A stretch of DNA of 64,000 nt, from positions 806,001 through 870,000 of the forward strand of contig NZ_FMZF01000002.1 in NCBI RefSeq assembly GCF_900102745.1, written 5' to 3'. How positions within the stretch are numbered: the first letter of the stretch is position 1; every line of letters begins with the position of its first letter. Under the pieces are notes generated by a model. The model was not told the origin of the DNA. It searched no databases and saw only the letters and a program-made list of their open reading frames with translations. A program made the position numbers and the translations under genes. Below are positions 1 through 64,000 of this stretch, piece by piece. The DNA comes from Geodermatophilus telluris. Lineage in GTDB: Bacteria > Actinomycetota > Actinomycetes > Mycobacteriales > Geodermatophilaceae.

Positions 1-962
1 ATCAGCGGGGTCAGGCCGGCGGCGTCCCCGAAGTCGTAGGCGTAGACCCCGCGGGTCAGCGAGGGGCAGGAGGCCGGCTCGACGGCGCGGATGACCGGCG
101 ACATCCGCCCGGCCAGCTTCTCCCGCAGGAACGGGAAGGTCAGCCCGCCGAAGTTGGACCCACCCCCGGTGCAGCCGACGATGACGTCGGGGACCTCCTC
201 GACGGCGGCGAGCTGCAGCAGGGTCTCCTCGCCGATGACCGTCTGGTGCAGCAGCACGTGGTTGAGGACGCTGCCGAGCGCGTAGCGGGCCCCGGGGTCG
301 CCGGCGGCGACCTCCACCGCCTCGCTGATCGCGATGCCCAGCGACCCGGGGTGCTGCGGGTCCTCGGCGCGGACGGCCCGGCCGGCCCCGGTCAGGTCCG
401 ACGGCGAGCGGTGCACCCGGGCGCCGAACGTCTCCATCATCGTGCGCCGGTAGGGCTTCTGGTCGTAGGAGGCGCCGACCTGCCAGACCTCGCACTCCAG
501 GCCGAACAGGCCGCTGGCGAACGCCAGGGCGGTGCCCCACTGGCCCGCGCCGGTCTCGGTGGTCAGCCGCCGCGCCCCGGCGCGCGCGTTGTAGTACGCC
601 TGCGGCACCGCCGTGTTCGGCTTGTGCGACCCGGCCGGGGAGACGCCCTCGTACTTGTAGTAGATCCGGGCGGGCGTGCCGAGCGACTGCTCCAGCCGGT
701 GCGCGCGGTAGAGGGGAGAGGGCCGCCACAGCCGGTAGACGTCGAGGACCTCGCCGGGGACGTCGACGTAGCGCTCGGTGCTGACCTCCTGGGCGATGAG
801 GTCGTCGGGGAACAGTGGCGCCAGGTCGTCGGGCCCGATGGGCTGCAGGGTCCCGGGGTGCAGGGGGACCGGCGGCGGGGCGGGCAGGTCGGGGACGACG
901 TTGTACCACTGCGTCGGCAGCTGCGACTCGTCGAGCAGGATCTTGTGCGTGCGGTCGGCCAC
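1..962 (-). CDS. trpB2: TrpB2-type tryptophan synthase beta-like PLP enzyme (3' end cut by window edge)
   Basis: PLP-dependent beta-replacement enzyme of the TrpB-like (TrpB2) family, which condenses serine with indole; in organisms that also have a trp operon it is usually a salvage enzyme. About 320 N-terminal residues are visible and the C-terminus lies off the left edge. The PLP lysine context SHKPNTA and the glycine-rich phosphate loop [10 protein letters not shown] are present. The N-terminal extension ([13 protein letters not shown]) is typical of TrpB2 rather than of short TrpB1. GTG start at 962 follows a GAGGAGG ribosome site. No trpA or other trp gene is adjacent, which favours a stand-alone role. 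Family assignment is firm; substrate is inferred. Confidence 0.9.
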
Positions 963-1021
963 GCCGCCTCCTCGGACTCCGTCCCCCGGGGTGCCGGTGA
1001 GCCTAGTGCGGGACCCGCGCC

Positions 1022-1996
1022 TCAGTCGTTGGCGTGCAGCGCGGTGTTCAGCTCGCCCCAGGTGCCGGTGCGCGGCAGCGCCTCCAGCGCGCCGGTGACG
1101 CTGTTGCGGCGGAACAGCAGACCGCTGCGGCCCGACAGCTCGCGGCCCTTGACGACCGAGCCGTCGGGCAGCGTGATCCGCGAGCCGGCGGTGACGTAGC
1201 AGCCGGCCTCGACCACGCAGTCGTCGCCGAGCGAGATGCCGATGCCGGAGTTGGCGCCCAGCAGGCAGCCGGTGCCGATCGAGACGACCTCCTTGCCGCC
1301 GCCGGACAGCGTCCCCATGATCGACGCGCTGCCGCCGACGTCGCTGTCGGCGCCGACGACGACGCCCGCGCTGATCCGGCCCTCCACCATCGAGGGGCCC
1401 AGGGTGCCGGCGTTGTAGTTGACGAAGCCCTCGTGCATGACCGTCGTCCCCTCGGCCAGGTGGGCGCCCAGCCGCACCCGGTCGGCGTCGGCGACGCGCA
1501 CGCCGGAGGGCAGCACGTAGTCGACCATCCGCGGGAACTTGTCCACCGACAGCACGGTCAGGTGCCCGTGCGCCGCGCGCAGCGACGCCCGCCGGGCCGG
1601 GGTCAGCTCGGTGGCCAGCACCGGGCCGGCACTGGTCCAGGCCACGTTGGCCAGCAGGCCGAAGACGCCGTCGAGGTTGACGCCGTGCGGGCGGACCAGG
1701 CGGTGCGAGACGAGGTGCAGCCGCAGGTAGACGTCGTGCGCGTCGACCGGCGGGGCGTCGAGGTCGGCGATCGTCGTCCGGACCCCGACCACGTGCACGC
1801 CGCGGACGTCGTCGGTGCGCACCAGGCCGGAGAACTCCGGGCCGAGCGCGCCCTCGAGCTCCAGGGTGCCCAGCTGCTGGGTCCCGGTCCTCCCGTCGGC
1901 CCCCAGGGCGGGGGAGGGGTACCAGGTGTCGAGCACGGTCCCGGAGGCGGTGACGGTCGCGAGACCGGCGGCGACGGCGGAGCGGGGAGCGGTCAC
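1022..1996 (-). CDS. dapD: Tetrahydrodipicolinate N-succinyltransferase (DapD)
   Basis: Cytosolic acyltransferase of the succinylase branch of lysine/meso-diaminopimelate synthesis: succinyl-CoA plus tetrahydrodipicolinate gives N-succinyl-2-amino-6-ketopimelate. 324 residues, the actinobacterial length. Residues roughly 190-285 form left-handed beta-helix hexapeptide repeats ([18 protein letters not shown], then [18 protein letters not shown]). GTG start at 1996 lies 7 nt after a TAGCGT box with no Shine-Dalgarno, so translation is probably leaderless. It is divergent from dapE, the enzyme two steps later in the pathway, and both promoters sit in the 53-bp gap. The DAP made also feeds peptidoglycan. 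Confidence 0.96.
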
Positions 1997-2049
1997 GGTC
2001 CCGACGCTACCCAGCGACGCCCGGGTGCCCGCCCTTAGGCTCGGGCACC
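1997..2049. promoter_or_regulatory. Divergent leaderless promoters of dapD and dapE
   Basis: Seen: on the minus strand TAGCGT (2009-2004) lies 7 nt before the dapD GTG. On the plus strand TAGGCT (2036-2041) lies 8 nt before the dapE GTG. Both fit the actinobacterial -10 pattern TANNNT and neither gene has a ribosome-binding site. Transcription from them would start at or next to the start codon. Confidence 0.65.
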
Positions 2050-3156
2050 GTGACCGGCGCGCCCGACCTGGACCTGTCCGCCGACGTCCTCACCCTCACC
2101 CGGGCCCTGGTGGACACGCCCTCGGTGTCCGGCGAGGAGCGCGCGCTCGCCGACGCCGTGGAGGCGGCGCTGCGGGCACTCGGCGGGCTGGAGGTCGAGC
2201 GGGTCGGCGACACCGTGCTGGCCCGCACGAACCTGGGCCGCGACACCCGCGTCGTCCTCGCCGGGCACCTCGACACCGTGCCGATCGCCGGCAACGTGCC
2301 GAGCCGGCTCGAGGACGGGCGGGTGTTCGGCTGCGGCACCAGCGACATGAAGTCCGGCGACGCGGTGATGCTGCGGCTGGCCGGCCGCTTCGGCGTCCCC
2401 GGGGCGCAGCCCGCGCACGACCTGACGTTCGTCTTCTACGACAACGAGGAGGTCGAGTCGGTCAGGAGCGGCCTGGGCCGGGTGGTCCGGGAGCGGCGCG
2501 GCTGGCTCTACGGCGACCTCGCCGTCCTGCTCGAGCCCACCGACGGCGAGATCGAGGCCGGCTGCCAGGGCACGCTGCGCGCCCGGCTGGAGACCACGGG
2601 ACGGCGCGCGCACAGCGCCCGCAGCTGGCTGGGCGTCAACGCCGTCCACGGGCTCGCCGGGGCGCTGGCCGCGCTGGCCGCCTACCGCCCGCGCGAGGTG
2701 GACATCGACGGCTGCACCTACCGCGAGGGGCTCAACGCCGTGGGCATCGCCGGAGGCGTGGCCGGCAACGTGGTCCCCGACGAGGCGGCGCTCACGGTCA
2801 ACTTCCGCTACGCGCCCGACCGGGACGAGGACGCCGCCGAGGCACACGTCCGCGAGGTGTTCGCCGAGGCGCTCGCCGCGGGCGCCACGCTCACCGTCAC
2901 CGACAACGCCGGCGGCGCGCTGCCGGGGCTCACCGAGCCCGCCGCCGCGGCGTTCGTCGCCGCCGTCGGCCGCCCGGCCCGCGCCAAGCTCGGCTGGACC
3001 GACGTCGCCCGCTTCGCGGCGCTGGGCATCCCGGCGGTCAACTACGGCCCCGGCGACCCGCAGCTGGCGCACACCCGCGAGGAGTCGGTGCTGGTCGAGC
3101 GCCTGCAGCCGGCCGAGGACGCCCTGACCGCCTACCTGTCCGGAGACCCCGCATGA
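2050..3156 (+). CDS. dapE: Succinyl-diaminopimelate desuccinylase (DapE)
   Basis: M20 di-zinc peptidase-fold enzyme that removes succinate from N-succinyl-LL-DAP in lysine and cell-wall DAP synthesis. 368 residues. Metal and catalytic motifs are complete: AGHLDTVP (His73, Asp75), GTSDMKSGD (Asp99) and DNEEVES (Glu133 general base, Glu134 metal). A dimerisation (lid) domain occupies about residues 180-290. GTG start at 2050, leaderless after TAGGCT. The 3' end overlaps the next gene by ATGA, so the two are probably cotranscribed. Pathway partner of the divergent dapD. Confidence 0.96.
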
Positions 3157-3995
3157 CGACCACCCCGCCGCCGAACGGCGCGCGCAAGCCCCGCCCCACG
3201 CGCCACCGGGGCCCGGTGATGCTGCGCGGCGGCGAGCCGGACCCGCAGACGGTCGGGACGACCACCGACCAGCGGCTGCTCGACCGCCGCGGGCCCACCG
3301 ACTGGGTGCACACCGACCCGTGGCGGGTGCTGCGCATCCAGAGCGAGTTCGTCGAGGGCTTCGGCCTGCTCGCCGAGCTCCCGCGCGCGGTGAGCGTCTT
3401 CGGCAGCGCCCGCACGAAGCCCGACCACCCGTACTACGAGGCCGGCGTGCGCATCGGCGCCGCCCTGGCCGAGGCCGGCTACGCGGTGATCACCGGCGGC
3501 GGACCGGGCGCGATGGAGGCGGCCAACCGCGGCGCGTCCGAGGCCGGCGGGCTGTCGGTGGGGCTGGGCATCGAGCTGCCGTTCGAGCAGGAGCTCAACG
3601 AGTGGGTCGACGTCGGCATCAGCTTCCGCTACTTCTTCGTCCGCAAGACGATGTTCGTGAAGTACGCGCAGGCCTTCGTCATCCTGCCCGGCGGGTTCGG
3701 CACCCTCGACGAGCTGTTCGAGGCGCTCACCCTGGTGCAGACCCGCAAGGTCACCCGCTTCCCGGTGGTCCTCTTCGGCTCCGCGTACTGGCAGGGGCTG
3801 GTCGACTGGATCCGCGGGGCACTGCTGGAGGCGGGCACCATCAGCCCGGGCGACCTCGACCTGTTCACCGTGACCGACGACGTCGACGAGGCGGTCGCGC
3901 TCATCCGGGAGGCCGAGGCGGCCCGCGCCGGCGGGGACGGCGGCGGGGGCATGCGGGCGCCGCTGAGCGCGCCGGTCGAGCCGGTCGAGGGCTGA
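3153..3995 (+). CDS. LOG-family (TIGR00730) Rossmann-fold protein
   Basis: 280-residue member of the lysine-decarboxylase-like LOG family. Characterised members are nucleoside 5'-monophosphate phosphoribohydrolases that release cytokinin-type bases; the bacterial in vivo role is often unclear. The nucleotide-binding motif GGGPGAM (115-121) and the family signature PGGFGTLDE (179-187) are intact. A basic 25-residue N-terminal tail is poorly conserved. ATG at 3153 overlaps the dapE stop by 4 bp. The open frame extends far upstream, but only through shadow sequence over dapD/dapE. The same neighbour order (dapE then LOG) is recalled from mycobacteria. Confidence 0.9.
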
Positions 3996-4003
3996 GGACG
4001 CCG

Positions 4004-4435
4004 GTGCTGTCCTTCCTCGTCGGGCTGGCCGCGGTCGCCGTCGTCGGGGCGCTGCTGTTCCTCGGCGGGTCGGTGCTGCTCGGCCGCGGGGAGACCCAGC
4101 CGCCGGCGGACCCGGACCGCTCGCCGGTGGAGCTGCCCGACGACCGCCCGGTGACCGGCGCCGACGTGCGGGCGCTGCAGATCCCGGTGGCCCTGCGCGG
4201 CTACCGGATGACCGAGGTGGACTGGCTGCTCGAGCAGCTCGCCGAGACCATCGAGGAGCGCGACGAGGTGATCGCCGCGCTGCGGGCACAGCGTGACCGG
4301 CCGGCCCGGGCCGCCGACGCCGACACCGACCCCGGGCTCACCCTGCCGGCCGACGGTGCGCCCGGTGGTGCATCCGGTGGCGGGGTCGCCGGCGAAGGAC
4401 GGGACGTGGACGAGGGAGCGCGCAACGGTGCCTGA
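4004..4435 (+). CDS. DivIVA-domain membrane protein
   Basis: 143-residue protein. A hydrophobic segment at residues 2-25 (SFLVGLAAVAVVGALLFLGG) is followed by a short linker, a DivIVA-type motif (about 50-90, core LRGYRMTEVDWLLEQL) that continues into a short coiled coil, and a Gly/Asp-rich tail. The family N-terminal motif binds curved membrane and organises polar growth machinery. This short version with its own membrane anchor corresponds by position to the protein between LOG and tag in mycobacteria. GTG at 4004 is 8 nt after the preceding stop. The role in cell-pole or cell-wall organisation is inferred. Confidence 0.82.
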   Translation: MLSFLVGLAAVAVVGALLFLGGSVLLGRGETQPPADPDRSPVELPDDRPVTGADVRALQIPVALRGYRMTEVDWLLEQLAETIEERDEVIAALRAQRDRPARAADADTDPGLTLPADGAPGGASGGGVAGEGRDVDEGARNGA

Positions 4436-4892
4436 GCTGGTCCTGCCGGTGCACGTGGAGGCGCCGCCGGGGCAGGTGTGGGCGGCGCTCACCGACTGGC
4501 GCGGTCAGGGGCGGTGGATGCCGGCAACCGACGTCGAGGTGGTGACCGCCGCGGAGGAGGGCGTCGGCGTGCGGCTGGCCGCGCGCACCGGCCTCCCGCT
4601 GCCGTGGCGGCGCGGCCGGCACCTCGGCGTGCTCGACACGATGGTGGTCACCGAATGGGACCCGCCGCGGCGGGTGGTCGTCCAGCACACCGGCCGGATC
4701 GTGCGCGGACCGGGCGTCTTCGAGCTCACGCCCGCCGGCGGCGGCACCGACCTGGTCCTGACCGAACGGTGGTACCCGCCCTTCGGGCTGCTCGGCCGGG
4801 TCGGCTGGCCGCTGGCGCGCCCGTTCGTCGTCGTGGGGTTCCGGGTCGCGTTGCGCCGGTTCGCCCGCTTCGCCCGCACCTACACCGGCTGA
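4428..4892 (+). CDS. SRPBCC (START-like) family protein
   Basis: 154-residue hydrophobic-ligand-binding fold of the polyketide cyclase/SRPBCC group. It begins with the usual first strand (LVLPVHVEAPPGQVWAALTD), followed by the W..PATDVEVV segment and a C-terminal helix rich in Arg and Phe (FRVALRRFARFARTY). No catalytic residues define a reaction; a ligand-binding or lipid-related role is possible. GTG at 4428 overlaps the end of the DivIVA-domain gene by 8 nt, so it is probably the last gene of the dapE-LOG-DivIVA operon. It converges with the ctaG-like gene with 13 bp of overlap. Confidence 0.82.
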   Translation: MPELVLPVHVEAPPGQVWAALTDWRGQGRWMPATDVEVVTAAEEGVGVRLAARTGLPLPWRRGRHLGVLDTMVVTEWDPPRRVVVQHTGRIVRGPGVFELTPAGGGTDLVLTERWYPPFGLLGRVGWPLARPFVVVGFRVALRRFARFARTYTG

Positions 4893-5587
4893 GCGGCGGC
4901 GCGAACGGCGTCGCGGCCCAGGTACCACCGCCGCCAGAGCAGCGCGGCGGTGACGAGGGTGACCACGGTGCCGCCGTCGTACACCAGCCGCGCGCCCTCC
5001 TCGGCGCCGACCGTGCCGGCCGGGGGGTGGGCGTAGAGCACCTTGGCCAGCACGTCGTGCGCGGCGGCGCCGGCGGCCAGGGCGCCGGCGCGGACGGCGA
5101 CGCCGCGGCGGTGCGGCGTCGGGTCGACGGCGAGCACGGACGCCGTCGCCAGGTACCCGCTGGCCAGCAGGTGCAGCCACACGAGCGGGCCGGCGTCGTG
5201 CAGGCCGGTGCCGTAGAGCAGCCACAGGCCGGCCGCGTGCAGCGGGACGGCGACCAGCGGGTCGGTCAGCCAGCGAGCCGGTGCGGCGCGCAGCAGCCGG
5301 GACAGCCGCCGCGCGGCGGACTGCGGCAGCGCCCGGAGCGCGAGGGTGACCGGGGCGGCCAGCACCAGCAGCAGCGGCGCGACCATGCCGAGCAGCAGGT
5401 GCCCGGCCATGTGCGCGTGCAGGTCGGGGTGCCCGCCGGCGTGGGCGCCCAGCGGCCCGGCGACGGCGACCCCCGCGGCGGTCAGGCCGGCCAGCCAGGC
5501 CGCCGTCCGGGTCAGCGGCCAGGGGCTGCGGCAGCGCCAGGTGGCGGCGACGTACGCCGCCCCGGCGGCCAGCAGGAGCACGGTCAC
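4880..5587 (-). CDS. CtaG-like cytochrome c oxidase assembly protein
   Basis: 235-residue integral membrane protein with about six or seven hydrophobic segments. It matches the caa3-CtaG family, with the HMAGHLLLGMVAPLLLVL signature and conserved His residues in membrane segments. The family is linked to assembly or copper supply of caa3/aa3 terminal oxidase. GTG at 5587 overlaps the stop of the upstream DUF2243 gene by 4 bp (GTGA), so the two are translationally coupled. No oxidase subunit gene is nearby. An upstream in-frame extension exists but only as shadow sequence. Confidence 0.85.
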   Translation of the reverse strand: MTVLLLAAGAAYVAATWRCRSPWPLTRTAAWLAGLTAAGVAVAGPLGAHAGGHPDLHAHMAGHLLLGMVAPLLLVLAAPVTLALRALPQSAARRLSRLLRAAPARWLTDPLVAVPLHAAGLWLLYGTGLHDAGPLVWLHLLASGYLATASVLAVDPTPHRRGVAVRAGALAAGAAAHDVLAKVLYAHPPAGTVGAEEGARLVYDGGTVVTLVTAALLWRRWYLGRDAVRAAAQPV

Positions 5588-6045
5588 CGCACCGGCGCGG
5601 TGCCGGCCCGCCGCAGCAGCACCACCCCGGCGACCAGCAGCAGCACGCCGGGCAGCACCCAGCCGACGTCGTAGCCGGTCAGGTCGACGCCGTAGCGGAC
5701 CTGGTGCAGGCGCAGCAGCTTGTGGTGCACCAGCCCGTCCCACACCTGGAAGGCGCCGGCGCCGGTCAGCAGGGCGCCCCACCACAGCGGCGGAAGGAAC
5801 CGGCCGCGGCGGCGGGCGTCGGCGAGCAGCGCCGTGCCGGCGACGGCGGCCGAGAAGGTGCCCGCGTGCAGCAGCCCGTCGGAGACCAGCCCCGCCGCAC
5901 CGCCGGCCCGGTCGTAGAAGTGGTGCCAGTGCAGCAGCTGGTGGAACACGATCTCGTCGACCGCCCCCGCCGTCCCCAGGCCCAGCAGCAGGCCCGAGAC
6001 CAGCAGCCGTCGCCGGGCCGCGGGTCGCGCCGGTCCGTCGGACAC
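5584..6045 (-). CDS. DUF2243 membrane protein
   Basis: 153-residue protein with four predicted membrane segments. The DUF2243 hallmark near the N-terminus is present: VDEIVFHQLLHWHHFY, rich in His residues that could hold metal. A second His-rich motif is WDGLVHHKLLRLHQVR. Function is unknown. DUF2243 genes often sit beside caa3-CtaG genes, as here, which suggests a shared role in membrane metal handling or oxidase assembly (inference). GTG start at 6045. First gene of a two-gene unit. Confidence 0.85.
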   Translation of the reverse strand: MSDGPARPAARRRLLVSGLLLGLGTAGAVDEIVFHQLLHWHHFYDRAGGAAGLVSDGLLHAGTFSAAVAGTALLADARRRGRFLPPLWWGALLTGAGAFQVWDGLVHHKLLRLHQVRYGVDLTGYDVGWVLPGVLLLVAGVVLLRRAGTAPVR

Positions 6046-6105
6046 CCGGGACCTCCCGTCGTCGCGTCCCCGGACGCTGCCCGGCGGCGCGGGGCGGGAA
6101 ACCGC

Positions 6106-6426
6106 TCAGCGGCCGCCGACGAAGGCCAGTGCCTCCCGCGCGAGGGCGAGATCGAGCGCGGCGTCCGGGCCCAGGGCCACCCAGTCGCGCATCGGCCGGC
6201 CGCTGCCGTTGCGGAACGGGCTGCCGGCGCCGGCGGCCAGCAGCGTCTCGACCCGCTCGCGCGGCAGCTTGAGCACCAGGGCCCCGGTGACGGCCATCGC
6301 GAAGACCCGCCCGTCCACCGTCAGCGCCGTCGAGCCGAACCGGCGACGCCCCGGCTGCGGCGGGGTCACGCCGGGCTCGCCGGCGAGGGCGTCGGTCAGG
6401 GCGGACAGGCGGTCCTCGGCGCTCAC
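6106..6426 (-). CDS. TfoX N-terminal-domain protein
   Basis: 106-residue protein resembling the TfoX/Sxy N-terminal domain (motifs GSTALTVDGRVFAMAV, then LVLKLPRERVETLL and the C-terminal MRDWVALG). In proteobacteria TfoX/Sxy activates competence genes. In actinobacteria such stand-alone domains are common, near MerR genes, and have no proven role. GTG at 6426 was chosen because residues upstream of it look unlike the family. It is divergent from the MerR gene, with an 85-bp shared control region holding a perfect 17-bp palindrome. Confidence 0.78.
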   Translation of the reverse strand: MSAEDRLSALTDALAGEPGVTPPQPGRRRFGSTALTVDGRVFAMAVTGALVLKLPRERVETLLAAGAGSPFRNGSGRPMRDWVALGPDAALDLALAREALAFVGGR

Positions 6427-6478
6427 GCGGGCAGTGCAGCCGAGGCGGTCCGCCGTCCGCAAGACCCGTCGGCTCGAC

Positions 6479-6495
6479 CCCGCCCCTGGGGCGGG
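6479..6495. promoter_or_regulatory. 17-bp palindrome between TfoX-like and MerR genes
   Basis: Seen: CCCGCCCC-T-GGGGCGGG, perfect 8-bp arms around one base, in the middle of the divergent intergenic region and 16 bp before the MerR start codon. MerR regulators bind dyads of this size placed between promoter elements, so this is a candidate operator. In such GC-rich DNA a chance palindrome cannot be excluded. Confidence 0.4.
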
Positions 6496-6511
6496 CCGCA
6501 GACTGCCCGTC

Positions 6512-7318
6512 GTGGGCGGACACCTCCTGGCCGGCGAGTTCGCGCGGCGCACCCGGCTCTCGGCCAAGGCGCTGCGGCTCTACGCCGAGCAGGGTCTGCT
6601 CGTGCCCGCGCGGGTCGACGCGGTCACCGGCTACCGCTGGTACGCGGCCGCGCAGGTGGGGCGGGCCCGGCTCATCGCGCTGCTGCGGCGGGCAGGCATG
6701 CCGCTGGCACGGGTGCGCGACGTCGTCGACCTGCCGGCGGCACAGCGGCGGGCGGCGGTGGCGCGGTGGTGGGCGGGCGTGGAGGACGACGTCCGGGACC
6801 GCCGGACGCTGGTGGCGCTGCTGACGAGGGGCGACGAGGAGGACGCGGACGTGCACGAGGTGGAGCTGCGGGACGTGCCGGAGCAGAAGCTGCTGACCCG
6901 GGAGGCGCGGCTGACCGTGGAGGAGCTGGACGGGTTCATCCGGGACGCGGCCGCGGAGATCGACGGGCACCTGGCCCGGTCGGGAGCCACGCCGGCCGGG
7001 CGCCTGCGCGTCGTCTACCACGGCACGGTCACCGAGGACGGGGACGGCCCGGTCGAGGTCGCGCGGCCGTTCAGCGGGTCGGTCGAGCCCGCCGGGGAGC
7101 TGCGGATCCGGCTGCAGCGGGCCGGGCGCGAGGCGGTCACCTGCCTGTCGCGGCGGCAGGCGGAGTTCCCCGGGATCCTCGGCGCCTACGACGCGGTCGG
7201 GGCGTGGGTCGACGCGCAGGGGCTGACCCGGGCCGGCAGCCCGGCCGAGGTCTACCTCACCGACCGGGACGACGACCCCGACGCCCCGCACGTCGAGGTC
7301 ACCTGGCCCGTGGGCTGA
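6512..7318 (+). CDS. MerR-family regulator with GyrI-like effector domain
   Basis: 268-residue transcription factor. Residues 1-70 are a MerR winged helix (AGEFARRTRLSAKALRLYAE, then DAVTGYRWY). A coiled-coil dimerisation helix (about 75-110) leads to a C-terminal GyrI-like/BmrR-type ligand-binding domain (about 120-268) that usually senses amphipathic drugs. GTG at 6512 is the first start compatible with the HTH. Divergent from the TfoX-like gene. Likely autoregulated through the palindrome at 6479-6495. No adjacent efflux pump is certain, but an EamA exporter lies about 400 bp downstream on the same strand. Confidence 0.88.
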   Translation: MGGHLLAGEFARRTRLSAKALRLYAEQGLLVPARVDAVTGYRWYAAAQVGRARLIALLRRAGMPLARVRDVVDLPAAQRRAAVARWWAGVEDDVRDRRTLVALLTRGDEEDADVHEVELRDVPEQKLLTREARLTVEELDGFIRDAAAEIDGHLARSGATPAGRLRVVYHGTVTEDGDGPVEVARPFSGSVEPAGELRIRLQRAGREAVTCLSRRQAEFPGILGAYDAVGAWVDAQGLTRAGSPAEVYLTDRDDDPDAPHVEVTWPVG

Positions 7319-7354
7319 GACTCACGCCCGGTCGGCCGCCGGCCCAGGCGTCGC

Positions 7355-7648
7355 TCACCGCGCCACCTCGGGCAGCGTCAGGAGCTCGCGCGGCCGGCGC
7401 TCCCACCGGTCGAGGGGCAGGTCGGCGACCCCGGCGAACAGCCGCGCGCTGCCGGCCTGCAGCGCCTCGGGTGAGGACCACACCGAGATGGCGACGACGC
7501 GGCCGCCCTCGGCGTCGTGGAAGGCGCCGATCTCCTCCAGGCCCTCGAGGCCGACGGCGGCCTCGTTGAGCCGCCGCATCGCGCCGAGCAGGGCGTCGAG
7601 GTGCTGGGGGTGCGGGTGGTGGACGGCGTGGAACAGGACGCGCGGCAC
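7355..7648 (-). CDS. Small ABM-like (dimeric alpha-beta barrel) protein
   Basis: 97 residues. The beginning (VLFHAVHHPHPQHLDALLGAMRR) and the centre (GRVVAISVWSSPEALQA) resemble the antibiotic-biosynthesis-monooxygenase-type dimeric alpha/beta barrel, often used for stress-related or heme/quinone chemistry. No catalytic residues can be assigned. GTG at 7648 is the only good start. It stands alone between the MerR gene and the EamA gene, transcribed opposite to both. Confidence 0.68.
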   Translation of the reverse strand: MPRVLFHAVHHPHPQHLDALLGAMRRLNEAAVGLEGLEEIGAFHDAEGGRVVAISVWSSPEALQAGSARLFAGVADLPLDRWERRPRELLTLPEVAR

Positions 7649-7714
7649 CGGTCCAGGGTGCCCGACGGGCGGGCGTCAGGATGGCCGGGTGAGCGAGCGG
7701 GACGGAGGCGGCCG

Positions 7715-8605
7715 GTGAGCCGTCGCGGGTGGGCGCTGTTCCTGGCGATGTCGGTGATCTGGGGGGTGCCCTACCTGCTGATCAAGGTCGCCGTCGAGGA
7801 GACCTCCCCGGTGGTGGTCGTCTTCGTCCGCTGCACCGTCGGCGCGGTGCTGCTGCTGCCGCTGACGCTCGCTCGGGGGCAGCTGCGACCGGCGCTGCGG
7901 CACTGGCGGCCGCTGCTGCTGTTCACGGTGCTGGAGATGACCGGGCCGTGGCTGCTGCTGTCCTACGCCGAGGACACCCTGTCGAGCTCGCTCACCGGGC
8001 TGCTGGTGGCCTCGGTGCCCTTCGTCGCCGCCCTGGCCGCGCGGCTGGTGGGGGAGGAGGAGCGGCTGACTCCGGTGCGGCTGCTCGGCATGGGGCTGGG
8101 CGTCGTCGGGATCGTGGCGCTGCTCGGCTTCGACGTCGAGGGGATCGCGCTGCTGCCGGTGCTGGCGGTGCTGCTGGTCGTGATCGGCTACGGCACCGCG
8201 CCGCTGGTGGCCAGCCGGCGGCTCGCCGACGTCCCCGGGGTGGCGGTGAGCGCGCTGGCGCTGGTGGCCACCGCGGTGGTCTACGCGCCGTTCGCGCTGC
8301 CGCGGATCGGCCAGGTGACCGCCGCGTCGGCACCGGCGATCGGGTCGCTGGCGGCGCTGGGCGTCGTGTGCACCGCGCTGGCGCTGGTGCTGTTCTTCGC
8401 GCTGATCCGCGAGGTCGGCCCGCAGCGGGCGCTGGTGATCACCTTCGTCAACCCGGCCGTCGCCGTCGTCGCCGGGGTCCTGCTGCTCGACGAGCCGTTC
8501 ACCCTGGGCCTGGCCGTCGGCCTGCCGCTGGTGCTGGCCGGCTGCGTGCTCGCCACCCGGCGCAACGCGCCCGCCCCCGCGGCGGTCGAGACGGCCGTGC
8601 CGTAG
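7715..8605 (+). CDS. EamA (DMT superfamily) transporter
   Basis: 296-residue inner-membrane protein with ten hydrophobic helices arranged as two EamA repeats. It starts with LFLAMSVIWGVPYLLIKVAV and includes the second-repeat motif VITFVNPAVAVVAGVLLLDE. Family members export amino acids, metabolites or drugs. GTG at 7715 is preceded by GGAGG. The nearby MerR/GyrI-like regulator may control it, but a 397-bp gap and an opposing gene lie between. Substrate unknown. Confidence 0.88.
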   Translation: MSRRGWALFLAMSVIWGVPYLLIKVAVEETSPVVVVFVRCTVGAVLLLPLTLARGQLRPALRHWRPLLLFTVLEMTGPWLLLSYAEDTLSSSLTGLLVASVPFVAALAARLVGEEERLTPVRLLGMGLGVVGIVALLGFDVEGIALLPVLAVLLVVIGYGTAPLVASRRLADVPGVAVSALALVATAVVYAPFALPRIGQVTAASAPAIGSLAALGVVCTALALVLFFALIREVGPQRALVITFVNPAVAVVAGVLLLDEPFTLGLAVGLPLVLAGCVLATRRNAPAPAAVETAVP

Positions 8606-8683
8606 CGGGACGCCCGTGCCGTGACGCGCCACGGACGGCGAGGACACCCTCCAGCGGACCGTCCGCGGAGGTGGGCGGGCCGA

Positions 8684-9841
8684 TCAGACCGCTGGAGCAA
8701 GCGCTGCGGGAGCCAGCGGTGTCGGGGCGATGATCTCGGTGCCGTCGGGGCGCCAGGTGCGCCACCGGCCATCCGGTCGTCGCTCGACGCGGAAGCCGTG
8801 GTGCACCTTGGTGTGGTGCCGCTCGCAGAGCAGGGCGCTGTTGGCGAGGTTGGTCTCGCTGCCGTCGAGCCAGTGCACCAGAGAAAGGACCCCTCCGCCC
8901 CCCACCACTCGCAAGCTCGCGGTGGGCCCCTGCGGAGGGGCCACACCGGTTGGCCAGGCGCTGTTCGCGGCCCAGGTCCAGCGGTGCGCCGTCGGGGCCG
9001 AAGACCACGCGGGAGACGGTGCTGTCGCAGGCCAGCCAGCGGGCCCGGGCGGCGGAGATCACCGCGCCGAACCCCATCCGGGCGGCCTCGGGGCCGGTGG
9101 CGGTGCCGGCGAGGTCGTCGAGGTCGATGACCACGGCCACGTGCGGCTTCACCGTCCGCAGCGTGGGCAGACCGCCGGCGGCCAGCGTGGTGTCGCACAG
9201 CTGCACCAGCGCATCCCCCAGCCGCTGCGCGCGGCTGCGCTCGTCGCCTGAGGGCCGGTCGGCCTGCACGTAGGACTCCAGGGCCGCCTGCAGCTTCTCT
9301 CCACCCACGGCGTCGAGCTCTCCGCGGAAGGACAGCGACCCGTCGGCGTGCTTGGCCAGGCTCAACCGCCGCCCCTCGGTCGGATCGGGCTCCGGGCCGT
9401 CGGGGTCGAGCCGGGCCAGGTAGTGGCGGACGGCAGCGACGAAGTCGGCGTGAGGCTGTTCGACGGCCAGGCCGGTGAGCACCGCGTCGACCTCGCCCAG
9501 CGCCACGCCCTGCTCGGCGGCCGCGGCCAGGCGTTCCGGCGTCAGCGCGGTGGCCGCCACCGCGACCTGCTCGGCCGACACCAGCCCGGCCTCGTGCGCC
9601 TCGGCCAGCGCCGGCAGGTGCGCCAGCACCCGCCCGTTGCCCACGACCCGGGCGGCCGCGACAGCCGGCAGTGCCCGCCCAGCCACGACCGCATCGACCT
9701 CAGCCCGTCGCGCTCGGGAGCCTGGGACAGCTCCGCGTCCCGGACCCGGCGGGCCAGCGCGGCGTCGATCCGGTTGCGCTCAGCGACCAGCGCGGCGACG
9801 TCCTCCAGGACGTCACCGGTCGACCAGTCACCCGAACACAT
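8684..9841 (-). pseudogene. Broken DUF222/HNH endonuclease gene
   Basis: Remnant of the 13E12-like DUF222-HNH family that is multicopy in this group. Reading from ATG 9841, the N-terminus (CSGDWSTGDVLEDVAALVAE) runs to about 9690. A frameshift then moves coding to another frame, which carries the DUF222 body to about 8950 (VVFGPDGAPLDLGREQRLAN). The original frame resumes at about 8880 with the HNH tail (LVHWLDGSETNLANSALLCE, then RHHTKVHH). Roughly 30 residues with the Cys pair and first catalytic His are missing, and a 50-bp palindrome occupies that spot. Promoter and start codon are still good. Not functional as an HNH nuclease. Confidence 0.85.
8887..8943. repeat. Palindromic element inside the broken HNH gene
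   Basis: Seen: outer arms CCCCTCCGC (8890-8898) and GCGGAGGGG (8932-8940) are perfectly complementary. Inner arms CCCACC (8901-8906) and GGTGGG (8921-8926) also pair, leaving a 14-nt loop. It sits exactly where the HNH coding frame is lost. Size and placement suggest a dispersed REP/MITE-like palindrome rather than a terminator (inference; no second copy with this sequence was found in the window). Confidence 0.55.
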
Positions 9842-9876
9842 GTACGAATGGTACTCCACCGAGCCTGGATGATCAA
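9842..9876 (-). promoter_or_regulatory. Near-consensus leaderless promoter of the broken HNH gene
   Basis: Seen on the minus strand: TTGATC (9876-9871), 17-nt spacer, TACCAT (9853-9848), then 6 nt to the ATG at 9841. This is one of the best -35/-10 pairs in the window, still intact ahead of a disrupted gene. Confidence 0.6.
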
Positions 9877-9989
9877 GGTGAAAGACCAGCTCAAGGCCGG
9901 TATCCGCGAGTGGCGGCACCACACCGGCGCACCGGTCGCGGACAGTGGACGGGACCGGACTCAACTCCGACCGAGTGCTGCCGAGAGTC

Positions 9990-10021
9990 GGTCCGGCACC
10001 GCTCACCGGTGGTGCCGGACC
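9990..10021 (+). promoter_or_regulatory. Hairpin abutting the ribosome site of the FN3 gene
   Basis: Seen: GGTCCGGCACC (9990-10000) and GGTGCCGGACC (10011-10021) form a perfect 11-bp stem with a 10-nt loop. The Shine-Dalgarno GGGAGG starts one base later (10022 on). It could modulate translation of the large secreted protein, or be a transcription stop for readthrough. Confidence 0.45.
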
Positions 10022-10032
10022 GGGAGGCAGCA

Positions 10033-13000
10033 GTGACCCCCATCGACGTCGACTCCGGCCGTGCGCGCAGATCGCGCTCCAGACGTGCCGTGGCCCTCGC
10101 CGCCGTCGTCCTGCTGTGTGGCGTCCTGCCCGCGGGAGGTCCTGCACCCCGAGCGGGGGACTCGGCGCTGCAGCCGGCGAGCTTCGCCGACCCGGCACCG
10201 CCCACCAACGTGGTCACCGCCTCCGCCGACCGCGCACTGCGGATCTCCTGGACGGCGTCGACCGAGGCCAACGTCTCCAGTTACGACGTGTCCGTCCACG
10301 ACACCGTCACGAACAGCGACACGGTCACCAACGTCGCCGGCACCGCGACCAGCACGACCGTGAGTGGCCTGCTGAACGGGCGCAGCTACGTCGTCACCCT
10401 CCGGACGCGCACGGCTCTCCTCTTCTCGACTGGCGTGGGCAGCACGACCAGCACACCGGTGACCGGCGTCCCCCGGGACTCGGTCCCGCCGGCCGCGCCC
10501 AGTGGGGTGGTCGCGACCGCCGGTGAGCGGCAGGTGCGGGTCACCTGGACGCCGAACAACACCGACACGGATGCCGACGGCTACCGCGTGCTGCGCGACG
10601 GCGTCCCCGCGACCGACCTGCTCCCGGGAGGGGCCACGGCCTCGTGGACCGACACCGGGCTGGTCCCCGACCGGACCTACGGCTACACGGTCCAGACGCA
10701 CGACACCTCGGGGAACTGGTCGGCGAGCTCTGTCCCCGTCGCCTCCGCCCGGCCGTTCGACCACACGCCGCCCGCGACCCCGACCGGCCTGACGGCGGCG
10801 GCCGGGGACGGTCGGGTGGTGCTGTCCTGGACGGCGAACAGCGAGCCCGACCTCGCGGCCTACGTCGTGCTGCGCAACGGCGCCGAGCTGGCCCGGGTGA
10901 CCGGGACGTCCTGGACCGACACCGGGGTCGTCAACGACACGACCTACGCCTACCAGCTGGCCGCGGCCGATGCGTACGGCAACGTCTCGCCCGTCAGCGC
11001 TCCCGCGGTGTCCGCCCGGCCCACCGACCTGACCGCCCCGGCCACCCCGGCCGGTCTGAGGGCGGTGGCCGGGGATGGTCGGGTGGTGCTGTCCTGGACG
11101 GCGAACAGCGAGCCCGACCTCGCGGCCTACGTCGTGCTGCGCAACGGCGTCGAGGTCGCCCGGGTGACCGGGACGTCCTGGACCGACACCGGGGTCGTCA
11201 ACGACACGACCTACCCCTACCGGCTGGCCGCCGTGGACGGGCACGGCAACACGTCGGCCGCCTCCGACCCCGCCGTGACCGCGCGGCCAACCGACCAGAC
11301 GGCGCCGGCGACGCCCAGGGGCCTGACGGCGGTGGCCGGAGACGGTCGGGTGGTGCTGTCCTGGACGGCGAACAGCGAGCCCGACCTCGACCGCTACGTC
11401 GTCTACCGCGACGGCGCGGAGGTCGTGCGCCTGACCGGTACCAGCTGGGTGGACACCGGGGTCACCAACGACACCACCTACGCCTACCGCCTGGCCGCGG
11501 TGGACACCCACGCGAACGTCTCGCCCACCAGCGACCCCGCGGTGACCGCCCGGCCCACCGACCAGACCGCTCCGGCGACGCCCACCGGCTTCGTCGCGAC
11601 CGCCGGCGACGGGTCCGTGCAGCTCCGCTGGGCGCCGAACACGGAGACCGACGTCGACCGCTACGTCGTCCACCGCGACGGCGTCGAGGTGGCCCGGGTG
11701 GCCGGGACGTCGTGGACCGACACGGGGGTCGTCAACGACACCGGTTACGCCTACCGGATCCAGGCGGTGGACGGGCACGGCAACGCCTCGCCGCTGAGCG
11801 ACCCGGCGGTCACGGCCCGCCCGACCGACCTGACCGCCCCGGCCACCCCGACCGGGCTGACGGCGGTCGCCCGCGACGGCTCGGTGGAGCTGCGCTGGGA
11901 CCCGGGCACGGCACCCGACGTCGACCGGTACGTCCTCCACCGCGACGGTGCCGAGGTCGCCCGCGTGACGGGGACGTCCTGGACCGACACGGGGGTCGTC
12001 AACGGCACGACCTACGCCTACCGGGTCCAGGCGGTGGACGGCCACGGCAACGCCTCGGCCCTCAGCGACCCCGCGGTGACCGCCCGGCCCACCGACCAGA
12101 CGCCGCCCGCGACGCCGACCGGCCTGGTGGCGGTCGCCCGCGACGGCTCGGTGGAGCTGCGCTGGACCGCCAACACCGAGCCCGACCTCGACCGCTACGT
12201 CGTCTACCGCGACGGCGCGGAGGTCGTGCGCCTGACCGGTACCAGCTGGGTGGACACCGGGGTCCCCAACGACACCACCTACGCCTACCGCCTGGCCGCG
12301 GTGGACACCCACGCGAACGTCTCGCCCACCAGCGACCCCGCGGTGACCGCCCGGCCCACCGACCAGACCGCCCCGAGCACGCCCACCGGCCTGGTCGCCA
12401 CCGCCCGGGACGGGTCCGTCGAGCTCCGCTGGGGCGCGAACCCGGAACCCGACGTCGACCACTACACCGTGTACCGCGACGGGGTCGAGGTGGCGCGGCA
12501 GCCCGGCACCAGCCGGGTCGACACGGGCCTGGTCAACGACACCACCTACGCCTACCGGCTCCAGGCGGTGGACGGGCACGGCAACGCCTCCGCCCTCAGC
12601 GACCCCGCCGTCACGGCGCGGCCGACCGACCAGACGGCACCGGCGGTACCGACCGGCCTGGTCGCCACCGCCCGGGACGGGTCCGTCGAGCTCCGGTGGG
12701 ACCCGAGCCCGGAACCCGACGTCGACCACTACGTCGTGTACCGCGACGGGGTCGAGGTCGCGCGCCCGGCCGTCGCCGACTGGGTCGACACCGTGGTGGT
12801 GAACGACGCGACCTACGCCTACCGGGTCCAGGCGGTGGACGGCCACGGGAACGCCTCGGCCGCCAGCGACCTGCCGGTGACCGCCCGGCCGACCGACCTG
12901 ACGCCGCCCGCGACGCCGACCGGCCTGGTCGCCACCGCCGGCGACGGGTCGGTCGAGCTCCGCTGGGACGCCGCCGCCGAACCCGACGTCGACCGGTACG

Positions 13001-14721
13001 TCGTCCACCGCGACGGCGTCGAGGTGGCCCGGGTGGCGGCGACCGGCTGGACCGACACCGGCCTGGTCAACGGGACCACCTACGCCTACCGCGTCCAGGC
13101 CGTCGACGGGCACGGCAACGCCTCGCCCCCCAGCGACCCGCCGGTGACCGCCCGGCCCACCGACCGGACGGCACCCGCCGCCCCGACCGGCGTCGCGGCC
13201 ACCGCGGGGGACGGGCGCGCGGTGCTCCGGTGGGTGGCCGGTCCCGAGCCCGACGTCGCCACCCACCGGGTGCTGGGCGAGGACGGCGGCACGCTGGCCA
13301 CCGCCGCCGCGCCGGCCACCCAGGTCACGGTGCCGGGGCTGGTCAACGGCACCGAGCGGCGCCTCCGGGTGGTCGCCGTGGACGCCTCGGGCAACGTGGG
13401 CCTCCCGTCGGCCGAGGTCGCCGTCACCCCGCAGGCGGCGCGCGTCCCGGCGGAGGGCTCGGGGCACAGCGGCGGCGTCGCGGCGAGCGCGGACGGGCGC
13501 TTCGTCGTCGTCGGCACGTCGGCGCGGTGGGAGGCGGCCGACACCAACACCGCCTACGAGCTGTACCTGCTCGACCGGGGCGCCGGGACCGCCCGCCGCA
13601 TCGCACCGCTGCCGGCCACGGCCACCGGCAGCGGCGACCCGACCAACGCGGCGGCCCCGGCCGTCAGCGACGACGGCCGCTACGTCGCGCTCGCCACGAC
13701 CGCGGCGCTGCGGCCCGAGGACACCAACCGGCTCGCCGACGTCTACCGGCTCGACACCCGGTCGGGCACCTGGGCGCTGGTCAGCGTGCCGGCCGGCGGG
13801 ACCGTGCACCCCTCGGTCGCCGGCACCGCGCTGCAGACCGGCGCCGCCGTGTACGCGACCAGCCCGACCGTCGTCCTGTCCGGCGACGGCGACCTGGTGC
13901 TCTTCTACTCCGCCCGCCCCGACCTGGTGCCCGGTGACACCAACGGCGTCGTCGACGTCTTCGCCAAGTCGGTCTCGACCGGCGCGGTGACCCGGGTGTC
14001 GACGTCGGCCACCGGAGGCGACCTCCCGCGCGCGGCCACCGGCCCGGCGCTCGCGGTCACCCCGGACGGGCGGTTCGCACTGTTCCCGGCGGCGTCGTCC
14101 TCCGGCCCCGTGGTGCTCTACCGCAAGACGCTGTCGGGCCCGGGCGCCGGGCAGGCCCTGGTGGTCTCCGCGGTGCCCGCCGGCGGCCGGTCGGTGGAGT
14201 ACGGCGTGTACCGCGACGCGGGCGACGTGGCGCTCAGCGACGACGGCCGCTTCGTCGCGCTGGTCACCGCCGCGAAGGTGACGACGCCGACGCCGACCGC
14301 CGCGTGGGCGACCGGGCTGGCCTACCGCGTGGACACCGTCACCGGCGCGGTGGCCGCGCTGGGCAACGGCCAGACGTCCGTGTGGGAGCACCAGGTCGAG
14401 CTCGACCCCACCGGCCGGCACGCGTTCTTCGCCACCACCGCCGCGGAGGTCGCCGGCGACGGCAACGGCCACACCGACCACCTCCGCCGCGACCTCGGCA
14501 GCGGGTCGCTCACCCTGGTCACCGCCGACGCCGCGGGCCGCGCCACCGCTGGTCCCACCGGCTCGGTGACCTCCGCCGAGTACGGCCGGCTGCTGGCCAC
14601 CGACGGCGACCGGGTGCTGGTGACGACGTCGCAGGCGCTGACGCCGGGCGACACCAACCGGCTGCGCGACCTCTACGCCAAGGACCTCGCCGACGGCTCG
14701 GTGACGGTGCCCCGGGGCTGA
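10033..14721 (+). CDS. Giant secreted protein: twelve fibronectin-III repeats plus beta-propeller-like tail
   Basis: 1562 residues. A basic N-terminus (RSRSRRAVALAAVVLLCGVL) looks like a signal peptide. Residues about 55-1135 hold twelve FN3 domains, the middle ones exactly 89 residues apart. Each has the pattern PxxPTGL..A.DGSVxLxW, then Y.V.RDGxEVxR, D.TYAYR, and linker TARPTD. Residues about 1140-1562 contain repeated SxDGRxVxxxT blades typical of TolB/PD40 propellers. No LPXTG or other anchor, and no catalytic domain, is visible. FN3 arrays act as spacers or carbohydrate/surface adhesion modules; an extracellular binding role is inferred. GTG 10033 follows GGGAGG. The 3' end overlaps the convergent gene by 49 bp. 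Confidence 0.9.
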   Translation: MTPIDVDSGRARRSRSRRAVALAAVVLLCGVLPAGGPAPRAGDSALQPASFADPAPPTNVVTASADRALRISWTASTEANVSSYDVSVHDTVTNSDTVTNVAGTATSTTVSGLLNGRSYVVTLRTRTALLFSTGVGSTTSTPVTGVPRDSVPPAAPSGVVATAGERQVRVTWTPNNTDTDADGYRVLRDGVPATDLLPGGATASWTDTGLVPDRTYGYTVQTHDTSGNWSASSVPVASARPFDHTPPATPTGLTAAAGDGRVVLSWTANSEPDLAAYVVLRNGAELARVTGTSWTDTGVVNDTTYAYQLAAADAYGNVSPVSAPAVSARPTDLTAPATPAGLRAVAGDGRVVLSWTANSEPDLAAYVVLRNGVEVARVTGTSWTDTGVVNDTTYPYRLAAVDGHGNTSAASDPAVTARPTDQTAPATPRGLTAVAGDGRVVLSWTANSEPDLDRYVVYRDGAEVVRLTGTSWVDTGVTNDTTYAYRLAAVDTHANVSPTSDPAVTARPTDQTAPATPTGFVATAGDGSVQLRWAPNTETDVDRYVVHRDGVEVARVAGTSWTDTGVVNDTGYAYRIQAVDGHGNASPLSDPAVTARPTDLTAPATPTGLTAVARDGSVELRWDPGTAPDVDRYVLHRDGAEVARVTGTSWTDTGVVNGTTYAYRVQAVDGHGNASALSDPAVTARPTDQTPPATPTGLVAVARDGSVELRWTANTEPDLDRYVVYRDGAEVVRLTGTSWVDTGVPNDTTYAYRLAAVDTHANVSPTSDPAVTARPTDQTAPSTPTGLVATARDGSVELRWGANPEPDVDHYTVYRDGVEVARQPGTSRVDTGLVNDTTYAYRLQAVDGHGNASALSDPAVTARPTDQTAPAVPTGLVATARDGSVELRWDPSPEPDVDHYVVYRDGVEVARPAVADWVDTVVVNDATYAYRVQAVDGHGNASAASDLPVTARPTDLTPPATPTGLVATAGDGSVELRWDAAAEPDVDRYVVHRDGVEVARVAATGWTDTGLVNGTTYAYRVQAVDGHGNASPPSDPPVTARPTDRTAPAAPTGVAATAGDGRAVLRWVAGPEPDVATHRVLGEDGGTLATAAAPATQVTVPGLVNGTERRLRVVAVDASGNVGLPSAEVAVTPQAARVPAEGSGHSGGVAASADGRFVVVGTSARWEAADTNTAYELYLLDRGAGTARRIAPLPATATGSGDPTNAAAPAVSDDGRYVALATTAALRPEDTNRLADVYRLDTRSGTWALVSVPAGGTVHPSVAGTALQTGAAVYATSPTVVLSGDGDLVLFYSARPDLVPGDTNGVVDVFAKSVSTGAVTRVSTSATGGDLPRAATGPALAVTPDGRFALFPAASSSGPVVLYRKTLSGPGAGQALVVSAVPAGGRSVEYGVYRDAGDVALSDDGRFVALVTAAKVTTPTPTAAWATGLAYRVDTVTGAVAALGNGQTSVWEHQVELDPTGRHAFFATTAAEVAGDGNGHTDHLRRDLGSGSLTLVTADAAGRATAGPTGSVTSAEYGRLLATDGDRVLVTTSQALTPGDTNRLRDLYAKDLADGSVTVPRG
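10762..13164 (+). repeat. 267-bp tandem repeats encoding FN3 domains
   Basis: Nine consecutive coding units of 267 bp (89 codons) lie between about 10762 and 13164. Several blocks are nearly identical in DNA: 11376-11570 and 12177-12371 (801 bp, three units apart) differ at one base out of 195 by eye. This indicates recent duplication or gene conversion among units. Confidence 0.85.
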
Positions 14722-15398
14722 CCGGCACCCGGGTCGGCGGGCACCGCGCCGGCCACCGCGGTGACCACCCGCGCGGTGCGCGTGCCGGGCTCGCAGGCGG
14801 CGGCCACCGCCAGCGCGTCGGAGAACGAGGCGACGTCGGTGAGCTCGGGCAGGTCGAGCACGGTCAGCCCGGCGTCCTCGAGCGCCTGCCGCGTCCGCTC
14901 GGCGGTGTCGGCGCGGGCCGTCGGCACGTCGGGCAGGACCCCGGCCTCGAGGGCCGCGTGCAGGCCGAGCGCCCACCAGCGGCCGTCGGGGGCGGCGCCG
15001 AGCACCGCCGTCTGCCGGCTGGTCGTGACCAGCCGGTCCAGGCAGGCGGCCAGCAGCGCCGGCGTCACCTGCGGGGTGCCGGTGCCGATGAGCAGCGTCG
15101 GCAGCGCGGCGCCGTCCATCGCGTCGGCGAACGCGGCGGCCAGCCGGGTGCCCGTGTCGCCGTCGGTCTGCGGGAGGACCGTGCAGCCGGACAGGTCCAG
15201 GTCACCGGGGTCGCCGTCCAGGGCCACCACCCGGCGGGCCACCGGGGTGGCGCGCACCGCGTCGAGGGTGTCGGCGACCGCCGCCCCGGCGATGGCGGCC
15301 ACCTGGTCCGGGGTGCACGGCGGGTCCAGCGCCATCGTGGTGCGTGCCGGCGCCTCGGCGAGGACCAGCAGCTGGGCGGTGAGGACGGCGTCGGGCAC
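14673..15398 (-). CDS. DUF2064/GT-A-like protein with degenerate active site
   Basis: 241 residues resembling the DUF2064 (TIGR04282-type) glycosyltransferase-A fold: central strand VVALDGDPGDLDLSGC, helix GTRLAAAFADAMDGA, then TLLIGTGTPQVTPALL. In active relatives the last motif is GxDxPxL and an N-terminal GxVKTRL binds nucleotide. Here the Asp is replaced (IGTGTP) and the N-terminal Lys/Arg motif is absent, so nucleotide-sugar chemistry is doubtful. GTG at 15398. Divergent from tag, and its end overlaps the FN3 gene by 49 bp on the opposite strand. Confidence 0.7.
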   Translation of the reverse strand: MPDAVLTAQLLVLAEAPARTTMALDPPCTPDQVAAIAGAAVADTLDAVRATPVARRVVALDGDPGDLDLSGCTVLPQTDGDTGTRLAAAFADAMDGAALPTLLIGTGTPQVTPALLAACLDRLVTTSRQTAVLGAAPDGRWWALGLHAALEAGVLPDVPTARADTAERTRQALEDAGLTVLDLPELTDVASFSDALAVAAACEPGTRTARVVTAVAGAVPADPGAGQPRGTVTEPSARSLA

Positions 15399-15485
15399 CC
15401 GCGGACCGTAGCCGTCACGGGCGGCGCGTCGCCCGGAGCGGGGCACGGGTCCACCCGTCCGGATGGCGCTGTCGGCACCCGTCGC

Positions 15486-15498
15486 TACCGTCCGCCAC
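15486..15498 (+). promoter_or_regulatory. Leaderless -10 box of tag
   Basis: TACCGT (15486-15491) lies 7 nt before the GTG at 15499 with no ribosome site. It decides the start in favour of 15499 over the ATG at 15463. Confidence 0.55.
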
Positions 15499-16059
15499 GT
15501 GGAGCGGATCCGGTGCGCGTGGGGCGACAGCGCCCCGGAGTACGTCGTCTACCACGACGAGGAGTGGGGCACCGAGCTGCACGGCGACGACGCCCTCTTC
15601 GAGCGGCTCTGCCTCGAGGCGTTCCAGTCGGGCCTGTCGTGGCTGACGATCCTGCGCAAGCGGCCCGCCTTCCGCGCGGCGTTCGCCGGCTTCTCGATCG
15701 ACGCGGTGGCCGCCTTCACCGCCGAGGACGAGGCGCGGCTCCTGGCCGACGCCGGCATCGTGCGCAACCGCGCCAAGATCGCCGCCGCCGTCCGCAACGC
15801 CCGCGCCGCGCAGCAGGTCCCGGAGGGGCTCGACGCGCTGCTGTGGTCCTTCGCGCCGTCCGCGCCGCGCCCCCGCCCGGCCACGCTGGCCGACGTGCCG
15901 GCCACCAGCCCGGAGTCCACGGCGATGGCCCGCGAGCTCAAGCGGCGCGGCTTCGCCTTCGTCGGCCCGACCACGGCGTACGCCCTCATGCAGGCCACCG
16001 GCATGGTCGACGACCACGTCGCCACCTGCTTCCGGGTGACCGGGGGAGCCACCCCGTAG
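15499..16059 (+). CDS. tag: DNA-3-methyladenine glycosylase I (Tag)
   Basis: Base-excision repair enzyme that removes 3-methyladenine from alkylated DNA. 186 residues with the full TagI pattern. Zinc-site residues come from RCAWG (Cys), VYHDEEWG (His) and the C-terminal DDHVATCF (His, Cys). The catalytic segment LEAFQSGLSW includes the conserved Glu, and RNRAKIAA follows the helix-hairpin region. GTG 15499 preferred because of the adjacent -10 box; an ATG 36 nt upstream is possible. It precedes the DUF3117 gene, as in mycobacteria. Confidence 0.94.
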   Translation: MERIRCAWGDSAPEYVVYHDEEWGTELHGDDALFERLCLEAFQSGLSWLTILRKRPAFRAAFAGFSIDAVAAFTAEDEARLLADAGIVRNRAKIAAAVRNARAAQQVPEGLDALLWSFAPSAPRPRPATLADVPATSPESTAMARELKRRGFAFVGPTTAYALMQATGMVDDHVATCFRVTGGATP

Positions 16060-16068
16060 GGGCCCAGG

Positions 16069-16097
16069 TTGGAGTCCCGGCGGGGATACGGGATCAT
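16069..16097 (+). promoter_or_regulatory. Candidate promoter of the DUF3117 gene
   Basis: TTGGAG (16069-16074), 17-nt spacer, GATCAT (16092-16097). It would give a leader of about 70 nt before the GAAGGAGG ribosome site of the DUF3117 gene. The -10 is imperfect. Confidence 0.35.
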
Positions 16098-16175
16098 GTC
16101 TGCAGAGTCCAGCACCGATCAACAGCCACACCGCTGCCGCTCAGGGGCGTCGGGTGGTCGGCGAAGGAGGCACGC

Positions 16176-16343
16176 ATGGCGGCCATGAAGCCGCGCACGG
16201 GTGAAGGTCCCCTCGAGGTCACCAAGGAGGGGCGCGGCCTGGTCATGCGGGTGCCGCTCGAGGGCGGCGGCCGACTGGTCGTCGAGCTGTCGCCGGACGA
16301 GGCGCAGGCCCTCTCGGAGGCACTGAAGGGCGCGACCAGCTGA
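16176..16343 (+). CDS. DUF3117 small conserved protein
   Basis: 55 residues, highly conserved across actinobacteria: AAMKPRTGEGPLEVTKEGRG, then VMRVPLEGGGRLVVELSPDE. It is a compact beta-rich protein of unknown function, present next to tag in mycobacteria (recalled as Rv1211). ATG 16176 follows a strong GAAGGAGG. No signal or membrane segment. The gap to the aminopeptidase gene is short, so readthrough is likely. Confidence 0.92.
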   Translation: MAAMKPRTGEGPLEVTKEGRGLVMRVPLEGGGRLVVELSPDEAQALSEALKGATS

Positions 16344-16387
16344 ACGCCTCCGCGCACCTGCCCCCGGGCAGCCCCGCGCAGGACGAC

Positions 16388-16428
16388 GCGGCCCCGGCCG
16401 CCGGCGGCATGCCGGCGACCGGGGCCGC
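16388..16428 (+). promoter_or_regulatory. Hairpin centred on the pepA start codon
   Basis: Seen: 18-bp arms 16388-16405 and 16411-16428 with one mismatch and a 5-nt loop GGCAT whose last bases are the AT of the annotated ATG (16409). Such a stem would bury the start codon, so either translation is structure-controlled or the true start lies upstream at a non-ATG/GTG codon. Confidence 0.45.
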
Positions 16429-17959
16429 ACCCTTGCCGCGCATCGAGCTGCTGACCGCCCTCCCGCGCCTCGGGGAGGACGACGTCCTGGCCGTGCCGGT
16501 CGGCACCGGCGGCACGCTGCCGCCCTGGCTGGAGCGGCCCGCCTTCGGCACGCTCCCGCCGGTGCCCGCGCGTCTGCTGGCCGGCGCGCTCCGCGACACC
16601 GGCAACACCGGCAGGCCCGGCGCGGTCACCAACCTCCCCGTCCCCGGCCGCCACCCGCGCAGCGTGGTCGCCGTCGGCGTGGGCGACGGGACGCTGCCGC
16701 ACCTGCGCTCCTGCGTCGCCACCGCCGTCCGCCGCGCGCAGACCCTCGCCGAGTTCGGCGCCACCCGGCTCGTGCTGCCGGTCGACGGCGCCGCCGCGCC
16801 CGCCGGCGCCGACGAGGTCCGCGCCGCCGTCGAGGCGGCGCTCCTGGCCGGCTACCGCTTCCGCGACACGTCACAGCCGCACCCGCCGCGGCTGGTCACC
16901 GTCACCGTCGTCGCCACCGACGGCGCGGACCCCGCGGTGGTCGCCGCCGCCCGCGCCGGCGAGGTCACCGGCCGGGCCGTCGCCTGGGCGCGCGACCTGG
17001 TCAACACCCCGAGCAGCACCAAGGACCCCGCCTGGCTGGCGCAGCAGGCGGTCGAGCGGCTCTCGGGGCTGCCGCACGTGACGGTCACCGTGCTCGGCCC
17101 CGAGGAGCTGCGCGCCGGCGGGTTCGGCGGGGTCCTGGCGGTCGGCGGCGGGTCGGCGTCCCCGCCACGGGTCGTCGTCGCCGCCTACGCCCCGCCCGGT
17201 GCCGGCCCGGCCCGCCCGGTGCTGGTGGGCAAGGGGATCACGTTCGACACCGGCGGCATCTCGATCAAGCCCACCGCCGGCATGCGGGAGATGAAGACCG
17301 ACATGGCCGGGGGAGCGGCGGTGCTCGCCGCGCTCGACGCCGCCGCCCGCCTGGAGCTGCCGGTGGCGGTGACCGCCGTCGTCCCGGCCGCGGAGAACGC
17401 GGTGTCGGGGTCGTCCTACCGGCCCGGCGACGTCGTCCGGCACGTCGGCGGGCGCACCACCGAGGTGCAGAACACCGACGCCGAGGGCCGCATGGTGCTC
17501 GCCGACGGCCTGGCCTGGGGCCGCCTGGAGCTCGGCGCCACCGTGCTCGTCGACGTCGCCACGCTCACCGGCGCGATGAAGGTCGCCCTCGGCACCCGGA
17601 CCGCGGGCCTGCACGCGACCACCGACGGGCTGGCCGACGCGCTGTCGACCGCGGCGCTGCACGCCGGTGAGCGGGTGTGGCGGATGCCGCTGGCCGAGGA
17701 GTACGCCGACCTGCTCGGCAGCGACGTCGCCGACGCGAACAACGCCCCCGGCAACCCCGGCGGCACCACCGCGGCGCTGTTCCTGCGCCCCTTCGCCGGC
17801 GACCTGCCGTGGGCCCACCTCGACGTCGCCGGCCCCGCGCGCGCCGCCTCCGACGACGCCGAGGTGGTCAAGGGCGGCAGCGGCTTCGGCGCGCGCACGC
17901 TGCTGCGCTGGCTCGAGGCCGGCGCGCCGCTGGACCCGCCGCCCACGGTGAGCGACTGA
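16409..17959 (+). CDS. pepA: Leucyl aminopeptidase (M17 family)
   Basis: 516-residue cytosolic di-metal aminopeptidase that clips N-terminal residues from peptides; it functions in protein turnover and glutathione-type peptide breakdown. The C-terminal catalytic domain (about 250-516) is complete: VGKGITFDTGG (metal Lys/Asp), MKTDMAGG, and the family signature NTDAEGRMVLADGL. The N-terminal domain (about 20-190) is the usual divergent regulatory lobe. ATG 16409 is the first ATG/GTG in frame, but it has no ribosome site and lies in a strong hairpin loop. The stop overlaps the next ATG by one base (TGATG). Confidence 0.93.
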   Translation: MPATGAAPLPRIELLTALPRLGEDDVLAVPVGTGGTLPPWLERPAFGTLPPVPARLLAGALRDTGNTGRPGAVTNLPVPGRHPRSVVAVGVGDGTLPHLRSCVATAVRRAQTLAEFGATRLVLPVDGAAAPAGADEVRAAVEAALLAGYRFRDTSQPHPPRLVTVTVVATDGADPAVVAAARAGEVTGRAVAWARDLVNTPSSTKDPAWLAQQAVERLSGLPHVTVTVLGPEELRAGGFGGVLAVGGGSASPPRVVVAAYAPPGAGPARPVLVGKGITFDTGGISIKPTAGMREMKTDMAGGAAVLAALDAAARLELPVAVTAVVPAAENAVSGSSYRPGDVVRHVGGRTTEVQNTDAEGRMVLADGLAWGRLELGATVLVDVATLTGAMKVALGTRTAGLHATTDGLADALSTAALHAGERVWRMPLAEEYADLLGSDVADANNAPGNPGGTTAALFLRPFAGDLPWAHLDVAGPARAASDDAEVVKGGSGFGARTLLRWLEAGAPLDPPPTVSD

Positions 17960-19410
17960 TGGACGACGACAGCGGCGTCGTCTTCCCCGCCGGCCCCGAC
18001 GACCGCCGCAGCACCGCGGCGGTGGGCCGGGCCGTGGTCGCCGACGCGCTGCGCCCGGTCGACCCGGTCGGGGCCCGCGCCGCCGAGCAGGAGACCAACT
18101 GGCGGGCGGGCTACCTCGTGCACTTCCGCCGGCTGGTCGAGGCCGGCCTGGTCTCCGCCGACGCGGCGCTGCGGATCGCCGGCGCGGGGCTCGACGCCGT
18201 GCACGCCCGGCTGCGGGTGGCCGGCGAGGACGGCGAGCAGCCGCTGCCCGCCCTGCTCACCGCGCCCGCCGCCCGGGTGCCGGCCACCCGCGAGGTGACC
18301 GGCACCGGTGAGCCCGAGCGCGAGCTCAGCCTGCCCTTCCACGGCTCCCGGCTGCGCGGGGCCGAGCTGCACCGGCGGCTGGACACCTGGGCCGAGCACG
18401 GCGTGCTGGAGCCGTCGGCCGCCGAGGCGGTGCGCACCGTCGCCGCGCACCCGGAGTGGCTGGCGCTGCCCGGCCGCACCGTCGCCGTGCTGGGCGCCGG
18501 CGCGGAGATGGGCCCGCTGACCGCGCTGCTGCGCTGGGGCGCCACGGTGGCCGGCGTCGACCTGCCCCGGCCCGACCTGTGGCGCCGGGTGCTCGACACC
18601 GCCCGCCGGGGCGCCGGCACGCTGCTCGTCCCGGCCGCCGGCGACCTCCCCGAGGGGGCCGGCGCCGACCTCGTCCGCGAGGTGCCCGCGGTCGCCGACT
18701 GGCTCGCCGGCCTGCCCGGCGAGCTCGTCCTCGGCGACTACGTCTACGCCGACGGCGCCCTCAACGTGCGCGTCTCGGCCGCCGTCGACGCGCTCACCCT
18801 GCGGCTGCAGGCGGCCCGGCCGGAGACGGCGCTGGCCTTCCTGGCCACGCCCACCGACGTCTTCGCCGTCCCGGGGGACGCGGTCGCGCAGTCGGTGCGC
18901 AACTACGCCGACCGCTCGCGCTTCGGCAAGCTGGTCGGCCGCCCGCTGCGCACCCTCTCGGCGGGCCGGCTGCTGCAGCGGGCCTACGTGCCCGGCGCCG
19001 ACCCCGGCATCAGCGACGACCTCGTCGCCCAGCAGGGACCGAACTACGCGCTGGCCAAGCGGCTGCAGCGGTGGCGGGCGGCGGTCGCCCGCCAGGCCGG
19101 GACGACGGTGTCGATGAACGTCGCGCCGCCCACCCGCACCCGGTCGGTGGTCAAGAACCGCGCGCTGGCCGCGGCCTACGCCGGGGCGCACCGCTTCGGC
19201 GTGGAGGTGTTCGAGCCGTCGACGTCGAACGTGCTCATGGCCGCGCTGCTGGTGCACGACCTGCACACCGGCGGCGGGCCGCGGCACGACCACCCGTGGC
19301 AGGACGAGGCGCACGCCGCCGTGCACGGCGGGCTGTGGCGGGCGGCCTACGCGCCGCGCAGCGCGCTGGGGCTCGCCGCGGTCCTGGGTCTGGGCGCGGC
19401 GCGCGGCTGA
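17959..19410 (+). CDS. Conserved protein of unknown function with Rossmann-like motif
   Basis: 483 residues, no recognised enzyme name. Residues about 174-195 (TVAVLGAGAEMGPLTALLRW, then GATVAGVD) form a dinucleotide-binding beta-alpha-beta unit with a GxGxxxG-like loop. Conserved blocks FLATPTDVFAVP, LSAGRLLQRAYV and VAPPTRTRSVVKNRA follow, and no transmembrane segment is clear. An NAD(P)-dependent oxidoreductase-like role is possible but unproven. It is coupled to pepA by TGATG overlap, implying one transcript. Full-length and well conserved in codon use, so a real gene. Confidence 0.82.
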   Translation: MDDDSGVVFPAGPDDRRSTAAVGRAVVADALRPVDPVGARAAEQETNWRAGYLVHFRRLVEAGLVSADAALRIAGAGLDAVHARLRVAGEDGEQPLPALLTAPAARVPATREVTGTGEPERELSLPFHGSRLRGAELHRRLDTWAEHGVLEPSAAEAVRTVAAHPEWLALPGRTVAVLGAGAEMGPLTALLRWGATVAGVDLPRPDLWRRVLDTARRGAGTLLVPAAGDLPEGAGADLVREVPAVADWLAGLPGELVLGDYVYADGALNVRVSAAVDALTLRLQAARPETALAFLATPTDVFAVPGDAVAQSVRNYADRSRFGKLVGRPLRTLSAGRLLQRAYVPGADPGISDDLVAQQGPNYALAKRLQRWRAAVARQAGTTVSMNVAPPTRTRSVVKNRALAAAYAGAHRFGVEVFEPSTSNVLMAALLVHDLHTGGGPRHDHPWQDEAHAAVHGGLWRAAYAPRSALGLAAVLGLGAARG

Positions 19411-19450
19411 GGTGCGCGGGCCGGGGCGGCCGGCGCGGCAGGATGGCCGG

Positions 19451-20074
19451 GTGCCGCCGACGTCCCGCCTCCGCCGGCTGCCACCGGTGCTCGTCGGGCT
19501 GGCCGTGCTGGCGGTCGCCCTGGTGGCGCTGGTCGCCGTGCGCGCGCCGGCCGGTGCCGAGGCGACGGGGCTCGCCGTGCCGCCGACCCCGGTGCCGCCC
19601 ACCTTCCCGACCGCCACCGGGCCGGCGCCCGGACCGACGCCGACGCCGGTGGCCCCGGTCTGCTCGCCGCAGGGGCTGTCGGTGACCGCGGGCGAGGTGG
19701 ACGCCGCCCTCGGGCACCGCGCCGTCGTCCTCACCGTCACCAACTGCGGCAGCCACCCGCGCGAGGTGACCGGCTACGCGGACGTCGCCGTGCTCGACGC
19801 CACGGGCGCGCCGATGCCGTTCACCGTCGTGCACGACTCCACCTACACGGTCCGCGACCCCGGCCCGTCGCCGCTGGTGCTGCAGCCCGGCGAGGCCGCC
19901 GTCACCGGGGTCTCCTGGTCGGCCACCGTCACCTCCGGCGGCCTCACCGAGGGCCAGGCCCTGCGGGTCGTGCCCGTCGCCGGCGACGTGGCCCAGGTGC
20001 TGCCGGTGTGGGTCGACGCCGGCACCACCGGGGAGATCGCCGTCGCCGCGTGGGCCACCGAGCTGGCGCAGTAG
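19451..20074 (+). CDS. DUF4232-like secreted or membrane-anchored protein
   Basis: 207 residues. The N-terminus has a basic start and one hydrophobic helix (VLVGLAVLAVALVALVAV), followed by a Pro/Thr-rich linker (about 45-70). A beta domain then shows the DUF4232 pattern: CSPQGLSVTAGEVDAALGHR, VVLTVTNCGSHP, and VTGYADVAVLDATG. Two Cys could form a disulfide. The domain is found in actinobacterial lipoproteins, but no lipobox Cys is present. Function unknown; location inferred as outside the membrane. GTG 19451 lies 40 nt after the preceding gene. Confidence 0.78.
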   Translation: MPPTSRLRRLPPVLVGLAVLAVALVALVAVRAPAGAEATGLAVPPTPVPPTFPTATGPAPGPTPTPVAPVCSPQGLSVTAGEVDAALGHRAVVLTVTNCGSHPREVTGYADVAVLDATGAPMPFTVVHDSTYTVRDPGPSPLVLQPGEAAVTGVSWSATVTSGGLTEGQALRVVPVAGDVAQVLPVWVDAGTTGEIAVAAWATELAQ

Positions 20075-20093
20075 GGCTCACTCGCAGAGGGGC

Positions 20094-20603
20094 TCACTCG
20101 CCGACGGCGCCGTCGATCGACTCGCGGACGAGGTCGGCGTGCCCGTTGTGCCGCGCGGTCTCCTCCAGCAGGTGCAGCAGCGCCCAGCGCAGGCTGAAGC
20201 GGTTGCCGGTGCGCAGCGGCACGGCCGACAGCGCGTCGAGGTCGCCGGCCTCCGCGACGACCTCGCGCGAGCGCCGGCAGGCCTCCTCGTAGCGGCTGCG
20301 CAGCACCTCCGGCTCCAGCGTGGCGCCGGTCTCCAGCTCCCAGTCGGGGGTGGCGTCCCAGTCGACGGCGTCCCACGGCCCGGGGATGGGCCGGCCGGCG
20401 AAGCGCTCCACCATCCACGTCTCCTCGACCAGCGCCAGGTGGTAGAGCAGCCCGCCCAGCGTCAGGGTCGACGGCGGGTGCCGGTGCGCGAGCTGCTCCT
20501 GGCTGAGTCCCTCGGTCTTCAGCAGCAGGGTCTCGCGGTGGAAGTCGAGGTAGGCGGTCAGCTGGACGAGTTCGGAGGCGGACTCCGGCGGGTCGGTACG
20601 CAC
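20094..20603 (-). CDS. DinB-family (DUF664) protein
   Basis: 169 residues forming the DinB-like four-helix bundle: LVQLTAYLDFHRETLLLKTE, GGLLYHLALVEETWMV with the first metal His, and HLLEETARHNGHADL with the second and third. The three His that bind metal in this superfamily are in place. Relatives include mycothiol- and bacillithiol-dependent transferases, so a thiol-transfer or detoxification role is plausible in an actinobacterium. GTG 20603 preferred over an upstream ATG because of residue quality. It stands alone and converges with the DUF4232 gene. Confidence 0.82.
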   Translation of the reverse strand: MRTDPPESASELVQLTAYLDFHRETLLLKTEGLSQEQLAHRHPPSTLTLGGLLYHLALVEETWMVERFAGRPIPGPWDAVDWDATPDWELETGATLEPEVLRSRYEEACRRSREVVAEAGDLDALSAVPLRTGNRFSLRWALLHLLEETARHNGHADLVRESIDGAVGE

Positions 20604-20672
20604 CGGCCGACCCTGGCACGCCTCCCACGGTCGCGGGACGTTCTCGCACCTGCCACGCAACCCGCCCTTGCG

Positions 20673-20736
20673 CCGCAGGTCGCGGGCGCTCGCCCGTCCG
20701 CCTCAGCTCGTCGCTCCTCGCGCCGCTGACCTGCGG
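20673..20736. repeat. Inverted repeat at the edge of HNH remnant 2
   Basis: CCGCAGGTC (20673-20681) pairs perfectly with GACCTGCGG (20728-20736). Between them is a smaller CGGGC/GCCCG hairpin. It lies about 40 bp before homology to the HNH family begins and may mark an insertion or deletion boundary. Confidence 0.35.
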
Positions 20737-20776
20737 GAACCGTCGTACCCGGGTCGTCGGTCCGGTTCGTGGGGGG

Positions 20777-21310
20777 CTGCGCACGCCCGAGGGTGGGTCG
20801 GCGACGCTGGCGCTCACCGAGGACGACGGCACCCTGCGGGCGACGACGCTGGACCAACTGCGCCGGCTGGCCTGCCGCGGCTGCCCGGCGCACCCGGCCG
20901 ACGGGTGCGGGTGTCCGGTGCTCGACCGCCCCGCCGCGGTCGACACCTACGAGCACTCCGCCGCCCAGGACGTCTTCGTGCACACCCGCGACCGCACCTG
21001 CCGCTTCCCCGGCTGCGGCCAGCGCGTCGGCTGGGCGGACGCCGACCACGTCATCCCGCACGCGCACGGCGGGCCCACCGACTGCGCCAACCTGTGCTGC
21101 CTGTGCCGCAGCCACCACCGGCTCCAGACCTCCGCCCCCGACTGGCGGTTCGAGATGAGCGCCGACGGAGTGCTCACCGTGACCACCCCGTCCGGCACCA
21201 CCCGGACCACCCGACCACCGGGCGTACGACCACCACCGCCACCCGAGAGCCTGCCGTCGCTGGACGGTGGACCACCCTCGGACCGAGCGGAGGACGCGCC
21301 GCCGTACTGA
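20777..21310 (+). pseudogene. 5'-truncated DUF222/HNH endonuclease remnant
   Basis: Homology to the C-terminal third of the DUF222-HNH family begins near 20777 with no start codon or ribosome site. It runs through TLDQLRRLACRGCPAHPADG and RTCRFPGCGQRVGWADADHV to NLCCLCRSHHRLQT, so the zinc Cys and HNH His residues are intact in this copy. The DUF222 part is missing. A GTG at 20918 could give a 130-residue HNH protein, but has no Shine-Dalgarno. It complements what the copy at 8684-9841 lacks; the two are separate family members, not halves of one gene. Confidence 0.75.
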
Positions 21311-21358
21311 CGGACGACCGGACCGTCGACGGCGCTGCCGCTCGGACGAGGAGGGGAC

Positions 21359-22297
21359 GTGGACGTGGGCCTGGACCGACTGGTGCGAGCGGACCTCCGC
21401 CGGCTCGTCCCCGAGTGCCGGGAGTTCTACGCCGCGCGCGGTGAGCGGCGCGGCCCCTCGTCCCTCGACGAACTGCGCGGAGCCCGTGCGGCGCAGCCCC
21501 CGGCACCGCCCGCCGACGAGGTCGTCGAGCACGTCGACGGTGCAGCCCGGCGGCGGGTCCCCGTGCGGGTCCACGTGCCGAGGGGCTCGGAGGTGCGGGG
21601 CGTCTACCTCGACATCCCCGGTGGTGGCTTCGTCCTCGGGGCGACGGCAGCCGGGGACGCCCGCAACGCGGCCCTCGCCGAGTCGCTCGGGGTGGTCGTG
21701 GTCAGCGTCGAGCACCGGCTCGCGCCGGAGCACCCCTGGTCGGCTGCGCCCGACGACTGCGAGGCCGCGGCGCTCTGGCTCCTCGACCGGGCCGGGGACC
21801 GGTTCGGCAGCACCGCGCTGGTGATCGGCGGCAGCTCGGCCGGCGCCACCCTCGCCACGACCACCCTGCTGCGCCTCCGGGACAGGGGGCACGTGGATCG
21901 TCTCGCCGGCGCCGCCCTGCAGTTCGGGGCCTACGACCTCAGCGGCCGCACCCCGGCGGGACGGCTCATCGCCGACGAGTACTTCCTCGCGGCCTACGCG
22001 GGACACGTGGCCGACCGCACGGTGCCCGACGTGTCGCCCGTCTTCGGTGACCTGCGGGGACTGCCGCCGACCCAGCTCGTCGTCGGCACGGCGGACGTCC
22101 TGCTCGAGGACAACCTGGTCATGGCGGCCCGGCTGTGCGCAGCCGGGGTGCAGGTCGACCTGCAGGTCTACCCGGAGGCGCCCCACGGGTTCACCGGACA
22201 CCCGACCCCCATGGCGAGGGCCGCGCTGGCCGACCGGGACTCCTGGCTCGTCGAGTGCCTCACCGCACGGGCAGGGGGCGGGTCCCGGCGCTCCTGA
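21359..22297 (+). CDS. Alpha/beta hydrolase (HSL-type esterase)
   Basis: 312-residue esterase/lipase of the hormone-sensitive-lipase group. The oxyanion motif appears as IPGGGFVLGA (usual HGGG), the nucleophile elbow is GGSSAGATLA, the acid lies in GTADVLLEDN, and the His in EAPHGF. A cap helix region is at about 20-60. The GGG without a leading His departs from the usual HGGG motif. GTG 21359 follows GAGGAGG. The adjacent HNH remnant and a lower apparent GC than its neighbours suggest an accessory position. Substrate unknown. Confidence 0.87.
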   Translation: MDVGLDRLVRADLRRLVPECREFYAARGERRGPSSLDELRGARAAQPPAPPADEVVEHVDGAARRRVPVRVHVPRGSEVRGVYLDIPGGGFVLGATAAGDARNAALAESLGVVVVSVEHRLAPEHPWSAAPDDCEAAALWLLDRAGDRFGSTALVIGGSSAGATLATTTLLRLRDRGHVDRLAGAALQFGAYDLSGRTPAGRLIADEYFLAAYAGHVADRTVPDVSPVFGDLRGLPPTQLVVGTADVLLEDNLVMAARLCAAGVQVDLQVYPEAPHGFTGHPTPMARAALADRDSWLVECLTARAGGGSRRS

Positions 22298-22313
22298 TCG
22301 GGGACCGCGGTCC

Positions 22314-23816
22314 TCAGGCCGGGCCGACGAGGCCCGCGACGATCTCGGCCGACAGGACGACCAGCGGCAGCCCGCCGCCGGGGTGCGACGAGCCGCCGAC
22401 CAGGTACAGCCCGCGCACCGGCGCGGCGTTGCCCGGCCGCAGGAAGGCCGCGCGGGCGCCGTTGCTCGAGGTGCCGTAGATCGAGCCCCCGACGCTGCCG
22501 GTCTCCCGCGCGAGGTCGGCCGGCGTGCGGGTGACGCACCAGCGCACGCGGTCGCGGACGTCGAGCCCGCGTTCGGCCATCACCTCCAGCACCCGGGTGG
22601 CGTAGCGGTCGGCCAGGCCGGGGGTGTCCCAGTCGACGCCGCCGTCGGGGTCCTGCCGCGGCGCGTTGACCAGCACGAACCACGACTCGCTGTCGTCGTC
22701 GGGCCGGGTCACCGCGTCGTCGGGGGCACTCACGTAGACCGTCGGGTCGGGCACCGGGCGCGGTACGCCGCGGTGCCGGCCGGTGCCGAAGACGGCGTCG
22801 AACTCGGCGTCGTAGTCCTCCGGGAACAGGACGGTGTGGTGCGCCAGCCCCGGCGTCCGCCCGCGCAGCGCCAGCAGCAGCACGAAGCCCGACAGCGACG
22901 GCGTCGCCCGGGTCAGTCCCCGCCGCACCGCCCGCGTCCGCCGCGACGGCGGCAGCAGCCCGGCGTACAGCGCGGTGGCGTCGGCGCCGGAGACGACGAC
23001 GTCGGCGGTCATCTCCCCGCCGTCGGCGAGCTCGACCGCCGACACCCGCCCGCCGTCGCGCAGCACCCGCCGCACCGGGGTGCCGGTGCGGATCTCCGCG
23101 CCCCGCTCGCGCGCCCGCTCGGCCACCGCCTCCGCCAGCCGGTGCAGCCCGCCGCGCACGTACCAGGAGCCGAACGCCTGCTCGACGTAGGGCACGGTGG
23201 CCAGCACCGCCGGCGCCCGCCGGGGGTCGGACCCGGAGTAGGTGGCGTACCGGTCGAGCAGCACCCGCAGCCGCGGGTCCCGCAGGTAGCGGGCACCCAG
23301 GCCGCGCAGCGTCTGCCAGGGCGCCACCGTGCCGACGTCGACGGGGTCGCGGGCCAGCCGCGCGAGGGTGGCCGCCCCGCGCAGCGGCGAGCGCAGGAAG
23401 GGCTGCTCGGTGATCGCCCACATCGCCTCGGCGCGGTCGAGCAGCGCCCGCCACTGCGCGCCGGCCCCCTCGCCCAGCGCGGCGTCGAGCGCCGCGGGCA
23501 CCGCGTCGAGGTGCCCGGGCACGGCCAGCCGGGTGCCGTCGCCGAACCGGTAGCCGACGGCGGGGTCGAGGCGCTCGAGGTCGACGGCGTCCTCCAGCGG
23601 GCCGCCGGTCGCGTCGAACAGGTCGCGGTGCACCTGGGGGAGGGTGACCAGGCTCGGGCCGGTGTCGAACGCGTGGCCGTCGCGGGTGTACCAGCCGAGT
23701 TTGCCGCCGACGGCGTCGGACTGCTCCAGCACGGTGACCCGGTGCCCGAGTGCCGACAGCCGCGCGGCCGCCGCGAGGCCGCCGAGTCCTGCGCCGACCA
23801 CCACGACCCGCGCCAC
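22314..23816 (-). CDS. Phytoene-desaturase-like (CrtI-type) FAD oxidoreductase
   Basis: 500 residues. The N-terminal FAD motif is VVVVGAGLGGLAAAARLSAL, followed by the GGKLGWY and FDTGPSLVTLP segments and the C-terminal GGSSHPGGGLPLV, which define carotenoid desaturase/oxidase relatives. Other crt genes are absent nearby, so the exact step (desaturase, ketolase-type or isomerase) cannot be fixed. The start was set at GTG 23816, because TACCGT lies 7 nt upstream (leaderless) and the protein then begins MARVVVVGAG as in relatives. An upstream GTG at 23825 would put the -10 box against the codon. Confidence 0.85.
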   Translation of the reverse strand: MARVVVVGAGLGGLAAAARLSALGHRVTVLEQSDAVGGKLGWYTRDGHAFDTGPSLVTLPQVHRDLFDATGGPLEDAVDLERLDPAVGYRFGDGTRLAVPGHLDAVPAALDAALGEGAGAQWRALLDRAEAMWAITEQPFLRSPLRGAATLARLARDPVDVGTVAPWQTLRGLGARYLRDPRLRVLLDRYATYSGSDPRRAPAVLATVPYVEQAFGSWYVRGGLHRLAEAVAERARERGAEIRTGTPVRRVLRDGGRVSAVELADGGEMTADVVVSGADATALYAGLLPPSRRTRAVRRGLTRATPSLSGFVLLLALRGRTPGLAHHTVLFPEDYDAEFDAVFGTGRHRGVPRPVPDPTVYVSAPDDAVTRPDDDSESWFVLVNAPRQDPDGGVDWDTPGLADRYATRVLEVMAERGLDVRDRVRWCVTRTPADLARETGSVGGSIYGTSSNGARAAFLRPGNAAPVRGLYLVGGSSHPGGGLPLVVLSAEIVAGLVGPA

Positions 23817-23823
23817 GCCCCCC

Positions 23824-23829
23824 ACGGTA
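23824..23829 (-). promoter_or_regulatory. Leaderless -10 box of the CrtI-like gene
   Basis: Minus-strand TACCGT (23829-23824) with 7 nt to the GTG at 23816. It decides the start choice. Confidence 0.5.
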
Positions 23830-23932
23830 GTGCCCAGGTCAGGGCCACGACCGGGTGACGGCCGACTGGCGGGACCCCTGCGTCCGGCTCACGATCACCC
23901 CACGAGCGGCGCCGCGGGCGGGAGGAGGCGGC

Positions 23933-24316
23933 ATGCGCGTCGGAACGGCAGCGGCCGTCCTCGCGGCCGCCGTCCTGCTGCTCACCGGGTGCTCCGACGT
24001 CCACCTGCCCGCGGTCGAGGAGGTGGCCGGGGACTTCGCCGCCGGTGACCCGGCCGTGCGCTGTCAGCTCCTCACCCGGGCCGCCGTCGAGAGCCTCGAG
24101 CACGAGGAGCCGGCCGGCTGCGCCACGGCGCTGCAGGACCTGCAGCTGGGGACCGGCGGGGTCGAGTCCGCCCAGGTGTGGGGCACCGAGGCCCAGGTGC
24201 GGCTCACCGACGACACGCTCTTCCTCACCGCGACGACCGACGGCTGGCGGGTCGCCGCGGCCGGCTGCGCGCACTCGGACGAGGACCGCTACGACTGCCT
24301 GGTGGAGGGCTCGTGA
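23933..24316 (+). CDS. Small lipoprotein
   Basis: 127 residues. The signal peptide RVGTAAAVLAAAVLLLTGC ends in a lipobox with Cys20, so the mature protein should be lipid-anchored outside the membrane. The body has four more Cys (RCQLL, AGCATA, AAGCAHS, DCLVEG), which may form two disulfides. No family recognised. ATG 23933 follows GGAGGAGG. The stop overlaps the start of the 30-residue membrane peptide by GTGA, so it is the first gene of a three-gene translationally coupled cassette. Confidence 0.82.
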   Translation: MRVGTAAAVLAAAVLLLTGCSDVHLPAVEEVAGDFAAGDPAVRCQLLTRAAVESLEHEEPAGCATALQDLQLGTGGVESAQVWGTEAQVRLTDDTLFLTATTDGWRVAAAGCAHSDEDRYDCLVEGS

Positions 24317-24405
24317 ACTCCGTCCGCGCCGTCTTCCTGGCCTACCTGCTGACCGTGCTCGGCGGTGTCGCCTACTGCGTCGTGCTGGCGTTGCTGGGGC
24401 GGTGA
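24313..24405 (+). CDS. 30-residue single-pass membrane micro-protein
   Basis: Short ORF between the lipoprotein and the DUF6766 gene, overlapping both by 4 bp (GTGA at each junction). The peptide is essentially one membrane helix: FLAYLLTVLGGVAYCVVLAL with an N-terminal Arg and a C-terminal Arg. Double coupling and codon use argue that it is translated. No family known. It may help assemble the neighbouring membrane protein (inference). Confidence 0.65.
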   Translation: MNSVRAVFLAYLLTVLGGVAYCVVLALLGR

Positions 24406-25085
24406 GACCGGTGCTCCGCCGCGTCGCGGACAACGGGCTGAGCCTGGCCTTCGGGGCGCTGTTCCTCGTCACGCTGGTCGGGCAGGCGGTGGCCGGGGCG
24501 GCGGAGGAGAGCGAGCAGCGTCTCGACCAGGGGCTGGACCCGGTCCCGCTCCTCGACTACGTGACCTCGTCGTCGTTCGCCGTCGACGTCATGGAGAACT
24601 GGCAGTCGGAGTACCTGCAGTTCTTCCTCTACGTCCTCGCGACCGTGTGGCTGGTGCAGCGCGGCTCGGCGGAGTCCGAGGAGCCGGACCAGACGGGCAC
24701 GGAGTCCGACGAGGACCAGCGGATGGGTGCCTCCGCCCGGGGCGACTCGCCGCCGTGGGTGCGTGCCGGTGGCTGGCGGGCAGCGCTGTTCTCCCGGTCC
24801 CTGGGGCTGCTGATGGGCGGACTGTTCCTGCTCACCTGGGTCGCGACGTCGGTGGCCGGGTGGACGGCGTACAACAGCGAGCAGCTGCAGTCGCACGCCG
24901 ACCCGGTCAGCTGGGCCGGCTACCTGGCCCGCGCCGACTTCTGGAGCCGCAGCTTCCAGAACTGGCAGTCGGAGATGCTCGCCGTCGGCTCCATGGCGGT
25001 GTTCGCCGTCTACCTGCGCCAACGGGGGTCGCCGGAGTCCAAGCCGGTCGGCGCGCCACACGGGGACACCGGCGAGACCGGGTGA
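24402..25085 (+). CDS. DUF6766-like membrane protein with internal duplication
   Basis: 227 residues, four hydrophobic helices in two similar halves. Each half has a helix, then an acidic amphipathic stretch, a conserved NWQSE motif (66-70 and 187-191), a second helix and an RGS-x-ES exit (LVQRGSAESEE and LRQRGSPESKP). The halves are joined by an acidic, Asp/Glu-rich loop. Function unknown. GTG 24402 overlaps the micro-protein stop; a second GTG at 24411 is possible. Likely acts at the membrane with the upstream lipoprotein and micro-protein. Confidence 0.78.
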   Translation: MRPVLRRVADNGLSLAFGALFLVTLVGQAVAGAAEESEQRLDQGLDPVPLLDYVTSSSFAVDVMENWQSEYLQFFLYVLATVWLVQRGSAESEEPDQTGTESDEDQRMGASARGDSPPWVRAGGWRAALFSRSLGLLMGGLFLLTWVATSVAGWTAYNSEQLQSHADPVSWAGYLARADFWSRSFQNWQSEMLAVGSMAVFAVYLRQRGSPESKPVGAPHGDTGETG

Positions 25086-25094
25086 GGTCCTCTC

Positions 25095-26270
25095 TCAGAA
25101 CGCGTAGCGGATGCGCAGCCAGGGGGCGTGGGCGGCGACGAGCGCCCGCAGCCGATCGACGCCGGCCCGCTTGACGTCGTTGCGGTAGCGCACGTTCCAC
25201 TGGCCGTTCTGGCTGCGCTTGGGCTGCTGCAGGTCCGGCCGCCACAGCAGGTCCTCGGCCTTCGGGTGCCAGCCGAGGTTGACCTGGTGCAGGTCCCGGT
25301 TGTGGGTCAGCAGGATCACCTCGGCGGCCGCCTGGGCCTTGGCGGCGGGGGAGAGGGTGTCGTCGAGCTGCCGCAGCAGCTGCGCCCAGTCGGCCTCCCA
25401 CCCCTCGCGCAGCACCACCGGCGAGAGGTTGAGGTGCACCTCGTAGCCGGCCTCGACGAAGTCGTCGACGGCGTCGATGCGCTCGGCGACCCGGCTGGTG
25501 CGCACGTCGACGACGCGGGAGTCGGCGTCGGGCATGAGCGAGAACCGGATGCGGGTGCGGCCCTGCGGGTCGAGGTCGAGCAGTTGCCGGTTGACGTACT
25601 TGGTCGCGAACGACGCCTTGGCCGTGGGCAGCCCGCGGAAGGTGGCGACGAGGTCGGCGACGTTGTCGCTGACCAGCGCGTCGACCGAGCAGTCGCTGTT
25701 CTCGCCGATGTCGTAGACCCAGCTGACGGGGTCGACCTGGTCGGGCTCGGCCTTGACGCCCTGCCGGGCGACGTGCCGGCGCAGGTACCCGGTGATCTGC
25801 TCGATGTTGGTGAACACCGTGATCGGGTTGGCGTAGCCCTTCTGCCGCGGTACATAACAATATGCGCAGGCCATCGCGCACCCGTTCGCCGTCGAGGGCG
25901 CGATCCAGTCGGCCGACCGGCCGTTCGCCCGGGCGGTCAGCGACTTCTTGACGCCGAGCACCAGCGTCTCGGTCTTCACCCGCACCCAGCGGTCGACGTT
26001 GCCCTCGTTGCCGTGCAGCTCCGGGATCTTCCAGTGCGAGGACACCTCGACCACCTCGGCGCCGGGGAAGCGGGCGAGCACCTCGCGGCCGCGGGCGGAG
26101 TCCAGGGCGGCCGGCTCGGCGTAGACGGTGCGGACGTCGAGCAGGCGGGTGGGGGAGGGGACCGGGGCGGGCGCAGTCGGGACGGCGGACGGCGGGGGTG
26201 CGGCTGCCACGCTGGGCACAGCGCTGCCCGGGACGCCCCGATTCCCGCCCCGACCTGCGGGAACGGTCAC
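25095..26270 (-). CDS. Spore-photoproduct-lyase-like radical SAM protein
   Basis: 391 residues. The iron-sulfur motif CAMACAYCYV gives Cys131, Cys135 and Cys138 (CxxxCxxC spacing as in SPL, not the common CxxxCxxC/CX3 surroundings of other radical SAM families). Conserved SPL-like blocks are SSHWKIPELHGNE, FATKYVNRQLL and LNLSPVVLREGWE. Classical SPL reverses spore photoproduct in UV-exposed DNA; the actinobacterial branch occurs in non-sporulators, so UV or desiccation repair is only an inference. The Ala/Pro-rich first 40 residues are poorly conserved; the true start may be a later GTG. Codons around the Cys motif are unusually AT-rich. Confidence 0.86.
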   Translation of the reverse strand: MTVPAGRGGNRGVPGSAVPSVAAAPPPSAVPTAPAPVPSPTRLLDVRTVYAEPAALDSARGREVLARFPGAEVVEVSSHWKIPELHGNEGNVDRWVRVKTETLVLGVKKSLTARANGRSADWIAPSTANGCAMACAYCYVPRQKGYANPITVFTNIEQITGYLRRHVARQGVKAEPDQVDPVSWVYDIGENSDCSVDALVSDNVADLVATFRGLPTAKASFATKYVNRQLLDLDPQGRTRIRFSLMPDADSRVVDVRTSRVAERIDAVDDFVEAGYEVHLNLSPVVLREGWEADWAQLLRQLDDTLSPAAKAQAAAEVILLTHNRDLHQVNLGWHPKAEDLLWRPDLQQPKRSQNGQWNVRYRNDVKRAGVDRLRALVAAHAPWLRIRYAF

Positions 26271-26279
26271 AGGGGGAGC

Positions 26280-27014
26280 TCAGGCGGAGCGCGGCGGGAC
26301 GACGTCCTCGATCTGCAGCCGGCCGCTCTCGAGGTCCTCGGCGAGCTCCTCCACCGAGCGCCCCGCGGCGTAGGCGGCGCTGCGCAGCAGGGTCAGCGCG
26401 GTGCCCGCGTCGGTGTCCAGCGCCAGCCCCGCCCGGCCGGCCGCCCGCAGCACCGACGCGCGGCGCACCGCCTCCGGGCCGTGCAGCCAGTCGGGCCCGC
26501 GCTCGGCCGGCCAGTCCGACCAGACGGCGGCCTCGGTGAGCGCGGCGGTGACCAGCTCGCCCACCGCGACGGCGGCGAAGACGTCGAGCGCGGGGACCGC
26601 CGTCTCGTCGGTGAAGTAGAGGTCCAGCGCGCCGGCGCCGGCGAGGTCCTCGCGCAGCGGCAGGGCCACCGCCGCCCGGAACGGCGTCTCGGCGGTGAGC
26701 AGCTCGGCGAAGGGCGGCCACCGGCGGTGCAGGTCGGCGTGGACGGCGAACACCGGCTGCCGGGTCCGCTGCGCCTCCAGGCACGGCCCGGTGCCTGTGG
26801 TGAACTGCAGCCGCTCGGCGCACGCGGCGTCCGGGCTGCTCGACCCCAGCGGGATCCGCCGTCCGGCGACGTCGACCACGGACAACCCGGCCCCGTCGAC
26901 ACCGAGGGTGGCGGCGCTGGCGCGGGCGAGCCGCTGGGGCAGCAGCTCCGCGCCGGCCGGGCCGCCCGCGGTCACGTCGTCGAGTGCCGCGGCGAACCGG
27001 GTCGCGATGGTCAT
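26280..27014 (-). CDS. GAF domain protein with ANTAR-like C-terminus
   Basis: 244 residues. A GAF-like sensor domain covers about 20-165 (motif TTGTGPCLEAQRTRQPVFA, then LPLREDLAGAGALDLYF). The tail, about 185-235, resembles an ANTAR RNA-binding domain (TALTLLRSAAYAAGRSVEEL) but lacks some consensus residues, so RNA binding is uncertain. ANTAR proteins act by antitermination. ATG 27014. Upstream on the same strand lie a membrane protein and a SpoIIE-type phosphatase that also carries a GAF-like N-terminal region, which suggests one signalling group. Confidence 0.8.
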   Translation of the reverse strand: MTIATRFAAALDDVTAGGPAGAELLPQRLARASAATLGVDGAGLSVVDVAGRRIPLGSSSPDAACAERLQFTTGTGPCLEAQRTRQPVFAVHADLHRRWPPFAELLTAETPFRAAVALPLREDLAGAGALDLYFTDETAVPALDVFAAVAVGELVTAALTEAAVWSDWPAERGPDWLHGPEAVRRASVLRAAGRAGLALDTDAGTALTLLRSAAYAAGRSVEELAEDLESGRLQIEDVVPPRSA

Positions 27015-27054
27015 GCCCCATGCTCCCCCGCGCTCGCGGAACAGGGGCGGCCGG

Positions 27055-28158
27055 TCAGGTGCTCCGGTCGGGGCGGTGCGTGTAGGCCGCCCCGCGGACC
27101 GCCTCGTCGGACTCCAGCCCCGCGCCCAGCGCGCCGCCGACGGTGGCCAGCGAGCTGGTCAGCCAGGCCAGCTCCAGGTAGTCGCCGAGGGCCGCGGGGT
27201 GCCCGAGACCCTCGGTGAACAGCGCGTCGGGGACGAGCAGCAGCGCCCCGCCGAGCGCCAGGGTGAACAGCGCCGCGTAGAGCGTGAGCACGCCGATGAC
27301 CACGGTGGCGACCGTGGCGAGGTTGAACAGCGCCACCTGCTTGCGCACGCGGCGCGAGCGGGTGCGCTCCCACAGCTGGGCGCCGACGACGAGCGTGACG
27401 CAGATGGCCACCACCGAGCCCAGGCCCACGACCGACAGCCGCAGCAGGCCGAAGCGGTCGGCCAGCCGCCAGATGTCGGCGGTGACCAGCGCGAACACCC
27501 CGGCGGCGATGGCCGCCGTCAGCGCGCGGGAGAGCTGGATGGTCAGCCGCCACGGCCGGTTGGCCCGCACCATGCCGACCAGCAGCCGCAGGTTGCCGGT
27601 GAGCACCCGGGCGGTGAACCGGACGCCCTCGGCCGACTCCGCGGGGTCGGTGGCGAGCTCCCGCACCCGCCGGCGCAGTGCCTCCGGGTCGCCGTCGCCG
27701 GTCTCGTCCTCGCCGAGCAGGGCGTGCACGAGGCCCAGCGACGTCTGCAGCGCCCGCCGCCGGCGGCCGACCGCGCCGACCGCGGGCAGCGAGAGCACCG
27801 CCACGCCGTGCACCGGGCTGGCGTGCGCCACCACGGTGCGGCGGTCGACGGTCAGCGGCAGGTCGGTGACGACGAGGGCCAGGTCCCACTCCTCGGCGAG
27901 GAGACGGTCGCGGGCCGCGGCGACGATCTCGGCGTCGTCGGCCGGCGGCTGCACCAGGCCGTCCTCGACCACGCGCACGTCCCAGACGACGTCGGGGTAC
28001 CGCTCCCGCAGCGCGCCGGTCACGTCGGTGGCGAGGTCGGCGGCCACCTCGGCGGCGGCCCCCGGTGCGGCGACCAGCCCGAGGACGACGTCGGGCGGTG
28101 CGGCGGAGGCCACGGCGGGCTCCCCGTCCGGCGCGGGAGCCCCTGCGGTCGCGGTCAC
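27055..28158 (-). CDS. Membrane protein of unknown function
   Basis: 367 residues. The soluble N-terminal half (about 20-130) has an alpha/beta look (DVVLGLVAAPGAAAEVAADL, then LALVVTDLPLTVDRR). About four hydrophobic segments follow at 210-340 (ALTAAIAAGVFALVTADIW, VVAICVTLVVGAQLWE, VATVVIGVLTLYAALFTLAL). No family recognised. GTG 28158 overlaps the SpoIIE-phosphatase stop by 4 bp, so the two are coupled, which points to a shared stress-signalling pathway at the membrane. Confidence 0.78.
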   Translation of the reverse strand: MTATAGAPAPDGEPAVASAAPPDVVLGLVAAPGAAAEVAADLATDVTGALRERYPDVVWDVRVVEDGLVQPPADDAEIVAAARDRLLAEEWDLALVVTDLPLTVDRRTVVAHASPVHGVAVLSLPAVGAVGRRRRALQTSLGLVHALLGEDETGDGDPEALRRRVRELATDPAESAEGVRFTARVLTGNLRLLVGMVRANRPWRLTIQLSRALTAAIAAGVFALVTADIWRLADRFGLLRLSVVGLGSVVAICVTLVVGAQLWERTRSRRVRKQVALFNLATVATVVIGVLTLYAALFTLALGGALLLVPDALFTEGLGHPAALGDYLELAWLTSSLATVGGALGAGLESDEAVRGAAYTHRPDRST

Positions 28159-29363
28159 GGTCGGAGCTGCCTCTCCCGGCCGGTGCGCCACTCGACCATC
28201 ACGATGCTGGCGTCGTCCTGCAGCCGGCCGGCCTGGTGGTCCATGACGCTGCCCATCAGCCGGCGCATGGTCTCCGGCGGCGGGTCGCCGGCCAGCTCGG
28301 CGCGCACGACGAGGTCGGCCAGCCGCTCCTCGCCGAAGAACGCGCCCTCCGGGGAGCGGGCCTCGACGACACCGTCGGTGTGGAGCAGCACCCGGTCGCC
28401 CCGGCGCAGCAGCAGCCGGCACGGCGCGGGCGGGCCCGCCAGCAGGCCGAGCGGGCGGGCCGGCGGGCACGCCGGCGGGCGGACGAGGGCGCCGTCGCGG
28501 ACCACCAGCGGGTCGGGGTGACCGCAGTTCACCCACTCCAGGACCCCGGTGTCGAGGTCGAGCCGGGCGATCACCGCGGTGGCGAAGCGGCTGCCGTCGA
28601 ACTGCCCGGCCACCACGGCGTCGACCGCGGCGGCCAGGCCGGGGAGGTCCGACCCGCCGCGCCGGGCGTGCCGGTAGGCGCCGACGGCCGCGGTGGCCAG
28701 CAGCGCCGCGGGCAGGCCGTGGCCCACGGCGTCGAGCACCGCCAGGTCCACCAGCGACCCGTTGACGGCGTAGTCGAAGGTGTCGCCGCCGATCTCGTAC
28801 GTCGGCTCGAGCGCGCCGGTGATGACGACGCGGTCGCCGGCGAAGGTGAGCGGCGGCAGCAGCTCCCACTGGATCTCGGCCGCCAGGGAGAGCTCCCGCC
28901 GCCGCCGCAGCCGGGCGAAGACGTCGCTGTAGGCGTCGCGGGTGACCACCAGCTCGGCGACCAGCGAGGCGAACGACCGCGCGTCGTCCTCCAGCCGCGG
29001 TGTCGGCTGCCCGGCGAGGACGAGCTCCAGCACGCCGATCCGCTCGGCGCCGTCGAGCAGCGGCAGCCACAGCGTCGCCGGGCCGCCGGTCGCCGGGACG
29101 AGCACCGGCTCCACCCGGCGGAAGCAGCGCCCGGCCACGGTGCCGTCGACGACCAGCACTCGCCGGGCCGGCACCCCGAGGCCGGGCACCGGGACCAGCT
29201 CGTGCTGCGCGTAGTCGGCCAGCCAGACGACGGCGTCGCGGACGCCCAGGCGGCGGGCCTGCGCCGCGACGGCCTCGCCGACGCCGTCGGCGGGGAGGTG
29301 GTGCGAGGCGCGGATCAGCGCCCGCAGCGGGTCCTCCTCGGACGGGATCGGTTCGGTGGCCAC
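28155..29363 (-). CDS. GAF-SpoIIE (PP2C-type) serine phosphatase
   Basis: 402 residues. A GAF-like sensor lies at about 20-170. It is followed by a short coiled linker ([20 protein letters not shown], the typical RsbU/SpoIIE entry) and a PP2C-like phosphatase at about 190-395, with metal motifs GGDTFDYA and [14 protein letters not shown] and the C-terminal [10 protein letters not shown]. These enzymes dephosphorylate anti-anti-sigma factors. No STAS or anti-sigma kinase gene is adjacent, so the partner is elsewhere. GTG 29363 follows GGGAGG by 10 nt. First gene of the unit with the downstream membrane protein. Confidence 0.9.
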
Positions 29364-29397
29364 GACGGGAGAGCCTCCCACCCGGCCCCGGGTGCGG

Positions 29398-30570
29398 TCA
29401 GCCGCGGGCCTCGAGCACCGCCGAGTACACCTGCACCGTCTGCTGGGCGATCGCCGGCCAGCCGAACTCCGACAGCACCCGCTCCCGCCCGGCGGCGCCC
29501 ATCGCCGCGGCCCGCGCCGGGTCGTGCAGCAGCTCGGTGGTCCGCGCGGCGAGGCCGGCCTCGAACGCGGCGACGTCGTCGGGGTCGTAGGGGACCAGCA
29601 GGCCGGTGACGCCGTCGGCGACGACCTCGGGGATCCCGCCGACGGCACTGGCGACCACCGCCGTGCCGCACGCCGCCGCTTCGAGGTTGACGATGCCGAG
29701 CGGCTCGTAGACCGAGGGGACGACGAACACCGTCGCGCCGGTGATCAGCGGCACGAGCTGCTCGCGCGGCAGCATCGCCTCGATCCAGACCACGCCCGGC
29801 CGGCGGGCCTGCAGCTCGGCCACCGCGTCGGCGACCTGCTGCCGCTCGGCCGGGGTGTCGGCGGCCCCGGCGCACAGCACCAGCCCGGCGTCGGCGGGCA
29901 GCTGCTCGGCCGCCCGCAGCAGGTGGACGACGCCCTTCTGCCGGGTGATCCGCCCGACGAACAGCGCGTACGGGCGGTCGGGGTCCACCCCGAGGGAGCG
30001 GACGACGTCGGGCGCGGGCGTGGGCCGGTAGGCCTCGGCGTCCACGCCGTTGCCGACCACCCGCACCCGGGCGGGGTCGAGGTCGGGGTAGGCGTCGAGC
30101 ACGTCGGCGCGCATGCCGTGACTGACCGCGATGACCGCGTCCGCGGCGAGGTAGGCGGTGCGCTCCACCCACGAGGACAGCCGGTAGCCGCCGCCGAGCT
30201 GGTCGGCCTTCCACGGCCGCCGCGGCTCCAGCGAGTGGGCCGTCACCACGTGCGGGACGCCGTGCACCAGCCCGGCGAGCAGGCCGGCGCCGTTGGCGTA
30301 CCAGGTGTGGCTGTGCACCAGGTCGACCCCGGAGAGGGCCGCGGCCATCTCCACGTCGGTGCCCAGCGCCTGCAGCGCGCCGTTGGCCGCGGCCAGGCCC
30401 GGGGGCACCGCCCAGGCGGTCGCGTCGGGGCGCGGGGCGCCGAAGCAGTGCACGTCGAGGTCCGGCCCCGCGGGCAGCGACCGCAGCGCCGCGACGAGGT
30501 GCTCGACGTGCACGCCGGCGCCGCCGTAGACGTCCGGGGGCCACTCGCGGGTCACGATCCCGATGCGCAC
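29398..30570 (-). CDS. glgA: Glycogen synthase / alpha-maltose-1-phosphate synthase (GT4)
   Basis: 390-residue GT4 retaining glycosyltransferase of the actinobacterial GlgA/GlgM group, which uses ADP-glucose from GlgC to make maltose-1-phosphate or extend alpha-glucan. Motifs: [11 protein letters not shown] near the N-terminus, [21 protein letters not shown] for the nucleotide domain, and the catalytic E-x7-E block [22 protein letters not shown] 30570 is leaderless after TAGGGT. Divergent from glgC across 72 bp, an arrangement also recalled in mycobacteria (Rv1212c/Rv1213). Confidence 0.95.
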
Positions 30571-30642
30571 GAGATCACCCTAGGGGCCCCGGCCGAGGTG
30601 GGTGAGGTCACGCGGGGCGTCGACAACGGCTACGTTCCCCTC
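30571..30642. promoter_or_regulatory. Divergent leaderless promoters of glgA and glgC
   Basis: Minus strand TAGGGT (30582-30577), 6 nt to the glgA GTG. Plus strand TACGTT (30631-30636), 6 nt to the glgC ATG. Neither gene has a Shine-Dalgarno. The whole shared control region is 72 bp, so a single bound regulator could act on both genes. Confidence 0.65.
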
Positions 30643-31863
30643 ATGCGCGGCGGTCCACGGGTGCTCGGCATCGTCCTTGCTGGTGGCGAGGGCAAGCGAC
30701 TCGCTCCCCTGACCCAGGACAGGGCGAAGCCGGCGGTGCCCTTCGGCGGCAACTACCGGCTCATCGACTTCGTGCTGTCCAACCTGGTCAACGCCGAGAT
30801 CCGGCAGATCGCGGTCCTGACGCAGTACAAGAGCCACAGCCTCGACCGGCACATCACCACGACGTGGCGGATGTCGAACCTGCTCGGCAACTACGTCACC
30901 CCGGTGCCGGCCCAGCAGCGGCTCGGCCCGCGCTGGTACACCGGCAGCGCCGACGCCATCCTGCAGAGCCTCAACCTCATCTACGACGCGCGGCCCGACA
31001 TCGTCGTCGTCTTCGGCGCCGACCACGTCTACCGGATGGACCCGGGCCAGATGATCGACCAGCACCTGCAGACCGGTGCCGGGGTGACCATCGCCGGGCT
31101 GCGCGTGCCGCGCCACGAGGCGACCGGGTTCGGCGTCATCGACGCGGACGCCGACGGGAAGGTGCGCGGCTTCCTGGAGAAGCCCGCCGACCCGCCCGGG
31201 CTGCCGGACTCGCCCGAGGAGAGCTTCGCCTCGATGGGCAACTACGTGTTCACCACCGACGCCCTGCTCGAGGCCCTGCGCACGGACGCCGAGGACGAGC
31301 AGTCCGCGCACGACATGGGCGGGTCGATCATGCCGATGCTCGCCTCGGCCGGCGACGCCTGGGTCTACGACTTCTCGACCAACATCGTCCCCGGCGCCAC
31401 CGAGCGCGACCACGGCTACTGGCGCGACGTGGGGACGATCGACTCCTACTTCGACGCGCACATGGACCTGGTGTCGGTCACCCCGATCTTCAACCTCTAC
31501 AACGACCGCTGGCCGATCCTGACCCTGCCGCCGCAGCAGCCGCCGGCGAAGTTCGTGCTGGGCGGCCGGGCCGAGGAGTCGATGGTCAGCGCCGGCGCCA
31601 TCATCGGCGGCGGCTCGGTGCACAACTCGGTCGTCTCCCCCGGCGTGCGGGTCGACCGCGGTGCGCGGGTCGAGGACAGCGTGCTCATGGACGGCGTGCA
31701 GATCGGCGAGGGCGCCTACGTGCGCCGCGCGATCCTGGACAAGAACGTCGTCGTCCCGCCGTGGGCGCGCATCGGCGTCGACACCGGGGCGGACCGCGAG
31801 CACTACCACGTCAGCGCCGGCGGGGTCGCCGTCCTCGGCAAGGGCGTCCGCGCGATTGTCTGA
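30643..31863 (+). CDS. glgC: Glucose-1-phosphate adenylyltransferase (GlgC)
   Basis: 406-residue ADP-glucose pyrophosphorylase, first committed step to glycogen and related glucans. The nucleotidyltransferase domain (1-290) has [20 protein letters not shown], then [10 protein letters not shown] with the catalytic Asp, and [10 protein letters not shown]. The C-terminal left-handed beta-helix (about 300-400) carries hexapeptides ([19 protein letters not shown]). ATG 30643 leaderless after TACGTT. It feeds the divergent glgA. The stop overlaps or abuts the RNA-ligase-like gene. Confidence 0.97.
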
Positions 31864-32416
31864 ACGGCCCCGTCCGGAGGCTCGCCCCGAGCTCACGAGG
31901 GGTGAGCGGGACGGGGTCCTCCCCCCACTCGTCGCGACGCTCCTGCTGGGCGACGAGGCGCAGGCGCGCTTCGACCGGCTGCGGGCCGAGCACTTCCCGG
32001 CCGACCGCAACCACCTGGCCGCGCACGTCACCCTGTTCCACGCGCTGCCGGGGGAGGAGCGGGCCGCCGTCGACGCCGCGCTGGCCGCCGCCGCAGCGCG
32101 ACCGCCGTTCGACGTCGCGGTGACCGGCCTGCAGCTGCTCGGCCGCGGCGTCGCCTACCGGCTGGCCGCCCCGGAGCTCGCCGCGCTGCACGCGGGCCTG
32201 GCCGCGGAGTTCGACCCGTGGCTCACCCGCCAGGACCGCCAGCGGCTGTCGGCGCACGTCACGGTGCAGAACAAGGTGCCGCCGGAGCGGGCCCGGGCGC
32301 TGCGCGACCGGCTGGAGGCGGAGTTCGTCCCGCACGCGGTCCCCGCCCGCGGGCTGGGGCTGTGGCGCTACCTGGGCGGCCCCTGGGAGCCGCTGGCCGA
32401 GCACCTCTTCGGCTAA
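31856..32416 (+). CDS. 2'-5' RNA ligase-family (2H phosphoesterase) protein
   Basis: About 186 residues. Two HxTx motifs characteristic of 2H phosphoesterases are present: [11 protein letters not shown] and [11 protein letters not shown]. The family includes LigT/ThpR cyclic phosphodiesterases acting on 2',3'-cyclic RNA ends. No ATG or GTG lies near the expected N-terminus. A TTG at 31856, inside the end of glgC, is the most plausible start. The 3' end overlaps the convergent methyltransferase by 4 bp. Substrate unknown. Confidence 0.8.
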
Positions 32417-33066
32417 CCCCGACGGGTGGCCACCAGGAGGCCGGCGCCGATCGGCAGGACGGCGGAGGTGAGCTCCTCGTCCTCGCGCACGGTGCGGGCC
32501 AGCTCCCGCCACGCGACGGTGTCGGGGTCGCGGGCCGCGCGGTCGCCGATCCGGTCGCCGGCGAGCAGGCCGTGGCAGGTGAGCGTGCCGCCGGCGCGGA
32601 CGAGCCCGACCAGCGCGGCCACGTGCGCGGCGTACTCCGTCGGCGGGCCGGCGCAGGCCACCAGGTCGTAGGCGCCGGGGGACAGCCGCGGCAGCACCTC
32701 GGCCGCGGTGCCGAAGATCAGCCGGGTGCGCCCCGCCGGGACGCCGGCGTCGGCCAGCGACTGGCGGGCGGCGCGCAGCTGGGCGGGGTCGGTGTCCAGC
32801 ACGGTGAGGACGCCGTCGCTGCGCATGCCCCGCAGCAGCCAGAGCCCGGCCACCCCACCGCCGCTGCCGATGGACACCACCGCGCGGGCGCCGGCCCCCG
32901 CCGCGAGGACGGCGAGCGTCGCACCGACCGCGGGCTCCACCGGGTCCGCGCCGCCGAGCGCGGCGGCCCGGCTGCGGGCGGCGGACAGCACCGGGTCCTC
33001 GGCGGCGTAGCGGTCGGCCCACGCGGCGCCGGGGTCGCCCGAGCGCGGTCCCCCGGCGATCGTCAC
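32413..33066 (-). CDS. O-methyltransferase (Rv1220c-like)
   Basis: 217-residue class I SAM-dependent methyltransferase of the caffeoyl-CoA/catechol OMT type. SAM-binding motif VVSIGSGGGVAGLWLLRGM, then acidic loop VLDTDPAQLRAAR, and YDLVACAGPP after the fifth strand. Position next to and divergent from sigE matches the mycobacterial gene. GTG 33066 leaderless after TAACCT. Metal ligands typical of the family (Asp-Asp-Asn) are not all obvious, and the substrate is unknown. Confidence 0.85.
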   Translation of the reverse strand: MTIAGGPRSGDPGAAWADRYAAEDPVLSAARSRAAALGGADPVEPAVGATLAVLAAGAGARAVVSIGSGGGVAGLWLLRGMRSDGVLTVLDTDPAQLRAARQSLADAGVPAGRTRLIFGTAAEVLPRLSPGAYDLVACAGPPTEYAAHVAALVGLVRAGGTLTCHGLLAGDRIGDRAARDPDTVAWRELARTVREDEELTSAVLPIGAGLLVATRRG

Positions 33067-33072
33067 CGGGCG

Positions 33073-33078
33073 AGGTTA
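33073..33078 (-). promoter_or_regulatory. Leaderless -10 box of the O-methyltransferase gene
   Basis: Minus-strand TAACCT (33078-33073), 6 nt before the GTG at 33066; no ribosome site. Confidence 0.55.
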
Positions 33079-33140
33079 CCGACCGTGACGGTCCCGGGCG
33101 GGGACCCGAGCCTGGCAGTGACCTGTGAACGCCGGCACCG

Positions 33141-33168
33141 GGGAACACCGGGCACCTCGTCGTCCGTT
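33141..33168 (+). promoter_or_regulatory. ECF-type (SigE/SigH-like) promoter upstream of sigE
   Basis: GGGAAC (33141-33146), 18-nt gap, CGTT (33165-33168), matching the GGAAC/GTT consensus of actinobacterial envelope- and redox-stress ECF sigma factors. Transcription would start about 7-9 nt later, at the GTG of 33177, which opens the longer sigE frame. Suggests autoregulation or SigH-type control. Confidence 0.55.
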
Positions 33169-33176
33169 GACGCGGT

Positions 33177-33854
33177 GTGACACCCCAGCGTGCCGCCGTC
33201 TCCCCTGCCACTGCTCCGGGGGAGGTCGGGAGCGTGCGCGTCCGCGATACTGGGGACGTGCCCGAGGCCACCGTCCCCCCGTCCGCCGACGACCAGCCCG
33301 CCGCGGGCGCCGGTGAGGTGTGGGTCGCCCCGACGTGGGAGCAGGTCGTCCGCGACCACTCCGCCCGCGTCTACCGCCTCGCCTACCGCCTCTCCGGCAA
33401 CGCCCAGGACGCCGAGGACCTCACCCAGGAGACCTTCGTCCGGGTGTTCCGCTCGCTGGCCGACTTCTCCCCGGGCACCTTCGAGGGCTGGCTGCACCGG
33501 ATCACCACCAACCTCTTCCTCGACATGGTCCGCCGCCGGCAGCGGATCCGGTTCGACGCGCTCCCCGAGGACACCGAGCGGCTGCCGGGCACCGCGCCGA
33601 GCCCCGAGCAGGTGTACGCCGACACCCACCTCGACCCGCAGGTGCAGGCGGCGCTCGACGCGCTGTCGCCGGAGTTCCGCGTGGCCGTCGTCCTCTGCGA
33701 CATCGAGGGCCTGACCTACGAGGAGATCGCGGCGACCCTCGGCATCAAGCTCGGCACCGTCCGCAGCCGCATCCACCGCGGCCGCGTGCAGCTGCGCCAG
33801 GCCCTCGCCCACCTCGCCCCGCGCGGGGCCGCGGCACCGGGGGCCGGTGCATGA
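33177..33854 (+). CDS. sigE: ECF RNA polymerase sigma factor SigE
   Basis: Extracytoplasmic-function sigma factor for envelope stress. From GTG 33177 it has 225 residues; from GTG 33258, 198. Region 2 is [20 protein letters not shown] with FVRVFRSL; region 4 is [20 protein letters not shown] followed by the [21 protein letters not shown]. Two promoter-like elements match the two starts: an ECF-type site before 33177 and GATACT (33246-33251), 6 nt before 33258. Downstream rseA overlaps by ATGA, giving a sigma/anti-sigma operon followed by htrA and tatB. Start uncertain, identity firm. Confidence 0.95.
33246..33257 (+). promoter_or_regulatory. Second sigE promoter (leaderless, housekeeping type)
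   Basis: GATACT (33246-33251) lies 6 nt before the GTG at 33258, the start of the shorter SigE form. No clear -35. Confidence 0.5.
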
Positions 33855-34438
33855 GCCTGCCGGAGAGCCACCTGGCGCAGGAGGCCATCGCCGCGCTGGT
33901 CGACGGCGAGCTGGCCAGCGGCCCGGCCGCGCGCGCCGCCCGGCACCTCGCCGGCTGCTGGGAGTGCCGGATGGCGGTGCAGGCCCAGCGGGAGGCCAAG
34001 GACGCGCTGCACGCCGCGGCCGACGTCGCCGTCCCCGGCGACCTGCTCTCGCGGCTGTGCGCCATCCCCTTCACCGCCGACGTGCCCGGTGGCGGCGGGC
34101 TGGGCTCGGTCACCGCCGGCCCCGGCCAGCTGATCGTCACCGGCTCCTCCGGGCGGTGGACCGTCTCCCTCGACGACCCGCCGCAGCGCTCGGCCGCGCC
34201 GCACCAGGCCCGCTGGCTGCGCCGCGGGGTCGCCGGCACCCTGGCCGGCCTGGGCCTCGGGGTCGCCGTCCTGGCGGTCAACCTGCCCGACGCGGGCACC
34301 GCCGGGACCGGCTCGCCGCCGGCGTCGGTGGCCGGCCCGTCCGCGCCCGAGGAGCGCACCGAGGTCGTCCCGCCGGTGGTCCGCACGCTCACCGGCCCGT
34401 CGTCGACCGACGCCACCGCGCAGGGCGGCACGCCCTGA
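33851..34438 (+). CDS. rseA: Anti-sigma-E factor RseA (zinc-containing)
   Basis: 195-residue membrane-anchored anti-sigma factor. The N-terminal ZAS motif [12 protein letters not shown] (HxxxCxxC) is typical of anti-sigma factors for redox/envelope ECF sigmas and in mycobacteria releases SigE upon oxidation or proteolysis. A transmembrane helix at about 125-148 ([20 protein letters not shown]) is followed by a Pro/Thr-rich outer tail. ATG 33851 overlaps sigE by ATGA, so both are made together. The following htrA may take part in its regulated proteolysis, as proposed in mycobacteria. Confidence 0.92.
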
Positions 34439-34508
34439 CCGGTGGCCCGGGCGGCCGCCGCCCGGCGCGCTGCCGCACCCCGTCCGGTCCGGGGAGGACC
34501 CTGTACCC

Positions 34509-36092
34509 GTGACGTCCCCTGATCCCCGGGAGCCCGAGGACACCGACGCCGGGAGCACCGGCGACCGCACCCCCGACGGCACCGACGCCGCGGCGTTCGC
34601 CCGGCCCACCGGCGCCACCGGCTCCTTCGACCCGCCGGAGCGCACCCGGGCCGCCGTCGCACCCCCGCCGCCGGCCGACCCGGCGCAGCAGGCCGCCTTC
34701 GGCCGGCCGGCGACCGTCGCCGGGAGCTTCCCCGGCGAGCGGCCCGCCCCGCCGCCGCGGCCGGTCCTGCCCCCACCGCCGGAGGCCGTGCTGCGCGCCT
34801 TCCGCGCGCCGGCCGGGCAGGCCGGGTTGCAGGAACCCCCCGGTGGCCGGCCCGGCCGGCGGCGCACCTCGGCCGGGCCGTGGTGGAAGCCCGACGCGCG
34901 CAGCGACCCCTGGCGCGACCCGCACGCCCCGGCCGGCCTCACCGGCCCGGCGGTGTTCGCCGAGGAGTCCGAGCAGGAGGGCCCGGTCGTCGTCGACCGC
35001 CGGGGCCGCCGCAGGCTGCGGCTGCGCGACCTGTCGGTGCGCGTGGCGGCCCTGGTCGTGCTGGCGGTGCTGCTGGCCGGCGCGCTCGGCGGCGGGGTCG
35101 GCTACCTGCTGACCCGCGAGGCGTCCGAGACGCCGCTGCTGGCGCCCGGGACCACGCTGTCGGAGACCGACGACGCGGTCACCCGCGAGCCCGGCTCGGT
35201 GTCCGACATCGCCGCGGACGTCGCCCCGGCCGTCGTGTCGATCGAGGTGCGCATCGGGGAGGCGGGGGCCACCGGGTCCGGCGTCGTCGTCGACGGCGAG
35301 GGCGGCTACATCGTCACCAACAACCACGTCGTCTCCGGCGCCGACGGCGTCGAGGGGGCGGAGATCCGCGCGGTGTTCAGCGACGGCACCGGGTCCGAGG
35401 CCCGCATCGTCGGCCGCGACCCGGCCAGCGACGTCGCCGTCGTCAAGGTGGAGCGGCCCGGGCTGGTGACCGCCTCCCTGGGCAGCGCCGACGACGTCGT
35501 GGTCGGCGACCCCGTGGTGGCCATCGGCTCGCCGCTGGGCCTGGCGGGCACGGTGACCAGCGGCATCGTCAGCGCCCTCGACCGGCCGGTGCGGCTGGCG
35601 GGGGAGGGCAGCGACACCAACGCCGTCATCAGCGCCGTGCAGACCGACGCGCCGATCAACCCGGGCAACTCCGGCGGCGCGCTGGTCGACGCCACCGGCG
35701 CGGTCATCGGCATCAACACCGCGATCGCCTCCCTCGGCGGCGGCAGCGTCGGCCTGGGCTTCGCGATCCCCATCGACACCGCCCGCGACATCGCCGAGCA
35801 GCTCATCGCCACCGGCAGCGCGGTGCACGCCTCGCTCGGGGTCAGCACCCGCTCGGTCACCGACGGCGCCCGCAACGGCGCGCTGGTGCTCAACGTCGAG
35901 CCGGGCAGCGCCGCGGCCGAGGCCGGCGTCCAGGAGCAGGACGTGGTGATCCGGGTCGACGACCAGCCGGTCGGCAGCTCCGAGGAGCTGGTCGTCGCCG
36001 TCGACTCCCACCGGCCGGGCGACGTCGTCACGCTGGAGCTGGTCCGCGGCGGGTCGTCCACCACGGTGCAGGCCACGCTCGACCAGGCCTAG
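34509..36092 (+). CDS. htrA: HtrA/DegP-type serine protease with PDZ domain
   Basis: 527 residues. A long Pro/Ala-rich cytoplasmic N-terminus (1-170) precedes a single membrane helix at about 171-200 (RVAALVVLAVLLAGALGGGV). The S1C protease domain is periplasm-side, with His273 (IVTNNHVVSG), Asp308 (ASDVAVVKV) and Ser388 (NPGNSGGALVD). A PDZ domain covers about 430-525 (VEPGSAAAEAGVQEQDVVIR). It degrades or refolds damaged exported proteins. GTG 34509 follows GGGGAGGA. Third in the sigE-rseA-htrA-tatB series, so probably SigE-controlled. Confidence 0.94.
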   Translation: MTSPDPREPEDTDAGSTGDRTPDGTDAAAFARPTGATGSFDPPERTRAAVAPPPPADPAQQAAFGRPATVAGSFPGERPAPPPRPVLPPPPEAVLRAFRAPAGQAGLQEPPGGRPGRRRTSAGPWWKPDARSDPWRDPHAPAGLTGPAVFAEESEQEGPVVVDRRGRRRLRLRDLSVRVAALVVLAVLLAGALGGGVGYLLTREASETPLLAPGTTLSETDDAVTREPGSVSDIAADVAPAVVSIEVRIGEAGATGSGVVVDGEGGYIVTNNHVVSGADGVEGAEIRAVFSDGTGSEARIVGRDPASDVAVVKVERPGLVTASLGSADDVVVGDPVVAIGSPLGLAGTVTSGIVSALDRPVRLAGEGSDTNAVISAVQTDAPINPGNSGGALVDATGAVIGINTAIASLGGGSVGLGFAIPIDTARDIAEQLIATGSAVHASLGVSTRSVTDGARNGALVLNVEPGSAAAEAGVQEQDVVIRVDDQPVGSSEELVVAVDSHRPGDVVTLELVRGGSSTTVQATLDQA

Positions 36093-36105
36093 CCCGGCGG
36101 GCACC

Positions 36106-36111
36106 TACGCT
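36106..36111 (+). promoter_or_regulatory. -10 box upstream of tatB
   Basis: TACGCT (36106-36111), in the 48-bp gap after htrA, followed by a short leader with ribosome site GGGGGAGGG before GTG 36141. It would let tatB be expressed apart from the stress block. Confidence 0.45.
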
Positions 36112-36140
36112 GGAGGACCGACGGCAGAGGGGGAGGGCGC

Positions 36141-36518
36141 GTGTTCGACTCGATCGGCTGGGGCGAGATCGTCGTCCTCGCCCTCGCCGCGCTGTTCATC
36201 TTCGGCCCCGAGCGGCTGCCCACCCTGGCGAAGGACGCCGCGAGCGGGCTCAAGCGGGTGCGCGCGGCGCTGACCGGGGTGCGGGCGCAGGTCGACGAGT
36301 CCCTGGGTGACGAGCTGGCCGGCCTGCGCGACCTCGACCTGCGCAGGTACCACCCGAAGACGTTCATCCGGGCCCAGCTGTTCGAGGACGAGTTCGACGC
36401 CCCGCCGGTGCGCCGCGGCAGCGCCTCCGGGGCCACGGCGGCCAGCCTGGTGAAGCCCGCCGGCGCCCGGCCCCGCGACCGCGCCACCCCGCCGCCCTTC
36501 GACGTCGACGCGACCTAG
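36141..36518 (+). CDS. tatB: Sec-independent protein translocase TatB
   Basis: 125 residues. N-terminal transmembrane helix with the TatA/B hinge (DSIGWGEIVVLALAALFIFG, then PERLPTLAKDAASGLKR) and a following amphipathic helix. The longer acidic tail and position after htrA mark TatB rather than TatA. TatB with TatC recognises twin-arginine signal peptides of folded exported proteins. GTG 36141. tatA and tatC are not in this window. Confidence 0.93.
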   Translation: MFDSIGWGEIVVLALAALFIFGPERLPTLAKDAASGLKRVRAALTGVRAQVDESLGDELAGLRDLDLRRYHPKTFIRAQLFEDEFDAPPVRRGSASGATAASLVKPAGARPRDRATPPPFDVDAT

Positions 36519-36698
36519 CAGCTGCCCGGGACCCCCGGTCCGGAGCCCTCACGCCCGGACCGTCGGTGACGAGGCCGAGGACGCCCACCACCGTCAGTCC
36601 TGCGGTGACCCGGCCGCGACGGTCCACAGGGGACTAGTGCCCTGGCGACGACCGGAGCGGACCGGCAGCCTCCTCACACGGATCGCGGGGAGGTCGAG

Positions 36699-36915
36699 AT
36701 GGCGAGTCGGACGGCCAGGGCCACGGTGATCGGCGGAGTCGGGCGGTCTCGACGTCACCTGCTTCGGGCAGCTCCCCGAGGGAGTCCCGGCACCGACCAG
36801 GACCTACGTCGGTTCCGCGTCCTGCTACAGCGACACCGGAGCCGTGGGTGACGAGCGCGTCGTCGTCACGACCAACGGCCGGGTGACCCTGACCTGTCAC
36901 ATCCCGCCGGCGTGA
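36699..36915 (+). pseudogene. Remnant of a small secreted protein
   Basis: ATG 36699 follows GGGGAGG and opens a signal-like MASRTARATVIGGVG. That frame then turns to non-protein-like sequence, while another frame from about 36745 reads GLDVTCFGQLPEGVPAP, GSASCYSDTG and RVTLTCHIPPA to a stop at 36915. Three Cys and the ending look like the C-terminal half of a secreted beta protein. The simplest reading is a frameshift or internal deletion between signal and body. Family not recognised. The rest of 36519-36698 shows nothing else. Confidence 0.45.
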
Positions 36916-36927
36916 GCTGTCAACGCG

Positions 36928-36963
36928 GAACGGCCCGGCCCCCCGAGGGGGACCGGGCCGTTC
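36928..36963. terminator. Strong hairpin between secreted-protein remnant and mrp
   Basis: Stem GAACGGCCCGG-CCCCC (36928-36943) with GGGGGACCGGGCCGTTC (36947-36963), nearly perfect 16 bp with one bulged base and a tight loop. Lies 12 bp after the mrp stop (minus strand) and 12 bp after the plus-strand remnant, so it can end transcription from both sides. Confidence 0.7.
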
Positions 36964-36975
36964 GGCGTCAGGGGG

Positions 36976-38136
36976 TCAGCGGCGGACGGGGGTGAGCCCC
37001 AGCGACCGGCCCGACAGCCCGCGGGAGCGGACGGCGAGCGAGTCGGCCACCGCGGAGAGCGCCTGGGCGGCCGCCGACCCGGGCTCGGCGAGCACGATCG
37101 GCGCACCGGCGTCGCCGGCCTCGCGCAGGCGGGTGTCGAGCGGGATCTGGCCCAGCAGCGGCACCGGCGCGCCCAGCGTGCGGGTCAGCGCGTCGGACAC
37201 CGTCTGACCGCCGCCGGCCCCGAAGACCTCCATGCGGGAGCCGTCGGGCAGCTCCAGCCACGACATGTTCTCGATGACGCCGACCACCTGCTGGTGGGTC
37301 TGGGTGGCGATCGCGCCGGCCCGCTCGGCCACCTCGGCGGCGGCCTGCTGCGGGGTGGTCACCACGAGGATCTCGGCGTTCGGCAGCAGCTGGGCGATCG
37401 AGATCGCCACGTCGCCGGTGCCGGGCGGCAGGTCGAGCAGCAGGACGTCGAGGTCGCCCCACCACACGTCGGCGAGGAACTGCTGCAGCGCGCGGTGCAG
37501 CATCGGGCCGCGCCACACGACCGGGGTGTTGCCCGGGGTGAACATGCCGATCGAGATGACCTTCACGCCCATCGACTGCGGCGGCATGATCATGTTGTCG
37601 ACCTGCGTGGGCTTGTCCTCGACACCGAGCATGCGGGGCACCGAGTGGCCGTAGATGTCGGCGTCCACGACACCGACCGACAGGCCCCGCTTGGCCAGCG
37701 CCGCGGCCAGGTTCACCGTGACCGACGACTTGCCGACACCGCCCTTGCCGGAGGCCACCGCGTAGACGCGGGTCAGCGAGCCGGGCTGGGCGAAGGGGAT
37801 GACCGGCTCGGCGGTGTCGGTGCCGCGCACGGTCTTGCGCAGCTCCGCGCGCTGCTCGTCGCTCATCACGTCGAGGCCCACCTGGACCGAGGTCACGCCG
37901 GGGACGGCGGACACCGCGGTGGTGACCCGGTTGGTGATCGTCTCGCGCATGGGGCAGCCGGCCACGGTGAGGTAGACCTCGACGCGCACGGCGCCCGGGT
38001 CGCCACCGACGCCGATCTGCACGTCCTTGACCATGCCGAGGTCGGTCAACGGGCGGTTGATCTCGGGGTCCTGGACGGTGGCCAGAGCGGCGTTGACGGC
38101 GTCGAGCGCCGGCGAGCCGGTCAGCGTGTCGGACAT
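36976..38136 (-). CDS. mrp: Mrp/NBP35-family iron-sulfur carrier ATPase
   Basis: 386-residue cytosolic P-loop scaffold for Fe-S cluster assembly and delivery. The N-terminal MIP18/DUF59 domain (about 8-85; LTDLGMVKDVQ, TVAGCPMRETI) is fused to the ATPase with deviant Walker A SGKGGVGKSS, then VDADIYGHSVPRMLG and LLLDLPPGTGDVAI. The cluster-holding CxxC of some relatives is not seen in the C-terminal part, as in other actinobacterial members. ATG 38136 with GAAGGAG 12 nt upstream. Stands alone and divergent from azlC. Confidence 0.94.
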   Translation of the reverse strand: MSDTLTGSPALDAVNAALATVQDPEINRPLTDLGMVKDVQIGVGGDPGAVRVEVYLTVAGCPMRETITNRVTTAVSAVPGVTSVQVGLDVMSDEQRAELRKTVRGTDTAEPVIPFAQPGSLTRVYAVASGKGGVGKSSVTVNLAAALAKRGLSVGVVDADIYGHSVPRMLGVEDKPTQVDNMIMPPQSMGVKVISIGMFTPGNTPVVWRGPMLHRALQQFLADVWWGDLDVLLLDLPPGTGDVAISIAQLLPNAEILVVTTPQQAAAEVAERAGAIATQTHQQVVGVIENMSWLELPDGSRMEVFGAGGGQTVSDALTRTLGAPVPLLGQIPLDTRLREAGDAGAPIVLAEPGSAAAQALSAVADSLAVRSRGLSGRSLGLTPVRR

Positions 38137-38215
38137 GGGTGCGTGTGTCTCCTTCGACGGGGGGACCCGGCGGCGGCCCGCCGCGCGCGGCGTCCTGCTG
38201 CCCGGGTCACCTGCC

Positions 38216-38221
38216 ACTGTA
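38216..38221 (-). promoter_or_regulatory. Possible -10 box of mrp
   Basis: Minus-strand TACAGT (38221-38216), about 80 nt before the ATG, in the 219-bp divergent gap to azlC. No clear -35. The remainder of the gap shows no gene. Confidence 0.3.
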
Positions 38222-38341
38222 CGGCGGTCGGCACGGGGTGCCGCCGGGCTCAGGGGTGATGTGCTGCGCAGTCCTGCCTGGTCGAACGCCCGGACGCGCG
38301 CGTCGCTTCCCCGGGGCGACGGCGGGCCGGGCACCGGTCGG

Positions 38342-38355
38342 TAGCGTCGGGCGCC
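38342..38355 (+). promoter_or_regulatory. Leaderless -10 box of azlC
   Basis: TAGCGT (38342-38347) followed by 8 nt and the GTG at 38356, no ribosome site. Confidence 0.5.
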
Positions 38356-39045
38356 GTGTCCCGCCCCGCCCGCACCGCCGTCCTGCGCGACGCGGTCGGT
38401 CTCGGGGTCGCCGTCGGCCTCTACGGGGTGGCCTTCGGCGCGGCCGCCGACGCCGCGGGCCTCGACCCCTGGCAGGCGCTGGTGACGTCGCTGCTGATGT
38501 TCACCGGGGCCTCCCAGTTCGCGATGGTCGGCGTGCTCGGTGCCGGCGGGGGCGGGCCGGCCGCGATCGGCAGCGCGCTGCTGCTGGGCACCCGCAACAC
38601 CGTCTACGGGGTCCGCCTCGCGCCGCTGCTGGCGCCGCGCGGGCTGCCGCGCCGGCTGGGCACCGCGCACTGGGTCATCGACGAGACGACGGCGCTGGCC
38701 GTGGCCGCGCCCGACCGCGGGCTGGCCCGGCTGGGCTTCCTCACCGGCGGGGCCACCATCTACGTCGTCTGGAACGCCACCACCCTGGTCGGTGCCCTCG
38801 GGGCGGCGGCGCTCGGGGAGACCGCGCAGGCCGCGCTGGACGCCGTCGTCCCGGCCGCCTTCCTGGCGCTGCTGTGGCCGCGGCTGCGCGCCGGCGCCGA
38901 GGAGCCCGCCGTCGCGCGGCGGGTCGCGCTGGGCGGCGCGGCCGTCGCGCTGCTGCTCACCCCGTTCGTGCCGCCGGGCGTGCAGGTGGTGGCCGCGGTG
39001 GTCGCCGTGGCCCTCGCCGGCCGGCCCCGGGAGGGCGCGGCGTGA
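38356..39045 (+). CDS. azlC: AzlC-family branched-chain amino acid exporter, large subunit
   Basis: 229-residue membrane protein with about seven or eight helices. Family motifs: DAVGLGVAVGLYGVAFGAAA, SLLMFTGASQFAMVGVLGAG, and LLLGTRNTVYGVRLAPLL. AzlC with AzlD (BrnFE) exports isoleucine, leucine, valine or methionine. GTG 38356 leaderless. Its TGA overlaps the azlD GTG (GTGA), giving the usual two-gene transporter. Confidence 0.9.
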   Translation: MSRPARTAVLRDAVGLGVAVGLYGVAFGAAADAAGLDPWQALVTSLLMFTGASQFAMVGVLGAGGGGPAAIGSALLLGTRNTVYGVRLAPLLAPRGLPRRLGTAHWVIDETTALAVAAPDRGLARLGFLTGGATIYVVWNATTLVGALGAAALGETAQAALDAVVPAAFLALLWPRLRAGAEEPAVARRVALGGAAVALLLTPFVPPGVQVVAAVVAVALAGRPREGAA

Positions 39046-39359
39046 GCCCGGGGACGCTGTGGGCGGTGGTGCTGGTCGCCTCGCTCGGCTGCTACCTGCT
39101 CAAGCTGGCCGGGTTGTCGGTGCCCGCGGCCTGGGTGCAGCGGCCGTGGGTCACGCGCGTGGTCACCTTCGTCCCCGCGGCGCTGCTGGCCGCGCTCGTC
39201 GCGGTGCAGGCGCTCACCTCCGGCCGGGAACTGATCGTCGACGGCCGGCTCGCCGGGCTGGCCGTGGCCGCGCTGGCCCTGGCGCTGCGGGCGCCGTTCA
39301 TCGTGGTGCTGGTGCTGGCCGGGGTCACCGGCGCGCTGGTGCACGTCCTCACCGGCTGA
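39042..39359 (+). CDS. azlD: AzlD-family small exporter subunit
   Basis: 105 residues, four hydrophobic helices. Contains LLKLAGLSVPAAWVQRP and VVTFVPAALLAALVAVQAL, the AzlD pattern. Partner of AzlC in amino-acid export. GTG 39042 overlaps azlC by 4 bp. Its 3' end overlaps the convergent MerR gene by 11 bp, leaving no room for a terminator. Confidence 0.88.
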   Translation: MSPGTLWAVVLVASLGCYLLKLAGLSVPAAWVQRPWVTRVVTFVPAALLAALVAVQALTSGRELIVDGRLAGLAVAALALALRAPFIVVLVLAGVTGALVHVLTG

Positions 39360-39972
39360 CCGGGGTGGGGCCGAAGCGGCGGCAGGAGGCGTCCTCCTGG
39401 GCCAGCCGGCGCAGCGCCAGCAGCACGGGCTCGAGCAGCACGGTGTGCACGACGACGAAGTGCACGGCCTCGGCCAGCGAGTCGGCCGGCACCTCGGCGA
39501 CGTCCTGCTCGCCGATCCGGCGGGCGGCCTCGGCGTAGCGGTCGAGCAGCGCGTCGGGTGCCGGGGACCCGGCCGAGCGCAGCGCGGCCAGCGCGCGGGC
39601 CAGGGCGACCAGCGCCGGGGACTCCTCGGACACCTGCCACCCCCAGCGCCGCAGGTGGGTCTGCGCCCCGGTGAGGTCGGGCGCGTCGTCCGCGCCGACG
39701 CCCGGCAGGGCCCCGTGCGCGACCCCGAGCGCGGCGTGCACCGGGATCCCCGGCGTGTCGACGGCGGCCAGCACCTCCCGCGCCCGCGCCACCGACAGGC
39801 CGCCTGGCCCGAGCAGCGCGCGCACCAGGCGCAGCCGGGCGAGGTGCTCCTCGCCGTAGCGGGCGCGGGTCCGCGACGTCGCCTCGCCGGGCGGCAGCAG
39901 CCCCTCGCGCAGGTAGTACTTCACGGTCGCCAGCGGCACCCCGGACCGCTGGGACAGCTCGGAGATCTGCAC
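39349..39972 (-). CDS. MerR-family transcriptional regulator
   Basis: 207 residues. N-terminal MerR winged helix (QISELSQRSGVPLATVKYYL, then REGLLPPGEATSRTRARYGE), helix coupling region, and an all-helical C-terminal domain (about 90-205) with no known effector motif. GTG 39972. Divergent from a DUF4188 gene across 73 bp containing a 9-bp inverted repeat and a promoter with a 19-bp spacer, the geometry MerR activators act on. It may also affect azlCD, which it faces. Confidence 0.9.
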   Translation of the reverse strand: MQISELSQRSGVPLATVKYYLREGLLPPGEATSRTRARYGEEHLARLRLVRALLGPGGLSVARAREVLAAVDTPGIPVHAALGVAHGALPGVGADDAPDLTGAQTHLRRWGWQVSEESPALVALARALAALRSAGSPAPDALLDRYAEAARRIGEQDVAEVPADSLAEAVHFVVVHTVLLEPVLLALRRLAQEDASCRRFGPTPVSR

Positions 39973-39981
39973 GCCGCCCCC

Positions 39982-40033
39982 CTGGACGTTGGATAGTCGC
40001 GGTGTCTAATCTTGGGTACCACTGCTATCCAAC
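39982..40033 (+). promoter_or_regulatory. MerR-type operator/promoter of the DUF4188 gene
   Basis: Perfect 9-bp inverted repeat GTTGGATAG (39988-39996) and CTATCCAAC (40025-40033). Promoter candidate CTGGAC (39982-39987), 19-nt spacer, TAATCT (40007-40012). The half-sites flank the promoter core, and the second one lies just before the AGGAGG ribosome site. A 19-bp spacer is a MerR hallmark. Confidence 0.55.
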
Positions 40034-40045
40034 CAGGAGGACGTC

Positions 40046-40516
40046 ATGGCCCGCACCGCCCGTGGACGCTGGACCCACGCGCACGAGGGGGACCTGACCG
40101 TGTTCCTCATCGGGATGCGCATCAACCGGTTCACCCGCCCCGACGCGTGGCTGCCCACGATGGCCGCGATGGGCCCGATGCTGCAGGAGCTGGCGCGCGA
40201 CCCCGACTCCGGCCTCCTCGGCTTCCGGACCGCCCTGGCCTGGCGCGGCCCGGTGCTGGTGCAGTACTGGCGCAGCCCCGAGGACCTCTACCGCTACGCC
40301 GCCGACCGGGACGCCGCCCACCGGCCGGCCTGGACGGCGTTCAACCAGCGCGCCCGCCGCGTCCCCGGCGCCGTCGGCGTGTGGCACGAGACCTACCAGG
40401 TGGCCCGCGCCGAGACGGTGTACGTCGACATGCCGCCCACCGGGCTGGCCGCGGCGACCACCGCCCGGCCGGTGGGCGGCCGGCTCGACCGCGCCGCCGA
40501 CCGGCTCGCGAGCTGA
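40046..40516 (+). CDS. DUF4188 (monooxygenase-like fold) protein
   Basis: 156 residues. DUF4188 features: GDLTVFLIGMRINRFTRPDA, GLLGFRTALAWRGPVLVQYW and VGVWHETYQV; the fold is predicted to be a ferredoxin-like barrel near ABM/heme-binding families. Function unknown; some members are called fluoride- or aldoxime-related without proof. ATG 40046 with AGGAGG. Controlled probably by the divergent MerR regulator, which suggests an inducible detoxification role (inference). Confidence 0.82.
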   Translation: MARTARGRWTHAHEGDLTVFLIGMRINRFTRPDAWLPTMAAMGPMLQELARDPDSGLLGFRTALAWRGPVLVQYWRSPEDLYRYAADRDAAHRPAWTAFNQRARRVPGAVGVWHETYQVARAETVYVDMPPTGLAAATTARPVGGRLDRAADRLAS

Positions 40517-40532
40517 GGGGACGCGGCCCGCC

Positions 40533-41075
40533 TCAGCCGACGGACTCGCGCCGCTCCCGCTCGGCGCGCTCGGCCTGCTTGCGGCGCTTGCGCTCGCGCT
40601 TGTCGGCCTCCTCCGCCTCGTCGCCGGCCAGCCGGGTCAGCTCCCCGCGGATGAAGTCGCGGGTGGCCAGCTCACCGATCGCCACCCGCAGGGCGGCCAG
40701 CTCGCGGGCCACGTACTCGGTGTCGGCGCGGGTCTGCGCGGCGCGGGCGCGGTCCTCCTCGGCCTGCACGCGGTCGCGGTCGGCCTGCCGGTTCTGCGCC
40801 AGCAGGATCAGCGGCGCGGCGTAGGCGGCCTGGGTGGAGAAGGCCAGGTTGAGCAGGATGAAGGGGTAGGGGTCCCAGCGCAGCCGGACGGCGGCGACGT
40901 TGAGCACGATCCAGACCACCACGATGATCGTCTGCACGGCGAGGAAGCGGCCGGTGCCGAGGAACCGGGCGATCCCCTCGGCGAACCGGCCGACCGCGTC
41001 GGGGTCCAGCCGCAGGTAGCTGCCGAGGCCGCGGGCCGAGCCGCGGGGGACGTCGAGCCGCCGCCCGTCAGCCAC
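40533..41075 (-). CDS. DUF1003 membrane protein
   Basis: 180 residues. Two transmembrane helices in the DUF1003 core (FLAVQTIIVVVWIVLNVAA, then FILLNLAFSTQAAYAAPLIL) followed by a long charged coiled coil (about 105-175) ending in a Lys/Arg/Glu-rich tail. Function unknown. GTG 41075 overlaps the end of the upstream MgtE-N/CBS gene by 8 bp. The same pair of genes is adjacent in mycobacteria (recalled as Rv1231c/Rv1232c), implying a shared complex. Confidence 0.88.
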   Translation of the reverse strand: MADGRRLDVPRGSARGLGSYLRLDPDAVGRFAEGIARFLGTGRFLAVQTIIVVVWIVLNVAAVRLRWDPYPFILLNLAFSTQAAYAAPLILLAQNRQADRDRVQAEEDRARAAQTRADTEYVARELAALRVAIGELATRDFIRGELTRLAGDEAEEADKRERKRRKQAERAERERRESVG

Positions 41076-42306
41076 GGCGGGCCCGCTCGCGCCAGTCCTC
41101 GGGGAGCAGGTGGTCCAGGACGTCGTCGACGCTCACCGCGCCCACCAGCCGGCCCTGCTCGTCGACGACCGGCGCGGCGACGAGGTTGTAGGTGGCGAAG
41201 TAGTGGGTGACCTCCGCCAGCGGCGTGTCGGGGTGCAGCGGCTCGAGGTCGTCGAGCACCCCGCTGACCAGCGAGGAGGGTGGCTCCCGCAGCAGCCGCT
41301 GGATGTGCGCGAGGCCCAGGTAGCGCCCGGTGGGCGTGGCCGACGGCGGCCGGCAGACGTAGACCTGGCTGGCCAGCGCGGGGGTGAGCTCGGGCTCGCG
41401 CACCCGGGCGAGCGCCTCGGCGATGGTGGCGTCGGGGGTGAGGATCACCGGCTCGCTGGTCATGAGGCCGCCGGCGGTGTCCTCGGTGTACTGCAGCAGC
41501 TGGCGGACCGGCTCGGCCTCGTCCGGCTCCATCAGCTCGAGCAGCCGGTTGCGGTCGACGTTGGACAGCTCGGCGAGCAGGTCGGCGGCGTCGTCGGGGT
41601 CCATCTCCTCGAGGACGTCGGCGGCCCGTGCCTCCTCCAGCGTGCCGAGGATGGTGATCTGCTCGGCCTCCGGCAGCTCGCCGAGGACGTCGGCCAGCCG
41701 CTCGTCGTCGAGCGCCTCGGCCACCTCGTGGCGCCGCTTGATCGGCAGGTCCTGCAGCGCGTGGGCGAGGTCGGCGGCGTTGAGCTCGCGATAGGTGGCG
41801 ATCAGCGTCTCGGCGCCCTGACCGGTCTCCGGCAGACCCAGCCCGACGACCTCGTCCCAGGCCAGCTGGTGCAGCTGGCCGCGGCGGCCGATCCGGCCGG
41901 GCTCCTGGACCGCGAGGCGGGTGACCTGCCAGTCACCGGTGCGGGTCTGCTCGATCCCGGCGTCGACGACGCTGCCGCCGCGGCCGGTCTCGCGGATGGT
42001 CACCGTGCGGTCGAGCAGCTCGCCCAGCACCAGCGTCTCGCCGCGCCGCTGCTCGAACCGCTTCAGGTTGAGCGTGCCCGACCCGAGCACCACCGCACCC
42101 GGGTCGATGCTGGTCACCCGGCCCATCGGCACGAAGATCCGCCGGCGGGCGACGACCTCCACCACCAGGCCCAGCACCCGCGGGCAGGCGGTGCCCACGC
42201 GCAGCGCCACGACGACGTCGCGCAGGCGGCCCACGCGGTCGCCGTTGGGGTCGAAGACGGGCAGTCCGGCGAGCCGGGAGACGTACGCCCTGGTCACCGT
42301 CGTCAC
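41068..42306 (-). CDS. PRC-barrel / MgtE-N / CBS protein lacking the Mg channel domain
   Basis: 412 residues. A PRC-barrel-like start (SRLAGLPVFDPNGDRVGRLR) is followed by the superhelical MgtE N-domain (about 190-285; LPEAEQITILGTLEEARAAD, DPDDAADLLAELSNVDR) and a tandem CBS pair (about 290-405; TSEPVILTPDATIAEALARV, VGAVSVDDVLDHLL). In true MgtE these cytosolic parts gate a five-helix channel that is absent here. With the coupled DUF1003 protein it may form a Mg- or nucleotide-sensing membrane complex (inference). GTG start at 42306. Confidence 0.9.
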   Translation of the reverse strand: MTTVTRAYVSRLAGLPVFDPNGDRVGRLRDVVVALRVGTACPRVLGLVVEVVARRRIFVPMGRVTSIDPGAVVLGSGTLNLKRFEQRRGETLVLGELLDRTVTIRETGRGGSVVDAGIEQTRTGDWQVTRLAVQEPGRIGRRGQLHQLAWDEVVGLGLPETGQGAETLIATYRELNAADLAHALQDLPIKRRHEVAEALDDERLADVLGELPEAEQITILGTLEEARAADVLEEMDPDDAADLLAELSNVDRNRLLELMEPDEAEPVRQLLQYTEDTAGGLMTSEPVILTPDATIAEALARVREPELTPALASQVYVCRPPSATPTGRYLGLAHIQRLLREPPSSLVSGVLDDLEPLHPDTPLAEVTHYFATYNLVAAPVVDEQGRLVGAVSVDDVLDHLLPEDWRERARRG

Positions 42307-42316
42307 GGGCTGAGGC

Positions 42317-42329
42317 TACCGTCGGGGGT
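42317..42329 (+). promoter_or_regulatory. Leaderless -10 box of the PhzF-like gene
   Basis: TACCGT (42317-42322), 7 nt, GTG at 42330, no ribosome site. The divergent gap to the MgtE-N gene is only 23 bp. Confidence 0.5.
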
Positions 42330-43196
42330 GTGGCCGCCCCCGCCTCCGTGGAGTACGAGGTCGTCGACGTCTTCGCGGCGCGGGCCTTCGCCGGCAACCC
42401 GCTCGCGGTGGTGTTCGACGCCGACGACCTGACCACCGCGCAGTGCCAGGCGCTGGCCGACGAGTTCGCGCTGTCGGAGACGTCGTTCCTCTGCGCGCCC
42501 ACCGAGCCCGGCGCCTCCTACCGGGTCCGGATCTTCACCCCCTACGCCGAGCTGCCGTTCGCCGGACACCCGAGCGTGGGTGCCGCGCACACCCTCGTCC
42601 GCACCGGCCGGCTCCCCGCGGGCAGGCTGCACCAGGAGTGCGGCGCCGGCGTCCTGCCGATCGACGTCACCGAGGACGGCGCCACGCTGACCGGCGGGCG
42701 GCCGACGCTGGAGGACGGTCCCGACCCGGTGGCGCTGGCCGAGGGCCTGGGGCTGTCGGCGGCCGACGTCGCCGGGCCGCCCGCGCACGTCGCCGGGTGC
42801 GGCCTGCCCTTCGCCTTCCTCGCCGTGCACCCCGACGTCGTCGACCGCGCCGTGCCCGACCCCGCCGCGCTGGCCGGGCTCGGGGTGGGGGAGGGCGTCT
42901 CGGTGCTGTCGTGGGACGGCGCCACCGCGTACGCCCGCGTCTTCGCGAACGACCTGCGCTGGGGCGAGGACCCCGCCACCGGGTCGGCCGCGCTGGGCGC
43001 CGGCGTCTGGCTGGTGGCCACCGGGCTGGTCGCGCCCGACGGGACGTCGTCCTACACGGTGCGCCAGGGCGAGGCCATGGGCCGGCCCTCGGTGCTCGCG
43101 TGCACGGTCACCGCCGACGGAGGCCGGGCCACCGGGGCCACGGTGGCCGGCGCGGTGGTGCCGGTGGCCGCGGGCCGCATCCGGGTCCCGGGGTGA
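42330..43196 (+). CDS. PhzF-family isomerase/epimerase-like protein
   Basis: 288-residue protein with the diaminopimelate-epimerase-like double fold. Family signatures: DVFAARAFAGNPLAVVFD, LSETSFLC with the catalytic Glu, AGHPSVGAAHTL, and DPATGSAALGAG. PhzF itself isomerises a phenazine precursor; most homologues are in unknown small-molecule pathways, and no phenazine genes are near. GTG 42330. Overlaps the following EamA exporter by 4 bp, suggesting that product handling and export are linked. Confidence 0.9.
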   Translation: MAAPASVEYEVVDVFAARAFAGNPLAVVFDADDLTTAQCQALADEFALSETSFLCAPTEPGASYRVRIFTPYAELPFAGHPSVGAAHTLVRTGRLPAGRLHQECGAGVLPIDVTEDGATLTGGRPTLEDGPDPVALAEGLGLSAADVAGPPAHVAGCGLPFAFLAVHPDVVDRAVPDPAALAGLGVGEGVSVLSWDGATAYARVFANDLRWGEDPATGSAALGAGVWLVATGLVAPDGTSSYTVRQGEAMGRPSVLACTVTADGGRATGATVAGAVVPVAAGRIRVPG

Positions 43197-44128
43197 GCTC
43201 GGGGCAGGCCGCCGTCGCGCCGTCCCCGTGGGCGGTGCACCGGCCGGAGGGCCGCGACCTCGCGCTCATGGCGGTCGCCGTCGTCGGCGTCTCCTTCTCC
43301 GGGCCGCTCACCGCCCTGGTGACCACGTCGTTCCTCGCCATCGCCTTCTGGCGCAACGCCGCCGGCGCCGCGCTGCTCGTGCCGGTGCTGCTCGGCCGGG
43401 AGCGCGCCACGCTCACCGGGCTGCGGCCGCGGCAGCTGGGCAGCTCGGTGGCCGCCGGCCTGTTCCTCGCCGCCCACTTCGCCGCCTGGCTGCCGAGCCT
43501 GTCGATGACCAGCGTCGCCGCCTCCACCGCGCTGGTCACCACCACGCCGATCTGGACGGCGCTGGCCGCGCGGGTCTCCGGCGTGCGGCTGCCCGCGCAG
43601 GTCTGGTGGGGGCTGGTGCTCGCGGTGGTCGGCGTCGCGCTGATCGCCGGGGTCGACGTCACCGTCAGCCTGGACGCGCTGGCCGGTGACGGGCTGGCGC
43701 TGCTGGGCGCGGTCTGCGCCGGCGGCTACATGCTGGCCGGCGCGCGGGCGCGCACCCGGCTGGCGACCTCGGCCTACTCCGTCGTCTGCTACTCCACCTG
43801 CGCGCTCACCCTGGCCGTGGCGGCCCTGGTGACGACGACGCCGCTGGCCGGGTTCAGCACCCGCGACTGGCTGCTCATCGCCGCGATCACCGTCTGCGCG
43901 CAGCTGTTCGGGCACACGCTGCTCAACCTGGTGCTCGCCGGCGTGGGGCCCACCGTCGTCGGCCTGGCCGTGCTGCTCGAGGTGCCCGGCGCGCTGCTCG
44001 TGGCGCTGGTGCTGCTGGGCCAGACGCCGCCGCTGCTGGCGCTGCCCGGCATGGTCGCCGTCGTCGCGGGGGTGGCGCTGGTGGTGCGGGCCGCCCGGCC
44101 GCCGACGCCGGTCGAGCCCGCCACGTGA
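43193..44128 (+). CDS. EamA (DMT superfamily) transporter
   Basis: 311-residue membrane protein, ten helices in two EamA repeats (FSGPLTALVTTSFLAIAFWR start; FGHTLLNLVLAGVGPTVVGL in the second half). Probable metabolite exporter. GTG 43193 overlaps the phzF-like stop (GTGA), so the two genes are coupled. Different subgroup from the EamA protein at 7715. Confidence 0.88.
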   Translation: MSSGQAAVAPSPWAVHRPEGRDLALMAVAVVGVSFSGPLTALVTTSFLAIAFWRNAAGAALLVPVLLGRERATLTGLRPRQLGSSVAAGLFLAAHFAAWLPSLSMTSVAASTALVTTTPIWTALAARVSGVRLPAQVWWGLVLAVVGVALIAGVDVTVSLDALAGDGLALLGAVCAGGYMLAGARARTRLATSAYSVVCYSTCALTLAVAALVTTTPLAGFSTRDWLLIAAITVCAQLFGHTLLNLVLAGVGPTVVGLAVLLEVPGALLVALVLLGQTPPLLALPGMVAVVAGVALVVRAARPPTPVEPAT

Positions 44129-44205
44129 GCGTCGTTACCCTCCGGTAGCCGAAGACCCCACCCGCTGAGTCGTCCACCCACCCCACCACCCCGACGGAGG
44201 CATCC

Positions 44206-45159
44206 GTGGCCGAGCTCCGATCCCGTCGTTCCAACCTCGCCGTGCCGGGCAGCAACCCGCGGTTCCTGGAGAAGGCCAAGGGGCTGCCGGCCGACCAGGT
44301 CTTCCTCGACCTCGAGGACGCCTGCGCGCCGCTGGCCAAGCCCGGCGCCCGCAAGAACATCGTCGCGGCCCTCAACGAGGGCGGCTGGGGCGAGAAGATC
44401 CGCACCGTCCGCGTGAACGACTGGACGACGGAGTGGACCCACCGCGACGTGATCGAGGTGGTCGAGGGCGCCGGCGCCGAGCTCGACTGCATCATGCTGC
44501 CGAAGGTCGCCGACGCCGCCCAGGTGGCGGCGCTGGACCTGCTGCTCACGCAGGTCGAGAAGGCCAACGGCCTGCCGGTCGGGCGGATCGGCATCGAGGC
44601 GCAGATCGAGACCGCGCAGGGCCTGATCAACGTCAACGACATCGCGTTCGCCAGCCCGCGGATCGAGACGATCATCTTCGGCCCGGCCGACTTCATGGCC
44701 AGCATCAACATGAAGTCGCTCGTGGTCGGCGCCCTGCACCCGGACTACCCGGGCGACCCGTTCCACTACATCCTCATGCAGATCCTCATGGCCGCCCGCG
44801 CCCGCGGCGTGCAGGCCATCGACGGCCCCTTCCTGCAGGTGCGCGACGTCGACGCCTTCCGCGAGGTGGCCAAGCGCTCCGCCGTCCTCGGGTTCGACGG
44901 CAAGTGGGTGCTGCACCCGGGCCAGATCGACGCCGCCAACGAGATCTACGCGCCGTCGCAGGCCGACTACGACCACGCGGAGCTCATCCTCGACGCCTAC
45001 GACTGGTCCACGTCGGAGGCCGGCGGCGCGAAGGGCTCGGCGATGCTCGGCGACGAGATGATCGACGAGGCCAGCCGCAAGATGGCGCTGGTCATCGCCG
45101 GCAAGGGCCGCGCCGCCGGGATGAGCCGCACCTCGTCGTTCACCCCGCCCGAGGACTAG
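44206..45159 (+). CDS. HpcH/HpaI-family CoA-ester lyase (malyl-/methylmalyl-CoA lyase-like)
   Basis: 317 residues, citrate-lyase-beta-like TIM barrel. Motifs: RRSNLAVPGSNPRFLEKAKG, FLDLEDACAPLAK, IEAQIETAQGLINVND with the metal Glu, and FGPADFMASI. It closely resembles the actinobacterial lyase of the ethylmalonyl-CoA pathway, which splits methylmalyl-CoA to glyoxylate and propionyl-CoA. GTG 44206 with CGGAGG. A matching acyl-CoA dehydrogenase follows after one small gene; the mesaconyl-CoA hydratase and crotonyl-CoA carboxylase are not in the window. Symbol withheld. Confidence 0.87.
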   Translation: MAELRSRRSNLAVPGSNPRFLEKAKGLPADQVFLDLEDACAPLAKPGARKNIVAALNEGGWGEKIRTVRVNDWTTEWTHRDVIEVVEGAGAELDCIMLPKVADAAQVAALDLLLTQVEKANGLPVGRIGIEAQIETAQGLINVNDIAFASPRIETIIFGPADFMASINMKSLVVGALHPDYPGDPFHYILMQILMAARARGVQAIDGPFLQVRDVDAFREVAKRSAVLGFDGKWVLHPGQIDAANEIYAPSQADYDHAELILDAYDWSTSEAGGAKGSAMLGDEMIDEASRKMALVIAGKGRAAGMSRTSSFTPPED

Positions 45160-45178
45160 GGGGCCCGGCGCGCCGGGG

Positions 45179-45493
45179 TCAGGGGGCGAAGGACGCGCCC
45201 ACGGTGGCGACGACGACGATCGCGACGACGACGCCCAGCACGGCCAGGGCGGTACCGATGCCGCCGATGACGATCCCGGCCAGTGCCAGGCCGTCGCCCT
45301 CCTCGCCGGTCTGCCGGATCTGCCGGCGGGCCAGGATGCCGAGCACCAGGCCCGCCGGCGAGGCGACGAAGGCGAAGACCAGCGCGAGGATCGCCAGGGT
45401 GTTCGTGGGCCGCCGGTAGGGCGGCCAGCCCGGTGGCGGTGGGCCGTAGGCCTGCGCGCTCCCGTACCCGGACGGGTCCTGGCTGCTGCTCAT
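45179..45493 (-). CDS. DUF4190 small membrane protein
   Basis: 104 residues. Gly/Pro/Tyr-rich N-terminus (about 1-30), then two transmembrane helices (LAILALVFAFVASPAGLVLG, GIVIGGIGTALAVLGVVVAI) separated by a short polar loop with the family GILARRQIRQTGE. DUF4190 proteins have unknown function and are very common in actinobacteria. ATG 45493 has a GAGGAGG site; an upstream GTG-type extension is unsupported. Sits between the lyase and the dehydrogenase on the opposite strand. Confidence 0.86.
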   Translation of the reverse strand: MSSSQDPSGYGSAQAYGPPPPGWPPYRRPTNTLAILALVFAFVASPAGLVLGILARRQIRQTGEEGDGLALAGIVIGGIGTALAVLGVVVAIVVVATVGASFAP

Positions 45494-45639
45494 CGCGTCC
45501 TCCTCGGTGCTGCCAGCGGCACCGTAGAGGGCGCGGGGTCCCCGGCGCGGGCGCGCGACCACGGACACGACGACGCGTCCGGAGGGGACTGCTCCATACT
45601 CACCGGTAACACGGACACCGGAGTCCCGGAGGAGCAGAC

Positions 45640-46836
45640 GTGGCCCGACTGGCGCAGACCGCCGACCTGACCGACATCCAGCAGGAGATCCTGGCGACGG
45701 TCCGCAGCTTCGTGGACAAGGAGATCATCCCGCACGCCCAGGAGCTGGAGCACGCCGACGCCTACCCGACGGAGATCGTCGAGGGGCTCAAGGAGCTGGG
45801 CATCTTCGGGCTGATGATCCCCGAGGAGTACGGCGGCCTGGGTGAGTCGCTGTTGACCTACGCGCTGGTGGTCGAGGAGATCGCCCGCGGGTGGATGAGC
45901 GTCAGCGGCGTCATCAACACCCACTTCATCGTCGCCTACATGATCCGCCAGCACGGCACCCAGGCGCAGAAGGAGCACTTCCTGCCGCGGATGGCCACCG
46001 GCGAGGTCCGCGGCGCGTTCTCGATGTCCGAGCCGGGCCTGGGCTCCGACGTCGCCGGCATCCGCACCAAGGCGGTCCGCGACGGCGACTCCTACGTCAT
46101 CGACGGCCAGAAGATGTGGCTGACCAACGGCGGTTCCTCCACCCTGGTCGCCGCCCTGGTGCGCACCGACCTCGGCGCGGACAAGGCGCACCAGAACCTG
46201 ACGACGTTCCTCGTCGAGAAGCCGGCCGGCTTCGGCACCGTCGCCCCGGGCCTGACCATCCCCGGCAAGATCGACAAGATGGGCTACAAGGGCGTCGACA
46301 CCACCGAGCTGGTGTTCGACGGCTACCGCACGAGCGCGGACGCGATCCTCGGCGGGGAGCCGGGCCGCGGCTTCGCGCAGATGATGGACGGCGTCGAGGT
46401 CGGCCGGGTCAACGTCGCCGCCCGCGCCTGCGGCATCTCCATCCGCGCCTTCGAGCTGGCCGTGGAGTACGCGCAGCAGCGGGAGACCTTCGGCAAGCCG
46501 ATCGTGGCGCACCAGGCGATCGCCTTCCAGCTCGCCGAGATGGCCACCAAGGTCGAGGCGGCGCACCTGATGATGGTCAACGCCGCGCGGCTCAAGGACG
46601 CCGGCCGGCGCAACGACGTCGAGGCCGGCATGGCCAAGCTGCTGGCCAGCGAGTACTGCGCCGAGGTGACCACGCAGTCCTTCCGCATCCACGGCGGCTA
46701 CGGATACTCCAAGGAGTACGAGATCGAGCGCCTCATGCGCGAGGCGCCGTTCCTGCTCATCGGCGAGGGCACCAGCGAGATCCAGAAGACGATCATCAGC
46801 CGCGGACTGCTCCGGGAGTACGGCATCGAGCGCTGA
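45640..46836 (+). CDS. Acyl-CoA dehydrogenase (methylsuccinyl-CoA dehydrogenase-like)
   Basis: 398-residue FAD enzyme. Motifs: PEEYGGLGESLLTYALVVEE, FSMSEPGLGSD at the FAD site, and the C-terminal catalytic region REAPFLLIGEGTSEIQKTII with SRGLL. Sequence and neighbourhood (a methylmalyl-CoA-lyase-like gene 480 bp upstream) match the actinobacterial methylsuccinyl-CoA dehydrogenase of the ethylmalonyl-CoA route, which oxidises methylsuccinyl-CoA to mesaconyl-CoA. Short-chain beta-oxidation is the alternative. GTG 45640 with GGAGGAG. Ends at a strong hairpin terminator. Confidence 0.9.
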   Translation: MARLAQTADLTDIQQEILATVRSFVDKEIIPHAQELEHADAYPTEIVEGLKELGIFGLMIPEEYGGLGESLLTYALVVEEIARGWMSVSGVINTHFIVAYMIRQHGTQAQKEHFLPRMATGEVRGAFSMSEPGLGSDVAGIRTKAVRDGDSYVIDGQKMWLTNGGSSTLVAALVRTDLGADKAHQNLTTFLVEKPAGFGTVAPGLTIPGKIDKMGYKGVDTTELVFDGYRTSADAILGGEPGRGFAQMMDGVEVGRVNVAARACGISIRAFELAVEYAQQRETFGKPIVAHQAIAFQLAEMATKVEAAHLMMVNAARLKDAGRRNDVEAGMAKLLASEYCAEVTTQSFRIHGGYGYSKEYEIERLMREAPFLLIGEGTSEIQKTIISRGLLREYGIER

Positions 46837-46861
46837 GCCGGCGGGTCGGTCCGCGGCGGGA

Positions 46862-46894
46862 CGTGCTCTGCCCCGCGGGTGTGGGCAGAGCACG
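46862..46894. terminator. Bidirectional hairpin terminator
   Basis: CGTGCTCTGCCC (46862-46873) pairs perfectly with GGGCAGAGCACG (46883-46894). It lies 25 bp after the acyl-CoA dehydrogenase stop and 12 bp after the stop of the convergent GT39 gene. No U tract, as usual in actinobacteria. Confidence 0.75.
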
Positions 46895-46906
46895 ACCGCG
46901 CCCGGA

Positions 46907-48922
46907 TCACCTCGCCGGCCGGCTCAGGTCGTAGACGGTGACGCCGTCGATCGTCTGCGCGGTGTAGTGCTCCGCCACCCACGCCACGATCTCCGCCGAC
47001 GCCGAGCTGCCGCCGTCGCCGGCCATCCCCAGCCCGCCGCCGACGAACCAGTGGACCCGCCCGTCGGCGACGTACTGCTGGAACTGCTCGAGGGTGGGCG
47101 AGGGGTCACTGCCGTTGAACCCGCCGACCGCCATCACCGGCAGCCCGGTGGCCAGCTGGTAGCCGGCGGCGTTGTTGGACCCGACCGCGGCGGCCGCCCA
47201 GGTGTACCCGTCGGCGTCCTCGCTGAGCGCGGCCACCAGCTCCTCGCCGACGTCGGAGGCGTCGAGCAACCCGCCCGGCCCGCCGCCGGCGCCGCCTCGG
47301 GGGCCGACCGGGACCGCGGTGTTGCCCGGCGCGGTCCCCGGCGCCACCCCGCCCGGTGCGGCACCGCCGGCAGCGGCCGGCGGGCGGCCGAGTGCGGCAC
47401 CGCCGGGGCCCGCGAAGCCGGCGCCGGCGACGGCCGGACCGGCGCTCGGGATGGAGCCGGTGTGCGGGGTGGCGGCGGTCTGCACGGCGTAGGCGGCCGG
47501 TCCGGCGACCCCGCCCAGCAGCCCGGCGGCCAGCACCGCGGCGGCAACGGCGCGGCCCAGCCGGTCGACGACGACCAGCCCGAGCGCCGCGACCAGCCCC
47601 ACGGCCAGGACGGCCCAGCGCAGCCACGGCAGGAAGTCCGCCGAGCGGCCCAGCAGCACCCACGCCCACAGCGCGGTGCCGGCCAGCACGAGCGCCAGCA
47701 CCAGCCGCGCCCCGGCCCGGTCCCGGCGCCGCCAGAGCAGCGCGCCGCCGATGGCGACCAGGGCGGCGACCGCGGGGGCGAGGGCCACCGTGTAGTAGGC
47801 GTGGAAGATGCCGGCCATCAGGCTGAAGGTCAGGCCGGTGACGGCGAGCCAGGTGCCCCAGGTGAGCAGCGCGGCCCGGCGCGGGTCGGTGCGGGGTGCC
47901 CGGCCGACGGTGACCAGCCCGGCGGCCAGCAGCGCCAGCGCGGCCGGCAGCAGCCACCCGACCTGCCCGCCGACCTCGGCGCCGAACAGCCGCAGCAGCC
48001 CGGTCTCGCCCCAGCCGCCACCCGGCGCGCCGCCGACGCTGCCGGTCTCCTCGCCGGTCAGCCGGCCGAGGCCGTTGTAGCCCCAGATCAGCTCCCACAC
48101 GGAGTTCGTCTGCGAGCCCCCGACGTACGGGCGCGACGCCGCGGGCACCAGCTCGACGACGGCGACCCACCAGCCGCCGGCCACGACCGTCCCCGCCCCG
48201 GCGCCGAGCAGCTGCAGCACGCGGCGGCGCAGCGTTGCCGGAGCGGCCACCAGCCACACCAGCGCGAAGCCGGGGACGACGAGCACCGCCTGCAGCGTCT
48301 TGGTGAGGAACGCGAACCCGAGCAGCACCCCCACGGCGACCAGCCCGCGGGTGGAGGCCCGCTCCAGCGACCGGGTGAGCACGTACGCGGCCGCGGTCAT
48401 CAGCAGCACGAGCAGCGCGTCGGGGTTGTCGAAGCGGAACATGAGCGCGGCCACCGGGGTCAGCGCCAGGACCGCCCCGGCGAGCAGCCCCGCGCCCGGG
48501 CCGGCCACCCGGCGCACGGCCAGGTACAGCAGCCCCACGGTGGCCACGCCCATGAGCGCCTGCGGCACCAGCAGCGACCACGGGCTCAGGCCGAACAGCC
48601 GCACCGACAGCGCCATCACCCACAGCGACGCGGGGGGCTTGTCCACGGTGATCGAGTTGGCCGCGTCGGAGGAGCCGTAGAAGAACGCCTCCCAGCTCTG
48701 CGAGCCGGCCTGCGCGGCCGCGGCGTAGAAGGCGTTGGCCCAGCCCGACGCCGAGAGGTCCCACAGGTACAGCGCGCCGGTGGCGGCCAGCAGGCCGAGC
48801 AGCGCGGGCCGCACCCAGCGCGGGTCGGTGGGGTGCCGGCGCAGCAGCCGGGCGGCCCGGCCGGCGCGCGCGGGTGCCGGGGGAGCGGCGGGCGCCGGGG
48901 GTGGCGGCACGGTGGCGGTCAC
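46907..48922 (-). CDS. GT39-family (ArnT/PMT-like) membrane glycosyltransferase
   Basis: 671 residues with about eleven to thirteen hydrophobic segments. Polyprenyl-phosphate-sugar transferases of this class use an outer loop acid; here SDAANSITVDKPPASLWV carries the typical Asp and DKPP motif. A long Gly/Ala/Pro-rich outer segment (about 510-560) leads to a soluble C-terminal domain with SNNAAGYQLATGLPVMAVGG and FVGGGLGMAGDG. Likely moves a sugar from a lipid carrier to an envelope acceptor. GTG 48922 overlaps the GT2-GtrA gene, which probably makes the carrier-linked sugar. Confidence 0.88.
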   Translation of the reverse strand: MTATVPPPPAPAAPPAPARAGRAARLLRRHPTDPRWVRPALLGLLAATGALYLWDLSASGWANAFYAAAAQAGSQSWEAFFYGSSDAANSITVDKPPASLWVMALSVRLFGLSPWSLLVPQALMGVATVGLLYLAVRRVAGPGAGLLAGAVLALTPVAALMFRFDNPDALLVLLMTAAAYVLTRSLERASTRGLVAVGVLLGFAFLTKTLQAVLVVPGFALVWLVAAPATLRRRVLQLLGAGAGTVVAGGWWVAVVELVPAASRPYVGGSQTNSVWELIWGYNGLGRLTGEETGSVGGAPGGGWGETGLLRLFGAEVGGQVGWLLPAALALLAAGLVTVGRAPRTDPRRAALLTWGTWLAVTGLTFSLMAGIFHAYYTVALAPAVAALVAIGGALLWRRRDRAGARLVLALVLAGTALWAWVLLGRSADFLPWLRWAVLAVGLVAALGLVVVDRLGRAVAAAVLAAGLLGGVAGPAAYAVQTAATPHTGSIPSAGPAVAGAGFAGPGGAALGRPPAAAGGAAPGGVAPGTAPGNTAVPVGPRGGAGGGPGGLLDASDVGEELVAALSEDADGYTWAAAAVGSNNAAGYQLATGLPVMAVGGFNGSDPSPTLEQFQQYVADGRVHWFVGGGLGMAGDGGSSASAEIVAWVAEHYTAQTIDGVTVYDLSRPAR

Positions 48923-50211
48923 CGGGCGGTCTCCGTCTCGGGGAGGGCGGCCGTGGCGGGCGCGGCCACGGGGGTGCGGGGGGTCCGGGCGCCGCGGAAG
49001 ACCCAGTCGCGCAGCAGCACGAAGCGCAGCAGCGTGGCCGCGGCGTTGGCGGCGAGCAGCACGGCGAGCTCGACGGCGCGGGCCGGCGAGGGGGCGGCCA
49101 GGTGCAGCAGGCCCAGGGAACCGCTGGTCAGGGCGAGGGCGAGGGCGAACACGACGAGCCCCTGCAGCTGGTGGCGGCCGGCCCCGGGCCCGCCGCGGAT
49201 GCCGAAGGTGACCCGCCGGTTGGCCGCGGTGTTGGCCACCGCGGTCACCAGCAGGGCGACGAGGTTGGCCGGCTGGGCGGCCAGGACGCCGCGCAGCAGC
49301 AGGAACAGCAGCAGGTAGGCCGCCGTCGACAGCACGCCGACCGCGGCGAAGCGCACCAGCTGGCCGGCCGGCGACGACGAGTCGCCGGGCAGCCGGTCGG
49401 GCAGCGGCCCGCGGCCGATCGAGTCGCGCAGCTGCGCCAGCGGCAGCCGCCCGGTGGCCAGCGCGCGCAGCACCCGGGCGATGCCGGCCAGGTCCGCGCG
49501 CGCCGTCGCCACGACGTCGACCCGGCTGTCGGGGTCGTCGACCCAGTCGACGGGCACCTCGTGGATCCGCAACCCGGCCCGCTCGGCGAGCACCAGCAGC
49601 TCGGTGTCGAAGAACCAGCCGGTGTCCTCGACCAGCGGCAGCAGCCGCACCGCGACGTCGGCCCGGATGGCCTTGAAGCCGCACTGGGCGTCCGACAGCG
49701 AGGTGGCCAGCGTGCGGCGCAGGACCAGGTTGTAGCAGCGGGAGACGACCTCGCGCCGGAGGCCGCGGACCACCCGCGACGAGCGCGCCAGCCGGGTGCC
49801 GATGGCCAGGTCGGAGTGGCCGCTGACCAGCGGGGCGACCAGCGGCAGCAGGGCGTCGAGGTCGGTGGAGAGGTCGACGTCGGTGTAGACGAGGACCGGC
49901 GCGTCCGACCGCAGCCAGGCCGTGCGCAGCGCGCCGCCGCGGCCGGGCTCCGGGATCTGCAGCACCTCGACCCCGGGCAGCTCCGCGGCGACCCGGTGCG
50001 CCACCTCCGGGGTGCGGTCGGTGCTGCCGTTCTCCGCGACGGTGATGCGGAACGACCAGGGCAGGGACTCGGTCAGGTGGGCGTGCAGGCGGCGCAGGCA
50101 CGGCTCGAGGTCGGTCTCCTCGTCGTGCACCGGGACGACGACGTCGAGCACGGGCCGTCCACGGCCGGCGGTACCGGCGCGGTCGTGCGCGCCGAGCAGG
50201 AGCGGGGGCAT
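48919..50211 (-). CDS. GT2-GtrA fusion glycosyltransferase
   Basis: 430 residues. The N-terminal GT2 domain is of dolichol-phosphate-mannose-synthase type (about 18-250; LDVVVPVHDEETDLEPCL, acidic DVDLSTD, DAQCGFKAIRADVA) and is fused to a four-helix GtrA domain (about 285-410; LVRFAAVGVLSTAAYLLLFL). Such fusions make and flip polyprenyl-phosphate-linked sugars. ATG 50211. Coupled by 4-bp overlap to the GT39 gene, giving a donor-synthesis/transfer pair for envelope glycosylation. Divergent from the quinone-oxidoreductase-like gene. Confidence 0.9.
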   Translation of the reverse strand: MPPLLLGAHDRAGTAGRGRPVLDVVVPVHDEETDLEPCLRRLHAHLTESLPWSFRITVAENGSTDRTPEVAHRVAAELPGVEVLQIPEPGRGGALRTAWLRSDAPVLVYTDVDLSTDLDALLPLVAPLVSGHSDLAIGTRLARSSRVVRGLRREVVSRCYNLVLRRTLATSLSDAQCGFKAIRADVAVRLLPLVEDTGWFFDTELLVLAERAGLRIHEVPVDWVDDPDSRVDVVATARADLAGIARVLRALATGRLPLAQLRDSIGRGPLPDRLPGDSSSPAGQLVRFAAVGVLSTAAYLLLFLLLRGVLAAQPANLVALLVTAVANTAANRRVTFGIRGGPGAGRHQLQGLVVFALALALTSGSLGLLHLAAPSPARAVELAVLLAANAAATLLRFVLLRDWVFRGARTPRTPVAAPATAALPETETAR

Positions 50212-50297
50212 GACGCCGACGGTCGCGCCCGGGGCTGGGCCGGCCTGGTGCGCGCGCTGGGGATCGGCTGTGACCGGCGGGGCGCCACCGGTGGCCG

Positions 50298-50310
50298 TAG
50301 GTTCGGGGCC
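50298..50310 (+). promoter_or_regulatory. Leaderless -10 box of the quinone-oxidoreductase-like gene
   Basis: TAGGTT (50298-50303), 7 nt, GTG at 50311; no ribosome site. Confidence 0.5.
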
Positions 50311-51246
50311 GTGCGTGCCGTGGGAGTGGTCCGGTTCGGCGGGCCCGAGGCCCTCACCGTCGTCGACGTGCCGGACGAGCCCCTCGGGCCCGGGCAGGTG
50401 CGGCTGCGGGTGCGCGCGACGGCGGTCAGCCCCACCGACACCCACCTGCGCGAGGGCGCCTACGCCGGGCGGGACCCGGTCACGACCCCGCCGTGGGTGC
50501 CCGGCATGGACGCCGCCGGCGAGGTGGTCGAGGTGGGCGAGGACGTCGACCGGGTGCGGGTCGGCGACGCGGTCATGGCGGTCGTCGTCCCCACCGGCGC
50601 GCACGGCGGCTACCGCGAGGACCTCGTGCTGCCGCAGGGCTCGGTGGCCCGGGTGCCGGCGGGGACGGACGCCGTCGCCGCGTGCACGCTGCCGATGAAC
50701 GGGCTCACCGCCCGGCTGGCGCTCGACCACCTGGCGCTGCCCCCCGGGTCGGTGCTCGCGGTGACCGGCGCGGCGGGCGCCTTCGGCGGCTACGTCGTCC
50801 AGCTGGCGAAGGCCGACGGGCACACCGTCGTCGCCGACGCGTCCGAGGCCGACGAGCAGCTGGTCCGCGACCTCGGCGCCGACGTCGTCGTCCGGCGGGG
50901 GGACGACGTGGCCGAGCGGATCCGCGCCGAGTTCCCCGGCGGCGTCGACGGGCTGGCCGACGGGTCGGTGCAGGACGCGCTCGTGCTGCCCGCGGTCCGC
51001 GACGGCGGGAAGGTGGCCACCGTGCGCGGCTACCGCGGCGACGGGTCGGGCCGGGTCGAGGTGTTCCCGACCCGGGTGCGCGACTACGCCGAGAACGGCG
51101 CCGCACTGGACCGGCTGCGCGAGCAGGTGGAGTCCGGCGCGCTGACCCTGCGGGTGGCCCGCACCTTCGCGCCGGAGGAGGCGCCCGAGGCGCACCGCGC
51201 GCTGGCCCGCGGCGGCGTGCGCGGGCGGCTGGTGATCACCTTCTGA
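50311..51246 (+). CDS. NADPH:quinone oxidoreductase-like MDR protein
   Basis: 311-residue medium-chain dehydrogenase/reductase without structural zinc Cys. The N-terminal GroES-like lobe (VRFGGPEALTVVDVPDEPLG, AVSPTDTHLREG, PGMDAAGEVVEVG) and the nucleotide domain (GSVLAVTGAAGAFGGYVVQL, ADASEADEQLV, LGADVVVRRGDD) are both present. NADPH-dependent reduction of quinones or enones is the family reaction. GTG 50311, leaderless. The EthD gene follows on the same strand after 100 bp. Confidence 0.88.
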   Translation: MRAVGVVRFGGPEALTVVDVPDEPLGPGQVRLRVRATAVSPTDTHLREGAYAGRDPVTTPPWVPGMDAAGEVVEVGEDVDRVRVGDAVMAVVVPTGAHGGYREDLVLPQGSVARVPAGTDAVAACTLPMNGLTARLALDHLALPPGSVLAVTGAAGAFGGYVVQLAKADGHTVVADASEADEQLVRDLGADVVVRRGDDVAERIRAEFPGGVDGLADGSVQDALVLPAVRDGGKVATVRGYRGDGSGRVEVFPTRVRDYAENGAALDRLREQVESGALTLRVARTFAPEEAPEAHRALARGGVRGRLVITF

Positions 51247-51346
51247 GCCCGCGCGGGGCCCCGGTCGCGGCCGGCCGGGCGGGCCTGCCAGGGTGAGGGG
51301 GAGTCCCGCGGCAGCGGTGCCCGGGCCGACCGCGGAGGTGGCGCAG

Positions 51347-51667
51347 ATGGTGCACAGGCTCGTCGTCAGCTACGGACAGCCCGACGACCCGGCAGCGTTC
51401 GACGCCCACTACCGCGACACGCACACGCCGCTCGCGGTGCAGATGCCCGGCCTGGTGCGGCTGACCACCGGCCGGCCGCAGTCGATGGACCCCTCGCAGC
51501 CTGCGCCCTACCTCGTCGCCGAGCTCGACTTCGACTCCGAGCAGGCCATGGGCGCCGCGTTCGCCTCCGACGAGGGCAGGGCGACCGCGCGGGACGTCCC
51601 GAAGTTCGCCAGCGGCGGCGCCACCATGACCCACTACGAGGTGAACGAGGTGCACGTCTCCCGGTGA
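51347..51667 (+). CDS. EthD-family small protein
   Basis: 106-residue dimeric alpha-beta-barrel protein: LVVSYGQPDDPAAFDAHYRD, THTPLAVQMPGL, and FDSEQAMGAAFASDEGRAT are the EthD pattern. Members support ether-degrading P450s or act as small lyases. ATG 51347 has GGAGG at 51334. It overlaps the ThDP-enzyme gene by 4 bp (GTGA), so the two products probably act in one pathway; which one is unknown. Confidence 0.85.
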   Translation: MVHRLVVSYGQPDDPAAFDAHYRDTHTPLAVQMPGLVRLTTGRPQSMDPSQPAPYLVAELDFDSEQAMGAAFASDEGRATARDVPKFASGGATMTHYEVNEVHVSR

Positions 51668-53214
51668 ACGGCGCCCAGGCCCTCATCCGCACGCTCGTCG
51701 ACGCCGGCGTCGACGTCTGCTTCGCCAACCCCGGCACCTCCGAGATGCACTTCGTCGCCGCGCTCGACGACGTCCCGGGGATGCGCGGCGTGCTCACCCT
51801 GTTCGAGGGGGTCGCCACCGGCGCCGCCGACGGCTGGGCACGCATGACCGGCCGCCCCGCCGCGACCCTGCTGCACCTCGGGCCGGGCATGGGCAACGGG
51901 CTGGCCAACCTGCACAACGCCCGCCGCGGCCGCACGCCGATGGTCAACGTCGTCGGCGACCACGCCCGCTCGCACAAGCGGCTCGACGCGCCGCTGGAGA
52001 GCGACATCGACGCGGTGGCCGGCACGGTGTCGGGCTGGGTGCGCCGGTCGCTGACCCCCGAGGACCTCGCCGCCGACGCCGCCGAGGCCGTCGCCGCGGC
52101 CGCGCGCGGGCAGATCGCCACGCTGGTGCTGCCCGCCGACGTGTCCTGGTCCGAGGGCGCCGCGGTCGCCGACCCGGTGCCGCCGCGCCCGCGGCCGCAG
52201 GTGCCCGCCGCCGTGGTGTCCGACGTGGCGACGGCGGTGGGCTCCGGTGAGCCGACCGTGCTGCTGCTCGGCGGGGACGTCGTGGCCTCCGAGGCGGGGC
52301 TGCTGGCCGCCGGACGGGTCGCCGCGGGCACCGGCGCCCGGCTGCTGGCCGAGACGTTCCCCGCGCGGATGGTGCGCGGCGCCGGGCTGCCCGACGTCGG
52401 CAAGCTGCCCTACCCGCCGGAGGTGGCGATCAAGGCGCTCGCCGGCACCCGGCACCTGGTGCTGGCCGGCGCCACCTCCCCGGTGCACTTCTTCGGCTAC
52501 CCGGGCGTGCCGGGGACGCCGGTGCCCGACGACTGCGCCGTGCACGTGCTGTCGGCGCCCGGCGAGGACGGCGTCGCCGCGCTCGAGGAGCTCGCCGGGA
52601 AGGTGGCCGGCGGCGCCGAGCCGCGGCTGCTCGAGGCCTCCCGCCCGGAGCTGCCCACCGGCCGGCTGACGCCGCGGGCGGTGTCGGCGGTGGTCGGGGC
52701 GGTGCTGCCCGAGCGGGCGGTGGTCGTCGACGAGGCGATCACCTCCGGCGTGGGGATCGCCGAGCTGACCTCCGGCGCACCGCGGCACGACTGGCTGGCG
52801 CTGACCGGCGGGGCGATCGGCGACGGCCTGCCGATGGCCGTCGGCGCGGCGGTGGCCTGCCCCGACCGGCCGGTGCTCGTGCTGCAGGCCGACGGCAGCG
52901 CGATGTACACCGTCCAGGCGCTGTGGACGATGGCCCGCGAGCAGCTCGACGTCACCGTCGTCCTCTACGACAACGCGTCCTACGCGATCCTGCAGGGCGA
53001 GCTGTCGCGGGTCGGCGCCACCGGCGGGGGCGAGCGCGCCGGGCAGCTGCTCGACCTGGGCGGCCCCACGCTGGACTTCGTCTCCCTCGCCACCGGGATG
53101 GGCGTGCCGGCCACCCGCGCCGAGACCGCCGAGGAGCTGGCCGGGCAGCTGCGGACGGCGCTGGCCGAGCCCGGCCCGCACCTGGTGCAGGCGGTGCTGC
53201 GACCGGCGGGCTGA
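51664..53214 (+). CDS. ThDP-dependent acetolactate-synthase/benzoylformate-decarboxylase-like enzyme
   Basis: 516 residues with the three ThDP-enzyme domains. The N-terminal PYR domain has the catalytic Glu in LFEGVATGAADGWARM. The middle domain follows, and the PP domain has the metal motif from VLQADGSAMYTVQALW to VLYDNASYAIL. The absence of a small regulatory-subunit gene and the length argue against biosynthetic IlvB and for a 2-keto-acid decarboxylase or carboligase. GTG 51664 overlaps the EthD gene, so both are translated together. Confidence 0.87.
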   Translation: MNGAQALIRTLVDAGVDVCFANPGTSEMHFVAALDDVPGMRGVLTLFEGVATGAADGWARMTGRPAATLLHLGPGMGNGLANLHNARRGRTPMVNVVGDHARSHKRLDAPLESDIDAVAGTVSGWVRRSLTPEDLAADAAEAVAAAARGQIATLVLPADVSWSEGAAVADPVPPRPRPQVPAAVVSDVATAVGSGEPTVLLLGGDVVASEAGLLAAGRVAAGTGARLLAETFPARMVRGAGLPDVGKLPYPPEVAIKALAGTRHLVLAGATSPVHFFGYPGVPGTPVPDDCAVHVLSAPGEDGVAALEELAGKVAGGAEPRLLEASRPELPTGRLTPRAVSAVVGAVLPERAVVVDEAITSGVGIAELTSGAPRHDWLALTGGAIGDGLPMAVGAAVACPDRPVLVLQADGSAMYTVQALWTMAREQLDVTVVLYDNASYAILQGELSRVGATGGGERAGQLLDLGGPTLDFVSLATGMGVPATRAETAEELAGQLRTALAEPGPHLVQAVLRPAG

Positions 53215-53270
53215 GCACCTCCCACCCCGCACCCCGCACCCCGATGGGGGGAGCGGCGGGCGGCCCGGTT

Positions 53271-53304
53271 TGAGTCGGGTCGGTGGCGCGCCGATGAGCA
53301 CTGC
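53271..53304 (+). promoter_or_regulatory. FliA-type leaderless promoter of the GGDEF/EAL gene
   Basis: GCCGATGA (53290-53297) matches the sigma-28/FliA -10 consensus GCCGATAA at 7 of 8 bases, 7 nt before the GTG at 53305. At the consensus 15-nt distance stands TGAG (53271-53274), a partial match to TAAA. No flagellar gene is in the window. Confidence 0.4.
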
Positions 53305-56031
53305 GTGTTCCCGACCCCCAGGGCAGCCGACCGCGCCGTCGGCAGCTCCCCGACGCCCCCGGGCCGCAGCCGCGCCGTCGTCGGCGTGGCCGGTGCGCTC
53401 GCCGCGGTCGGCCTCCTGGGCCAGGCCTCCCTCGCCGGCACGGTCGCCGGCACCGCGTCGTACTTCGCCGTCGTGGCGCTGGCCGTGGCGCTCGCCGTCT
53501 CCGGCGCCCGGCGCGGGGGCGCGCGGCTGGTCGCCCTCGGCGTCGCGCTGTCCGCGGCCGGCGACGTCGTCTGGCAGGCGCACCACGCGCTGACCGGCGC
53601 CGGCACCGCCACCTGCCCGGCCGACGTCCTGTGGCTGGCCTCCTACGGCGTGCTCGCCGCCGGCCTCTGGCGGCTCGCGCACGGCGAGCTCACCAGCCGG
53701 GAGCAGCAGCTCGCCGGCTGGATCGACGCGCTGGTCGTCCTGGTGGCCGGCCTGCTGGTCGCCTGGCAGCTCTCCATCTCGGCGACCGTGCACGACGGCT
53801 CGCTGTCGGTGCTCGACCGGGTGGTGCAGGCGCTCTACCCGGCGGCCGACGCCGCGCTCATCGCGGTCGTGGTCCGCCTGGTGGCCACCCGGCGCCGCGG
53901 TGACCGGGCGCCGCTGGTCGCCACGGCGGCGTGCGCCTGCTGGCTGGTCTCCGACCTCGCCCTCCTCCTGCAGTCGGGCAACGACGGCTTCGGCTCGTGG
54001 GGCGACTCCGGCTGGCTGCTCGGCTCCCTGCTCCTGGCCGCGGTCACCTGGGTCCGCCCGGCCGCACCGGCCCCGGCCGCGCCCGGTGCCGACGACGGGC
54101 GCTCGGGCCTGGGCCGCCTCGCCGTCTGCCTCGGCGCGCTCGTGGTGCCGCCCAGCGTGGACGCCGTCTCCCACCTCGACGGCCACTCCGCCGGGCTCGC
54201 GGTCTTCGTCAGCACGGTGCTGCTGGCGGCGCTGGTCTTCGCGCGGGCGGCGCTGCTGCTGCGCTCCGAGGCCGCCGCCCGCTGCCTGGTCCGCTCCCGG
54301 GAGCAGTACGCGGTCAAGCTCGCCGCCTGGTCGGCCGACGCGGTGGTGGTCGTCGACCGGGACCGCCGCTTCCTCAGCGACCCCGCCCCGCTCGCCGCCC
54401 TGCTCGGCGTCGAGCCGTCGGAGCTGGCCACCGTGCACGACGCCGTCCGCGTCGCCGGCGCCGACCCCGGGCGCGCCGACGCCTTCTTCCAGCAGGTGCT
54501 GGCCAATCGCGGCACCGTCGTCGACGGTGAGCTGTCCACCCGCCACCGCGGCGAGGACCGCTCGCTGGGCATCCGGATGGTCGACCTCACCGACGACGGC
54601 GACGTCCGCGGCATCGTCCTGCACGTCACCGACGTGACCAGCCGGCGCAGCGCCGAGCGGATGCTGGTGCACACCAGCCTGCACGACGGGCTGACCGGCC
54701 TGGCCAACCGCACGCTGTTCACCGACCGCGTCGGCCAGGCGCTGCTGCGCACCGTGCGCGGCGGCGGCTCGGCCGCGGTGGTGACCGTGGACCTCGACGG
54801 CTTCAAGGCGGTCAACGACACCCTCGGCCACGACGCCGGCGACTTCCTGCTCTTCGAGGTGGCCGGGCGGCTGCGCGCCGCGGTGCGCGCCGACGACACC
54901 GTCGCCCGGCTCGGCGGCGACGAGTTCGCCGTGCTCGTCGAGCAGCCCGGCGACGGTGAGGCACAGGCCCAGGCCACCGCCGAGCGGCTGCTCGAGGTGC
55001 TGACCCGGCCGATCCAGGTCGACGGCACGGCGGTCACGGTGACCGCCGCGGTGGGCATCGCCGTCGGCCGCGGCGACGTCCCCGCCGGCTCGCTGATCGC
55101 CGACGCCGACCTCGCGCTGCAGGCCGCCCGGGCCGGCGGCCGGGGCCGGGTGCAGCGCTACGACCCCGGGATGCGCGCGGCCGCCGAGGCCGCCCGCGAG
55201 CTGGAGCAGGAGCTGCGCGGTGCGCTGGAGCGCGGCGAGTTCCGGCTCGTCTACCAGCCGGTGGTCACCCTGGCCGACCGGCGGGTGACCGGCTTCGAGG
55301 CGCTGCTGCGCTGGGCGTCGCCGCGGCTGGGCCCGGTGGGCCCCGACCGGTTCGTGCCCGCCGCCGAGGCGGCCGGCTTGATCGGCGAGATCGGCGCGTG
55401 GGTGCTGCGCGAGGCGTGCGCCACCGCCGCCGCGTGGCGGCAGGCCCACCCCGGCGCCGGCGACCTGACGATGGCGGTCAACCTGTCGGCCGCGCAGCTG
55501 ACGTCGGCCGGCCTGGTCGAGCAGATCTCGGTCGCGCTCGCCGAGAGCGGGCTGCCCGCCGGCGCGCTGGTGCTGGAGGTGACCGAGACCGCGCTGGTCC
55601 GCGACCCCGAGCACGCGGCCGCCTCGCTGGCGGCGCTGCGGGCGCTGGGCGTGCGGCTCGCCCTCGACGACTTCGGCACCGGCTACTCCTCGCTGGCCCA
55701 CCTGCGGCAGTTCACCGTCGACGTGCTCAAGATCGACCGCTCGTTCGTCAGCACGATGGCCGAGGGCGAGCCGATGCCGGCGATCGTGCGCGGCACCATC
55801 GACCTGGGCCGCACGCTGGGCCTGGAGGTGCTGGCCGAGGGCATCGAGCACGAGCACCAGGCGCGGCTGCTGGCCGAGGGGCGGTGCGACTCGGCGCAGG
55901 GCTACCTCTTCGCCCGGCCGCTGGAGCGCGCCGACGCCGAGGCCGTGCTGCTGGAACAGGCCGCCTGCCCGGACGCCGCGGTCCCGTCGCCGCGCGCCGC
56001 GGGCCCTGTCCCGGCCGTGACCCGGCCGTGA
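53305..56031 (+). CDS. Bifunctional-type GGDEF/EAL c-di-GMP protein with MASE-like membrane sensor
   Basis: 908 residues. About eight hydrophobic helices (20-320) are followed by a PAS-like domain (about 335-450), a GGDEF domain and an EAL domain. The cyclase site LGGDEFAVLVEQ (GGDEF at 537-541) is intact and has an inhibitory RxxD (RADD) five residues upstream. The EAL domain starts with TGFEALLRW (EAL at 665) and keeps VNLSAAQL, LEVTETAL, LDDFGTGYSSL, LKIDRSF, AEGIE and AQGYLF. Both making and breaking of c-di-GMP are therefore possible. GTG 53305; possible FliA-type promoter. Ends 33 bp before an Arg-rich micro-ORF. Confidence 0.92.
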   Translation: MFPTPRAADRAVGSSPTPPGRSRAVVGVAGALAAVGLLGQASLAGTVAGTASYFAVVALAVALAVSGARRGGARLVALGVALSAAGDVVWQAHHALTGAGTATCPADVLWLASYGVLAAGLWRLAHGELTSREQQLAGWIDALVVLVAGLLVAWQLSISATVHDGSLSVLDRVVQALYPAADAALIAVVVRLVATRRRGDRAPLVATAACACWLVSDLALLLQSGNDGFGSWGDSGWLLGSLLLAAVTWVRPAAPAPAAPGADDGRSGLGRLAVCLGALVVPPSVDAVSHLDGHSAGLAVFVSTVLLAALVFARAALLLRSEAAARCLVRSREQYAVKLAAWSADAVVVVDRDRRFLSDPAPLAALLGVEPSELATVHDAVRVAGADPGRADAFFQQVLANRGTVVDGELSTRHRGEDRSLGIRMVDLTDDGDVRGIVLHVTDVTSRRSAERMLVHTSLHDGLTGLANRTLFTDRVGQALLRTVRGGGSAAVVTVDLDGFKAVNDTLGHDAGDFLLFEVAGRLRAAVRADDTVARLGGDEFAVLVEQPGDGEAQAQATAERLLEVLTRPIQVDGTAVTVTAAVGIAVGRGDVPAGSLIADADLALQAARAGGRGRVQRYDPGMRAAAEAARELEQELRGALERGEFRLVYQPVVTLADRRVTGFEALLRWASPRLGPVGPDRFVPAAEAAGLIGEIGAWVLREACATAAAWRQAHPGAGDLTMAVNLSAAQLTSAGLVEQISVALAESGLPAGALVLEVTETALVRDPEHAAASLAALRALGVRLALDDFGTGYSSLAHLRQFTVDVLKIDRSFVSTMAEGEPMPAIVRGTIDLGRTLGLEVLAEGIEHEHQARLLAEGRCDSAQGYLFARPLERADAEAVLLEQAACPDAAVPSPRAAGPVPAVTRP

Positions 56032-56064
56032 ACCGACCTGACCGGGAGGAGGGAGGTGGTCCTC

Positions 56065-56112
56065 ATGCTGCGTCGTCTTCGTCGACTCGCCCGCGGCCGG
56101 CTGTGGCGCTGA
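56065..56112 (+). CDS. 15-residue arginine-rich micro-ORF (possible leader peptide)
   Basis: ATG 56065 lies 8 nt after GGGAGGAGGGAGG (56044-56056), an exceptionally strong ribosome site. The peptide is MLRRLRRLARGRLWR, seven Arg in fifteen residues, an amphipathic cationic helix. The first Arg and Leu codons are CGT, CGT, CTT, CGT, CGA, which are rare for this GC-rich DNA. Two competing hairpins follow before the M50 protease gene. It may be an attenuation leader, a membrane-active peptide or a substrate of that protease. Only sequence supports it. Confidence 0.5.
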   Translation: MLRRLRRLARGRLWR

Positions 56113-56123
56113 GCGCCCGTCCC

Positions 56124-56196
56124 GGCGCCGCGAGGCGCTGAGCCCGTGACGAGGCGCCGCGAGCACCCCGGTCCGCCCGGGGACTCGCGGCGCCTC
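56124..56196 (+). promoter_or_regulatory. Two mutually exclusive hairpins between the micro-ORF and the M50 gene
   Basis: The 11-mer GGCGCCGCGAG occurs at 56124-56134 and again at 56153-56163. Both can pair with CTCGCGGCGCC (56184-56194), so only one stem can form at a time. The proximal stem extends to a perfect 13 bp (56151-56163 with 56184-56196) plus an inner 6-bp CCCCGG/CCGGGG stem. The first copy begins 12 nt after the micro-ORF stop, within the shadow of a ribosome stopped there. Attenuator-like layout; may simply be a terminator. Confidence 0.5.
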
Positions 56197-56234
56197 CGCG
56201 TCCCGTCCCGAACCGTCCCGTCCCTGGGGGAGCC

Positions 56235-57440
56235 GTGCACCTGGCCGACGACGTCCTCTGGCGTGCCAGCAAGCGGGGTCTGCTGGTCTCGGTGCCCGAC
56301 GGGGACGCCGCCCTGCTCGAGCACCCGCGTGCCACCCGGCTGCCGGACCTCCTGGCCGACGGGCCGGACCGCGCCACCCTGGCCGCGCGCCTCGGCGGGC
56401 CGGACGGCGAGCGGCTGGTCGCCGAGCTCGTGGACGCCGGCGTCCTGACCGACCCCACCGACGTCGCGGACCGCCCCGCCGGGGACCCGCGCCGCGACCG
56501 CCGCGTGGTGCTCACCCGCTCCGGGCTCGAGGTCGCCGGCATCGAGCGGCCGGCCCGGTGGATCGACCGCCATCTCCTGCCGCTGCTGTGCTCGCTGCCC
56601 GGGCGGTTCCTGTTGGCCGCGGTCGTGGTCGCAGGCCTCGTCTCGATGACCACGGGACGGCCTGCCGGGCCCGCGGTCACCGACCGTCCCGTGGTCGACG
56701 CGCTGGTGGGCTTCGTCGTCGGCCTCCTGCTCGCCGCGCTGCACGAGCTGGCCCACGCCGTCGCGCTGGTCCACTTCGGCCGCCGTCCGCGCCGGGCGGG
56801 TTTCGGCTTCTACTGGGGCGGGATCTCGTTCTTCGTCGACTCCACCGAGGCGCTGACGCTGCCCCGGCGGGCGCGGGTCGTGCAGGCACTCGCCGGGCTG
56901 ATGGTGGACGTGGTGACCACCAGCCTGCTCGCGATCACCGCGCAGGTGAGCTCCTCGGTGCTGGTCGCGGGGGTGGCCTGGCGGCTCGTCGTCCTGGGGC
57001 TGCTCGACCTGGTCACCAACCTGCTGCCGGTCCTCGAGGTCGACGGGCACTGGGCGCTGGCCGACCACCTCGACGAGCCCGACCTCGCCCCCCGGGCACG
57101 GGCCGCCCTCGCCGACGCGCTGCGCGGCACCTCCCGCCCGGGGACGCCCCGCTGGATGGCGGTCTACGGCGCGGTGACCCTGGTCGGCGGGCTGGCCCTG
57201 CTCGCCGGCGGGGCGCTGGTGTGGTGGTCGGCGTTCGACGACCTGCTGGGCAGCCTGTTCGCCGGGGACCTGGCCGAGGTCGTCGTCGGGGTCCTGCTGG
57301 TCACCCCGGTGGCGCTCGGCGCGCTGGTCAGCTCCCTCGGGCTGCTGCTGCAGGGGCTCGTCCCGGACGACGCCGGCCGTGAGGCGGCTGGTGCGCCGGC
57401 AGCGCACACCGTCACCGGCGCCCCCGCTCGCGACGCCTAG
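56235..57440 (+). CDS. M50-family membrane metalloprotease with N-terminal wHTH-like domain
   Basis: 401 residues. The N-terminal region (about 1-75; LADDVLWRASKRGLLVSVPD, DAGVLTD) looks like the PqqD/winged-helix-type domain found ahead of peptide-handling M50 proteins (weak match). The membrane part has about seven helices and the zinc site HELAH at 170-174, with the second motif NLLPVLEVDGHW bringing Asp270. Family members cut membrane or small peptides. GTG 56235 with GGGGGAG. Preceded by the Arg-rich micro-ORF and alternative hairpins. Its last codons overlap a half-copy of the palindromic repeat found at 57994-58054. Confidence 0.84.
   Translation: MHLADDVLWRASKRGLLVSVPDGDAALLEHPRATRLPDLLADGPDRATLAARLGGPDGERLVAELVDAGVLTDPTDVADRPAGDPRRDRRVVLTRSGLEVAGIERPARWIDRHLLPLLCSLPGRFLLAAVVVAGLVSMTTGRPAGPAVTDRPVVDALVGFVVGLLLAALHELAHAVALVHFGRRPRRAGFGFYWGGISFFVDSTEALTLPRRARVVQALAGLMVDVVTTSLLAITAQVSSSVLVAGVAWRLVVLGLLDLVTNLLPVLEVDGHWALADHLDEPDLAPRARAALADALRGTSRPGTPRWMAVYGAVTLVGGLALLAGGALVWWSAFDDLLGSLFAGDLAEVVVGVLLVTPVALGALVSSLGLLLQGLVPDDAGREAAGAPAAHTVTGAPARDA
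57391..57415 (+). repeat. Half-copy of the palindromic repeat inside the M50 gene end
   Basis: GTGCGCCGGCAGCGCACACC GTCAC (57391-57415) matches the right arm of the repeat at 58030-58054 at 24 of 25 bases. It encodes the APAAHTVT segment near the protein C-terminus. Confidence 0.6.
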
Positions 57441-57877
57441 CCACCGACCCCGACGGCAGCCTCGGGCGCGGGGAGTGCGCCGACCTGCATCAGGAAGCTG
57501 GCCAGGTTCCAGTACTCCGTGAGCTCGACGATCTTCCCCTCGCGGATGCGGCCGACGCCCGCGCCGACGATGCGGAACGGGCGGTGGGTCGCGGGCAGGC
57601 CGGGCAGGTCGCCGGTGTGCACGCCGGTCATGGCCCACTGCTTGGTGAAGGAGTCGCCGTCGACCAGCACGTGGATCACCTCGAGGCGGAGGTCGCCCCA
57701 CGCCGCGAGCAGGTCGACGAAGTCCTGCCGGGCGGCCGCCCGGCCCTCGACGCGCTGACCCGTGCCCACGTTGAAGAAGACGCAGTTCTCGTCCATGTAG
57801 TCGGCGTACGTCTCGACGTCGTGCCGGTCGAAGGCCGCGCTCCAGTCGAGGACGGTGGACCGGGTGTCGCCGCTCAT
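57437..57877 (-). CDS. NTF2-like (SnoaL-type) protein
   Basis: 146 residues with the cone-shaped NTF2 fold: VLDWSAAFDRHDVETYADYM, DENCVFFNVGTGQRVEG, and a closing IREGKIVELTEYWNL. The fold holds enzymes such as polyketide cyclases and steroid isomerases or simple ligand binders; no catalytic residue can be singled out. ATG 57877 with GGAGGG. Its stop interlocks with the M50 stop on the other strand. Confidence 0.85.
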   Translation of the reverse strand: MSGDTRSTVLDWSAAFDRHDVETYADYMDENCVFFNVGTGQRVEGRAAARQDFVDLLAAWGDLRLEVIHVLVDGDSFTKQWAMTGVHTGDLPGLPATHRPFRIVGAGVGRIREGKIVELTEYWNLASFLMQVGALPAPEAAVGVGG

Positions 57878-57993
57878 CGGTCCCTCCGGGGGTCGGTGGG
57901 AGTGGTACGGCGGTGAAGTTAGGGAGCACCGGGGCGCCGCGACAGGGCCCGAAGCCCCCGCGTGCGCAACCCGCCTCCAGCTCCGCGGGGGCC

Positions 57994-58054
57994 GACGGTG
58001 TGCGCTGACGGCGCGTTCCGGTCGAGGAAGTGCGCCGTCAGCGCACACCGTCAC
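57994..58054. repeat. Palindromic repeat, copy 1
   Basis: Perfect 21-bp arms GACGGTGTGCGCTGACGGCGC (57994-58014) and its complement (58032-58052); inner TTCC/GGAA pairing closes the loop. Related to the element at 59523-59575. Too long and too conserved to be just a terminator; looks like a dispersed palindromic element. The 80 bp after it hold only a small GGCGAGG/CCTCGCC hairpin near the protease stop. Confidence 0.75.
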
Positions 58055-58136
58055 TCGGCCGCCACCGGCGAGGATGTGCCGGCCGACCTCGCCGACCCCC
58101 TGCCGTCGTCACCGGGTGCGGACGAGCGTGACGACG

Positions 58137-59210
58137 TCAGGGTCGCCAGTTGTCCAAGCCGAACCTGACGAGGTCGGTCATCGCCCGGTACCCCGCATAG
58201 ACGTCCCGTGTCGGATCGAGTCCGTCCGTCTCGTACCCGCTCGTGACGCCGATGGCGTACGGATCCGTGCCCGCGAAGTACCAGAGCGGTCCGCCCGACC
58301 AGCCGGCCGAGACGTGGTGCACCGTCTCGTACTCCCTGCCGGGGTCGTCACTGTCGATGTCGCGGATGCCGAGTGCGAAGTTGACCGCGGGGCGGCCACC
58401 GAAGGTGTCCGGGTAGCCGGACGAGATGTAGTCGCGACTCCCGATGTCGCCGTCCCCCGCGCTGCGTGTGCCGAGCCACCCGAGGGCGTTCCCGAGCGGT
58501 TGGTACAGCCTGCACACGGCGTAGTCGTAGCCGAAGGGTGAACTGCCCTGTGGCCGGTAGCCGCGGTACTCGGACACGTACGAGGAGCCGAACGGTGTCG
58601 GGTTCGAGTCGCCGGATCGGTACGCGGGGATGAACTGCACCCACCAGTTCGCCTGGTCCCACGGCATGACGTGTCCGGCGGTCAGGACGAGGTTCGGTCC
58701 CACGAGGTACCCGGTCCCGCCTCCTGTCGGGGTGTAGACCTTGCCGATGGTGCGCCACGGGTACGGGAACCGCTCCGCCTCGGACGCGAACGGCTCGAGG
58801 AACACCCGGTCCCTGGTGAGGCCGGAACGCTGGGCGGAGAGCGGGTACGGCGCGAGTTCGGGGAGGAACCGCTGTTCGACCCACGACGGGCGGTATCCCT
58901 CGGTGTGTGCGTCGTCCTTCGGCGGTGCTGCACCGGGGTCGAACTCGAGTGCGGTCTGCGCGAGTCCTGGAACGGTGGACCTGATCTGGCCGTCCGACTC
59001 GAGGACACGCCAGTCCGCGGTCGCTCCGGGTGGATCGCCGACCCGGAGAGCCGCCGTCTCGGTGTAGTCCGACCGGATGTAGATCCCGCTGTCCGGCTTG
59101 ATCAGTGCAGCCACGTCGGGCGGCATCGTCTCCGTGGCCGGGATGGGAGCGCTCGCACGTAGTTCGTCCAGCGTCAGCCCGGGAGCCGGAGCGGTGGCCG
59201 GTGTCGTCAT
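58137..59210 (-). CDS. Trypsin-like serine protease
   Basis: 357 residues. A long pro-like N-terminus (1-150) precedes a chymotrypsin/glutamyl-endopeptidase-like domain with His180 (LVLTAGHVMPW), Asp229 (YDYAVCRL) and Ser305 (AGWSGGPLW). No signal peptide or membrane helix is visible, which is odd for this usually secreted family. ATG 59210 has GAGGAGG. Base composition looks lower in GC than its neighbours, and related palindromes lie on both sides, suggesting acquisition as a unit. The promoter has three GTGAC repeats 11 bp apart, implying activation by an OmpR/PhoP-type regulator (inference). Confidence 0.86.
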   Translation of the reverse strand: MTTPATAPAPGLTLDELRASAPIPATETMPPDVAALIKPDSGIYIRSDYTETAALRVGDPPGATADWRVLESDGQIRSTVPGLAQTALEFDPGAAPPKDDAHTEGYRPSWVEQRFLPELAPYPLSAQRSGLTRDRVFLEPFASEAERFPYPWRTIGKVYTPTGGGTGYLVGPNLVLTAGHVMPWDQANWWVQFIPAYRSGDSNPTPFGSSYVSEYRGYRPQGSSPFGYDYAVCRLYQPLGNALGWLGTRSAGDGDIGSRDYISSGYPDTFGGRPAVNFALGIRDIDSDDPGREYETVHHVSAGWSGGPLWYFAGTDPYAIGVTSGYETDGLDPTRDVYAGYRAMTDLVRFGLDNWRP

Positions 59211-59323
59211 GGGGTCCTCCTCGTGGTGGGCGCAGAGCTCCGTCGATCGGAGAGCTGCTGGAGGGATCGCTCGGGAGTCGACGCCGGAGGGCACCGGTGC
59301 GCTCAGGTGGGTGGACCGCCGCC

Positions 59324-59366
59324 ACGCTAGGTCCGCCGCGTCACCCAGCCGTCACCGCGGCGTCAC
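59324..59366 (-). promoter_or_regulatory. Promoter with three 11-bp-spaced direct repeats
   Basis: Minus strand: GTGAC at 59366-59362, 59355-59351 and 59344-59340, exact 11-bp period, followed 10 bp later by TAGCGT (59329-59324). The repeats cover the -35 position. Tandem 11-bp repeats are the layout of PhoP/OmpR-family sites. Leader to the protease ATG about 107 nt. Confidence 0.5.
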
Positions 59367-59522
59367 GCCCGTGCCGGCGCGGCCATCCCCTCGTCTTGCC
59401 ACCAGGTCGGCACGACCGCGCCGCCAGCCACACGGTTCCGGTGCCACCCTGCTCACCCGGCGGCCGGACGAGGCTCCCCCGGAGCAGGTGCAGCGGGCCG
59501 CAGCTCGTGCGCGACGGCCGGT

Positions 59523-59575
59523 GGTGTGCGCTGATGGCGCACTCCCTCGACCGGAGTGCGCGCTGGGCGCGCACC
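59523..59575. repeat. Palindromic repeat, copy 2 (diverged)
   Basis: GGTGTGCGCTGATGGCGCAC then TCCCTCGACCGGAGTGCGCG to GCGCGCACC: imperfect arms around the same TCGACC/GGTCGA core as copy 1. With copy 1 it brackets the serine protease gene. The rest of the gap 59211-59734 holds the protease promoter and nothing else recognised. Confidence 0.6.
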
Positions 59576-59688
59576 GTCACCCGGGACGACCGAGGTGCCC
59601 GGCCGGCGGTCGCCCGGTCGGGTGGGATCGGCCGGAGCTGTCCACAGATCGGCTGACGGGGCGCCCACGCAGCGTCGCCGCCGACCTA

Positions 59689-59701
59689 TCGTCCCGTCGT
59701 C
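59689..59701 (+). promoter_or_regulatory. Candidate -10 box of the Tad operon
   Basis: TATCGT (59689-59694) lies 7 nt before an in-frame CTG (59702) and 40 nt before the GTG at 59735. The spacing pattern used elsewhere in the window would favour the CTG as a leaderless start. Confidence 0.35.
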
Positions 59702-59734
59702 CTGGGCACGGAACGGCTGGTCGACGGGGGTGCG

Positions 59735-60973
59735 GTGCCGACTGCGACGAGCGCGCTCGACGTCGTCGACGGCGAGGTGCGCGAGCTGATCCGCCGCCGC
59801 GGCCTGGACCCGTTCACCGACCCCGCGCCGGTGCGGGTGCTGGTGCGCGACGTGGTCGCCGACTACGCCGAGCGGTCGCTGACCTCGGCGCTGCCGCCGA
59901 TCGCCGACCCCGACGCCGTGGTGCGCGACGTGCTCGACCGGGTGGCCGGGTTCGGGCCGCTGCAGCGCTGGTTCGACGACCCCGAGGTCGAGGAGATCTG
60001 GGTCAACGAGCCCGGGCGGGTGTTCGTGGCCCGGCGCGGCCGCAGCGAGCTGACCACGACGATCCTGGGTGCCGGGCAGCTGGCCGACCTGGTGGAGCGG
60101 ATGCTGCGCACGTCGGGACGGCGGATCGACATGAGCCAGCCCTTCGTCGACGCGGTGCTGCCCGACGGGTCGCGGCTGCACGTGGTCATCCCCGACGTCA
60201 CCCGGCGGCACATGGCGGTCAACATCCGCAAGTTCGTGCTGCAGGCGCACTCGCTCGACGAGCTGGTCGCCGGCGGCACGCTGACGACGCAGGCCGCCCG
60301 GTTCCTGGAGGCCGCCGTCGCCGCCGGCCTGAACGTGCTCGTCTCCGGCGGCACGCAGGCCGGCAAGACCACCCTGCTCAACTGCCTGTGCGCGGCGATC
60401 CCGGCGCGGGAGCGGGTGATCACCTGCGAGGAGGTCTTCGAGTTGCGGGTGCCGCTGCCCGACGTGGTGGCGATGCAGACCCGCCAGCCCAACCTCGAGG
60501 GCGCCGGTGAGATCCCGCTGCGGCGGCTGGTCAAGGAGGCGCTGCGGATGCGGCCCTCGCGGATCGTCGTCGGCGAGGTGCGCCAGGAGGAGTGCCTCGA
60601 CCTGCTCATCGCGCTCAACAGCGGCCTCCCCGGCATGTGCACGCTGCACGCCAACAGCGCCCGCGAGGCGGTGGTGAAGATGTGCACGCTGCCGCTGCTG
60701 GCCGGCGACAACATCGGGCACGCCTTCGTCGTCCCCACGGTGGCCGCCAGCGTCGACCTGGTGGTGCACGTGGCCACCGAGCCCTCCGGGCAGCGACGGG
60801 TCCGCGAGGTAGTCGCGGTCCCGGGCCGGTCCGAGGACGGCGTGGTGGAGCTGGCCGACGTCTTCACCACGCGCGAGGGCCGGCTGGTGCGCGCGGAGGG
60901 CTTCCCGCCGCACCAGGAGCGCTTCGTCGCCGCCGGCCTCGACCTGGCCGCGCTACTGGAGTCCCCCCGGTGA
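59735..60973 (+). CDS. tadA: Tad/Flp pilus assembly ATPase (TadA/CpaF)
   Basis: 412-residue hexameric secretion ATPase that powers Flp pilus assembly. N-terminal domain (1-140; GFGPLQRWFDDPEVEEIWVN) and RecA-like motor with Walker A SGGTQAGKTTLL, acidic VITCEEVFELRVP, Walker B RIVVGEVRQEE, and the His box GMCTLHANS. A Gln replaces the usual Ser/Gly in the P-loop (GGTQAGKT). GTG 59735 chosen; an 11-codon extension from CTG 59702 is possible. GTGA overlap with tadB. Confidence 0.93.
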   Translation: MPTATSALDVVDGEVRELIRRRGLDPFTDPAPVRVLVRDVVADYAERSLTSALPPIADPDAVVRDVLDRVAGFGPLQRWFDDPEVEEIWVNEPGRVFVARRGRSELTTTILGAGQLADLVERMLRTSGRRIDMSQPFVDAVLPDGSRLHVVIPDVTRRHMAVNIRKFVLQAHSLDELVAGGTLTTQAARFLEAAVAAGLNVLVSGGTQAGKTTLLNCLCAAIPARERVITCEEVFELRVPLPDVVAMQTRQPNLEGAGEIPLRRLVKEALRMRPSRIVVGEVRQEECLDLLIALNSGLPGMCTLHANSAREAVVKMCTLPLLAGDNIGHAFVVPTVAASVDLVVHVATEPSGQRRVREVVAVPGRSEDGVVELADVFTTREGRLVRAEGFPPHQERFVAAGLDLAALLESPR

Positions 60974-61827
60974 TCGGCGCCCTCCTCGGGCTGCTGCTCG
61001 GCGTCGGATTGCTGCTGGTGTGGCGCAGCGGTCCGCGGGCGCCGCGGCGGCGGACCGGGCCGCGTCCTCCGGGGCGCCGGGCGCGGCTGCTCGCCGAGGC
61101 CGGGCTGACCGGGATCAACGCCGCGCAGCTGGTGGCGCTGCAGGTCGGCCTGGGCCTGCTCGCGCTGGTCGTCGTCCTGCTGACGACGGGGACGGTGACG
61201 GTGAGCCTGGCGTTCGGCGTCTTCGGCTTCGCGCTGCCGCACGTGCAGGTGCGCCGGCTGGCCGCCCGCCGCCGCGCCGACCTGCGCGAGGTGTGGCCGG
61301 AGGTGGTCGACAACCTGGCGTCGGCGGTGCGGGCCGGACTGTCCCTGCCGGAGGCGCTGTCGGCGCTGGGCACCCGCGGGCCGGAGGTGCTGCGCCCGCC
61401 GTTCGCCGGGTTCGCCGCCGACCACCGCTCCAACGGCCGGTTCGGCGAGAGCCTCGACCGGCTCAAGGCCGACCTCGCCGACCCGGTCGGCGACCGCATC
61501 GTGGAGACGCTGCGGGTGGCCCGCGAGGTCGGCGGCAGCGACCTGGGCCGGGTGCTGCGGACCCTGGCCACCTTCCTGCGCGAGGACGCCCGCGCCCGCG
61601 CGGAGCTCGAGACCCGGCAGGGCTGGGTGGTGCAGGCGGCCCGGCTGGCGGTGGGCGCGCCGTGGGTGGTGCTGCTCCTGCTGGCCACCCAGTCGACGAC
61701 GCTGGCCGCCTACGACTCGCCGCTGGGCACCGGGCTGCTGGTGGTCGGCGGCGCGGTCTGCCTGCTGGCCTACCGGCTGATGCTGCGGATCGGGCGGCTG
61801 CCGCAGGACGTGCGGGTGCTGCAATGA
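60970..61827 (+). CDS. tadB: Tad pilus platform protein TadB (T2SSF family)
   Basis: 285-residue inner-membrane platform protein. Hydrophobic helices at the N-terminus, at about 50-90 and 225-270, flank the cytosolic T2SSF domain (WPEVVDNLASAVRAGLSLPE, REVGGSDLGRVLRTLATFLR). With TadC it anchors the pilus motor. GTG 60970 overlaps tadA; its stop overlaps tadC by ATGA. Confidence 0.9.
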   Translation: MIGALLGLLLGVGLLLVWRSGPRAPRRRTGPRPPGRRARLLAEAGLTGINAAQLVALQVGLGLLALVVVLLTTGTVTVSLAFGVFGFALPHVQVRRLAARRRADLREVWPEVVDNLASAVRAGLSLPEALSALGTRGPEVLRPPFAGFAADHRSNGRFGESLDRLKADLADPVGDRIVETLRVAREVGGSDLGRVLRTLATFLREDARARAELETRQGWVVQAARLAVGAPWVVLLLLATQSTTLAAYDSPLGTGLLVVGGAVCLLAYRLMLRIGRLPQDVRVLQ

Positions 61828-62765
61828 GCGCGTCGCTGCTCGGCATGGTGCTGGGCGCCGTGGCGGCCTCCGGGCTGCTGCTCGTCGTCACCTTCGCGCC
61901 GCCGTTCCGGTCGGTGCGGCTGGTCGACCGGCTCGCGCCCTACGTGCACGACACCCCGCCGCCGTCGCGCCTGCTCGGGACCGCGACCGAGCCCGGCCTG
62001 CTCTCCGCCGCCCGGCGGGTGTTCGGCCCGGTGGTCGCCGACGGCGCGCGGCTGGTCGACCGGGTGCTCGGCGGCCGTGCCGCCGTCCGCCGGCGGTTGG
62101 ACGCCCTGGGCGGCGACCAGACGGTGGAGGACGTGCGGGTCGAGCAGGTGGTGTGGGGCGGCCTCGGACTGCTCGGCGCGGCCCTGCTGGCCGGTGTCGG
62201 GTCGCTGGCCGCCGGGAGCGTCAACGTGCTGTCGGTGGCGCTGCTGTGCGTCGGCGGGCTGCTCGGCGGGGTGCTCGGTCGCGACTGGTGGCTGACCCAG
62301 CAGGTGCGGCGACGCGAGGAGCTGCTGCTGGCGGAGTTCCCGGTGGTCGCCGAGCTGCTGGCGCTGGCGGTGACGGCGGGGGAGAGCCCGACCGCGGCGA
62401 TCGCGCGGGTCACCCGGCTGTCGGGTGGCGAGCTGGCGCGCGAGCTCGGCTCGGCGCTGGGCCGGGCTCGCGCCGGGATGCCACTGGTCGAGGCGCTGCA
62501 GCAGGTGGCCGACCGGACCTCGGTGGAGGCGCTCGCCCGCTTCGTCGACGGCCTGCTGGTGGCCATCGAGCGCGGCACGCCGCTGGCCGAGGTGCTGCGC
62601 TCCCAGGCCGCCGACGTCCGGGAGGCCGGTAAGCGGCGGCTGCTCGAGGCCGGTGGCCGCAAGGAGATCCAGATGATGGTGCCGGTCGTGTTCCTGGTGC
62701 TGCCGGTCACCGTCCTGTTCGCCCTGTTCCCGGGGCTGATCAGCATCGTCTCGCTGGCGCGGTGA
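61824..62765 (+). CDS. tadC: Tad pilus platform protein TadC (T2SSF family)
   Basis: 313 residues. N-terminal helix, two central helices (LGLLGAALLAGVGSLAAGSV region), T2SSF domain (EFPVVAELLALAVTAGESPT, FVDGLLVAIERGTPLAEVLR) and a C-terminal helix. Partner of TadB. ATG 61824 overlaps tadB by 4 bp. The following pilin-like gene starts 30 bp later. Confidence 0.9.
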   Translation: MSASLLGMVLGAVAASGLLLVVTFAPPFRSVRLVDRLAPYVHDTPPPSRLLGTATEPGLLSAARRVFGPVVADGARLVDRVLGGRAAVRRRLDALGGDQTVEDVRVEQVVWGGLGLLGAALLAGVGSLAAGSVNVLSVALLCVGGLLGGVLGRDWWLTQQVRRREELLLAEFPVVAELLALAVTAGESPTAAIARVTRLSGGELARELGSALGRARAGMPLVEALQQVADRTSVEALARFVDGLLVAIERGTPLAEVLRSQAADVREAGKRRLLEAGGRKEIQMMVPVVFLVLPVTVLFALFPGLISIVSLAR

Positions 62766-62795
62766 GCGCCGGTGCACAACGGAGGAGGACGACGG

Positions 62796-63002
62796 ATGCG
62801 GGCCCTGGCCTGGCTTCTCACGCTCACGGCGGCACTGGCCGCGCGGCTGCGGGGCGGCGATCCCGAGCGCGGCGACGTCCCGGGCTGGGTGATGATCACG
62901 GTGATGACGGCGGCCCTGGTGCTGGCCATCCTCGTCCCGTTCCGCGAGGCGATCGTCGCGGCGGTGACCAACGCGCTGGCGTCGGTCACCAATGGCGGTT
63001 AG
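62796..63002 (+). CDS. Flp-pilin-like small membrane protein
   Basis: 68 residues. After a first hydrophobic stretch (LAWLLTLTAALAARL) comes DPERGDVPGWVMITVMTAAL with VLAILVPF, a single helix resembling Flp/DUF4244-type pilins, although the usual E-Y pair after the cleavage Gly is not present. ATG 62796 has GGAGGAGG; an in-frame GTG at 62772 is less likely. Probably the major pilin or a minor subunit of the Tad pilus. Stop overlaps the next ATG. Confidence 0.72.
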   Translation: MRALAWLLTLTAALAARLRGGDPERGDVPGWVMITVMTAALVLAILVPFREAIVAAVTNALASVTNGG

Positions 63003-63405
63003 GCGGCCCGGCAGCCCGGACGACGGCGAGCGGGGGAGCGCCGTCGTCGACTTCGTCCTCGTCTCGGTCCTGGTCGTGGTGCTGCTGCTGGCGGTGCTGC
63101 AGGTGGCCGTCTACGTGCACGTGCGCAACGTGGTGGTCGCCGGCGCCCAGGAGGGTGCCCGGTTCGCGGCCAACGCCGACGTGCCGGTGTCGGAGGCGAC
63201 CGGCCGGACGCTGGCAGTCGTGGCCCGGGCGACGACGGAGCAGACGGCCGACGGCCTGCAGTGCACCGCGGCCGAGGAGGTCGACGCCACCGGCCTGACC
63301 CTGGTGACGGTGCGCTGCGCGGGCGCGGTGCCCACGCTGCTGGCCGGGCTGGGCGACGTGCTGCCGCTGGAGGTCACCGGCCGGGCGGTGGAGGAGGCGC
63401 CGTGA
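62992..63405 (+). CDS. TadE-like minor pilin
   Basis: 137 residues. DDGERGSAVVDFVLVSVLVV is the TadE-type entry: a Gly before a hydrophobic helix that is cut by a prepilin peptidase. An outer domain with two Cys (LQCTAAEEVD, VTVRCAGAVP) follows. ATG 62992 overlaps the pilin gene by 11 bp. Pseudopilin of the Tad machine. Confidence 0.85.
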   Translation: MAVRRPGSPDDGERGSAVVDFVLVSVLVVVLLLAVLQVAVYVHVRNVVVAGAQEGARFAANADVPVSEATGRTLAVVARATTEQTADGLQCTAAEEVDATGLTLVTVRCAGAVPTLLAGLGDVLPLEVTGRAVEEAP

Positions 63406-63863
63406 GGTGGCTGCGGGCGCGGCTGGGCAGCGGGGAGCGCGGCTCGGCGCTGGTGGAGTTCGTGTTCGTGGCGCTCGTGGTGTTCGTGCCGCTGGTGTAC
63501 GTGGTGGCCGGGTTCTCCGCGGTGCAGCGCGGGGTGTTCGCCTCCACGGCCGCGGCGCGGGAGGCCGGCCGGGCGCTGGCCACCGCGCCGGACCCGGCCA
63601 GCGGGCTGGCGCGGGCTCAGCGGGCGGCGCAGCTGGCGGTGGAGGACCAGTCGGTCGACGCCACCGACGTCGTGCTCGGCTACGCCCCGCCCGGCGCCGG
63701 CTGCGACGCCGCGGGTGCGTACGCGCCGCAGCTGACGCCGGGGGAGGAGTTCTCGGTGTGCGCCACGGTGACGGTGCGCATCCCGCTGCTGCCGGAGTTC
63801 GTCGACGCCAACACCGCCACCGGCCAGTTCGTCGTCGAGACCGACCGCTACGTCGACGGCTGA
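63402..63863 (+). CDS. TadE-like minor pilin
   Basis: 153 residues. SGERGSALVEFVFVALVVFV shows the canonical TadE motif with Glu five after the Gly. The outer domain has two Cys (GAGCDAAGAY, FSVCATVTVR). GTG 63402 overlaps the previous gene by 4 bp. Last visible gene of the operon; TadG-like or helicase genes that often follow are not seen before the convergent gene. Confidence 0.86.
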   Translation: MRWLRARLGSGERGSALVEFVFVALVVFVPLVYVVAGFSAVQRGVFASTAAAREAGRALATAPDPASGLARAQRAAQLAVEDQSVDATDVVLGYAPPGAGCDAAGAYAPQLTPGEEFSVCATVTVRIPLLPEFVDANTATGQFVVETDRYVDG

Positions 63864-63899
63864 CCGGCGAGCGCCTGCTCGCGCAGGGGTGGGGTCGGC

Positions 63900-64000
63900 T
63901 CAGCAGAGGTGTTCGCGCGCCGCGTACACCAACGCGCTCGTCTCCGAGGGGGTCAGCCCGTTGTCGATGAAGCTCGCTCGGACGGCCCAGTCCTCCATGC
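63900..64000 (-). CDS. C-terminal fragment of a DUF732-like protein (cut by window edge)
   Basis: Only the last 33 codons are visible: MEDWAVRASFIDNGLTPSET followed by SALVYAAREHLC and stop. A helical end with a terminal Cys resembles DUF732 secreted proteins of actinobacteria. The Met at 63998 may be internal. Converges with the Tad operon. Too little sequence for a firm name. Confidence 0.4.
   Translation of the reverse strand, partial: MEDWAVRASFIDNGLTPSETSALVYAAREHLC

Follow-up and report, generated by a model that had tools for sequence, protein, structure and literature searches.

An Arg-rich micro-ORF ahead of an M50 membrane protease in Geodermatophilus telluris looks like part of an undescribed peptide-and-protease system

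Described site-2 protease systems and the locus in G. telluris

In daptide clusters, the leader of the precursor peptide is removed by an intramembrane site-2 protease that carries a fused RRE. The daptide paper reports 2.3 short ORFs per cluster in its first set, 184 short ORFs near 80 such RRE/site-2 proteases, and precursors that carry the leader motif ELExMEAP and an invariant C-terminal Thr (PMC10036551). Site-2 proteases also mature short linear peptides in the Eep/RseP pheromone pathway of Firmicutes, where the precursors are signal peptides that are processed by a general site-2 protease encoded elsewhere (PMC10202637). The YydH/LiaK epipeptide proteases (NF058609) are likewise M50 proteases of a peptide cassette. 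Epipeptide precursors are longer than the peptides described here.

The locus analyzed in this study lies in a window of 64,000 nucleotides of the Geodermatophilus telluris genome ("the window" denotes this whole stretch of DNA), where a micro-ORF is located between a GGDEF/EAL gene (53305-56031, by Pfam), whose stop is 33 nt away, and an M50 protease gene (56235-57440). An earlier note on the sequence had offered two interpretations, namely a ribosome-mediated attenuator of the protease gene or a peptide that serves as substrate of the protease, and the analyses below favored the second and not the first. The features of the locus are as follows.

56044-56056, + strand: Shine-Dalgarno sequence of the micro-ORF, GGGAGGAGGGAGG, with the strongest predicted 16S pairing; unique sequence
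56065-56112, + strand: micro-ORF encoding MLRRLRRLARGRLWR, with ATG at 56065 and TGA at 56110-56112
56105-56162, + strand: 29-nt imperfect tandem duplication (units 56105-56133 and 56134-56162), 79% identical
56151-56196, + strand: GC-rich hairpin without a U run, with a perfect 13-bp stem, between the micro-ORF and the protease gene
56235-57440, + strand: GTG-initiated gene for an M50 membrane metalloprotease of the site-2 type (401 aa), matching NF041824 and NF058609
56235-56525, + strand: putative RRE of the PqqD-like winged-helix type at the N terminus of the protease, by a weak profile match
56742-56756, + strand: HELAH zinc-binding motif (residues 170-174), invariant in four aligned proteins
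57018-57047, + strand: NLLPVLEVDG (residues 262-271), of which N262, P265, D270 and G271 are invariant in four aligned proteins

The identification of the gene following the micro-ORF as an M50 membrane protease was upheld by the HELAH motif, by NLLPVLEVDG, which we take to be the third-ligand motif of M50 proteases, and by the match to NF041824 (daptide_HExxH). Hydropathy peaks flank the HExxH and N..P....DG motifs. The NF041824 score of the window protein was 118.2 bits, below the curated cut-off of 300, and those of the proteases from the three other genomes carrying the micro-ORF were 110.1, 106.5 and 113 bits, all below 300 as well; the cut-off was exceeded in 13 of 394 genomes of the class. 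The NF058609 score was 39.8 bits (28 to 41.5 bits over the four carrier proteins) against a cut-off of 225. A profile of the four proteins aligned with seven daptide-type proteases over 283 columns (E 4.9e-22). As regards the PqqD-like N-terminus that had been proposed, no such domain was found by Pfam at E values up to 10, and support came from a weak profile match (E 1.1e-4, probability 57%) to the corresponding N-terminal part of seven daptide-type proteases; the domain is a putative RRE of the PqqD-like winged-helix type. No solved structure matched the whole protease up to E 1, and the N-domain returned only designed helical proteins and weak matches.

A palindromic element, roughly 60 nt long and present at four places in the genome, occurs in the window at 57984-58055 and 59510-59580. 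A 25-nt half copy of it at 57391-57415 falls within the 3'-terminal part of the M50 gene, in the coding sequence of a protein tail that the proteins of relatives do not share.

Daptide clusters resemble the locus in their protease, MpaP/DapP, which is of the same HMM family (NF041824) and has an N-terminal domain before the M50 domain, in the several short ORFs per locus, and in their occurrence in Actinomycetota (PMC10036551, PMC12338566). They differ from it, apart from the low NF041824 score, in the peptides, which are 14-15 residues long here, with ELExMEAP in none of the nine known copies and a C-terminal Thr in one of the nine. In a scan of 18 neighbouring or M50 proteins from four loci, which covered part of the flanking genes, none of the daptide partners MpaB, MpaC, MpaD, MpaM or the ABC transporter was found, nor any oxidative decarboxylase, aminotransferase or methyltransferase, nor an exporter, receptor or modifying enzyme common to the scanned neighbours. 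The window protein encoded at 48874-51246 contains an alcohol-dehydrogenase-like domain of the zinc type. The locus differs from the YydH/LiaK systems in protease scores far under the cut-off and in having no radical SAM epimerase among the scanned neighbours, and from the Eep/RseP systems in that the peptide genes are followed by a protease gene of their own and encode charged peptides with no signal sequence.

Micro-ORF copies and protease relatives

The micro-ORF was confirmed to have 15 codons, seven of them for Arg (CGT, CGT, CGT, CGA, CGC, CGG and CGC). The predicted pairing of its Shine-Dalgarno sequence with the 16S 3' tail (-28.6 kcal/mol) ranked first among 1615 ATG/GTG sites on the + strand, in a ranking that used an assumed 16S tail sequence, and the description of this site as the strongest in the window holds within that scope. 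GGGAGGAGGGAGG occurs at one place on the + strand of the window and at none on the - strand.

The searches gave six full-length members of the protease family, namely the window protein and five relatives with 76, 58, 58, 56 and 54% identity to it, and four of the six have the micro-ORF ahead of the M50 gene. Blastococcus haudaquaticus DSM 44270 has a single copy, MLRRLRRLARARSWR (L056:5972), preceded by what we take, by eye, to be an acetate kinase and phosphoketolase pair, unlike the neighbour in the window. Actinomycetospora endophytica TBRC 5722 (L065) has three tandem copies, VLRPIRRLARNWRG, MLRRLRRLARNWRC and MLRRLRRLARSWKI, and Actinomycetospora sp. TBRC 11914 (L066) has four, MLRRLRRLARNWRG, VLRRLRRLARTWRI, MLRRLRRLARNWRS and VLRRLRRLARNWRT. 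The tandem copies are spaced 86-95 nt apart, each with its own strong predicted Shine-Dalgarno sequence. The first copy in A. endophytica (L065:5673), VLRPIRRLARNWRG, is degenerate and is possibly decaying or functionally diverged.

The nine copies in four genomes thus encode peptides of 14-15 residues, at one to four copies per locus. The block LRRLRRLAR is present in eight of the nine, and residues from position 11 onward vary, with tails of the form x-W-R/K-x in Actinomycetospora and RLWR or RSWR in the two Geodermatophilaceae; the tails also differ between tandem copies. Short ORFs beside a protease, with a constant N-terminal part, a variable C-terminal part and multiple copies, make up the layout of RiPP-like precursors. 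The LRRLRRLAR motif was absent from the literature searched, and the sole relevant paper on M50 proteases, RiPPs and short peptides in that literature was the daptide paper (PMC10036551).

Changes among the copies are mostly synonymous. Codons 2-10 show 14 distinct departures from the consensus, of which 11 leave the amino acid unchanged, against an expectation of 36% (P = 0.0014); with the degenerate copy set aside, ten remain and all are synonymous (P = 3e-5). Between the window and Blastococcus, a 27-nt identical run extends across the micro-ORF start; the longest identical run in the M50 gene is 23 nt, with 78.6% identity overall and 58.7% of 235 fourfold sites identical. With these comparisons as its basis, we conclude that the micro-ORF is a conserved peptide gene, and the conservation in relatives that the earlier note had asked to be checked was found, as was linkage to the M50 gene in four of the six full-length members.

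A chance ORF beside an ordinary terminator between two genes would draw on the abundance of short ORFs, since the window contains 528 candidates of 9-30 aa on both strands, and on the whole interval between micro-ORF and protease, which in the window folds no better than its shuffles. This explanation is extremely improbable, and for the micro-ORF itself it is refuted by conservation, given that the nine copies, spread over four genomes, show synonymous change, that the Shine-Dalgarno sequence ranks first and that the occurrence is locus-specific. A degenerate pattern with up to three mismatches matched three, four and one places in the genomes of A. endophytica, Actinomycetospora sp. TBRC 11914 and Blastococcus, respectively, all at the M50 locus, and the reversed control pattern gave one match in total over these genomes. 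In a blind control that accepted any ORF of 9-30 aa with a predicted Shine-Dalgarno pairing of -15 kcal/mol or lower within 1450 nt upstream, the micro-ORFs alone, some with alternative starts, were recovered in all four carrier loci. The same criterion, which cannot see the longer daptide precursors, returned one unrelated 9-mer from 26 anchored daptide-type loci (the best 30 of those from 101 matching genomes, less four that could not be anchored). Its Shine-Dalgarno threshold was passed by five of the 528 window candidates, and the values from the blind locus control imply that two of these five are starts of the micro-ORF itself.

Searches across wider genome sets returned few further candidates. 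The strict pattern (up to three mismatches) matched three of 397 genomes of the order, G. telluris itself, Blastococcus and L063, the last of which was rejected because its match is missing a start codon and is embedded in other sequence. The degenerate pattern (up to two mismatches) matched three of 394 genomes of the class, G. telluris itself and two (L084 and L086) whose matches were read as chance in long GC-rich frames. A DNA search with the leader in 26 genomes of the genus gave, besides the window itself, short GC-rich matches only. A plasmid or phage origin was rejected, as no M50 match was found in the plasmid collection and none was confirmed in viral contigs; the micro-ORF pattern was also not found in viral contigs.

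The protease has a similarly sparse distribution. A close relative was present in two of 112 genomes of the family, that of the window and Blastococcus. When a single genome was scanned for each of 84,980 species, with two short peptide patterns that can miss distant relatives, three relatives were confirmed, those of Blastococcus and the two Actinomycetospora carriers. Four of 18 Actinomycetospora genomes had a match, the two carriers and two others (G452 and G447), and the same four were the only matches in 390 genomes of the family to which Actinomycetospora belongs. No micro-ORF was found upstream of the G452 and G447 proteases, also on a blind re-check. The G447 protease (L082, 5305-7176, - strand) carries a fused FHA domain (PF00498, E 2.2e-12), and the gene adjoining the G452 relative (L081, 5889-6518, - strand) presumably encodes an FHA protein, as judged by eye. 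Since two of the six full-length members have no micro-ORF and one of these is FHA-fused, the protease can do without this peptide. In a tree with loci having a HExxH match as outgroup, the members formed three pairs of unresolved order (window and Blastococcus; the two Actinomycetospora carriers; G452 and G447), so that two separate gains or a single loss would account for the distribution of the micro-ORF. One of the four matching Actinomycetospora genomes (G434) also contains a second, N-terminally truncated M50 fragment (L083, G434:C13:346783-347283), which has no micro-ORF.

The FHA domain in relatives that have no micro-ORF suggests another control input to the same protease, and peptides of such small size could act without being cut; both points would suit peptides that regulate the protease as inhibitor, activator or small subunit, its true substrate being elsewhere. 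We regard this as unlikely, since the tails vary between tandem copies as products do and a subunit would be expected to be uniform.

The net Arg/Lys content of 5-7 in 14-15 residues is also what leaderless, cationic, membrane-active peptides of a bacteriocin-like kind could show, for which the M50 protein would be an immunity, processing or receptor protein. The helical moment of the seven Actinomycetospora copies was reached by 17 to 136 of 2000 shuffles, and there is a precedent in EntK1, a bacteriocin whose receptor is the site-2 protease RseP (PMC9672952). Such a role is nevertheless improbable here, given the ordinary helical moment of the window and Blastococcus copies (640 and 749 of 2000 shuffles) and the missing exporter among the scanned neighbours. 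To our knowledge, all known leaderless bacteriocins are longer than these peptides, which also counts against it.

Hairpin, codon choice and the attenuator interpretation

A GC-rich hairpin is located between the last micro-ORF and the protease gene in all four loci. Its perfect stem is 13 bp in the window and 11, 15 and 12 bp in the three other loci, lengths matched by 1, 1, 0 and 0 of 300 mononucleotide shuffles, respectively. The stem begins 38 and 44 nt after the stop of the last micro-ORF in the two Geodermatophilaceae and 8 and 15 nt after it in Actinomycetospora, and the distance from its end to the start of the protease gene is 38, 36, 39 and 59 nt in the four loci. Folding of the whole interval was at least as stable in 3 of 300 shuffles for Blastococcus, 1 of 300 for A. 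endophytica, 18 of 300 for Actinomycetospora sp. TBRC 11914 (less clear) and 46 of 300 for the window, which is not better than the shuffles; with dinucleotide shuffles, the window region gave z = -0.11, 89 of 200 shuffles being at least as stable. Within 55900-56400, there was no site of a U-tailed terminator and no match to a known RNA element in Rfam up to E 1. CGTCCCGTCCC occurs twice, 15 nt apart, in the C-rich segment that separates the hairpin from the start of the protease gene (56199-56209 and 56214-56224).

The attenuator interpretation had been built on the repeat around this hairpin. The 11-mer GGCGCCGCGAG is present at 56124-56134 and 56153-56163, its sole two places on the + strand of the window; the repeat distance of 29 nt was correct, and the first copy begins 11 nt after the micro-ORF stop instead of the 12 nt given before. 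Both copies lie inside the 29-nt imperfect tandem duplication, which creates them. It was also correct that both can pair with one downstream arm (56151-56171 with 56176-56196, 86%; 56124-56143 with 56175-56194, 80%). The upstream copy of the stem arm in the window is 11 nt long, matched by 2 of 1000 shuffles; in the three other loci the longest copies are 6, 4 and 6 nt, as expected by chance (241, 915 and 301 of 1000 shuffles). The mutually exclusive stems are therefore a property of the window, missing in the three other carrier loci; the check on whether both stems are kept in relatives had a negative outcome, and competing stems were rejected as a conserved mechanism.

The earlier note had also pointed to rare Arg codons in the micro-ORF. 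Among the 256 Arg codons of seven window genes, CGT and CGA have a share of 3.5% each; in the micro-ORF they together make up four of the seven (P = 0.0007). CTT accounts for 0.3% of Leu codons in the seven genes. CGT is present at codon 3 in nine of the nine copies and at codon 4 in eight, and CTT at codon 5 in six. Host-like recoding made the micro-ORF starts more folded than the native ones: with codon weights set in part by hand, 0 of 500 recodings were as open as the native start for three of the nine copies (window, Blastococcus and one from Actinomycetospora), and 19, 38, 46, 73, 84 and 259 of 500 for the other six. Because recoding folds the start more, the rare CGT and CTT codons agree better with a start kept open for strong translation than with ribosome stalling, and their lowering of start-site structure is in line with strong initiation. 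The conservation of codons 3-5 (CGT CGT CTT) beyond what the peptide requires leaves room for a possible role at the RNA level.

A regulatory leader, in which translation of the micro-ORF, or arginine supply, would decide on termination at the hairpin ahead of the protease gene, agrees with several of these results: the hairpin follows the last micro-ORF in four of four loci, the Actinomycetospora stems at 8 and 15 nt past the stop are within the cover of a terminating ribosome, codons 3-5 are conserved at the base level, and the window carries the two competing stems. With the competing arm existing in the window alone, the attenuator has lost its main support, and a regulatory leader of any such kind is doubtful. 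The gap of 38 and 44 nt between stop and stem in the two Geodermatophilaceae, the three to four tandem peptide genes with a Shine-Dalgarno sequence each, which is not the layout of an attenuator, and rare codons that open the start all count against it. The stem without a following U run counts against it weakly, because U-less 3' ends exist in actinobacteria. In Streptomyces clavuligerus, such hairpins show higher read-through than U-rich ones, and the class (HS-U-lack) is associated with partial read-through (PMC8269248). The hairpin described here is GC-rich, U-less and from an actinobacterium like the HS-U-lack 3' ends, and it differs from them in being known from sequence, its function being assigned from that. 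As its position is kept in all four loci, it is likely to be a partial terminator or a processing site.

A candidate peptide-and-protease cassette

The synonymous-biased conservation of the peptide, its position ahead of the M50 gene in four of the six members and the tandem copies in two of them support a peptide/protease pair. Since this pairing, with up to four peptide genes, recurs in three related soil bacteria, the locus appears to be a peptide-and-protease system of an undescribed kind and not a gene switch.

In the reading that we favor, to which we give about an even chance of being right, the locus is a self-contained cassette of short-peptide genes and a dedicated RRE-type membrane protease, with a hairpin that limits protease expression. 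Its order would be one to four tandem genes for Arg-rich peptides of 14-15 residues, the GC-rich hairpin and an MpaP-like protease whose RRE-like domain, at the N terminus, precedes a membrane-embedded site-2 (M50) catalytic domain. We infer from this arrangement that the peptide genes are designed for strong translation and that the invariant LRRLRRLAR may be a recognition segment bound by the N-domain of the protease, which would cleave the peptide so that the variable C-terminal tail is released or exported. The freed tail could act as a signal or as a bioactive peptide of very small size. By ending part of the transcripts or by serving as a site of their processing, the hairpin would let the peptide outnumber the protease. 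A precursor of 14 residues is short for a leader plus a core, which counts against the cassette reading.

More tentatively, and with a probability well below even, the locus could be a minimal two-gene system in which the RRE-fused site-2 protease is the sole enzyme and releases peptides of four or five residues with diversified sequences (NWRG, TWRI, SWKI and RLWR, for example) as intercellular signals or bioactives. The precursor would then be barely longer than the sequence that an RRE usually recognizes, and the tails, which are specific to the strain, would amount to a peptide code.

Genes this short are omitted by ordinary gene finders, and mining for daptide-type systems targets longer precursors with known partner enzymes. 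If the favored reading is correct, few known peptide cassettes would be as small as these tandem 14-codon genes with their single RRE-type intramembrane protease, and the locus would provide an approachable test case for how RRE-type intramembrane proteases choose their substrates. It would also mean that an MpaP-like protease need not be accompanied by the daptide enzymes to function.
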